48,234 nucleotides of DNA, taken from contig NW_001865084.1 in NCBI RefSeq assembly GCF_000002865.3, positions 176,230-224,463 of the forward strand. Reading direction: 5' to 3'. A program made the translations under genes and the position numbers. The notes below the pieces were generated by a model that saw nothing but the letters and a program-made list of their open reading frames with translations, ran no database searches and was not told the origin of the DNA. Positions within the stretch are counted from its first letter, which is position 1; every line of letters starts with the position of its first letter. This document shows, piece by piece, positions 1 through 48,234 of this stretch. The stretch is from Monosiga brevicollis MX1. Taxonomy: Eukaryota > Opisthokonta > Choanoflagellata > Craspedida > Salpingoecidae.

Positions 1-207
1 TCTCCTCCTCCTTCTCCTCCTCCTTCACCTCCTCCTCCTTCTCTTCTTTTTTTTTTTCCCTAAAAGAGTTTTTTTACTTCTGGTCTTCTCGTCTTCCTCC
101 TTGTTTTCGAGCATGTTTTCTGCTTTCCGCCTGTTTTTTTTTTTCCTGATCAAAAGGCCTCGTGCTCATGCGCCTCCGCCTTGAATTTTGCGGCATAGAC
201 GGCCACC
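1..207. other. 5' flank of OGDH, polypyrimidine-rich
   Basis: The first 140 bases are almost entirely CT-rich with several T runs, then the sequence becomes mixed just before the OGDH start codon. This may be promoter or 5' UTR of the downstream gene. No TATA box or upstream coding sequence is evident. The window begins inside this tract, so its full extent is unknown. Confidence 0.4.
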
Positions 208-3200
208 ATGTACAAGCACGTGACGCGGTTTAGCCGCGCCGTGGGCCAGTGGCTCAAGCCGGGCTCGGCATTGCCCAGCGGTTCGCGCCCCTTTTTGGCC
301 GCGTACAGCACTCAGCCCGCGCCCACGGAGCAGTTCATGTCCGGCACCTCCGTCGCATACTACGGTTTGTGTGCATTTGCCTTTTTTTCGCTCTCCATTT
401 TGCATGTGGCAACGCACCTTGTTTTCTCCTCCCTGTTCTCACTCCAAACTTGGCCTTGGCCCGTAATCCGGACCATTCCTTTCCCCTTTTGGACAGAGGC
501 CATGTACGAGGCCTGGCGTGAGGACCCGAAGAGCGTGCACGCCTCGTGGCGCGCGTTCTTTGACAACGAGGCCAGTGGTCTCGGCAAGGGCCAATCCTAC
601 ACTCCGCCGCCCGTCGCCGGCCATGCTGCCCCCAGCGCCTCTGGAGCTGCCCCCACCCTCTCGGCCACCCATTCGGAAATCCTCAACCACCTGAAGGTCG
701 AACGCCTCATCCGCGCCTACGAAACTCGCGGCCATAACATTGCCAACCTTGACCCCCTGAACATCATGAACGCCGATCTCGACGGCTCGGTGCGTTCCTT
801 TCCCGCTTGGAAAAAAAAAAGCTTGAAAGTCTCTTTCTGTCGTTGCCACTGCACGCTCACACCGTGTGTTACAGACTCCCTCAGAGCTGACGCTTGCCCA
901 CTACGGTTTCACCGAGGCCGACCTGGACAAGACTGTTGTCGTGCCCCCCCACGCCATCTTTGACACGCAACAGGAGAGCCATCTTCCCCTCCGCACTCTG
1001 ATCGAGCGCCTGAACAAGGTCTACTGCTCGACCGTGGGCTTTGAGTACATGTTCATTCAGGTTTGTCAAAGTTATGCGGTTGCTCCCCCTCTTACACTTT
1101 GAAAGAAAGAGAGAGGGAAAAAAAAAAAAAGAAGAAGAAAAACATGGGAAAACAAATCTTCATAGACCCGAGAATACCAGCTGCTTTCTTTCTTTTGGCC
1201 AATGCCGACTCTATCCTCACCCAAACACACACGACCCCGGACTCTTGCTTTGTGGAACGGTTTCTGTTGCGTAGGAGCGCGATCGCGTCAAGTGGATCCA
1301 AGACAAGGTGTCGGAGCTTCAGCAGCCCACTTCGGCTGACCTCAAGCAGAAGATCGCCAAGGACTTGGTTGATGCTCGTGTAAGCGCTTGAGCTGGGCTC
1401 TCACTTTGCTGCTTGACGCATGTCCTTGCTCTTCCTCACATTCTGTTTTGGAACCTTCAGGGCTTTGAGCTCTTCCTGCAAAAGAAGTTTGTGTCGGAGA
1501 AGCGCTTTGGTGTCGACGGTGGCGAGGCCCTCATCACGGGCATGCGCCAGCTTCTGCGCCGTGGATCCGAGCTGGGCGTCGAGTTTGCCGTTTTGGGCAT
1601 GCCCCACCGTGGCCGTCTCAATGTTCTGGCCAACGTCATGAACAAGCCCGTCGAGCAGATTTTCAACGAGTTCCAGAGCAATCTCGGTATCGATGATGAA
1701 GGCTCTGGTGACGTCAAGTACCATCTGGGCATGTCCTCTGACGTCGTCTTTGACGACACGGGTAACCGCATGCACCTCTCCCTCATGGCCAACCCTTCGC
1801 ACCTCGAAGCCGTCAACCCTGTCGTCCTTGGCAAAGCCCGCGCCGAACAGGATTACCGCGGCGACACCAAGCGCAAGCGCGTCGTCCCCATCCTTTTGCA
1901 CGGTGACGCCGCCTTTGCTGGCCAGGGCGTCGTGTACGAGTGCTTTGGCTTCACCCAACTCCCTGCCTACACGACCGGCGGTACCATCCATGTGGTCGTC
2001 AACAATCAGATTGGTTTCACCACCGACCCCCGCTTTGCCCGTTCAACTCCCTACTCGACCGATCTTGCCAAGATGGTCGGTGCCCCCATTTTCCATGTCA
2101 ACGGCGACGATCCCGAGGCCGTCGCCCGTGTCTGCCAGGTGGCCATGGAGTGGCGTCAGGAGTTTGGCAACGACGTTGTCGTTGACATTGTCTGCTACCG
2201 TCGTTTTGGTCACAACGAAGCCGATCAGCCCGCCTTTACCCAGCCCCTGATGTACGAGCGCATTGCCGAGCAAAAGCCCGTGGACCAGATTTATGAGGAG
2301 AAGGTTGCCGCCGAAGGCACCATCGACGGCCAGTGGTTCGAATCAGCCCGCAAGACCTACGAGGAGAACCTCAACGCCGCGTGGGATCGCGCCCCGACCT
2401 TCAAAAACACCCGCCCCGAGTACCTGGGCTCGTGGTGGTCCTCTCTCAAGTCTCAGCAAGTCGACGTGGCCCAAATCTACGACACGGGCGTTGACGAGGC
2501 TCTGCTCAAGGAAGTTGGCACGGTACGTGTTTGATCCTGGCTCGTGAAGAGCGCGTTGACCGCCCCGATCACCCCGCTGCCAACCTAAATGCATGTGTTT
2601 TGTTGCAGTTGGTTGTCCCGCCTCCATCCTCATTCGATCGCTTTGTGTGGTACCACAGATTTTCAGCCAGTATCCGGATGACTTTAACATTCACCGCTCT
2701 CTCAAGAAGATTCTGCAGTCGCGTCTGGATAGCATTGTCGAGGACACGGGCATGGACTGGGCTACCGCCGAGGGTCTGGCCTTTGGTACCCTTTTGATGG
2801 AGGGCAAGGCTGTCCGCCTGAGTGGCCAGGACGTCGAGCGCGGTACCTTCTCGCAGCGCCACCACGTGCTGCACGACCAGAAGGTTGATGGCAAGACTTA
2901 CGTGTCCCTGCAGGAGCTGGCGCCGGCCCAGACCAACTACTCCGTCTCCAACAGCCACCTGAGCGAGTACGGTGTGCTGGGCTTTGAGCTTGGCTACTCG
3001 ATGGTCAACCCCCACTCGCTCATTTGCTGGGAGGCCCAGTTCGGTGACTTTGCCAACACGGCCCAGTGCATCATCGATCAGTTTATCGCTGCCGGCGAGC
3101 ACAAGTGGCGCCGCATGACTGGCCTGACCATGCTCCTGCCGCACGGTTACGAGGGCATGGGCCCCGAGCACTCGAGCGGTCGCATCGAGCGCTTCCTGCA

Positions 3201-4010
3201 GCTGTGCAACGACAACGAGTCAGTCTATCCCGAGATGCGTGATGGCCAGCGCCGTCAGATCCAGGATTGCAACATTCAGGTTGTCAATGCCACCACCCCC
3301 GCCAACTACTTCCACGTTCTTCGTCGTCAAGTCCACCGCGATTTCCGCAAGCCTCTCGTTGTCTTCACCCCCAAGAGCCTCCTGCGCCACCCAATGTGCA
3401 AGTGCGTAGCGTTTGTCTTTCTTTGCTCATCTTTTCTCGCGCTTGCATGGCTCCATGTGTCAATGGTCGTGTCCATGGGGTAACCGGACATATCGAGCCC
3501 TTTTCAGGCAGTTCTCTCAACCATGGTCTTTTTCCTGCGTCTGCGCTTCCTAGGTCCACGCTGGCCGACATTGGTGCCGGCACTCGCTTCACTCGCTTCT
3601 ATTCTGAAACCGACGAGAGCATTTCCAGCAACCCTGATGGTGTCAAGCGTGTCGTGCTCTGCTCGGGCAAGGTCTACTACGACCTGCTGAAGCATCGCCA
3701 GGACAACAACATCACCGATGTGGCCATTGGCCGCGTGGAGCAGATCAGCCCCTTCCCCTTTGATCTTGTCCACAACATGATGGACCAGTACCCCAATGCC
3801 GAGGTGGTCTGGTGCCAGGAGGAGCCTCGTAACATGGGCGCCTGGTCTTACGTTGACTCGCGCATTGAGACGGCTCTCTCAAAGTCGGAGCACCACCAGG
3901 GTGCCCGCGCTCGCTACGTGGGTCGCAACGCCAGCGCCTCGGTTGCTGCTGGTGATAAGAAGCAGCACAACGCAGAGCAGCAGTCGCTCATCGAGCAAGC
4001 CCTCCAATAA
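208..4010 (+). CDS. OGDH: 2-oxoglutarate dehydrogenase E1 component, mitochondrial
   Basis: Thiamine-diphosphate E1 subunit of the 2-oxoglutarate dehydrogenase complex; it decarboxylates 2-oxoglutarate in the TCA cycle in the mitochondrial matrix. Exons are 208-364, 497-789, 875-1060, 1275-1379, 1461-2522, 2659-3401 and 3554-4010, all GT-AG. They sum to 3003 nt, giving 1000 aa, close to animal OGDH. The N-terminus ([16 protein letters not shown]) is rich in Arg and lacks acids, as in a mitochondrial presequence. Motifs in order include [16 protein letters not shown] (about residue 295), [24 protein letters not shown], the ThDP/Mg GDDPEAV segment, [11 protein letters not shown] and FELGYSM. 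The C-terminal part has the [11 protein letters not shown] motif typical of this E1. The start is the first in-frame ATG before the presequence. The stop codon lies inside an AATAAA hexamer (4006-4011). It is not the E1 of the branched-chain or pyruvate complex, because the single-chain E1o signature is complete. Confidence 0.97.
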
Positions 4011-4540
4011 ATTTACCCATCCGTCTTGGCGGTTCGGCCGCCATGTGCACCTTTGCCCTGTCATCTGTTTGCCTCTTGCCCCCTCTTGATCTTTTCTTCT
4101 CTTTCCTCTTCTCAGCAACTGTCCACGCAGCTCTACGAATTTGTTAGCCCTTGCGTTTTGCATCATTGTGCCGTTGATGTCTTTGTATAGTTCATGTCGA
4201 CAGCTCTGCGCTGTTCTGACAATTCGTGCTTCTTCCTCTGCCGCCCTTTGTTTTTTTGGCCAATGTAGAAGCGATGTTAGGCTGTTTGCTGGCCGACCTC
4301 GAAATCCCTTTTTTTTTCCCCGTTTTCTGGTTTGGTCAACTGGAAATTACGCTTCTCGTGCCAAAATCCATGAGGATATTATGACTCGCGTCTCGCTCAT
4401 ATATATCAATTCCATTAGGGTTAGGGTTAGGGAGATGTCGCGACAGAGGAGGGTGGCTATCCACATGGTATGCAACAAAGATGATTGGACTCTGGGCAAA
4501 AAAGAAAAATTGCAGGCGCAGGTGATGGCGCACCGCGTGG
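4011..4540. other. Convergent intergenic region between OGDH and the F-box gene
   Basis: This holds the 3' flanks of two convergent genes, with T-rich patches and a TATATAT stretch near 4400. A perfect (TTAGGG)3 lies at 4415-4432. No gene was recognised. Confidence 0.5.
4415..4432 (+). repeat. Interstitial telomere-like (TTAGGG)3
   Basis: Three perfect head-to-tail copies of TTAGGG lie between the convergent OGDH and F-box genes. TTAGGG is the animal and choanoflagellate type of telomere repeat. Three copies can arise by chance or by repair of a break, so this is not a chromosome end. Confidence 0.7.
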
Positions 4541-6622
4541 TTATGATCGCCAAAAGAAGAGTAAAGAAAGACCACGGCGGTGCTTGGACCTGATCAGTTG
4601 ACCCTTGGCTGTCTTCTCCAGCTGTACTCGCTGGGCCAGTTCATTATGAAAGTAGCGGGCGACAGCTGGTGACGGGGCCATGCCAATGAGGGCCACGCGG
4701 CGCAGGGTGTGGTTGTTAGCCAGAGCCGAGGCAAAGTCACGAAGCGCCTGCTCGCTCACGGCATGTTCCGTGGCATGGTACAGCTGCGACAGGTCCAGAG
4801 CTTGTAGTTGCTTGTTGAGAACCATGGATTGGGCCAAGGCTCGCAGCCCACTATCACCAATGTTGTTGTTGCGGAGGCAGAGGCAACGCAAGCTGTGGTT
4901 GGCCCGCAGGGCACGAGCCAAGCTTTCCACACCAATGTAGGACATGCCAACCTCTTCCAAATCCAGTTCGCGCAGCGTGCTGTTGAGGCGAAGTGTTGAA
5001 GCAAAGGACACGGCACCGGCGTCTTGCAATGGGTTGTGCCGTAGCCCAAGCTTGCGCAAAGTTGTGTTGCGCTCCAAGGCCTCAGCCAAAGCTCGGGCAC
5101 CACCCACTGAGATGTGGTTGAAGCGAGCGTCCACTTCTTCAAGCGTGAGACTGCAAGCCAAGGCTTGGGCAAGCGCTATGGCGCCTGCGTTGCCCATGCG
5201 GTTGTCCCACAAAATCAGGCGCTTCAGGGTGGCGGCCGGCTGCGAGCCAGCGTGCAAATATCCATGAGCTTTGGCACTGGGTCGGCCCTGTCAGAGACGG
5301 GAAGCGCGCAGGTGATGGCTGTACCGTTTTGAGATGTAGCATCAGGGGCTGGAGCGCAGCGGCACCCAGCTCATTGCATTGCAGGTCGAGCGTCTCAATG
5401 GTCATGTGCTATCATGGAAAGGTGTCAACGCAGGACCAACCACAGGGCCGAGTATACGGTGATGAGGCCAAGTGAGGCCACGGAGCACGGAGCAAAACTT
5501 GACCAAGACCGGCATCAAATGCATCGGACCCCAGGTAACGGACCTTGATGGTATTGCACAACTCTGCAATGCCGTGGGCCGTGAGGCAATTGTCCCCGAG
5601 GTTGAGATGGCGCAGATACTTGAGCTGGGCAATGACAGGCAAAAGTGCCATCAAATCGTCATCATGGAGTTGGGTGGAAGCAAGGTGAAGCTCCTCAAGC
5701 CAAGGGCAGCGGAGGAGCCAAGTCGCGACGGCCGCAGCGTCAAGACGCTCCATTTTCATGTGTGAAATGTCCAGCCGGCGCAGGGCGCTCCAGCAGTCGG
5801 TTTCGGCAAAGTAGCGCATGACGGCTGCGTTAAAGCCGTTCTCACTGAGATCCAGTTCTCGGAGGTCGGGACACGCCAGCATCAGACGGACAATGTAGCG
5901 GGCATTGGCGGGGCTCAGATAGCAGTTGCTCAAGCGCAAGACGCTCAGATTCTAATTTGCAGGAGCAGGGTTTTTGGTGCGTGTCAGACACTAGCCTTGG
6001 GCACAACGGAACCGAGGGAGACGAGCTCAAATGGTCCAGCAACTCAAGGAACAGGCGGGTGGGGGCGAGGGCTGACCGATGATGTGCTGCGGACGAGGGC
6101 GAGGAGGTGGGCGTTGGCCACTTGAACATTGGAGAGGGTCAGCTCGCGTCCGAAGAACTGATCAAAGGGGGCAGCGGGGACGAGTCTATTGTGTGGTCGT
6201 GGCACCACGAGGATGCTGGGCTGCTTTTGGGTCAAGACGTAGGTTAACGTGGCACTGGAGACCTTGTCGTACACTGGCCGTAGGTCGACCTTGAGCCAGC
6301 GCGCACGGGCAAACTGGCGGCACACCTGTGCTGCACGACCCAGATCCTGGATATCCAAGTAGCTAGAAATAAGCAGAGGCATGCGGTGAGATGGCAACTT
6401 CACATGCCGGCTACGGCGGTGTAGTTGTGAAAGCTGGAGCCATTACCAGAAGATGCGTTCGATGAGTTCAAGGGGCAGGTGCTGGACTGCTGGATTGTCC
6501 TGGACCAAAGCGCTGCTGTCTGTGCTGCTGTTCAACATTTGACGCTTGCGGCGGCGGCCAGACTTTGGCCGACAATTGAGGCCAGCTCCACCAAACATGT
6601 TGGCCAGGCCAATGTGAAACAT
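4541..6622 (-). CDS. F-box and leucine-rich-repeat (RNI-like) protein
   Basis: Probable substrate receptor of an SCF ubiquitin ligase. Exons, in order of translation, are 6622-6447, 6362-6077, 5951-5544, 5408-5325 and 5239-4541. They join in frame to 1653 nt (550 aa). The first junction restores an F-box: HLPLELIERIF, then CYLDIQDLGRAAQVCRQFA, at about residues 49-80. After a spacer come many repeats of ribonuclease-inhibitor type, such as LRELDLSENGFNAAVMRYF, LRHLNLGDNCLTAHGIAEL, IETLDLQCNELGAAALQPL and LKRLILWDNRMGNAGAIALA, running to about residue 500. A basic tail follows. The start is uncertain: the reading frame stays open upstream to 6967, and a polypyrimidine tract near 6900-6935 could be an acceptor for an earlier exon. 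The substrate cannot be inferred. The joined F-box makes the family call firm. Confidence 0.85.
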
Positions 6623-8010
6623 GGCTGCCAATGTCGAGGTCGTAGCACGTTCAAAATATTTGCCAGCGAGTTGTCGAAGCAGCGACGCAGGCGTGTCAAC
6701 GAGGCAACTAGGATCAGGACTATTTGACGCGCGAGCGCGAGCGTAGGTCTGGTTGGCAGCAGGGATAACCTTTTGACAGACGTGCAAGCGGACCAAGCCA
6801 AGAATGCCGAGCAAGCCAAAGTAACACGGGGCTGGCCAGGCAGGCGTTGTTGATGGGGCTAGGTACAGCTCTGTAAAGGCCACCACACACGCTTTGAGAA
6901 AGAAGGGCAAGAGGAAGAGGAAGAAGGAAAGGAAAAAAAAAACAAGGCACGGGCCACCGCGCCACAAAGTCAGAGTATGCTTGAATGGCGTCTGGAGTCC
7001 TTGTGGGCTGCTCGGAAGGAGGGTGGCTGAATGGCAGGAGGAGGAGGACGTTGTGGTCTCGCGGGCGCGAATGGCAGCGACACAGGGAGGGGCACCGGAG
7101 AAATGCGGTGGTCAACCGACCAGCCAGACTAACCACACGCTGGTGGTCGACATGGGCAGGGGCAACCACAAGGACCGTAATGGCAGTGCAACAGTGCTTG
7201 CACGTCCCCAACGCCGGCAGGATCAATCAAAACAAAACTGACATAAACAAAAAAAAAAGAAAAAAGGAAGACGAAGGCTCTGGCCTCTGGCTCGCGCGTG
7301 CAAGAGTGGGGGGGGAACGTAAGGGAGGCCAGGCACGAACAGATGGGAGAGATGACCGTTGTTGCGAGGCATGCCCGTGTCCAAGAAGGAGTTGGGAAGG
7401 GGACACAAACAACAAGGGGAGAACGGTGGGGGATGCGAGCAAGCGCTAAGAAACCACAAGTTTGGTCAGGGTGGGGGTTACTGTGGATGGTGGTTGGTGA
7501 CGGGGGTTTTTTTTGAGGGGTGGCTTGGCCGTGTGCTGGTAAACACTGCGAATCCGCGGAGCTGGTTGGTAGGGACCACTTTGCAGCACTACCAGCTGAA
7601 TCGTCCACACACCCAAACCTCTCACTGCCAAACTGCAACTGGCACAATTCCTGGGAACCAGATTCTCTTTCTCTCGACTTCTGACTCTCGCGAATTTGAG
7701 AGCTCAATGAGGTACCGATCAAGTAGATCGCAGGCAAGCTCCCGGCACGATCAAAGGATGAGACACTGATGCCACTCGCCGATAGTCCGCCGCAACAGTC
7801 GCGGATGACCGTGCGCTGCCATTTCTCTCGTTCTTTCGCGCCAGCGCCAAATTGTTGATTGTGCACTTGTAACCGAAAACGTCAGATTTTATGGACTGTT
7901 TGACTTTGACACACTTCAATTTGGAAAAGTGTGACATGTGCTACAATAAGAAATTTAGCGGCGTCCTTACACATGTAAGTCGGGTGGGTGCTTGGGAGGT
8001 TTGTGAGTGT

Positions 8011-8055
<45 letters not shown>

Positions 8056-8090
8056 AGAGAGGGAGAGAGAGAGGTAGAGAGTGGGTGAGA
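8011..8090. repeat. (GA)n microsatellite
   Basis: A nearly pure GA dinucleotide tract with occasional GGG interruptions. Confidence 0.9.
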
Positions 8091-8240
8091 TCGGCGGGAA
8101 CGATGCAGAGAGCAACGATGCTTTGCTCAGTGCATTCAGAGATACGATATCATTGCGAAGCTTTTTGAGCAGTTGTCAGAGAGTAAGGCTTTCAATAGTC
8201 AAACGCTCAGAGATGGTAGTCCATGGTACGTGCGTGCTTT

Positions 8241-8283
8241 GAGAAAGAGAGAAGAGAGAGAGAGAAAGAGAGAGAGAGAAAAA

Positions 8284-8341
<58 letters not shown>

Positions 8342-8342
8342 C
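8241..8342. repeat. (GA)n microsatellite
   Basis: A second GA tract about 150 bases after the first, with A-run interruptions. It lies in the 3' flank of the minus-strand helicase gene. Confidence 0.9.
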
Positions 8343-8689
8343 AGGCTCTTGCGCATGTGGTGTTTGGTCGCTGTTCTCACATGTCAGTGAAATGTGTGAG
8401 TGTGTGCGTATGGGCGTGTTGCAAATTCATGGCCAACATGCGCCAAGATGCAAAGGGCTGCATCACACGAAACATCGAAGAAGTACGCTTGGAGATGAAT
8501 TCGTGAGGGAAGGCGGGGCGGGGTAAAACTACTGGGAGGCAGTCTCTGCCTCCAGATACTCGACTGCCGACTTGCCATAGGGATCTAAGCAAAGACGAGG
8601 GGTGCAAACAAATTGCCATCAGATTTCGACTCGTTCACATCTGGTCTCTCAGAAAGGCGACTTCTTTCCTTTCGATATCCACACACGCG

Positions 8690-11600
8690 CTACTCACTCA
8701 AGAAAGCACGCTCGGCGTTGCCCGAAGAGACGTAGTGGCGTGAGGCACCCGTCATCATAATCGGCTGCCCCAGCAAGGTCTTGAGGCGTGCCTGTTTGAC
8801 CCAACACACCACGCAGATGAATTTCCACATTGACGCGGTTTGTGCTTCGAGGACAAACGCAACCAGTTGTCAGTATCCTGCTCACGCTTGCTCGCTCACC
8901 TTGCAGTCGGCCAACTGCTGCGCTGTCTTTTGAGAGGCTGCCGACTCCTCCTCCAAGAGATCGTCATCCAGTTCAATGTCCATCTCTCGCGCGGCCTTGG
9001 CAAACCAGTTGTTATTGTTCTTGGGCTATCAGCACCGCAAGCAGAGCCCCAATGGTGAGTGGTCAGGCCAACGGCCGCTCTCAGGTTCATGGCCTTGCTG
9101 CGCAAATGTGTACCTACCTTATTAGTTTGGCGCTGCAAACGCTCCACCTTGACGGCTGCGCCCAAGAGTGCCTTGATGCCCTTGAAAAAACCTAGTTCGA
9201 CAGGGAAAGCTTGCATGTCCGTAGTGCTACCGTGCGAATGTTGTGCACGGGGTGGGGTGTTGGGCGCGTGAGTCCATGTCGTGCAAACAAGGCAACGGCC
9301 TCCTGCTTGGGCACTTACCGGTTCAGCGTCTTGTGAATGTTGGCGTAAGCTTGCTGGTCCTCCGGGCTTTGCAACACGACGCTGAGACCCGCTGCCGTGC
9401 CACGTGCAGTTCGACCCGCACGATGCACGTAGCTGTCAGCATGCTTGGGGAGCTGATAGTGCACGACATACTGCACGTTCTGAATGTCCAAACCGCGCGC
9501 CGCCACGTCGGTAGCGAGCAGCACGCAGTTGTCCTGCTCCTTGAAGCGATCCAGGAACTTTAAGCGTTGCCTAAAGTTCAGCAAGCTGGTGAGGCGAAAA
9601 CCTGGCCCGATGCGCTGAACGGAAATTCGGCAACCAACGACTCACAACAGCCCCACTCACAACAGCCCTCCCCGTGTTTTTATAAAAAAAAAAAAAAAGA
9701 AGAAGAAGAGAGAAGATGCGCCGTACCGTTGCTGCATCTGCGCATGCAGGGCTTGTGGATTGAGTCCAACGAGGTCGAGGACGGTCTTGAGTCGCTTGAG
9801 AACGTCAATCGTGTTGACAAAGACCAAGGTGCGACCGGGAAAGCGCCGCAAAAAGTAGTACAAATACACTTCTTTGTCCGTGCTGGGACAGGTAATGCGC
9901 ACCTCCTGCAGCCCGCGAGCCAGACGCTGTTCCCCTGCCATGATTTGGGTGCTCAGGTCCAACTGGGCAAAGCTTTTGCGAAGACCACACGCCTGCACGA
10001 CACGACTCAAGGCACGCTCAATCGACGTGTCGGTGGCGCCCTTGCCGCCGGCCTGTCGCTGCCCCTTGCGTCCTCCCTTCTATACATGACAAAAATCAGC
10101 GTCAAGTTGGGTCAGATTGGCGCCTCCTGCCCTCAAGTCACAAAGCATGCCTGCGATACCCGCTCTGGGACGAAACGGAACTTTTGGGGACCCACCTGAA
10201 ACTGGGGCAAAAGCGTGGCAGAGAATAGAAACGTCTGACGCTTGACCTTGTTCTGCTCCAAAGCCAGCTGAGTCTCCACCTCGTCAGGACCTTGGGTCTT
10301 CTTGTCCTCCAACTGAGTGAGCGTCGAGTCGGCTGCTGGCGTTTTGCGTTGCGCACGGTCAGAGTCTTCCGTGGGCTGCTCATGATCATCCTCTGCCTCA
10401 GCCGCATCGCTCTCGTCGTCACTATCAGCGCCCTCGTCCGTCTCCACGGCTTCATCAGCGTCCTCGGCCTCATCTTCGCTGTCGTCGTGAGCCTGGTCCA
10501 TGGCCGTCGGGATGAAACTCATCCCATCACGCTACACACCAAAACACAAACATGCGGTTGAAAGGTTGAAATAAGCACAGAAGAAGGTAGGCAATCAAGT
10601 GATTCGACATTGAGCAATCGGATGTGGTAGACGCACGCGCAATTTCAACAGCATCTGGGTGATTCGATCATCGGCAGTCTCGGTGCCAAAGACGTCCATG
10701 AGAACTTCCTCTTCAAGCTTGTCTTTGGAGGAGCGCTTGCGACCATCAGATTGGGTGGCCGACGGCTCTTCTACATTCGATGGCACTTCTTGGACATTGG
10801 GCGTGCCATCACGCCGGGCGTTCTCGCGCACACGTTGCAAGTAAGCGTCTTCCTCTGTGGGAAAGGCAGGCCTGGTTTCAAAAGTGGGGATGGGCAGGGG
10901 GTCAGCGGTGAGATGGAAGCTGGCACACATATGTGACGGCCGAGGCGCTTCGCAAACGCACTGGGTTGGGCGGGGTAAGCGAGCCAAGATCTTGTCCAAC
11001 TCGGCAAAGTGTCCACGCTCGACCATACGATCTGCTTCGTCCAACACCAAAAACCGCAGGCTACACAGATATTCGCAAAACAGCCAAAGAGTCAGATCGT
11101 AGTAAAAGGAGATTGAACAAAAAGAATGGAAGAAGAGGAGCGGCGCCACAAACAATTTGCGAGAACACCAACCTGTCCAAATGAGCAAAGTGTACGTGGC
11201 CTGATTGAATGATTTCCCACAGACGGCCAGGGGTTCCGACCACAATCTCAGGTTTTGCCTTGAGCAGGCGCTCTTGCTTGACGAGCGCCATGCCACCCAC
11301 GATGGCGGTCACTCGCACAGAGAGTGGGGTGGCCAATGGTTTGAGGTGTTGTTGAATCTGCCAGAGGGATTGCTGCACGTGAGGAGCCAGCAGGGGTGTG
11401 CGAGGCAGAGGGAGCGTGCGGCTGCTTTGGCATCATACTTGTAGGGCCAGCTCTCGGGTCGGGGTAAGAATAAGGCATTGCAAGCCCGCGGTACTCCGTC
11501 CCTAAAGGGGATGCCGTGGGGGAAAGGAAAGAGGGTGCTCAAACTTGAGAAGAGGGCAAAGGCGCAGCGTCTTTGGACAACTATAAACGCGCTGTCTCTG

Positions 11601-13115
11601 GGCGAGCATTTGTGCTTGAAGCCGAAGCTCACCCTGGCACGGCGGTTGAGAATGTGTTGAAGCACAGGCAGGCCAAAGGCAAGGGTTTTGCCCGAGCCCG
11701 TTGGAGCAGCGGCAATGACATCGCGGTAGTCACGAACAGCAGGCACGATGGCGGCTTGCTATGAGCGGCCGGTTGGTGGTGGCGATGAGGCCAACAAGGG
11801 CTGATGAGAATGCACAAGCGTGCGCGTGCGCGTGCGGGTGGCAAGTGGCCCATACTGCTTTGAGCAAAGGGTCAGGCGCGTCAAATAAAGTGCATACCTG
11901 GATGGGAGTTGGGGCAGTAAAGCCGCGACGAACAACGGCCTCGGCCAGCTCGCGATCAAGCTGAAGCACGGTCCAAGCTACGCATATGCCATTCGACGAT
12001 ATGAAGCACATGTTTCAGCAAGTGTCATGTGGGCAGGAAGATGACATCAAACAGCAGCGCAGGGCCAGAGCTGATGGCGGGCGGGTACGCTAGCCTACCG
12101 GCCAGGTCTTCGTCGGCCAGTGGCTGAGAGGTTGTAACGTCTTCTGGTGTACACATGCCGACAACGGGCGTCAGGTCCATGAAACGACCAAGCTCGAGGT
12201 GGGGGGTGCGGTGGTGCTCGGTGGTGTCAGTCCTTTTCTTTTTGTCTGTAGATTCGCGGGTGGTCGACAGCTTACCTGAAGGCGCATCGTCGTGGTCGTC
12301 TTCGTCATCCATGTCGGATGGCTCGATGGACTTGCTTTTCTTGGCTGGACGAGAGTGAGCCTCTGATGGCTGCGCTTGGCCGTTGTCGGAAAGGTCAGAA
12401 GAGGCACCGGCACGCTTAGCCGCGGCCTTGCCTTTCTTGGTGCGGGTCTTCTGAGCAACCTGGTCCTTCAGGGTGTGGGCATCGACGACGTCAGCTTGAA
12501 TGACATTCAGTCCTTCAGGATCGGCCGATGCGTCCTCTTGAGCATCGACTTTCTTGCTCTTGGATTTGCGCTTCTTCTTCTTCTTCTTCTTCTCTGATGG
12601 ATCGGCTGCTTCGGGGTCGGCGGCAGACGGTTCGGTTGCGGGCGCTTCTGAGTTGATGGCAAGCACGCCATTCTGATACTCGTCAATCAGGTTGCCATCC
12701 AGTTCCTCCAACCGGCAAAAACCCTCTTGAGAGAAGTTCCACATGGTTTCTTCCGGCACGTCCACCTATCCCGCACAGATGATGAACACAAGATGATCAA
12801 TGCCAGCAACGCACACAGATGGTGATGCAGGTGGTCATAGGGGTCGCAGGAGTAGATGCAAAGCGCATGCCATGGACGCCATGGGAATCAAGAGCGATAT
12901 GCACAGACCAGGTTCCAGCCAGCACGGCGCACGCGTTGGGCGCCGCGACGCTTGTCGCGCTTGGTCAGTCGTCGTGGCGCTTCAAGCTTCGAGGTCTGCT
13001 CTTCGAGCTCTGCTTCGGCCTGCTGTAGCTGCTGCTGCTGCGCCCATTCCTCCTTGTTTACGACGGTCCAGTCGCTGGTGGCCGAGCGAGCCGTCTGCTT
13101 CTTGGACTTACCCAT
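8690..13115 (-). CDS. DDX24: ATP-dependent RNA helicase DDX24/Mak5 type
   Basis: DEAD-box helicase of the DDX24/Mak5 family, which acts in nucleolar 60S ribosome assembly. Exons: 13115-12909, 12765-12099, 11977-11898, 11758-11633, 11501-11439, 11372-11173, 11060-10962, 10871-10637, 10531-10196, 10079-9727, 9570-9319, 9226-9118, 9025-8900, 8791-8690. They sum to 2955 nt (984 aa). The N-terminal W..V...GFCRLEELDG segment is typical of the family. A Lys-rich, acidic linker (about 70-220) follows. Motifs are: Q motif GFTAPTPIQ (to 249), motif I APTGSGKT (267-274), PTRELALQ (305-312), TPGR (359-362), DEAD (386-389), SAT (663-665), ATDVAARGLDI and HRAGRTAR. The C-terminal exon encodes LLGQPI and SRHYVSSG, matching the family end. 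About 270 residues, largely acidic, separate DEAD from SAT, where most DEAD-box proteins have about 30. An insert there is known in this family. The start is the first ATG of MGKSKKQT. Confidence 0.95.
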
Positions 13116-14078
13116 GGCTTTGATCGAAATCAAGCAAGCACCAAGAGTAGGCACCTCAGTCCACAGATGAACCACCACCAAAAAAACCCCGGGGGCTTAC
13201 ACCCAGCCACACGCTCGCACACACTTCTCACTGCACCCCAGATCTGTGTCGCTCCCTGTGCCGTATCCAGTCGAGTCGAGTCAGTCGAAAAGTGAGAGAG
13301 AGCCAGAACGCGCGAGAGAGAGAGCACGCGGGTGCTGATAATCCGCCGAAAGCAAAACACGAAAGCGGTGACGATACTCAGAACATTCAACCGAATACAA
13401 TGACAATATAATCTGACATTCAGGGTCGAAATCAGTCAGAATAACAGGTTGTATCGGGTTGTCTGACAATTCGGTTGAGGGGATGAGTTGGGTACACCCG
13501 CTCGAGCTATCAAGCAAAACACGCTGGTAAAGCTGCATTAGGGTGTGAAAGTCGCTCGCGCGTTGTGTGACGTCAGGTTTCCCCCATTGTCCTGACTACC
13601 ACCATTGATGCCAGATTTTCACACCCTTTCACTCTTCCTAAGGAACTCCTTACCCATAACATACATGACGCACAGATGCATGATTCAAGGCATCTCGAAT
13701 GACTGACACCTTCTTCTCTGAGAAGTGCTGGCGCGTGTGTTGGTGGTGGTGGCGGGTGCTGGCTGGGTGACACGGCGCGCGCGCGCGCGCTCGACAGACA
13801 CAGCCTTGTTCGCCATGACGCACGCCCGGTACATGCTTGTGCGTGCTCCATGACAAAGCAACGCCGGTTGTGGCTTCATTTCATCTCTGCCTGAACCCAT
13901 CTCATCTCCATCTCATCTAAGTGGCAAAAGTGTGGGAAACGATTGATTGTGCCGACAGCGCCATCGATACCGCTCGTGCGTTATACATTGGGTTGGCAGG
14001 CTGGGGCAGAGTCAGAGCCAGCAGGAAGCAGCAGGAAAAAAAAAGCCAGCAGGCGCCACAACAGCCTGTTCAGTGTAG

Positions 14079-14160
14079 AGAGAGAGAGAGAGGGTGTGTG
14101 GTGGGGGAGGGGGGAAGAGAGAGAGAGATGGAGAGAGAGAGACGGAGAGAGACGGAGAGA
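14079..14160. repeat. (GA)n-rich microsatellite
   Basis: GA tract with a GGTGTGTGGTGGGGG interruption near its start. Confidence 0.8.
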
Positions 14161-14385
14161 GGATGCAAGACTTAAAAAGGGGGGCAGTGTCCTTCTCGCC
14201 TCGTCTAGCCTCGACAGAACCCCCAACGCGGCTAGCATCACGCCACCCAAACGCGTGAGGTCACCCTGTTTGAATTTCAAAGGGACACCCAAGGAGATGC
14301 TGGGTTGGTCCAGGCCTACAAAGGCTCTTCCAAGTCGTCCTTTCGCCAAGCGTCACTGTCAAGTGGGACCCTGGGGCACCCACAG

Positions 14386-14425
14386 CATACACACATACAC
14401 ACATACATACACGCATACAGGCATA
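14386..14425. repeat. (ACAC/ATAC)n tract
   Basis: Short imperfect array of ACAC, ATAC and GCAT units. Confidence 0.75.
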
Positions 14426-15214
14426 CGCGCCACGCACCCCTCTTTTTCCGCAACTCGTGCCACCAACGCTCAGGACAAACGGGACAGAAAGTGGGGTAAA
14501 AGCAAGACCGAGTGGCTTTGTGAAAAGGAAAAACAACAACTGGAAAGGTCCGCCTTGATCGGCAGGCTGGCAGGTGCGGCCTGGTCTGGACGGCTGCATC
14601 ATCGTCATACCCTGCGCACACCCCTGGGCATGTCGTTCCTCAAGGCCCTCATGAGCGAAAGATCATCATAATAATGTACCAAAACACAAACGCAAACGCG
14701 TGATGTCGTGAGTGCGGCAGTTGGCGTTGGCATGCGGTCGCAGAGAGTCGCGTTGAGCGTCAGTTAGATGGGTTGTTATGGCTGAAGGGTCTTGCGGGTT
14801 CCAACAAGCATGGCTTGATCTACGGGTCCTTGTCGCGCCCAATCACCCCATGTTGGCGTTGTTGCTGTTGTTGTTGACGTATGGGCCAATGTGGTGCTTG
14901 TGTGCCCAGCTTGTGTCGCTTGCCTGCAACGAGATAGGTATGGGGGGTATAAGGGCGTGCCTGTGCCTGCAGTTGAATTGAATTGCAGTGATCGCTTGCC
15001 TCAGGCCACATCAACCACCACCCCTGCCCCCTCTTTCTCACCATCCTCTACATCTGTGTAGGGCACGTCGTGTTGTGCGCGGGAGGGGGGATCGCCAGCG
15101 TTTATCTTTGCTAGCCGACATACGTCGACACGCCTACCAAGGTCGGGTTATTTTCTTGGGTTGGTGCTGGTGTTTGAATCACCCATCGAGGTGAGGCGCT
15201 GCCTGCCCTTCCCC

Positions 15215-15263
15215 GTGTATGTGTGTATGTGTGTATGTATGTGTGTATGTGTGCATGTGTGTG
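15215..15263. repeat. (TGTGTATG)n tract
   Basis: Imperfect array of TGTGTATG-like units, alternating purine and pyrimidine. Confidence 0.8.
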
Positions 15264-16315
15264 ACTGCTTCAAGGAGAGGGAGGTGCTTTTTATTTTCCT
15301 CGACTTGGCCCCACCACTTTTGACTCTGAATCGGGCTCGCCGGGACTGCCAGCCAGCCGCTCATGCAGATTGGTGTGCTTGTGCGGGTGAATCTGGATTT
15401 GACATGGAACAGCTGCTTTGGTCGTTACAACAAGGCACGGCAGTTGCTCCCGGGAATCATAGCGGGGCGCCTTGACACGCCTGGTCACGATTCCTGCGAA
15501 GCATTGCCGACACATTGGCCATCCCTTTCACAACCGTGGGCATCTCGGGAATTGTGCCCTGTCCCGCTGCCTGGGCAAGAAACAGGTCAGTCTTTTCCAA
15601 AGCATTGGCGAGAGGCTAGCCTCTCGCCGCCGCTGGAATGGGTGTGCATTGCGACCGTCCTTTCCCCATTTCCCTGCCGCTCCTTTGCGCTGGTCCACCG
15701 CTACACAAAAATACCAGTCAATCAACATGCCGCCATACCTTCTCGATCATGTTGCTTGCCGTCCAAGAATGTCGCGCTGCGCTTGCTGGATCGTGATCGC
15801 ACATCGTTGTGGGAAGGTGTCTGCGCGGACACGTTTCTTCTTCGGTGGCTTCAAGCCATGCAAACATGGCGCGCATCGTTCTGACTGTCAGGGAGTTGGC
15901 AGAATCTTGTGTCCGCTCACACATTCCGCTCATGACGTCCCAAACCCAAAGCGTCCTTGCTCTCGCCTCTCTGGCCTGACATCGCCTCATCGCCTTTTTT
16001 TGCTGCTGACTGCGTGCAGAACGGTCACATTCCTTGCATTGTTGCCACTCGGTCGCACCAGCCCAGAGGTCTTTCCAGACCCATTCCCATCCCCCCAAAT
16101 CCGTGTCCTTTACCACGTCCTCTTTTGTCCCGTGCACGGTCAGCGGCGTGCCCGACGATCCCGAGTCTCCTCCAGCTGCACTGCCAGTGTGTCTGTATGT
16201 GAGCGTGCGTCACGAGCAAGGCACACGAGACCGCCAGCCAGCCAGCCACAAGTTCTACTCACACAGCGCAACTGGTTGCTTCTGTCTCTCTTTTGTTTCT
16301 TTTTTTTTTTTGTTT

Positions 16316-16316
<1 letters not shown>

Positions 16317-16400
<84 letters not shown>
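16317..16400. repeat. (CT)n microsatellite running into the assembly gap
   Basis: An uninterrupted CT tract of about 84 bases ends directly at the N run, so its true length is unknown and probably caused the gap. Confidence 0.95.
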
Positions 16401-16482
16401 NNNNNNNNNNNNNNNNNNNNNNNNNNNNNNNNNNNNNNNNNNNNNNNNNNNNNNNNNNNNNNNNNNNNNNNNNNNNNNNNNN
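16401..16482. other. Assembly gap (82 N)
   Basis: A run of N directly after a CT microsatellite, 64 bases before the kinase start codon. The promoter or 5' UTR of the kinase may be partly missing. Confidence 0.99.
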
Positions 16483-16545
16483 GCCCGCAGAGCCTCGCTG
16501 CTGCGCTCGTGCGTAACCGCCATCATCGCCGACACACCCGACACA

Positions 16546-18071
16546 ATGAACAGCGCTGTGGACGGAAATACCAAAGCGCCCGAAGCCGGGGCTACCGCCG
16601 GTGGGCCCTCCATGATGAAGAAAATGTTCCGTGGCGTCAAGAAGATTACGGCTCGTCACGCCAAGAGCGATGTGGAACGCAGCTACAAACTTGGCGCCGA
16701 GCTTGGAACTGGCAACTTTGCCGTCGTTCGGCTCGCTGAGCACCGCCAGACCCGTCAGAAATACGCTTGCAAAATCATCAACAAAGCCCTCTGCGCCGGC
16801 AAGGAGGACATGATTGAGACTGAGGTCTCCGTTCTCAAGCGCATTCGCCACAAGTATGTTCCCCCCAATGCCCCACGCCCCTTTTCCCCCGATTTTCCCT
16901 TCTCGCCTTTGCATCCTTTCGTGCTTCTTCTTCCCTCCTTTGACTTTGAACGACATCTGCCAACCCTCACCCCCCCCGCGCGCGCCTCCTGCTTTGCCTC
17001 TTTGCCATGCTACTGCTAGGTATATTGTGGGTATGGACGAGTGCTTTGATACCCCCGACAAGTTGTATCTCATCCTGGACTACGTCAGCGGGGGTGAGCT
17101 CTTTGATCGGATTGTCGACGAGGGCAACTTTACAGAAGCCGACGGCAGCCGTATTACCAAGCAAATGACCGAGGCCATCCAATATCTTCACAGTCAAGGC
17201 ATTGTTCATCGCGACCTCAAGCCCGAAAACCTCCTGTTTCGGGACCGCTCCCCAAAGTCCGACATCCTGGTCACTGACTTTGGTCTTGCCAAGCTTCTCA
17301 ACGATAACGTCGCCCTCAAAACTGCCTGTGGTACCCCCAACTACGTGGCCCCCGAAATCCTCATGCAGCGAGGCTACGGCAAAATGTGCGACCTCTGGTC
17401 CATTGGTACGTGCTCGCTCCCTGTCTTCTCGGTGCTACTACGCACCGGCTTCTGCCTTGATCGGCCCTGCCCCTTGGCGTTTTATCCGCTTGCTCGAATC
17501 TGACTCGCCACCACATGGCCCGCTTGCCGCAGGTGTCATTTCTTTCATCATGCTCTGCGGCTACCCCCCCTTTTACGACGAGTCGGATGCCGTCCTCTTT
17601 GAGATTATCATGAAGGGTCGTTTCGAGTTTGATGAGCGCTACTGGCGGGACATTTCCGATGATGCCAAGGACCTCATCCGCAACATGCTCAAGGTCGACC
17701 CAATCAAGCGCTATGACACCTACCAGGTCCTCGAGCATCCTTGGATCTCGGGCAAGGTGAAGCTTCCCACCGTCAACCTTTCCAAGAGCGTCAGCATGAA
17801 CCTCAAGAAAACAGGTCTCGGCCACAGCCGCCCAGCCATTGAGACGGAGGAATCCTCTGCCAGTCGCGCCGTCGGGGCCCGGCCTCACGCCGAGTACACC
17901 TCGTCGCCAGCCTATACGTCGTCGGCGCCTGGCGTCCGGTCTCACATCGACTACGCCTCGCCTGCTGCCGCCTCGGCCGTCTCCTCATCTCGCCACACGG
18001 CGCCAAGCACCCCGCGCGCTGTCGTGGACCACCTGCGGAGCGTGCCTGACGCTCGCAAAACCATCGTCTGA
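16546..18071 (+). CDS. CaMKI-like serine/threonine protein kinase
   Basis: Exons 16546-16853, 17020-17405 and 17533-18071 join to 1233 nt (410 aa). The kinase domain begins near residue 47. It shows the glycine loop GTGNFAVV (54-61), catalytic lysine in YACKII (K76), HRDLKPEN (166-173), DFG (189-191) and the APE motif. Its activation-loop KTACGTPNYVAPE places a threonine (T204) where CaMKI is phosphorylated by CaMKK. The CGYPPFYDE and HPWISG segments are also CaMK-group. The tail after about residue 300 is Ser/Ala/Pro-rich. It contains KSVSMNLKKTGLG, resembling the start of the CaMKI regulatory helix, but I do not see the usual Trp-centred calmodulin-binding segment. It could therefore be a CaMKI relative with altered regulation. 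The start is the first ATG after the gap. An upstream exon cannot be excluded because of the gap. Confidence 0.92.
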
Positions 18072-18883
18072 GACAAGCCCCAACTCGCACCCACACTCGC
18101 ACCCAGCCCTTTCTTTTTTTCATGCCACCTATATTCCTTCCCCATCGTTTTGACCGCGTATCAGTGCGGCCAGGCAGGCAAGAATCGATGAGCTCGCACA
18201 TGTGTACATAAAATGGGTTTCTGCTTGTCTCGTCGTTCTTTCCTCGTGCCCGTCGCTCTTCCTGAAGTTCAAGCCCGCCTCTTGGCCTCCATGAGCAGCG
18301 GAGCCAATCGCGGATCCATCGCCCGCAAGGGCGCGCGGCCGTCCTTGGTTCAAATAGAAGCGAGAGCCTCTGAATCGCAATTCATTTCAAACTGACGCTC
18401 CCCACGTCGATCAATCGCTGCCTTGTTTTTGAGCATAATTGTCAGACAAATGGCCGTCAAAGTGCGGAAAACCTCAATAACCCCGGCGCTAAAAGTGCTG
18501 ATCAAACAACACAAAAATTCGCATCTTGTTTCAAACTGTAACATCCAGCACACTTTCGCTGCACTCGCGCCAAAGTCAAAACGATCGTTAACGTCGTCGT
18601 GTACAGTCAAAAGCACTTTTTGTTGAATCTCTTGGTAAGCGAATGGGCAGCGCTGCTTCACTGGCGGGAAAGGGCAGCGTCCACTGACCGTGTCCGAGTG
18701 GAGCTCGTGGGCATCGGTGTGCATGTGGTCTCAGATTCATTCTGGTTTGGCGAGCGTCTTTGGTTGTCTGTGGGGTCATTGAAGGCACGGCACGGCTTCA
18801 TTCACGCTGAGTTGTTTGTTTGACTGGGGGCGTCTCGACTGTGTAGGCTTGTGACAGGATCTTCTTCCCATCAAGCGTTCATC
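18072..18883. other. Intergenic region between kinase and KH gene
   Basis: About 810 bases with no recognisable gene. It carries the kinase 3' flank and the promoter side of the KH-protein gene. No repeats stand out. Confidence 0.4.
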
Positions 18884-21800
18884 ATGGCTGAAACCGAGGC
18901 AACCCCTGCTCCCACTACGGAGCAGACCACCGTGGCCCCGACCGAGGTCGCTCCCAAGGCCGAGGAAACCGCAGCGCCGGCCGCGGCTGAGGAGACGGCC
19001 AAGCGCACGCATGATGAGGATGGCGAGCAGCCCGCCAAGCGCGCCGCCGCCGACAACAGCGAGGCCACGGCCACTACCGCCGCACCCGCCACCGAGACCG
19101 CCGCTGTGCCCACCACCAACGCTACCGCTGCACCCGCTGCCGAGGGTGAGGCGCAACCCGCTGCCGAGGAAGAAGGTGCGACAAATGTTTTTCATTCTCA
19201 GTAGATCTCGACCCCTCTGCCTGACTGGCTACCTCTTCAGGATGTTTCAGCATTGGTCTCACCCCTGTGATGCACGCCTGCTCCTGTAGATTCCTTCGAG
19301 CTGGCCAACAATCTGGTCGGCTATATCAATGGCCCACAAGGACAGAACATCAAGATTATTGCCGACTACTGTGGAGTGACCATTGATGTGCCCACCGCCT
19401 GTGAGCCCAACACTCAGCACCGTAAGGTCAAGATCAAGGGTATCCCCGAGGGCGTTGAGTTTGCCAAGGATATCCTTTTCCGCCGCACCACCGGTGACCT
19501 CAGCTGGCCTGCCCAGCCCCGCGCCGTTGCCGAAGCCATGGCACGTCGCCAGGCCGCCGCCCAGGCTCAGATGCAACAGCACACCGGCGCTGCACCGAGT
19601 GCTGCTGGTCCCACCGACTCAAAGGAGATGTTTGTCCTCGGTGAGCACACGGGCCGTATCATCGGCCGTGGTGGTGGCACCATCCGCTCCATCCAGGATC
19701 TTTCTGGCGCACACGTCGACGTGGACCGTGAGGATGGCCCTGATGGCCGCCGTCGCGTCTGCATCGTTGGTACGCCCGAGCAAATTGCCAAGTGCGAGGA
19801 ACTCATCACCGCCAAGATGAACGGTGATCCCCTTCCCATCCCGGCCAATGCCGGTCTCAACCCCAACGAGATGAAGGTCACCATCCCCAACAACATGGTC
19901 GGCCGGTAAGTATACACTTTTGAGTGACAACCACACAGCCGAACTCCCATCTTGTGAGTCTGTATGCCAAACAGTACCACTTGCATTACACGCACATCCA
20001 ATCCCCCACGCACCCTCACATACGCACAAACAAACACACCTGTTTTACGCACGCGTGCAAAACAATACACTCGCTCGTATGCACGCGATACGCGTGACCT
20101 TTGGGTTTTAGCCTGAACCGGTTATGTCTTGATCCGAATACTTCCGAGCACATCCGTTGGCGTTTGCTCTGTGCGCACAGCGAGTGTCTGCTGCGTCTCC
20201 GTACCCCTGTGCTGGCTGGAGGATTGATTGTCGCGACCCATTAGCGTTTTTACCGCTAAGACCAAAGCACATCCAGTGGGCTCGACACTTTTGTCTCTGG
20301 ATTTGGCCTTTGGTGACCTACTGCTGGACAGCAAGATCCAACTTGTCCTTGGAGTCAAGACCCCTCCCTCTGCACGTCTGGTCCCCAGCTCGCTCGTGGC
20401 CCGTGCCCCCGTGCTCGCCCGAGGCCTTTGATCTTTTCCCGCTTTTCCTCTCCTCCCCGCCCGTCCTTTTTGCTGACGTCGGCTTTTCGATCGCAATGTC
20501 AACTGCTATCGCCTGCATGGTCCCCACCTTGCCCCCCGCGCCGCTTCTTCACTTCCAGTTGCGCGATGGAACCGGCCTGTACCATCACCCCAAAGTGATT
20601 CATGGTGTGCGCAAGGTCACTCCCATCATCAACTTGAAGCCTGGGATTGCTGCTTCTCGCCATCCTTGGTTGTTGCAAGGCCACGGCACTCTTTTGTACT
20701 CTTCGAGTAAGCCCGCGGAACACCGCGCTATCCTATTTATTACTACCCCTCGGTTTTCGCCTTTGGACATCAAGACGTGGCAATCAGTGCCTGGCTTTGT
20801 CTTCCTCGAACAGCATGCCCAACAGCCTGCTTGTTGTCCGGCCCCTCTCTTGACCCATGCAACACCTCGCTCTTGCTGCATATGACCGTGCCCGTCTTGC
20901 CCTCGCTGATGATCAGCCCAATTGCTGTTACCGAGAGCAGCAGAGTCATCCAACCCCGTTGAACATACTGCACACATCCCACGCGCTGGGCTTCCCTTTT
21001 CCTGTGTTTCGAGTCATTTGGTTCTTGGGCATTTTCCCATGTGGACAACACTCACCCCTTCATTTGCATACAAATACACACACACATGCATCCACCACTC
21101 TCAAGGGCCACCTCAGAGTATACGGTGCTGACGCTAACGCATGGATGTGTCGTCCAATTGCCTTCACGCCTGCCCGGCCTTTTAGTGTCATTGGCAAGGG
21201 CGGACAGACCATTCGTGATATTCAACAAAATACAGGCTGTCATCTGGACGTCGCTAAGGTACGGGCATTTCAGTTCTCCGGGTTTTTTCCATATTTCTCC
21301 CAAAAAGTGTCATCTTCAAGCTTTCAGGCAAGAGGTTGGTAGTTCAAAGGTCAGCTCATTCGATACTGTTTTGTTATGCCATCCTCGGCTGGGTTCTTGT
21401 GTGCGTAGGACCCCAACGGCGAGACTGGTCAGCGTGATATTGTGATCAAGGGCAACCCGGCTCAGTGCATTCAGTGCTGCCATGTCATCAACGAGACGAT
21501 CGGTGGCATGACCGGCGACTTTGTGACAAACTACGTTACCCCGGCCTACGACTACGCTTCTTTCTGGGCATCGCAGGGTCTCGACCCGAACACTGGCTAT
21601 CCGGCAGGCTATGGTGCCCCCGCCGGCGGCTACGTACGTTTCCGTTGCTCATGCTTGACTTGCATGGGCGGCGCCCATCTGTTTGACCTGGCTCATTTTT
21701 GCCTTTCACCGCTGTGCATGATTTGAAGGGTGGATACGGCGGCTACGGCGGCGGCTACGGCCAGCAGGGTGGTTACGGCCAGCAGGGCTATGGCGGCTAT

Positions 21801-21994
21801 GGCCAACAGGGTGGCTATGGTGGTGGCTACGGTGGCCAGCAAGGCTATGTACGTTTTAGATTGCATGTCACTTTGCAAACGTGGGCAAGATATCTCCTCA
21901 CCATTCAATTGTGTGTTCTTTGTTTGCTTTGGACCTGATGTTGCAGGGCGGCGGTTATGGAGGCTATTACCAGCAGTCGCAATCGCAGCAGTAA
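18884..21994 (+). CDS. Triple-KH RNA/ssDNA-binding protein with Gly-Tyr-Gln tail
   Basis: Exons 18884-19175, 19290-19905, 21186-21258, 21409-21633, 21729-21848 and 21947-21994 join to 1374 nt (457 aa). The N-terminal 97 residues are Ala/Thr/Glu-rich and carry KR-type basic patches (AKRTHDEDGE, AKRAAA). Three KH domains follow. Their GxxG loops are GPQG (112-115), GRGG (223-226) and GKGG (306-309); the third loop is completed only by splicing across the 1.28-kb intron (VGR, then VIGKGGQTIRDIQ). The C-terminus is a low-complexity GGYGQQGGYG-type tail. The architecture resembles the FUBP/KSRP group, which act in mRNA processing and transcription, but those have four KH domains, so no gene name is assigned. 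A disordered GYQ tail of this kind often supports condensate or splicing-factor interactions (inference). Confidence 0.9.
19906..21185 (+). other. Unusually long intron (1280 nt) inside KH domain 3
   Basis: The intron starts with GTAAGTAT and ends with CCTTTTAG. It is several times longer than most introns in the window. Open frames in it (for example 20157-20885) show no recognisable domain. It could host a non-coding RNA or regulatory element, but I recognised none. Confidence 0.7.
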
Positions 21995-22274
21995 AGCGAC
22001 CTGTGGTCGTACTTGGCCCTCCCTTTGCATGTTTGTCTTGTGTTTTGGCAACGCCGCTTGCTCTTCCCTCCTCACGTTACAACCCGTGGAAATTTGAAAA
22101 AAAAAACAACTTCGCCTTTTCTCCTCTGATTTCCCTTCTCTTGAAACATGTCGGTCCGGGACTTTGCTTCATCAACTATGGAACTCAATTGGACAGAGGG
22201 ATGAAAGGTGGCCAGATTCATGACAGGCCGTCAAGATGCCACGGTCTGCGTATCATAAACGTCTGCTGACACCT

Positions 22275-25157
22275 CTAGACAAAGAGATCGTGCTTTTTGT
22301 AATCGCCTTGCGATTCAAACTCGGTGGGATCCTCACCCAGTTCCCGAAGCCGGGTTTCTAGGCGCCGGACGTACTCCTAATTTGAATGATACAAAGTCAA
22401 GGTGCGATTTGGCTTGACATCTGGAGGTAAAAAAAAAAACCTCTCACAAGGCTGCAAAAGCAAAAAAACTTACGCGAGCATCCAAGCGGGTCATGAGCTT
22501 CTTATGGCGGATGTCAAGCGGATCATAGTCACGTGTTTGCTTGTCCTTGAAGTTGACCTGTCCCGCAGAAGCCAATGGGTAATGAAAAGGGTTGTTACGT
22601 GAAACATGCCAAAACTGCTAAGCGCCCGTGACGAGAGGACAGGCAGCAAGGATCAAAGCACAAGAAACATACGCGGTCAAACCACCACTCGCGCACATAG
22701 CTCATGTAAACGATGGGGCGAAAACTTGGCGAGCGATTGTGAGTGCCACGATGGTAAATAGAGACGTCAAACAGCACGGCAGAACCGGTGTCAGCGGCAA
22801 GGCGATGCAGCGGAGTGGGCGAGTTGGTCTCATCATAGTCCTTCCAGGTTTTACGCTGCTAGAGGCAGGTGACGACTTGTCAGAGTGACACAGGATGATG
22901 GCCGGAGAAACGGTAACCGATAAGAGTTTGTATTTGCGGCTGGACACCTCACCATTGGCCAGTGTGAACCGGTCATAAACTCGGTGGGACCCACTTCTTG
23001 CGTCATATTGACCAATGGCACGATATTGACAATACCCTGCGGCGTGGGACAGCAGGGCATCGGAAGTTGCATCAAAAGACAAGTACAACAGAGTCCGCGC
23101 GGTTGAAACAATCAGAGGGCAATGGAATACGTGCGAAACTAACATGGCAGGGCATTTGTCGACTCGGGTCAGTTTGCCACAACGGATATAGCATGCCGAC
23201 GTCCGCGTGCCAAGGCTGCCAACAGTGCAGGCATGTCAGAACAAAACTTTGTGGGTGTGGGGTTCAGCTGGGGAGGAAACTTACCTGATGTGGTGCCCCA
23301 GCCCGAGATGCCACATAGCTGAATGTGTCAATCTCAAACCTAGGACATGACGTGGTGGGGTAAGCACGAGGCAAAGATCTGGCGAGTGGCCTCAGCCGAG
23401 ATGGGTCAGTGTGACCTCACCTGGCACCAATGACCGTCTTGAGAAGGCCGAGCATGATCCGGTTTGCAATGAGGTCAGAGTCGATGAATGGGCTTTTCAG
23501 AGGAAACTTGACCTCGTAGCGATCGTCACTTCGGCTGGCAGCGTCGGTGTATTCTTGGAGAGTGTGGCCTTCCTTGGCCAAAGCGCGCAGTTTGGCATCC
23601 CATGCTTGCCAATGCGGCTGCGTAAAAAGAACAAGCCGCCATGTCAAGTGTTGGCAGGAGGGGTGGGTGTGTAAGGGTGCATCCTGTATTCACGCTGCAT
23701 GTGTGTGTGTGTGTGTTTGGTTGTTGCAACGGTGCAATGCCAACCTTGGTCTCGTTCAGGAGCTGGTTGATAAGTTTTTTCTTGTATACATCCTTGACGA
23801 CAGCTACGCCACAAACCTTCATAATGACATGAAAGCGGTGGGCCGTAGATGTGCGCAACGGACCGCGGCTAGAAAAACGAGGCAAGAGGGGGAAGATGTC
23901 AGCCACGACCCGGGCAGCCGGAAAGCGGGGAACAAATGCGCGTGACCCACTATTCACTGGGGTCGAGGGTGACGGTGAGGTTGTCGGGATGAGCGCAGAG
24001 AGTATGAGCAGCATCAAAAACTCGGCCCTCCTTGAGCTGTTTGAAGGCCCGTTTTTCAGCTTGATAGCGCGCACAGTCCACCCTGCATGGTGACATGGCC
24101 ACCAAAGACAAGCGAGAGACAGAGAGGGAGAGGAGGAAAAGGACATGAACTCCATGTGTTTTGTTAGTCAATGGCGGGCAAGGAGCTAGTCAAGAAGAAG
24201 CATACGCAAGACATTTGCGCGGAAACCGCCGACGAAAGGCTTGATGGAGGTCTGGCAAGAGTTTCAAAGCTTGCTGATCTCCTGAGGTACACGGGACAGT
24301 AGATATGATCAAGGGCAGAGGGCTTGCGGGCGACTGACTGAGCTAGGCCGGTCGCGGTAACGGCGACGGGTGCTGGGCCTCACCGAGCCAAGCGGCGAGC
24401 TCGAAAGCTTGCCGGGCTTCGCGATACAAGCGCATGCTCTAGAATCGCGCCAAACTGATGAGAGAAGAGCCTTGGCATCTCAAGCTAGAAATGGTGATTG
24501 AAGTAGCACGTAGGCTGCAAACCTTGCGCGTCTCGGCCGGGCCCATGCGGTCGGCCAGGTCCTTGGAAGCAATGGCAATGTTTGCCCATACGTCTTGGCG
24601 GTGGCCTTGGTGATAACTGGCAGCCCTGAGGATCGCGACATGTCATGTTGTTGCATAGCACCACAATTAAAAAAAAAAAAAAAACAGCCGCAGCAGACGA
24701 GCAGGGCTAGCCTGAGTTGCCTCAGCCCCCTTGGCCCCTTTCGGGCGGGGGGTGACCGTACGGGGAACGACTCGTACCTAAAGAGATCAAGTGCTTCTGC
24801 AATGTGCCCACGCTGGGCCGCTGCCACACCTTGAGAGTTGAGCTGCTCCACTGGGTTATAATCCTTGTATTCGTAATCATCAATCGTCTCTGCTGGATCA
24901 AGAGCCACCTCCTACGTGGTCACGAGCAGGTGAGCAGGCCTTTACGAGGCAGGAAGTAGTTGCAGCTGTGACACCACCTCAGATTGGCCCGGCTCAAGAT
25001 GAGCCACCGGGAGAGCAGTGTCAATGCAGTCCGGGTCATCTGCCATGCAGTATTCCGCAGCTCCAGCCTGAACTGGCACGGCACTGGGCATGAGGAACAG
25101 CAGCAACACTGCCAGTGCGCTGCACGGTAGCATCAGCCGATCCCGTGCCCCCAGCAT
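22275..25157 (-). CDS. Secreted/ER TPR protein with PhyH-like 2-oxoglutarate dioxygenase domain
   Basis: Fourteen exons join in frame to 1584 nt (527 aa): 25157-24978, 24911-24778, 24625-24523, 24438-24384, 24281-24206, 24082-23951, 23868-23745, 23617-23421, 23339-23285, 23215-23144, 23036-22953, 22858-22673, 22557-22474, 22376-22275. A signal peptide (LPCSALAVLLLFLMPSAVP) opens the protein. Residues about 61-230 are helical and TPR-like (NSQGVAAAQRGHIAEALDLF). The C-terminal half is a double-stranded beta-helix dioxygenase. WHADVG supplies the HxD pair (H355, D357). IYHRGTHNRS supplies the distal His (H440), with a 2-oxoglutarate-binding Arg in FRPIV (about 451). It probably hydroxylates a secretory-pathway protein or small molecule. 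The order signal-TPR-dioxygenase recalls collagen prolyl 3-hydroxylases, but the catalytic part looks like the phytanoyl-CoA hydroxylase family. An upstream in-frame ATG at 25202 is possible. The substrate is unknown. Confidence 0.88.
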
Positions 25158-25926
25158 CACGCTGGTCTTTCGTTGCAATGACAGTTTTACAGGTCGATTC
25201 ATCGCATGGACTTGGCACCTATCACATCAAGCCTCATCGGCACCAGCATTCGCTGCTGGTGCTGGTGGTGGTGTTGGTGCTAGTGCTGGTGGTGGTGGTG
25301 CTGCTGGTGCTGGTGCTGGTGCTGGTGCTAGTGCTGGTGGTGCTGCTTGTGCTTGTGCCGCTGCTGCTGCTGGTGCTAGGGCTGGGCTGCAAGATCGATC
25401 GGCAGCTCGGATGCTCGTCGTCCAGTGCCGCCCACCGCTCGCTCGGGCCAATGATGAAATAAAAAATCCAGACCAAACGTTCACTGCGTTCGCAGACCGC
25501 ATGCAACGTATGACCGTCACTGCATTCGCCCACTGCAATATTTTTTGTCTGACATTGACGACAGGTTTGGGCTGGATGAGCTCGAGTTGGCAGAGAGAGG
25601 TGCTCAGTGCGATAAACCTCCGAAGCAAATATGAACTGAAATGCAGAGGTTGCGACTCATTGCTGCTCAGCATCAGAGAAGAAGCTCTCTCGGGCAACGG
25701 TCAACACGAGCAACAGGAACCCTCGTGCAACCTGCATAACTTGAGTTATTGTTTTTTTTCTGCGCGCGCACGCAAAACGGCAGTCGAATCAACGTCCAAT
25801 TTGGACGGGGAACCAACCTGTTGGAATCTGGCTGGTAGCCTGTGTGCATATTTGTGTGCGTGTGTGTGTTTATCCTTTGGAGCGAACAGGTTGCGGTTGA
25901 GGGGTTGCCGGTGGACTGGCACCATC
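25158..25926. other. Shared promoter region between divergent dioxygenase and ABCF3 genes
   Basis: A 769-base head-to-head spacer containing a GGTGCT-type minisatellite (25237-25385). Open frames across the repeat are Gly/Ala low complexity and are not supported as genes. It may be a bidirectional promoter (inference). Confidence 0.45.
25237..25385. repeat. (GGTGCT)n-type minisatellite
   Basis: About 150 bases built from GCTGGT, GGTGTT, GCTAGT and GCTGCT hexamers. Confidence 0.9.
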
Positions 25927-28900
25927 ATGTCGCGCTTGAGCGAAGAGGAGACGCTGGCGGCGCTGCAGGAGCGTACGTAGAGGGCGTTGTGCAGTCTTCG
26001 ATGCTCGGCCCAGCCTGGCCTGTCTGGTGACAAAGCTTGACATGCGGGTGTGCCTTCTCTCTAGTCTTGCCCAACTTTGAGGATGAGGGCGTCCTAGAGT
26101 ATATTGTAGGCATGCTGATGGATTTTGATCCCAGCGAGACGCCCGATAGCATTGCCGAGTGTGTCTCTCTCTCTCTCTTTCGCGCGCGCGCACTCGCTCT
26201 CTCTTTCTACCGCCCGGCCCTAAGTATATCGACTCTTGCCCAGGCAGAGCCATACACAGTGTTCATGCTCAGTCATTGTCGACCCCCATGCAGGTTCTTG
26301 GACGGCTACGTCGACGATGACGAAATTCGACCCCTGGTCGATCGCATCACGTACGCTGTCATCATCTGCGCCTTTCTGGCCAAGCTCGTCAGTTTGAAAG
26401 CCGCTCATGCCTCATCATCTTTGTTCTTCCTTAGAGCCCGGGTTCTGGGCCAAGACACTGCTGACGGGGCCACTCCCAGTGCGTCCGCCTCGGCTGCTCA
26501 CAATGACCACGACGATGAGAGTACGCTCCGAAAGAGTTCAGCCGATTAGCGTCTGCCACACTTTCATTTTTCCCCTCTCACAATTGGTTGTGTTGCTTTT
26601 CCAGAACGCCTCTTGCTTGCAGCTCCCGTCATTATGGCTCAAAGTGCCCGTGACGACGAGGCCAAGCTGGCTGCTTCTCAAGACCTGATGACCAAGTCAG
26701 TGCTGCTGATCGCTTGCTTGTTACCAGCTCCTCCCTGGTGGTTGCTTGCCAAGGGCATCGCTCATCACCAACTCTCCTCGACCATCACCGTTAGAACTTA
26801 TATCAATACAAACGAGGCCATGCAGTCCTGGGCTGATGAGGACGATGTGGCTGACGTTGGTCTCTTGATCCCTCGCGATGTGGCCTCGCTTCACCATGCG
26901 CGACCGCATGCCCATCTGCACAACCCTCCTCTGGTGTCGCCTGCCTTGTTGTCATCCTCAATCAACCGTATCAACCCTGAATGTTTTAGAGTGTGGAGGC
27001 CATTGAAATGCGGGCCAAGCTCAAGAAAAAGACGGAGAAGCGTGAAAAGAAGCAGCTCAAGCGTGAACGCGTTGTGGCCCCGCGCCGCACCGCCATGCTC
27101 GAGGCTCTCACCACCCGTCCCGTCGTCATCCACACGTATGCCGCATGGCCCTGACAGCAGTCTTGGAGCTTTGGGAGCGGATCATATCTTCCAACTCAGA
27201 AGACTATTCTTTCGACTCACGCTCCTCCTGCCCTTGATGCTTGCTTTGTGCCTCACAGCGTCATTGGCGAAGATGGCAGCTACGGTGGTAGCCCCTGCGT
27301 GGATCTTCATCTAAACGACATCAATATTGATCTGGCTGGTCTGACCATTCTGGAGGACGCCAAAGTCACCCTGGCCTACGGTCGCAAATATGGCTTGGTT
27401 GGCCGCAACGGTGTCGGCAAGACCACCTTTCTCAAGCATCTGGCTGCCAAGGGTATGCCCCGGTTGTTGTTTCTGCAACTGCTGTATTAAGACAAGACAT
27501 ACATGCCTGCGAGTGCCATAACCGTACCCGATTTGTCGCTCTGGCAATTGGTAGCCCTGGATGGGATTCCTTGGTACCTGCAGGTGCTGCACATTGAGCA
27601 AGAGGTGCCAGCCTGTGATTTGAGCCCCCTTGAGCTGGTTTTGGAGTGCGACGAAGAGCGAGCTACGTGCGTGCATTTGATTTCACTCCGACTCTGCATT
27701 GTGATGACCTTTGTCCCAATCTTTGACCTCTCCCGTGGGAAAATGCTCTTTTCGCTGGCAGTCTTTTGAGGGAGCGGAACTGGATTGAGAAGGCGTTGAA
27801 TGACGACCCCAAGGTTGGTGTTTTGTTGGCTTGAGGTGCATGCGATGAACCTGAACGCCCACAACACCGGCAAACGTTGATAGGCAACCGCGCCAAAAGA
27901 AGAGACGCCCGACATTCCCGTGAAGCCTGGTGGGTTGCGGTTGAATGGACGTTGGTCAGTGGCACACAAGGTGTGCCCAGTTGCTCATGCTTGTGGCTGG
28001 ACAGGCGTGGACTTGCTCGACCGTTTGGGTGAAATTTACGAGCGTTTGGAAGAGGTGAGTTTGGTTTTGGTGCCACACGTTGCAAGCCAAGAGCAACATG
28101 CGGCCTTGTCTCCATGCTAACTAGGCTACAATTTCGTTGGGCACTTGGCTATAGATTGATGCTGACAAAGCCCCCTCCAAGGCCGCCACCATTCTTTCGG
28201 GTCTCTCTTTTACTCAAAGCATGATGCGCAAGCCCATCAAGGTCCGAAGGCCGCTCAACCTTGCTTGGCGGTTTGCACGGCACATTCATCTTACCATGGC
28301 CGCAGGAATTTTCTGGTGGTTGGCGCATGCGTGTATCGCTCGCCCGTGCGCTATTCATTGAGCCCGGTACGCATTTTTAGCACTTTAAACCGCCTAGCAT
28401 ACGGTGTTCTGCATGCATACGCACATGTTTCCTGTCATGCTTGGGTCGACTCACGCCTTGGTTTTGCGTGACTACCCGAATCCGTGCTCAGACATGCTTT
28501 TGCTTGACGAGCCGACCAACCATCTTGGTGCGTATTGCCTTGCATTACCAGAGTCCGTTTTTGCGACACTTGGCTCGGCCTGCTTATACCGGCTGTTTAT
28601 CTGGTACAGATCTTCATGCGGTGCTGTGGTTGGAAAACTACCTCCAAAACTATGAAAACACCGTTGTGATTGTGCGTGACACGCCTTTGCGTGTGTTCGT
28701 GCTTGGGCTCGAGTGGCTTCCTGCCTTTTGTGACACGCGAAATGGGGTTGATCATGGCCTTTTGCGTATTCCGTGCGATCAGCGCTTCCAGCCTTCACTT
28801 CCCCTTCATATTCGCTTGCTTGCAGGTGTCACACGCCAAAGGCTTTCTCAACTCTGTGTGCACAGGTCTGTGATCTTGCCGTTCTAGTCGTCTTTTCTTG

Positions 28901-30825
28901 TTCTGATGCCCTGTTTGGCCCTATTCTTGAGCAGGCTCGAGGCTAATTCTGTGATACTGCTTCTATACCGGCGCACCCTACCCTATTTGTTTCTTTGCCA
29001 GACATCTTGGAGATGCGAGACCGCCAGGTGCATCGCTTCAAGGGCAACTTCGATTCGTTTGAGGATCAAAAGTGAGTTTTGACAAAACACCCTTTGCTGT
29101 TAATCTATTTTGAGCATCCAAGACTGGCCCTCACGTTCGTGCGCTCAGGTCCCACAAGATGGTCCAGGACGAAAAAGCTCGCGAAGGCTTGGAGCGGAAG
29201 CGATCGCAGCTGCAAAGCTTTATCAACAAGAACATTGGCGGTGGCGCCAAGGGCGCCAGCATGGCCAAGTCGCGCCAGAAGATGCTCGAGAAGATGGCAT
29301 CCCTGCCCGACGATGTGTCCACCGATCCCACCGTTCGGTTCAAGATTCCCAACCCTGGTAGGTCTGGGTGGTGTGGTGGCGATGAGAGGCGGCAAGAAGC
29401 TGAATAGGCAGGAGTTGTTTGTGCTCAAGGGCGTCTCAATGCTGGGCCTTGACAATTGGCATTTCAATTATGGCGTAGGTCACGTCGCGGGTGGGTTTGG
29501 TATCCGCTTGGTGGGCGTGGGCTTTCACTACCCAGATGCACCAATGCTCTTTCGCAACGTGGAATTTTCCATCAACCAGGTAAGCGCTCCACGGCGCCAG
29601 GGAGAGGGCTGCATGCTTGTCATGTTGGAACTGCAAGCTCATCATCCTCGTGCGGGACATGACAGAATTCGCGAATTTGTCTGGTCGGACCCAACGGTGC
29701 GCTCGTTTTGTACTGCTTCTTCTCGCCCGGTCTATGACTCAAAGCCAGATGGCGCATCGCGTCATGCGGTTCTCTTGCCTTCGATGTGCTTGCTGCCGCT
29801 TGGGTGCTCTTATTTTCCTTCTGCGCCTTGACGTTATAACGCTTTTTTTTTTCTCCTTTACTGCTGCAGGTATTGGCAAGTCGACCTTGCTCAAGATTGT
29901 CTACCAGGAACTGGAACCCACTGAAGGCATGGTGACGCGCAACCAAAGGCTACGCGTGGGGCGTTTCAGCCAGCACCATGTCGACGAGCTCAAGGACAAG
30001 AAGTCGGCTTTGGAGAAGGTGGGTGGCTCGAGGAACTGTGGATATCGCGGCCGCAAACCCCGTGGCTCAGTGGGTTGCTTGCTTGCTTGCTGCTGCGTCG
30101 TTCTGGGTGTAGTTTCGCGACTTGTACCCTGCAGACCCGCCAAACAAGATTCGCAAGCACCTGGGATCAATGGGCATTCAAGGCGACATGCAGCTGCGGC
30201 CCATCAACACTTTGTCTGGTGGCCAGCGCTCGCGCGTGGCGCTGGCCCTCATCACGTTAGTTGTTCTTTTCCTGCTTCACCCAAGCAAAATTTCTTTTGA
30301 TGATCGCTCACACCTGCTTTTGTGTGATATGCATGTAGGTACGAGGAGCCCCATTTGCTCTTGCTTGATGAGGTGACCAACCATTTGGTGAGTTGCAGGG
30401 GAGACCACATGCGTGCTGCGGGGCGGGGCCCAGGGAAAAGCCAGTCATTGTTTGTGTGTTCAAGGGAGGCCCCTCACTCCGGATCTTTTTTATTTTTATT
30501 TTTCTTTTCCTCAAGGATCTGGACACAGTCCAAGCCCTGATCCACGCCCTAATGGAGTATCAGGGTGGCGTGATGATTGTGTCCCACGACGAGCACTTGA
30601 TTACAGCGGTGCGTCGCGGCGCGTCGCTGCCACAGAGAGTTTTGATGGGATGGCCTGGTGTTGGGCTGGTGTTTGTCTGACATGGCACGCGATGGACTGC
30701 TATAGGTGTGTGATGAACTGTGGATCATCCAAGATCAAAAGGTGGTCCTGTCCAAGGGTGACTTTGAGGACTATAAGAAGGGCATTGTTGCCCAGTTCAA
30801 CCATGGCAAGAAGAAGCGGGCTTGA
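25927..30825 (+). CDS. ABCF3: ABC-F ATPase, ABCF3/GCN20 type
   Basis: Soluble twin-ABC ATPase of the GCN20/ABCF3 group, associated with translation control. Exons: 25927-25972, 26065-26158, 26294-26350, 26435-26520, 26605-26695, 26992-27135, 27259-27452, 27555-27666, 27762-27813, 27884-27929, 28005-28054, 28155-28241, 28306-28366, 28492-28527, 28610-28671, 28826-28865, 29002-29071, 29149-29357, 29479-29579, 29666-29696, 29870-30018, 30113-30255, 30339-30387, 30516-30608, 30706-30825. They total 2223 nt (740 aa; human ABCF3 is about 709). The N-terminal [14 protein letters not shown] helices match the ABCF3 N-domain. ABC1 has GRNGVGKTT (221-229), EFSGGWRMR (354-362) and DEPTNHL. A charged linker ([11 protein letters not shown]) follows. 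ABC2 has GPNGIGKST (554-562), split over a 31-nt exon, LSGGQRSR (640-647), and DEVTNHL where Pro is replaced by Val (666). No membrane segments are present, as expected. It diverges from the dioxygenase gene. Confidence 0.95.
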
Positions 30826-31200
30826 TGTTTGTGCACATGGTAATCAATCGGATGAGCCTTTGGCATGTTGCTTCCGGTATCATGTGCAGATTTGCGCTGA
30901 CAACAGCAAGCACCTTTTGTTTGACAGAAAGAATGGGGTTTTTATACATTTCGTTGAAAAAGTGTGGGTTCAAGGATGCTCCTACGTAGACCAGGATGCC
31001 ATAGGGTCACGGATGATGGGCGCAGGAGTTTCATACGTGATGAACCCCCTTTGGAGTTTCTAAGTGCCGAAGCTTCGTGAGCAGCCAGAACCGAGCACTT
31101 GAAAGGTCTTTAGTTGATTCATGATGAGAGAACAACGAAATCCTGTAGTACAAATACGCAACCTTCAAATTGGCAGTGCGGGGTCAGCCCCACACGGAGT

Positions 31201-31378
31201 TGGGAGATGCTAGAGAAAGAGGAGAGGATCAAGAGAGGACGAAGTGGGAGAAGAGAGGAAGACGGAGGGAGGCGCATGAAGCACAGAGAAAGACTAAGGA
31301 CAGAGACGGTGAGAGAATCAGAGAGACGAGGGAGAGACGTAGAGATTCTGAGCGAGATGGCGAGAGAAAGAGAGCGTG
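31201..31378. repeat. GA-rich imperfect repeat tract
   Basis: Degenerate purine tract dominated by GAGA and GGAGA words. Translations are Arg/Glu-rich low complexity only. Confidence 0.7.
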
Positions 31379-31973
31379 AATCAGTGAATCACATGCCGCG
31401 AGTGGCGGCGCTCAGAGGTTTCATCCGGGTCTTCTTCACGAATTCTTCCTTGCAACGGGTCACATGAAACCGAGACCTCCTCGCATTTTTCATCCTCTCC
31501 CGGAAATGGTAATGGCATCGCATCCGACCGAAGCCGACCAAGATCTCGTCGGCGCGACCCCCCCGCTTTAGCTTTCTGCCGTCACAACACCCCACCTGCC
31601 TGTTTTTTATTCCTTCCTGTCATCTTCTCTCTGTCTGAGGGCTGTCATCGGCTCTCGTCGCCTTTTCCCCTCCCGCACTCTGCACTCCAGAACACACCGC
31701 CTCGCCACCGCCCTATCTCCTCGCTTGTATCCTCGCCCGTGGTACTTCAAGCCCTCTGGCAGCAACGGCTTTCCCAACTTTTGATCTTCTGCAGGTCTGT
31801 CTGCCCGTCTGTCTGCTGCCTGTCAAATCCGTCTCCTGTCGCTCTATCTGTCACCTGCCTGTCTCTATCTGTCTCTCCTCTGGCCATTTCTGTTGTTCCG
31901 TCCCTCGTCTGATTTTGCCTGCCCGCCTCTGCTCTGCGTGCGCGTCCCCCCCCCCCCCCCACGCAAAAAAATA

Positions 31974-32031
31974 NNNNNNNNNNNNNNNNNNNNNNNNNNN
32001 NNNNNNNNNNNNNNNNNNNNNNNNNNNNNNN
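31974..32031. other. Assembly gap (58 N)
   Basis: A run of N preceded by poly-C (about 14 C) and poly-A, a homopolymer context likely to stop sequencing. Confidence 0.99.
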
Positions 32032-33389
32032 CACTTGACTTGCCACACACAGACCTGTCAGGCCACGCGTCATTCTTCCCCCCACCCCCGCTTCGGCAAA
32101 GCCCATCCCCAACGCTCCCCCCTCTGCACGATTTTTTTTGTTCCCTTTCTCTCTGTTTTCTTTCCTTTTTTTGTTTTTGCCTTTCTTTTTCTGTGTGTCT
32201 TTTCCGTTTGTTCTTGTGTTCTGTTCGCCGACAACGTCCACCACCTGCACGGGGGTCATGCGCTGTGGGCTGGGTGGGTATGCACCATCCCATGGGCCAC
32301 CTGTCCTTGCGTCCTTCCGATATGCAATGTGGTGGTCGCACACGTGCACGGGAATGAGTCCTGTCCCGCTCTGATCCGGGCTGCTCATGTGCAAGCAGGC
32401 ACCCCATCCTGCTGGCTGACCTTGACTTCTTACCGCTGGCCATCCAAAGTTGTGCTCCCTCCCTTGTGTGTTGTTGGTGCTTGCCCGCTCGGTCTAATCA
32501 ATGTGAACCATGTGAACAAAGTTGTTTTTTTTTCTTCTTTTCTTGGTTGACCGTTGTTCCCGTTCCCACTGGCGCTTTGATCCCGGCTGACGACGTGCCC
32601 TGCCCGACTGACCCTTGTAGACAGAGCACTGATGGTGAAAGAACCAGGCGTTCTCAAAGTCAAGGAGCACCAACCTGGCCCAGCCCCAACACTCCTCTCC
32701 CTCTTCCTCTCCCTTCCCTCCCTTTTGCCTGCTTGTGTGCACCAAATCACCAAGGTGAGATATGATGAACTGAGCTGCCAGTGTTGGATTCGAGCGCATT
32801 GACTGCTTTGCCGCCCTTTGGGCATCCTCTTTCAATGAACATGTTCCCGATCACCCGTTTTCTCTCGCGCTTCTTGCGTGTTATCGGGCCGTGTCCTCGT
32901 GCATCAGGCTCGGTCTTTTCGTTCTTTGGTCATCTTTGTCCCCCTTCCCCCCCTCTCTTTATCCTTTGCTTTGGGTTTAACCTGCTTTCCTGCTATCATG
33001 TCGACTCGCTTCCCTTATCGCTCTCGGCATCTCTTCCATTATCCATCCTCGCTCGTGCGCTCTTTCTCATTTTATCCTGACCGCCCGTCCCACTTTGCAC
33101 TTTCAACGCCCAAATCTCATCGATTGCCTTTTGCACCGCCACTATCTATTAGCCCTTTCAAACGTCGGCTGCTTTGCCATCTGTGGACGGAAGAAACAAA
33201 CAGACCTGATCATCTCTGGCTCGCCCATGACAGCTTGACACCATGACCTGAGGATCGCGCTAAGTTCACCCTCTTCAACCGTCAAACCCTTTGCTCCATG
33301 AAAAACGCAGCCAGCAAGCTTGCTGTTTAGTTTGAACAACGAGCAAGACGCCCGGGGCGAGCAACGCGCCTAGCCTGCGCACCATTCTC

Positions 33390-35471
33390 ATGGAACGCAG
33401 CTCCTCCTCAGTGTCACCCATTCCGACGCGAAGGGAAAGGTCAACGGCGGTCGCCACTCATCCAGCCGGCCCAGGCATGCCTTCTTCCGATCACTCGGAA
33501 CCATCACATGCCCCAACCCAGCACAACGAGGCGACCGTGCCCGTTGACACCCAAAACCAAGACCCCGGTACGCAAGGGAGCAGCGGCAGCACCAGCAGCA
33601 ACAGCAGTATGCATTCAAGCAAAAGTATCAGCAGTGGTTCCGAGCATGACAGCGGCACTGGTACCGATGACACCAGCAGCGACGGCGTTAGTGAGTTACC
33701 TCTAGCAAGTGATGATGAAGCTCCCAAGTCTCGTCGACCGTCACCACTTTCACCGCCTACGCCACGACCCAGGCTATTGAAACATGCCCCAGCACAGGCT
33801 GTTCATGACGCGGGACAGTCTCGCACCCGTCAATCCGCACCGGCCGCACGTCTTTGCAGCCCAACTTCCTCCAAGGCAGGCGACCGCACAGCTGCTCCAA
33901 ACGGTGATCAAAGGGGCTGTTCTTCCTCTTCTGCAAAGGCAGCAACCCTACCTCCCGCTTCCTTCAAACGCTCAGCTGTCCAATCACTCGCTCGAGGCAA
34001 AGAATCCCCCGCCCCTTCCCCGGAAAGCAATACATCCCTGCCGACTGGCGCCCCCCCTGTTTCCAAGCGTGCTCGAGCTGATGGAGGCCTGGGCAAGCAG
34101 CAGAAGGAAACCTCACAGCCGTTGGCTCAACGTTCTGTGTCGCGCACCTTGGACGCCGTCAAGCGGCGCGACAAGGATGAAGTGGTGGAAGAGGAGGAGG
34201 GAGATATCGATAATCTCGATGAGGAGGATCATGAACCATCTCTGACTGCGCTGAAGGGGATCTCAGATCATACATTGCTGGGCCCGCGCCGCACTTTTAA
34301 CTTGCACCTGAAGCAAAACGCTTTGAGGCCTGATGAGGTGGCAGCTTTGAAGCGATTGCGACGACGCCGCCTAAACGCGCTCTATGCCCGCGGGAGTCGT
34401 CAGCGCAAAAAGCACCGAGCAAAACTGGCTGCCCGGGAGGCGGAAGATCAACAAGACGTGGCCACCATGCACGGGCCGGACAACGGGATGATTCAGCGCC
34501 AGATCAGACAACTGCGGGTTGCTTTGGCTGCGTGCTTGGCAGATCGTCAGTTTCTATTGCAGCGACTAGGCGCCGTGGGCATGGGTGTGGACCTATCTGA
34601 GATGCGCTATCAGCCCAACATGGAAGACTCGACCACCGTCACGGTTAAGGCGCCTTCCAAGCCAACGATACGCATTGGCAATGCTCAGTCCGCTATGCGC
34701 TCCTCTGATCGTGTGACGAGATTGTCGTCCACAGCCGTTCCAGACTCGGACAAGGAGCCCGGGCTCGCAAGCCGCGCGCACAGTCACGAACGTGCGTTCT
34801 TTGTGGATGACGAGGATGATCAGCCAGTTCGACAAAAGCAGAGTACCAAAGAGCGGGACGGGCATACTCAATCGTCACCAACAAGGCGAGCAAGCTCATC
34901 GCCGCAAGCAAAGAGCAGGAAGGGGGCATCCCAATCTGCCGCCTACGCAGGGCCGCAACCAATGACATGGAGTGATCATGGCCCGTCATCCCAGCTGGCA
35001 CGCATGCCATCCGTATCGATGGAGTTTGAAAGGTCTGACATCATGCCAGCGCCCCCGAATGGGTTTTCGACACCAGTGCCCCATCTCCAACTCGACGTGC
35101 GAGCTCAAATGAATGTCCAGGCTCATATGCAAGCTCAAGCTCAAGCCCAAGCCCAGGCCCAGGCTCAGGCCCAGGCCCAGGCTCAGACCTTCAACATGTG
35201 GCAAGCCCACAACATGTATCCATACGCGCCACCATCAACGCACTATGCAACAACGCCGGCCGTCGTGGCCCTGAATCCGCAGCCCCAAGCAAACATGATG
35301 ATGGGCGGCAATACAGGATACCCCGTGTATGCACCGTCCCCCGGCATGCCCGCGCAACTTCATAGACCCATGGGTGCTGTGCACCCGCTCTCTGCACTCG
35401 CACCGCGCATGTCTTGGACCCTTGGCGCTCCCGTCAATCACCCCTCCCGTACACAAACATCAAGCCCCTAA
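33390..35471 (+). CDS. bZIP-like basic-region protein, putative transcription factor
   Basis: Single-exon frame of 693 aa. The first 300 residues are Ser/Pro-rich with acidic patches (EVVEEEEGDIDNLDEEDHE), typical of disordered regulatory regions. At about 320-345 lies RRRRLNALYARGSRQRKK, which fits the bZIP basic-region pattern N-x2-(A/Y)-A-x2-(S/C)-R. A leucine sits nine residues after the invariant Arg (KLAAREAED). The next heptads do not keep leucines: a 13-residue non-helical segment (about QQDVATMHGPDNG) intervenes before a second coiled-coil-like stretch (MIQRQIRQLRVALAACL). Near residue 575-600 is an AQ dipeptide repeat, and the tail is Pro/Ala/Met-rich. It may bind DNA as a divergent bZIP, but dimerisation is uncertain. 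No introns are seen, unlike most neighbours. No orthologue is recognised. Confidence 0.8.
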   Translation: MERSSSSVSPIPTRRERSTAVATHPAGPGMPSSDHSEPSHAPTQHNEATVPVDTQNQDPGTQGSSGSTSSNSSMHSSKSISSGSEHDSGTGTDDTSSDGVSELPLASDDEAPKSRRPSPLSPPTPRPRLLKHAPAQAVHDAGQSRTRQSAPAARLCSPTSSKAGDRTAAPNGDQRGCSSSSAKAATLPPASFKRSAVQSLARGKESPAPSPESNTSLPTGAPPVSKRARADGGLGKQQKETSQPLAQRSVSRTLDAVKRRDKDEVVEEEEGDIDNLDEEDHEPSLTALKGISDHTLLGPRRTFNLHLKQNALRPDEVAALKRLRRRRLNALYARGSRQRKKHRAKLAAREAEDQQDVATMHGPDNGMIQRQIRQLRVALAACLADRQFLLQRLGAVGMGVDLSEMRYQPNMEDSTTVTVKAPSKPTIRIGNAQSAMRSSDRVTRLSSTAVPDSDKEPGLASRAHSHERAFFVDDEDDQPVRQKQSTKERDGHTQSSPTRRASSSPQAKSRKGASQSAAYAGPQPMTWSDHGPSSQLARMPSVSMEFERSDIMPAPPNGFSTPVPHLQLDVRAQMNVQAHMQAQAQAQAQAQAQAQAQAQTFNMWQAHNMYPYAPPSTHYATTPAVVALNPQPQANMMMGGNTGYPVYAPSPGMPAQLHRPMGAVHPLSALAPRMSWTLGAPVNHPSRTQTSSP
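35133..35187 (+). repeat. Coding hexanucleotide repeat (Ala-Gln)n
   Basis: GCTCAA/GCCCAG/GCTCAG units encode an alternating Ala-Gln run in the bZIP-like protein. Both codons vary by synonymous changes, so the peptide repeat is either old or under selection. Confidence 0.85.
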
Positions 35472-36137
35472 AGCCTGTTTTGCCACTCAGGAGCCCCTTG
35501 ACCCATGGGTGAAATGAAAAATTCAAGACTAGGACATATTTACGCTTGTCTTGCTGAATGACAAAGCGATTTGATTTTCCAGTTTTGAACGTTTGGCGGC
35601 CGAAGCCATCCCATTACTCGGCCTCGCCGGTCGATGAAGAAGGGAAACGCAAAGACAACAGGACAGCTGGAAAAAGACCACCGTCTCTTTGTTGCAACCT
35701 CATCCAACGGCACGGCAGGGATGAAATTATGTCCTTACTTGTGAAACCAGCAAATAGTCACGGTCTTTCAAAGTCCTTTTTGTGCTTGGCGGCTTGGTGT
35801 GTGACCTTTCTCGCTCAAAGGCTGCTTTCCTTAAACAAACAGACACACAGACCGACAGACAGACCGACAGACAGACAGACAGACCGACCGACAGACGGGC
35901 AAAGACACACACACACACACACGCACACACAAACTCACACAAACTCACACAAACACACACACACACACACATTAAATTTTGATTGTCAGATGTTTTCTAT
36001 GGTTCGAAGTTCCCTTTCTCTCTTTCTCTCTCTTTTTTATGTTTCGCCTTCTCTCTGTTGTCTTTCGCCTTCTCTCTGTTGTCTTTCTTTTGGTAATTTT
36101 TTTTTCCTTACATGTGAATGCCGCTTGTTCAGGGGTC
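35472..36137. other. Intergenic region with GACA and CA microsatellites
   Basis: It holds the 3' flank of the bZIP-like gene, then tetranucleotide GACA/GACC (35840-35897) and CA (35904-35970) arrays. A CT/TG-rich tract follows, ending in an acceptor-like CTTGTTCAG at 36123-36131 just before the glycosyltransferase start. No separate gene was seen. Confidence 0.5.
35840..35970. repeat. (GACA)n then (CA)n microsatellites
   Basis: GACA/GACC tetranucleotides to 35897 are followed by CA dinucleotides with AAACTCACAC interruptions to 35970. Confidence 0.95.
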
Positions 36138-37535
36138 ATGATGGTGCCATGCCTCGGCACGGTTGGATGGAGTGCTCCGGCCGTGGCCCTGCAATTGGTG
36201 CTGTTGTTGGCAAGTGCCGTTCATGTGGAAACGACCGTTACTCAGTTGCCTGATGCGCCCGTGTGGTATACGGCGTGCCCGACCTCGTCCTATCAGATTC
36301 GATACAGCCCGCCCACGGCAGAGTTGCTTCCTCAACTCGAGCTCGTCTTCAATAACGCGGTTGCCAAGGGCTTTGATGAGGTGCCAGCCGACCCGACCTT
36401 CTTTGCACTCATGATCACCGGCAAGGATGAGGCGCACGAGTACTTTGCACGCAAGTCAATGGAATCCTTTGTCCATCAGGCAGCCACGCGCAAGGTGCTC
36501 GTCATTATCAACGACTCCCCCAAGTACACGCTCACCGGCCCAGTCTCCGAATGGCTGGCTGACATGCAAACCTCCGTCATGGCCTCACCCCCGCCCTGCG
36601 TTGTCGAGATTCGCGTGGAGCCAAAGCGCTACGTGCTCGGTGACCTTCGCAACATTGGTATCAACGCGGTGCCGCTCGGCGGTGTTTGGGTACAATGGGA
36701 CGATGATGGTAAGGTTTGGCCCAAGTGTGCCCACTTTTGCAAGCGCACGCACACACACACACCAAAAAAAAAAAAAAAAAAAAAAAAAATGACACTTCAA
36801 GAGCACTGGTGGCGCGAGCTTGTGCTACACCACTTTGAATCCCCGTTGTATGCGCAAGCTCGCGCGAGCCGGTCGCAGGCGCGCGCCACATGCTCATTTG
36901 CGCCCCTCCGTGCTCCTCTTCGTGCACCTTCGTTGTGCTGTCACAGATTGGCATGACCGGCAGTACATGACCCTCAACGGCAAGGAAATGGTCACCTCAA
37001 ACACGCACGCGCTGACCATCAAATCGCAATACCGATATTTTTTCACCAAGAACAGCAGCTATATCCATCAACGTACGCCCCATCAGCGCGCCATCGCTGC
37101 TTCGTGCCCAGTGCCATTGGCGCACGCAAAAAGCCTCACCTGTGTCCCTTTCGCCTGTGGGCCCCTGCAGCTGCCATCGCCTTTGGCATTGAAGGCACGG
37201 TCATGGTCTTCAAGACGCCCACCGTGGCCCCCATCCAATACCGCGCCAAAGGCAGAGCAGAAGACACAATCTACCTTCGGATGCTTCGTCAAGCAGAGGT
37301 TCCCGCAGCTGCCTGGGACAACCCCACCTGGTTGTACTTTCGTTTCTATCACGGTATCAATACGTGGGACGCCAACCACTATCGCATCAACAAGCTCCCA
37401 GACGAAAATGCATGGTGCTGCCATCTACCCACTCATGCCTGCGGCTGTGCCGATGAAATGGCCAATGAGCTTCACGCCTTTGTCATTGAGGTTTACCAAG
37501 ACGTCGCCGCCGCTCTGGCCGCGGCGCCTAGCTAG
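36138..37535 (+). CDS. Putative GT2-like glycosyltransferase, signal-anchored
   Basis: Exons 36138-36708, 36947-37072 and 37171-37535 join to 1062 nt (353 aa). The N-terminus (APAVALQLVLLLASAV) is a signal peptide or type II anchor. The middle has a GT-A-like nucleotide-sugar fold. VLVIINDSP is an early beta strand, and GDLRNIGINAVPLGG leads into WVQWDDDDWH. The acidic quartet DDDD (188-191) is completed by splicing and should bind metal and the sugar nucleotide. Further on, GTVMVFKTP and the acidic QYRAKGRAEDTIYLRML segment resemble the acceptor/base region of GT2 enzymes. It probably works in the secretory pathway. The sugar and acceptor are unknown. An earlier exon is possible: an acceptor-like tract sits just upstream and the frame is open to 35979. 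A poly-A run (36764-36789) and a CA run lie in intron 1. Confidence 0.75.
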
Positions 37536-37792
37536 GATGTCAATGACTTGCCAAGGTTGCATCGGCCCCATTCCCGTTGCACCATTTGCACTCACAGCAA
37601 GTGATGTTTTTGTATTTATTATTTATTTTCCCAATCATGTTGGTTGACCAGCTTTACAAGGGTGAAAATTGAATGACAGCAAGAGCTGACCACCACGCTT
37701 CTCTTCCCGATCACGCGCATGCTCTCTTCAAACCACAACCGGGCCAATCCCCATGCCTGACTGCCTTGGCATGTCTGCGAGGCCAGGTAAGT
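37536..37792. other. Short convergent spacer
   Basis: 257 bases between the convergent glycosyltransferase and LRR genes, with an AT-rich TATTTATTATTTATTTT patch near 37611-37628. No gene. Confidence 0.5.
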
Positions 37793-39967
37793 TTAACTGC
37801 ACAGCGGGCACGAAGCATTCGCACTCAAGACTTGACAGTCACCCAAGCCGTCGAGCTCGCTCGCAGCCATTGTGAGGTTTAAGACAGGATTGTTGCAAAT
37901 CCGAATCGCGGTTCCCGTCGAAACGAGCGCGCCCAGACCACTGATACTAGACAGCTTGGCATTCTCCTGAACATGAAGAAAAAAAAAAACAAAAAAGGAG
38001 GTCGGCAAATCCAATGTTGAATCAGCAAAAAAAAAAAAAAAAAAAGGATAAAAAATTAGACTCGGCAAAGGTCACACGCTCTGGATCGTGGGAGAAGTGG
38101 AACGCGGGCTTTCCGAAACTTACGGCAATGTACAAGTTGCCTTCGATCGATTCGATTCGGCTCAAGCCGTTCAAATCAGAGAGCTCAGTGTTGTTCTACA
38201 CCAGAATGTATGATTGAGTTTTATTCGGAAACCAGGTGGACCTGATCCCACTCACAAGACATATACCACAGCCATCAATAGCGCCCGGTATAACTCAAAG
38301 TACCGCGCAATTTCATACATTGATGTGCAGGTTACCGCCAATGTGAGTCACGTTGCTCAGCCCGTCGATTGTTGTCAAGGCCTTGTTTTCCTAACGTGTG
38401 CACGGTGAGATCCATGCATTGCCTCGACACCCAGGCCAGCCAACCCGACGTTTGTACACTGGTGTGCCTGCCTCGAGACTGTGTGACCTCAAAGGGACAA
38501 GGGACCGCTCGATGGCACTCTTACGCGGATGAAGAGATAGCCTGGGATATCAGTGAGGTGTCCAAGCCCGCTCATATTTGACAATGCATCGTTGCCCTGC
38601 GCAGTTGATTCCGCGGAGTCAGCATGGAAGCACGTATGCTTGGGGGACAGTGGTGGACTGTGCTCGCAAACTTACATAAATGGATAGGTAACCGTTGAGA
38701 GTTGACAGCTGATGCAAGCCGCCAAGACTGGCAAGACGCGAATTGCCCTACAAAAATGAATGATATTAATCAGTGTTGTGACCACGATCTTACGCTACCA
38801 GGACGCACATCCCAACCTACAAAGATAAACAGGTCACCGCCAATTGCCTTCAGCATTCCCAAGCCGTCAATGTCCATCAGTGCCTTGTTAGCCTGAATGA
38901 GGTCAGCAACCAACACGCCGAGTTTCAGTGGCAACCAGAAACGCATTCGTAACGTAAGAGATGGAGCACCGGTATGTAACCAAGCGCTCAATGTCGATCT
39001 GCAGCATCACCCACAAAAATCGTCAACCCAGACCCCACGGAGCCCAGCTGCTCGAGCCCTGCGAGGCGACTTAAGGCATGATTGCCCTGTCGAAAAATAA
39101 ATCAAGGAGGTCGGATCCGTGAGAGAGGGCAAAGAATAATATGATGGATTTACCAGGGTCAGGTAAGAATCTCACGCACGTCAAGAGAGAAAGAGCCGCC
39201 TATCAACTGAAGGCGTCTCAGACCTTCAATGCTCGTCAAGCCTCCGTTGTTCTGACAGCAAGGAAGTTCTCAGGATCAGAGCGATGCCGCCGTCACAGTG
39301 CTCGTGCAACCAAGATACAATTCCGGAAAATCAAAGATGGCAAGCTTACTTGGATATAAAGAGACCCACCGACCGTGGTGAGGCGGCCAAACGCGTCAAG
39401 ATGAGCCAAGGCACCATTTTGCTATCACCGGGAAGAGGAACAGCCAAAGTGAACGATGAAGCTGGGCGAACTGAGCACGAAAGCAGGCCCAAAAGCGAAA
39501 CCTACAGCAATCCTCAAATCTTCATCAATGCGGACAAGGCGCTGAAAGACCTGCAGGTCTGATGCTTGCAGGGACGTGCAGGTGTTCAGGTCGACGCTGC
39601 CTTTGATGTGCGTCACATTGGTCGGCACGTCGATGAAATTGCAGCCAACGCTCTGATCATAGACGACCGGTGGATCCGTTGGAGAAAACGGGGTGGTTGA
39701 TGCTGGCGGTGTTGTCGCGCTTGGAGTCGACGCGGCGGAATCCTGACCATATTCCGCTCGCAGCTCGGCCAACTCGCCCAACACATCCACGCCGTTCAGG
39801 TAAATTCGTGAGTCACTCGACGAGCCACCACTGCTTATATGCAGGTGGCCATCGGCATCGACCTCAATGGTGGGATCACCAACAATTTCACCAGCCTTCA
39901 CGGACATTACCACCCCACACACCATGATCACCGCGGCGCTGGCGACACAGCCCAACAGCCGGGTCAT
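37793..39967 (-). CDS. Secreted leucine-rich-repeat protein; eight consecutive 72-nt exons, one repeat each
   Basis: Exons 39967-39506 (462 nt), 39421-39350, 39251-39180, 39086-39015, 38892-38821, 38747-38676, 38596-38525, 38390-38319, 38195-38124 (each exactly 72 nt) and 37966-37793 (174 nt). They total 1212 nt (403 aa), and every intron is phase 0. Exon 1 encodes a signal peptide (LLGCVASAAVIMVCGVVM), a Ser/Thr/Pro stretch and the first cap. Each 72-nt exon encodes one 24-residue LRR with the pattern N-N-x2-L-x2-I-x-G-L-x2-L-x2-I-x-G-x-L-x-I, e.g. NNGGLTSIEGLRRLQ and ANKALMDIDGLGML. The last exon adds a final repeat and a Cys-containing cap (NASCPLCS). No membrane anchor is seen, so it is probably secreted. 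The repeat type resembles the receptor L-domain. Binding partner and role are unknown. A related gene lies across the 5S gene. Confidence 0.9.
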
Positions 39968-40331
39968 CTCGACGTGTGTGAAGGACCACCACCACACCAC
40001 GCATGGAGTAGGCGATGATTCTTCAATATCTCCTTTATGAAATGCAAAATCTTGGCTTGGATTCGCGTTGAAAACGACGTTTTCTCCACAAAGTCCTTCT
40101 TTAGTTTTCGTCCTTGGTATATGGCAGCATCGTATGTCGTATCGCGTCGCGTGTGTGAGATGACGCGATCTTGATTTCAATTCTGATGCTAACTCTGCGA
40201 TCCGAGTGGATCAGATGAGGTCGGCTACCCTTTGCAGTTGGCTTAACGGAGGCCAGGGAGACTTCAAGGTGCCCGCAAATAAGCGTTTAACTTGAGTATG
40301 TTCATATACAAATCTTTTCCGATTCTTCATT
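39968..40331. other. Spacer between LRR gene and 5S rRNA gene
   Basis: 364 bases with no coding signal, probably the promoter of the minus-strand LRR gene. No TATA box is clear. Confidence 0.4.
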
Positions 40332-40450
40332 GCCAACGGTCATACCACATGGAATACACCGGCTCTCGTCCGATCGCCGCAGTTAAGCCATGTTGGGCCA
40401 TGCTAGTACTATCGTGGGTGACCAGATGGGAATACATGGTGTTGTTGGCC
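40332..40450 (+). rRNA. 5S ribosomal RNA
   Basis: The sequence aligns base by base with eukaryotic 5S rRNA, from GCCAACGGTCATACCAC at the 5' end to GGGAATACATGG and GTTGTTGGC near the 3' end. The terminal GCCAAC pairs with GTTGGC to form helix I. Internal RNA polymerase III control boxes are seen: the A-box region near CAGTTAAGCCATG and the C-box region near GGGTGACCAGATGGG. A run of seven T follows shortly after. Length is about 119 nt, as expected. Only one copy is present in the window. The 3' end could be one to three bases later. Confidence 0.95.
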
Positions 40451-40458
40451 TCTTGATA

Positions 40459-40465
40459 TTTTTTT
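40459..40465 (+). terminator. RNA polymerase III T-run terminator of 5S gene
   Basis: Seven consecutive T residues about nine bases after the 5S 3' end, the usual Pol III stop signal. Confidence 0.85.
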
Positions 40466-40755
40466 CTTGCGACGATTTTAGCTTCTTCTTTTTCTTTAAC
40501 ATTTTCAGCAAAGGTTTCCTTACGCGAGATTATCACTTCTTCATCTGCTTGATATTCTTCGACATTAACTTTTGTGCCCTTGGTGTGTGGGCTAATTCGA
40601 TCATGCGCAAAACTTGATCCTGGTGCGAGCGATAATAAGGGGTCACTGGTTGAGGAGGAGAGCAGAGTGCCGGCGTAGAGACAGCAAGTCAAAAGCAGCA
40701 GGGTATACATGGAGACTAGATAAGGTTGAGGACATGGCGAGGGCGTTGTCAGCAT

Positions 40756-40838
40756 GGAGTCAGGGCAGAGTCAGGGCAGAGTCAGGGTAGAATCAGGGCA
40801 GAGTCAGCCTGGAATCAGCGGAGAGTCCGCGTAGAGTC
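40756..40838. repeat. Tandem 11-bp repeat (CAGAGTCAGGG)n
   Basis: About seven imperfect copies of GAGTCAGGGCA-type units, decaying toward the 3' end. Confidence 0.85.
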
Positions 40839-41130
40839 AAGAAACTCGTGGTGACCCACCCCTGTAGCACCACCCAGACCCAAGCATGTCTCTTATCCTG
40901 CTTTCAGATGATAGCCACCTCCGCTTAAAATCACTTTTCTTCGACAGAAACACCTTAATCCGCTAGGGTTAAAATGGGCATAAAGTGCAACAACCTCAAA
41001 TTATTCGCCATAAACTTAAAAGCAACACCTGACACACTTTCGTCTATTTATAGGGGCTTCCTTACGAGAACAAAAGGGTATGTTCACGATATTTGTCAAG
41101 TATCGTACTACACTCCGCCACACCCGACCC

Positions 41131-41180
41131 CTCATAAGCAAATCTCATAAGCAAAATCTCATAAGCAAAACCATAAGCAA
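41131..41180. repeat. Short tandem repeat CTCATAAGCAAAA
   Basis: Four close copies of CATAAGCAA with changing A-run length. Confidence 0.8.
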
Positions 41181-41491
41181 CAGAAGCAAAGTCAGGTTTT
41201 CAAGCAGAACCCCAGGACCGAGGCTGCTGCCAGCAGCTCATATGAGCAGTTATGACCGTTGCCTCTTTCTTCTTATTCTCAGGAGATCACAATGACAGCA
41301 CCAGCCCAAAAGCCAAGGCCCTTGCATCTCGTCCTTGCCTCTTCACCTCTTCGCCTCTTCTTCAAGTGCAGGCGACTCGATGAGCTCGGCATTTTTCTAC
41401 TGGAGATCATCCACGACTGCATCCGAGCTCTAGGACCACACCCACAAACTCGCCGCCGTATCGCTGCGCCTGCAGACCGGCCACCAACTTG

Positions 41492-44072
41492 ATGCTGCGC
41501 CACATCGCCATTGTCGCCCTTGCGGCGCTACTCTCACTGCCTCCCTCGGCCTCGCAATCCATTGATTCCAATGCTGGTCAGAACTCAAACGCTGACTCTT
41601 CCCCACCTCTCTCGTTCTGCTGCTTCTGGATGCCATGCCGCGTCAGTGTCGTATGCTCACATCTGCCGAATTCTCTCGTTCCCATTTCTCCTGCCTCCCT
41701 GCCGCCCTGATAATAGTGCTTGAAGCCATCAAGGATCATTTGCATCCCATCTGCACCTCTCATGGTGTCAGCGTGATTGACAACGCAACCAATACCAAGA
41801 CGTGCCTGTGCGACAGCAGCTACGCGGGTGACTCTTGCGAGTAGGTTTTTTTATTTTTTATTTTTATTTTTTTTTTTTTGTCACGTTGCGCATTCTGCTC
41901 CGCCCACACCAAGCCCTTACCAATGGCCTATCTGCACTCTGTAGCGAGTTCGTGGGCGTGGGCATACTGCGCTGTGCGCTGGCGGGTGATGTGCCCCTGC
42001 TTCTCACCGTGCTTGAAGGCGTGACGACGCTCCGTGGCGACCTTGTCATGTCGGATGGCTGCGTGACGGCTGATGCCATCACCGCCGTGGGCAAGCTCAC
42101 CAAGATCGATGGCAACGCTTTCATCTATGACCCGACCACACCGACCCAGCTTGCCACGGACTGGCCCGAAAATCATTGGGAAACTGTGACCGGCTGCATC
42201 GCCCTGGCCAATCTGCCCGAAGCCGGCCTTGTTGGACGCACGCTCTTCCCTGATCTCACTGAGCTTGGTGCTTGTTCACTCGACGAGGTGGAGAGCAAAC
42301 TGCCCTCGGCCTACTGGGACACGTTTGTCAATCGAACCATCCCGCCTCAAATCTCGATGATGCTCAACCACATTGGAGCGGACCACGAGGCCTGTGTCAG
42401 CGGCTGTGACAACATTTCCCTTGCTTCTAAGCTGCGCACGATGCCCGGTGCCCTACTGCTAGATGACCTGCCCGCCCGAGACCTCAACGAAGGTCTCCTG
42501 GAACACGTGGGCGGCCTGCACGTCCGCAACTGCCCCCATGTTGAAATCTTGGGCACGTCCCATCTGGCGACCATTGGCGAGCACGGCCTGCTCCTTCGTG
42601 AAACCGGCCTGAAGAACCTTGACGACCTGGCAGGGGTTCAAGTTGTTCGACTTGGCTTTGTGGATATCACAAGCAACGACCACCTGGAGAATGTGCTGGG
42701 CTTCAACCCGACTGTTGTCGAGCGCAGCGGCACGGTCAGCACCTCTGTTGAATTTCAGCTCGTATGCCAGAACGGCTATCATTCAGGCTTTCCCGAGACC
42801 GAGTGTACTTGCGCCTCGCCCGAGTACTCGGGCAAGCTGTGCGACACCATCACCGGTGACTTTTTCTGCATGGACTTTGCCCAAGCCGAGACCCTCAACC
42901 AGACCCTAGCCAACGTGCGCCACGTGATTGGTAACATTCATCTGACTGACACGTGCATGGAGATGTCGTTCCTCAACTTCCCCTACCTCACGAGCATTGA
43001 AGGCAGCCTCATTGTCAACTCCTTTGGCATGCCCATTGTCGAGCCAGGCTTTCCGAGTTTGAAGTCTGTCTCGACCGTGCACATCGAGTCTGTACCCGCA
43101 ACCAGCATCGATTGGCTGCCCGAGCTCGAGACGGTGGGCTCGCTGAGCATCCAGAACAACGACCAGCTTACCAACCTGTCGGGACTCGCCGCGCTGACCA
43201 CCATCGACGAGGCACTCGAGATCTTTGCGTGCCCTGCGATGACCTCGTTTACCGGCCTCGAGAATGTGGCGCGCATTGGTTCGCTCTCCATCGTCTCCTC
43301 AAATTCGTTAACCAACTTTTCAGCCCTCAACGGTGCCGAGCCGGTGCTTCTGCTCGGTCAGAACTCTGCACCAGCTCTGAGCATTGATGCGTGCGCAGAT
43401 TGCGAAGCTCTTTGGTCGCACTTGGTGGAGACGGTCGAGATTGCTGACGGCGCCAGTGTCAGCGTGCCGTGGTCTACCTGTGGCGGCTTTGGCACGGTGC
43501 CGGCTGGTAGCCTGTCTTGCGCCTGTAACCCAGGCTACACAGACTACATGTGCACCGGCTACAACGGCGATGACTTGATCTGCAACGTGTCGACCGCCAG
43601 TGACATCAAGGCAATGCTTGCTGGCGTCACCCACCTCTACAGCCCTCTAGTCCTTCTCCTTTATTGTGGCGCTGGCTCCAGCTATGGACTTTTGGACACG
43701 GTGACATACGCAGCCGCTCTCTACTTTGAAGATGCCATCGATTATCAGGGCCAGATCCCGGCGGGACTGGGCTATGTGAGCATCTTTGAGACGCAATTAT
43801 CTGACATGTCGCTCTTTGGCGCAGTCACGCACATTGACAGCCTGGAGATTAACAGCAACGAATACATGACCACTTTGGATGGCCTCGAGAGCCTGGAGAC
43901 AGCGGGCCAGCTCGTGGTTTACAACAATCCCACGCTGACCAACGTGGATGCGCTCGGCAGCCTCCTCAGCGTCACCGGCGACCTCATCATCGTCAACAAC
44001 GATGTGGACGTCAACGCCATCGCCTTTGACGTCAACGCCATCTCCACCAACACCACCCTAGTCACCGGCTAA
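41492..44072 (+). CDS. Secreted LRR (receptor L-domain-like) and EGF-like protein
   Basis: Exons 41492-41576, 41717-41840 and 41945-44072 join to 2337 nt (778 aa). A signal peptide (HIAIVALAALLSLPPSASQ) is followed by three Cys-rich EGF-like pieces. They end in TCLCDSSYAGDSC (to about 70), ECTCASPEYSGKLC (to about 370) and SCACNPGYTDYMC (to about 606). Between and after them lie LRR blocks of the same kind as in the minus-strand neighbour, e.g. QNNDQLTNLSGLAALTTID and YNNPTLTNVDALGSLL. The order is therefore EGF, LRR block, EGF, LRR block, EGF, LRR block. No transmembrane helix or kinase is seen, so it is probably secreted or matrix-bound. Nearly all repeats sit in one 2.1-kb exon, unlike the one-repeat-per-exon neighbour. 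The ligand is unknown. The start is the first ATG before the signal peptide. Confidence 0.88.
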
Positions 44073-44773
44073 GCCGAGCCCGCTGTAACCCGTCTGTGTT
44101 CGTTTCTGTTTACATGCCCTTATCGATGGATATCTGTTGTGCCGTGTCGCCGCCATGCTTGAAGCGCTTTATACTTGGTGTAGTCTCGAGTCGTTCCGTT
44201 TTGCTGGACAAATTGAGTCATCAACATGCATGTTTGCTTTTTGCATACGAGATGCCTCGGACCGCATGCCCAAGCGAGGGTCGAAAGAGAGTCTGGTGAG
44301 GGGCCAATGGTGGATGATGCCAGCTGTGTGTAAAGGTAAGCGATGCTTCACAAGCACGCAGCAATAGTGCCGCGTTGAAAGACCAGCGGATGCTCGCACT
44401 CTGCCATATCTTTGCAAGATGATGGAGCAGATGAATCACTCTCAGCAGCTTTTTGCAGTCCTCACGACGTGAGCCCGACAGAACGACTTCATAGCTGCGT
44501 GTACTGGTTGTCCCAAGACAAAACCCTGTGCAAATGAACAATGTCATTAAGTGTGGCTTTCGTTACACATTCACTTACTTTTTTATTTTTTTTTATTTTG
44601 ACGTTCGAGTTGACTCGACCTTCGCTCTGAGCTGCTCGTGTTCACCCAAGATGTCACTGGTACAGGAAATGCTGTGCTGACAGTGCGATCAGGCATTCCA
44701 TAACCGTGCCGCAAGAGATCAACATGTTGCTCTGGTGTGTTGGCTCATCTCGCTTCTCGATCGCTGTTCAAGA
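44073..44773. other. Intergenic region before the TLH-like gene
   Basis: About 700 bases with no recognised gene. A T-rich run (TTTTTTATTTTTTTTTATTTT) lies near 44578-44598. It may contain the promoter or first exon of the downstream helicase-like gene. Confidence 0.4.
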
Positions 44774-47700
44774 ATGAAAGGGGAAGAAAACATTGTCCTT
44801 GAACACGTCTCATCAGCCTCAAGGACGCACGCCTCGTCGTCCTTGTTTTCGTAGGTGCACCAGAAGAGCACGCGCATCACACTATATGGAACATCGCTGC
44901 TTCGATACCGAGAAGATGATGGCTGCTTTCATTGCCCCGTGGGAGGATGCCACTATCGCCATGGACTCTCAGCCAACCTAAAATCACACCTCCAGCATCT
45001 GCATGAGAAACAGACGACACCCAGAGCAGCAATACCGGCGGCTGTGACTTGCGACCGGCTGCCTGCTCGCCAAAAACCTACTCGGACGCGCATGAAAAAA
45101 CGTGTGGTCAAGCTTGATCAACAGCACGGCATAGCCGCGGCTCGAATCTTCATGGGCGAGATTGGTTGCCTTGTATCCCCTGTTTTTGAATCTCCAGTGT
45201 GCACGCAGTGCGGCCATGTCCTGAGAGGCAGGGCGACGCACCATCTGTTCAAAAAACACCATGTTCGGTGCAGCCAGGAAGACATTGATGCAGCTATGGC
45301 ACTCCTGCGCCCACTGCAGCCCGAAGAGCCGCTGCTTGACCTCGGAGTTGAATCTGGGCCCCATAAGCCTATTGAAGGCATTCCCGTTCTGGACGGCGTG
45401 GGTTGCCCCTTGTGTCAGGCTTGCTTCACCACAAAAGGCAGTCTGTGGCATCACATCGTAGCCGAGCATCCCGACGAATCAGAGGCCAAGCAGCCGCCTC
45501 GACGCGTCAAGCTGCAAAAGCCGTTGCGCGGTGCCGGAGCCCGCTGTATCGAGGTCATTGTCGAAGATGGCCACGATGCCTCGGCAGCCGACGTCAGCGA
45601 AAACGAGGAAGAGCTGGAGGAGCAGCAGCGGTTCAAGCAGCTGATCTCCAGCACCCAGGCCATGGCGTCAGAGGCCGAGGAGAAGCGCTGCCCGCACGGC
45701 GTTCACCAGATGCACCCGTTCTACGATAGTGTGGGCATGACGCTGATCCTGAGCGAGCTGACCCCAGAGCAAATTCTCAAGCTGGGCCACGACACCCCAC
45801 CCGCACCACTCGTGTCAGGCATGCACGAGCTCTTGTGGGAGGCCCACGGACAATTGTCCCAGCACGGCCTGGCGGCTGCTTCCGTGGCGTCCTTGTTCGA
45901 AGATGAAGAGTTGCAAGTTGAGCCACAAACTTTACCCCAAGTATCTCCTGGCACGATGAGCAGATACCTAAACATTGGAGCGCGGTTGGTGCATTTTATA
46001 CTGCTACTGGACGCACTGCCAGCCCCCGAGCCATCCAGCTTTTTGAGCCAGGTGCTCGCCAGTCGTGGGGAGGCCATAACTACAGCTGCTTTGGCCGTGC
46101 AAGACGCGCTGGATGCGGGACTGAGCGGGGAGGATCTTGTCGAGCCCTTGGCGGCACTGTGGCTGGCACTGGTGAATGCAGAGCTACATCTGTTTGACAA
46201 CGACAAGGTGCACTTTGTCAACGTGTTTTTGTTGTGCACGGCCGTGTCCAAGGGAAGCGGTGTCTTGCAAGACATCCGGCGCTGGACCACAACGCAGGCC
46301 GGTTTGATTTATATTTTCAAGCTGTTTTTGCTCCGGTTTGGCAAGGCACAGCGATGGGCCACTGCGGGTAAACTCAGGCCTTTTCTACAGTCTGGACGGC
46401 TGGTGCATTTTCTGAGCCAGCGCATGACGGCGGCTCGCTCTTCCAGCACGGCCGATGGGCAGGTTGGAGTGGATATTGACGTGCAAACGGACGGTGACAT
46501 GACGGACGAGGCGCTGCACACCATTGTTTGTCAGGGTACTGAACTCAACGTGAAAGAGATTGGGACCGCCCTGGTACAGATGCGCAACGATATGAAAGAA
46601 ATTTTAGACACCCACCTCTTGCTGGGATCGGATCTGCGAGAGCGACATGCTCTCGAGTATGTCCGGCTACGGTCGAAGGAGGATCGGACCAACAGGGTCA
46701 AGAATTGGTGGGTGGGCCATGACAGCCCAGCTGAGCGGGCCCTATTGGATCACATTGGCCAGACTCCGAGCTTGCGGCAAGAATTTATCTGCACGGAGCT
46801 TGGCCCAGAAGGAGCTGATGAAGAGCCGACCTTTCGAGAAGACCGCGTGCGGGAATGGCTTCTATTTGTGGGCAGGTTCAACCAGCTGGCGCTCACCTAC
46901 ACCCACATGGCTGGAGGTACGCTTGCGATCGAGCAAAGACTCTGTTTGAGAAGCTTGGCATGTTTATTGTACCACTCTTATCTGTTTGCATTGGCTTTGG
47001 CGTTTTGTTAGGTCTGCCACCTCAAGCAACCGTATATCAAGGGCTATCCTACAAAAATGGCGTGGGCCGGCAACGGGCCGTGTTTTTTGCTGGAAAGCAG
47101 CTCTCCATATTGACTCGTCTGGGTAAAACCCACGGGCTCTCTCTAGATGAGCAGCACGCCTTTCGGTACATGGACGAGGAAGTCAGCAAGCTGATTTTCA
47201 TGTATTTGCTCTTGTGCAAGCCTCTGGAGCAGATGCTAACCAGCTGGCTGGAGAAGCGGGGCGCTCTTCAAACCCCTCGCGATGGCGGGCGTGGAACCTA
47301 CGACAATGATCAGGAAGAGGAGGATTTATTGGAGGACGAGGGGGATGAAGACCACATGAGCCACGACGATGGCATGACCTTGCGACGCGAGGTACAGGAC
47401 GCTCAACGCCACTACAACAACAGCCACTTGCTCTTCAACATTGCGCCTCTGCAGACCATGCTCAGCCCAGCCTCTATCTACGCTGCCTTTCGTCGACAAA
47501 TGGCCACCTACCTGCATCAGCCTACGCTTGGAGTGGCAAAGTGGCGACACGCTGCTACCTTTTGGATGACAACATTTGTGACAAACCGGCTCTTTGCCGA
47601 CCCCGCGAGCACTTTGGGTAGCCTGATGCGCACCCAGGCACAGCCCTTGGGCAACATGGCCAAAGACTTCTTTGCTACCGCAACAAGCTACCAATTGCAA

Positions 47701-48234
47701 GCCAAAATGTCATCACGTCTGATGCATCAGCTGGCCTCACAAAGCTGGCATGCCTTTTTGGGTCTTGACCGCAAGCGCAGCGTGGCCGAGCTCACAGCCG
47801 CCAAGGAAGCTTTGGAAGTTCGCCACCCCATAAGCTGGAGCGGGTCATCAAAGCTTGAAGTAGGCGGGCGCGTCATCATGGATACGCAAGCTGAGCATGA
47901 TGTAGCCTACATGACCCAACTGGCCCAGCAGGCACGCATCTCGTGGGGCCACGGCTTTAAAAGCCAAGAACAATTGGACCTGGCAGCGGCCATTGACCAG
48001 CATCGGGCCGAGGACGGCTGGCTGATTGTCGTTGCACCGTCAGGCATGGACAAGACGCTTTGTACCATGCCCAAACTGGGTTGTCACCCGCATGCCGGCA
48101 CGGTGCTGTGGATTGTGCCTTTTGCGACCTCGGCAGACGATTTGTTGCGGCGTTTGCAGGCGGCTGGCCACAGTGCGCAAAGGTGGCTGGGCCCCTCGAC
48201 GCCGGTAGCAGCTGGCCTGGACGTGCTTATCATC
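44774..48234 (+). CDS. Zinc-finger plus RecQ-like SF2 helicase, DUF3505/telomere-linked-helicase type (3' end beyond window)
   Basis: The main frame runs 44855-46916, then after an intron (GTACGC...TTAG) 47012 to the window edge, still open, about 1,095 codons. There is no ATG at 44855. A TTTTCGTAG acceptor sits directly before it, so an upstream exon is needed. A weak candidate is MKGEENIVLEH at 44774-44806. Three C2H2-like fingers appear near residues 24-48, 115-137 and 186-208 (FHCPVGGC...H, VCTQCGHV...H, GCPLCQAC...H). The last two have the DUF3505 layout. Around the intron, HMAGGLPPQATVYQGLSYKN and a later Lys/Arg-rich stretch match the conserved middle of fungal telomere-linked RecQ-like proteins. 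At the edge, a helicase domain begins: QLDLAAAI, then APSGMDKTL in motif I (48034-48057) and VLWIVPF. Motif I differs from the usual AxxGxGKT by Asp at the second Gly. Function is probably DNA unwinding or mobile-element biology (inference). Confidence 0.75.
48034..48057 (+). other. Divergent SF2 motif I (Walker A) in TLH-like gene
   Basis: Encodes VAPSGMDK. The Lys and following Thr are kept, but Asp replaces the second Gly of the GxGKT loop. This may lower or abolish ATP binding. The rest of the helicase domain lies outside the window, so activity cannot be judged here. Confidence 0.8.

Follow-up and report, generated by a model that had tools for sequence, protein, structure and literature searches.

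An exon-per-repeat gene family with Receptor L domain-type repeats in the choanoflagellate Monosiga brevicollis, a putative germline repertoire of recognition proteins

The genome of Monosiga brevicollis probably encodes, at about 33 loci, a family of secreted-looking, capped solenoids of the Receptor L domain type which evolve by recombination of exon-plus-intron units and constitute a germline repertoire of recognition proteins. The member described in most detail below lies in the window, that is, the whole stretch of 48,234 nucleotides that was analyzed.

Exon structure of the window gene

The minus strand of the window (39967..37793) contains eight exons of 72 nt, each encoding one 24-residue repeat in phase 0 and flanked by AG and GT, which were identified by scanning all AG..72 nt..GT/GC segments in the interval and are preceded by an N-terminal exon and followed by a Cys-rich C-cap exon. 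Exon 1 (39506..39967) includes the start codon, a hydrophobic leader, a Thr/Pro-rich linker and a Cys-containing N-cap. The eight repeat exons, all on the minus strand, in phase 0 and bounded by AG..GT, are located at 39350..39421 (QNGALAHLDAFGRLTTVGGSLYIQ), 39180..39251 (NNGGLTSIEGLRRLQLIGGSFSLD), 39015..39086 (GNHALSRLAGLEQLGSVGSGLTIF), 38821..38892 (ANKALMDIDGLGMLKAIGGDLFIF), 38676..38747 (GNSRLASLGGLHQLSTLNGYLSIY), 38525..38596 (GNDALSNMSGLGHLTDIPGYLFIR), 38319..38390 (ENKALTTIDGLSNVTHIGGNLHIN) and 38124..38195 (NNTELSDLNGLSRIESIEGNLYIA). In the last exon (37793..37966, minus strand), the start of a ninth repeat is fused to the Cys-rich C-cap, which is followed by the stop codon. All nine introns are of the GT..AG type and in phase 0; the seven inter-repeat introns are 98, 93, 122, 73, 79, 134 and 123 nt long, and those on either side of the repeat exons 84 and 157 nt. 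Joining the ten exons yields a single open frame of 403 residues, from the ATG at 39967 to the stop codon ending at 37793.

The principal features of a preliminary description of this gene are thus borne out, namely eight open, AG..GT-flanked 72-nt phase-0 exons with one repeat each, inter-repeat introns of 73 to 134 bases, and a ten-exon model with a continuous reading frame; the strong divergence of the exons that it noted is reflected in the 33-42% identity of the repeats to the first one. Elsewhere, AG..GT flanks are present on 629 of the 165743 open 72-nt windows (0.4%; overlapping windows on both strands of 26 scanned loci), a background rate against which the eight out of eight in the window gene cannot be attributed to chance. 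The leader of exon 1 resembles a signal peptide by eye and in a crude hydrophobicity test, and on the basis of this crude test the protein looks secreted.

Repeat type and domain architecture

In the Pfam scan, the spliced protein matches the Receptor L domain (PF01030) in three stretches with 57.4 bits (cut-off 21.8). Canonical LRR was considered as the repeat type and rejected, given that the sole LRR model listed was LRR_4 with 10.5 bits against a cut-off of 27, whereas PF01030 exceeded its own. The original designation as an LRR gene therefore holds with respect to the 24-residue repeat in each exon and has to be replaced by Receptor L domain as far as the repeat type is concerned. All NCBIfam matches were far below cut-off. 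Among the solved structures, the top match to the window protein was the insulin receptor-related protein (E 0.021), which is weak and at most consistent with the assignment to L domains, followed by antibody chains and LGR4 with E values of 0.19-0.95. By analogy, we infer that the protein forms a solenoid of the L-domain type, one face of which would serve for binding.

The same Pfam scan, which covered the window member of the family alone, returned no match to a ROC-COR GTPase and none to kinase, TIR or furin-like domains. Across the family, 22 C-cap exons stop 54-60 residues past their start, which leaves no space for a kinase or TIR domain behind the C-cap, and inspection of the C-cap exons by eye detected no hydrophobic run indicative of a transmembrane segment.

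Repeats of the same general type also occur in uninterrupted form. The PF01030 profile produced five matches in the whole genome, none of them among the short array exons. Within the window, a 745-codon open frame on the plus strand (41835-44072) that adjoins the array gene matches the Receptor L domain with 31.5 bits; AG..GT flanks are absent from all three of its repeats, one of which lies between AG and GC. Matches with similar scores are found in open frames of 370-827 codons on contigs C48, C47, C23, C45, C46 and C33, and those on C47 and C33 adjoin array genes as well. Among 72 candidate stretches, the sole confirmed relative comes from Tenacibaculum (L043, Tenacibaculum pelagium), with uninterrupted repeats that are 34% identical to the repeats of the M. 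brevicollis locus L019 in the best segment and of which 0 of 6 are AG..GT-flanked. A bacterial origin of the family does not follow from this match, which shows that the repeat type is more widespread and says nothing on its source.

A family of arrays in the M. brevicollis genome

The preliminary description had proposed to look for other genes with tandem 72-nt phase-0 exons in the host genome, and at least 33 loci of the family were found. Searches of the genome (39.5 Mb in 57 contigs) listed 101 matches with the repeat region and 116 matches with the C-cap as the query. The family comprises 28 C-cap places, counted by hand in the C-cap search, and five arrays with no C-cap in the stretch examined; because both searches score the best candidates only, these at least 33 loci represent a lower bound. 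In the sequence itself, 27 of the 28 C-cap places were also read (23 and 4 in the two sets that follow), the one at C27:508437 not being recognized there. The script-based reading covered 28 gene clusters in 26 stretches and, in addition, five further short stretches.

In the 28 clusters, AG precedes 301 of the 307 repeat anchors; among these 301, 23 are C-cap exons and 278 internal exons. The internal exons end at a GT at 72 nt in 252 cases, at a GT at 69 nt in 21, at a GC at 72 nt in one, and otherwise in four, so that 273 of 278 carry AG..GT at 72 or 69 nt. Similarly, in the five further short loci all 29 anchors follow an AG (4 C-caps, 21 with GT at 72, one with GT at 69 and 3 others). The invariance of exon length that was first noted thus applies to the window gene, whereas in the family at large exons of 72 nt predominate and some have 69 nt. 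The 69-nt exons of the 28 clusters (21 internal exons, in L011, L013 and others) encode 23 residues, are one residue short near the end of the repeat, and retain phase 0.

The number of internal repeats per cluster ranges from 0 in L024, which consists of a C-cap only, to 22 in L032. An N-cap motif was recognized by eye upstream of 24 of the 28 clusters and not in L011, L017, L018 and L024, in a search that reached 700 bases back and met masked sequence in L017. The C-cap exons of 21 clusters could be aligned and have conserved cysteines (of 26 candidates, four were dropped as not being C-caps, and 21 of the 22 remaining were aligned, with L019 left out).

Several loci show signs of exon decay. 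Good coding repeats that lack the AG acceptor are present in L032 (three; C17:343500-350500) and in L013 (one), two exons of L015 have a shifted or interrupted frame, and in L024 (C52:28700-37700), which is perhaps a relic, no repeat exon was recognized upstream of the C-cap exon. A general habit of the LRR genes of this genome appears an unlikely source of the exon-per-repeat design, judging from the at least 148 LRR_8 matches, most of which sit in long open frames.

Copying and recombination of exon-intron units

In the window gene, neighboring introns are no more similar to each other than random introns (identity 0.48 in both cases), and the nearest relative is in the same gene for only one of the eight exons. 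The earlier inference that the array is not a recent duplication accordingly stands for this gene; it does not extend to the family, other members of which are recent duplicates. In L010+, L015, L018 and L019, the mean identity of neighboring introns is 0.81-0.89, compared to 0.48 between genes, and the first two exons of L010+ are 97% identical with introns that are 100% identical. Such near-identical neighboring introns, in the extreme without a single difference, indicate that in the young arrays exon and intron were copied as one unit. For the family as a whole, the nearest relative of an exon resides in the same gene in 94 of 252 cases, with 10.8 expected at random.

Comparison of the 28 clusters revealed only two pairs with at least 85% identity over at least 150 bases. 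One of these, L015 and L019, is located on a single contig and is 88% identical along 2177 aligned bases, with 16 and 7 internal repeats, respectively. The other, L012+ and L036+, are neighbors on C10 (last repeat of the former at 194.5 kb, first repeat of the latter at 196.7 kb) with 15 and 7 internal repeats, and form the only clear mosaic pair, that is, 2 of the 28 clusters. These two genes share exon 1 and are 99% identical in the upstream 650 bases; repeats 1-3 are 100, 97 and 96% identical, repeat 4 is 69% identical, and repeats 5-7, at 50-60%, are unrelated. The identity drops towards the 3' side of intron 3, and the local alignment still runs 32 bases into exon 4, the first half of which is alike; the junction is hence placed either in the terminal stretch of the intron or near the beginning of exon 4. 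Near-identical arrays may also result from misassembly. The widely varying repeat numbers, the recent exon-plus-intron copies and the mosaic pair jointly support, as far as can be read from sequence, the gain and loss of repeats without a frameshift as an evolutionary process, in line with what had been suggested for the window gene.

Variable positions of the repeat

Entropy, computed across 252 repeats, peaks at positions 24, 22, 3, 20 and 1. Under the canonical LRR numbering, the exposed positions of the concave face are presumably 19, 20, 22, 24 and 1, and these five were used, by analogy with that numbering, as face positions in the dN/dS analysis. For pairs of units with at least 80% identity (149 pairs of 64 units from 13 genes, which are not independent and for which recombination can mislead such counts), dN/dS is 1.92 (1.35-2.59) at the face positions and 0.37 (0.28-0.48) elsewhere. 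The respective values are 2.14 (1.30-3.56) and 0.43 at a threshold of 85%, 1.40 (1.10-1.81) and 0.30 at 75%, and 1.07 (0.90-1.25) and 0.27 at 70% (879 pairs); at thresholds 0.80 and 0.85, the non-face ratio is 0.37-0.47 for within-gene pairs and for all pairs. When between-gene pairs alone are considered, the interval of the face dN/dS includes 1 at all four thresholds. An intron-based comparison, 164 of the 178 pairs of which come from L015 and L019, agreed in direction and gave non-synonymous change 3.1x the intron divergence at five positions that were chosen after seeing the entropy. In the same comparison, synonymous divergence was also 1.8x that of introns, in part because the pairs had been picked by intron similarity. 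Within these limits, in recent copies the residues of the predicted concave face change faster than synonymous sites.

Comparison with known systems

Lamprey variable lymphocyte receptors are built of 24-residue modules between N- and C-caps, vary in the concave face and in repeat number, and are assembled somatically. The M. brevicollis genes resemble them in module length, in the two caps and in the variable repeat number and differ in that their arrays are read in a single genome assembly; the predicted face, assigned by analogy, may be diversified as well, with a dN/dS of about 2 in recent pairs and about 1 in older ones. The L domains of the insulin and EGF receptors consist of few turns and are joined to furin-like and kinase parts; the repeat type is common to these proteins and the window protein, whereas in the latter there is no furin-like or kinase Pfam match. 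Glycoprotein hormone receptors are membrane GPCRs encoded in single genes. Their LRR exons, as described in the accessible part of one study, are similar in size to those of the arrays and contain about one LRR each but are in phase 2 rather than phase 0 (PMC11378527).

Published examples of the design come from brown algae and from a ciliate. According to the accessible part of the same study, ROCO (and other) genes of brown algae contain 72-bp phase-2 LRR exons that are shuffled and give rise to splice variants, and positive selection is reported for their concave side (PMC11378527). One repeat per 72-bp exon and variable repeat number are shared with these genes, which are candidate immune receptors, and the face dN/dS of recent pairs may parallel the concave-side selection; the differences are phase 2, canonical LRR and a ROC-COR GTPase in brown algae compared to phase 0, PF01030-type repeats and, in the window protein, no match to such a domain in the choanoflagellate. 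In Tetrahymena thermophila, tens of thousands of 90-bp phase-2 LRR exons form arrays that are ascribed to unit duplication, and in the part of the paper available the authors state that they are aware of no other eukaryote with exons so uniform (PMC6564038). The arrays analyzed here likewise have one exact exon length and one phase, although with 72 or 69 nt, phase 0 and about 300 exons read.

The array family differs from the described cases in phase, repeat type, architecture and lineage. A literature search at the level of titles and abstract beginnings found no report of a repeat-per-exon design in choanoflagellates, and the accessible parts of two papers on choanoflagellate LRR receptors (PMC2939053, PMC6040629) do not mention the family. 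A phase-0 version with a different repeat type and apparent secretion would add another instance of this solution, from the lineage that neighbors the animals. With this family it becomes testable how protists that feed on bacteria might recognize their prey, a pathogen or a partner. It is also a clean case in which to study exon recombination, as a single genome contains units copied recently, a mosaic pair whose junction can be seen, and exons in decay.

Evolution and possible function of the arrays

Under the scenario that we favor, the unit of evolution would consist of an exon, with 24 or in some cases 23 codons, and an intron. Recombination between units or genes, presumably by unequal crossing over or conversion, would alter the number and order of repeats, an outcome seen in the comparison of paralogs, and would leave the frame intact because almost all units have phase-0 boundaries on both sides, placed at the same codon. 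By analogy with LRR, the exon junction would fall inside a beta-strand such that each binding strand combines the end of one exon with the start of the next. The residues predicted to form the concave beta-sheet face vary most and, in recent copies, appear to exceed the synonymous rate. The proteins might bind a diverse set of extracellular ligands, such as molecules on the surface of bacteria or partners in self/non-self contacts, and the result would be a germline repertoire of variable-length recognition proteins.

It has also been suggested that equal phase-0 exons are maintained so that repeats can be skipped in transcripts to produce isoforms of differing binding length. Any 72- or 69-nt exon could indeed be skipped in frame, the few good coding repeats that lack a splice signal would favor skipping, and the accessible part of the report on brown algal ROCO genes includes alternative splicing (PMC11378527); nevertheless, this explanation seems rather unlikely considering that AG..GT is intact in 273 of 278 internal exons and that copying of units accounts for the equal lengths without regulated splicing. 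Somewhat more doubtful is neutral birth and death, whereby unequal crossing over of the exon-intron unit would generate equal exons along with the observed repeat number and diversity in the absence of any recognition function. Tandem unit copies, the C-cap without repeats, the broken exons and a face dN/dS of about 1 in older pairs are all compatible with such a process, but the conserved cysteines of the C-cap and the recent pairs, in which the face evolves faster than synonymous sites while other positions are constrained, argue against it.

Parallel intron gain, that is, insertions that occurred separately at one site in a repeat protein which was originally uninterrupted, would fit the existence of uninterrupted relatives (the long open frames in the genome, the open frame in the window and Tenacibaculum) but is highly improbable. 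The codon and phase are identical in 301 of 307 repeats, and introns of neighboring units in young arrays are alignable up to identity, which implies that the introns were duplicated along with the units; on account of the shared codon and phase and of the alignable introns, per-repeat intron gain is rejected as the main process. The first intron may nonetheless have been gained by insertion.

Genome position and other genes in the window

Many of the arrays are located close to contig ends. Within 50 kb of an end are 25 of the 33 loci and 17 of the 24 clusters, whereas such sequence makes up at most 14% of the genome; for comparison, the same applies to 3 of 33 LRR_8 loci, hand-grouped from among the matches listed and restricted to contigs of known length. 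The window extends to where contig C11 (224463 bases) ends. One exact match to (TTAGGG)4 was reported in the genome (C29:493423-493446), in a search that skips simple repeats and hence decides nothing on contig ends as telomeres. A speculative and less probable extension of the favored scenario is that the secreted recognition repertoire, concentrated near contig (perhaps chromosome) ends, is actively recombining. The exon-per-repeat design would then permit arrays to grow or shrink and genes to exchange their downstream halves. The repertoire might vary among strains, or even among the cells of a single clone, and would amount to a system similar to the variable lymphocyte receptors, operating through germline or mitotic recombination and arrived at independently of brown algae and Tetrahymena.

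Further open frames were noted in the window. A 718-codon open frame on the plus strand (44855-47011) shows weak similarity to OrsD (25.4 bits, cut-off 26.6) and to zinc fingers, and an open frame at 33390-35471, also on the plus strand, contains a bZIP_Maf domain (29 bits, cut-off 22). Finally, an exon part of a Munc18-type gene matches the UNC18 structure PDB 2xhe, which we take to be from M. brevicollis itself, in 47 residues out of 49 aligned, with differences at the outermost two only.
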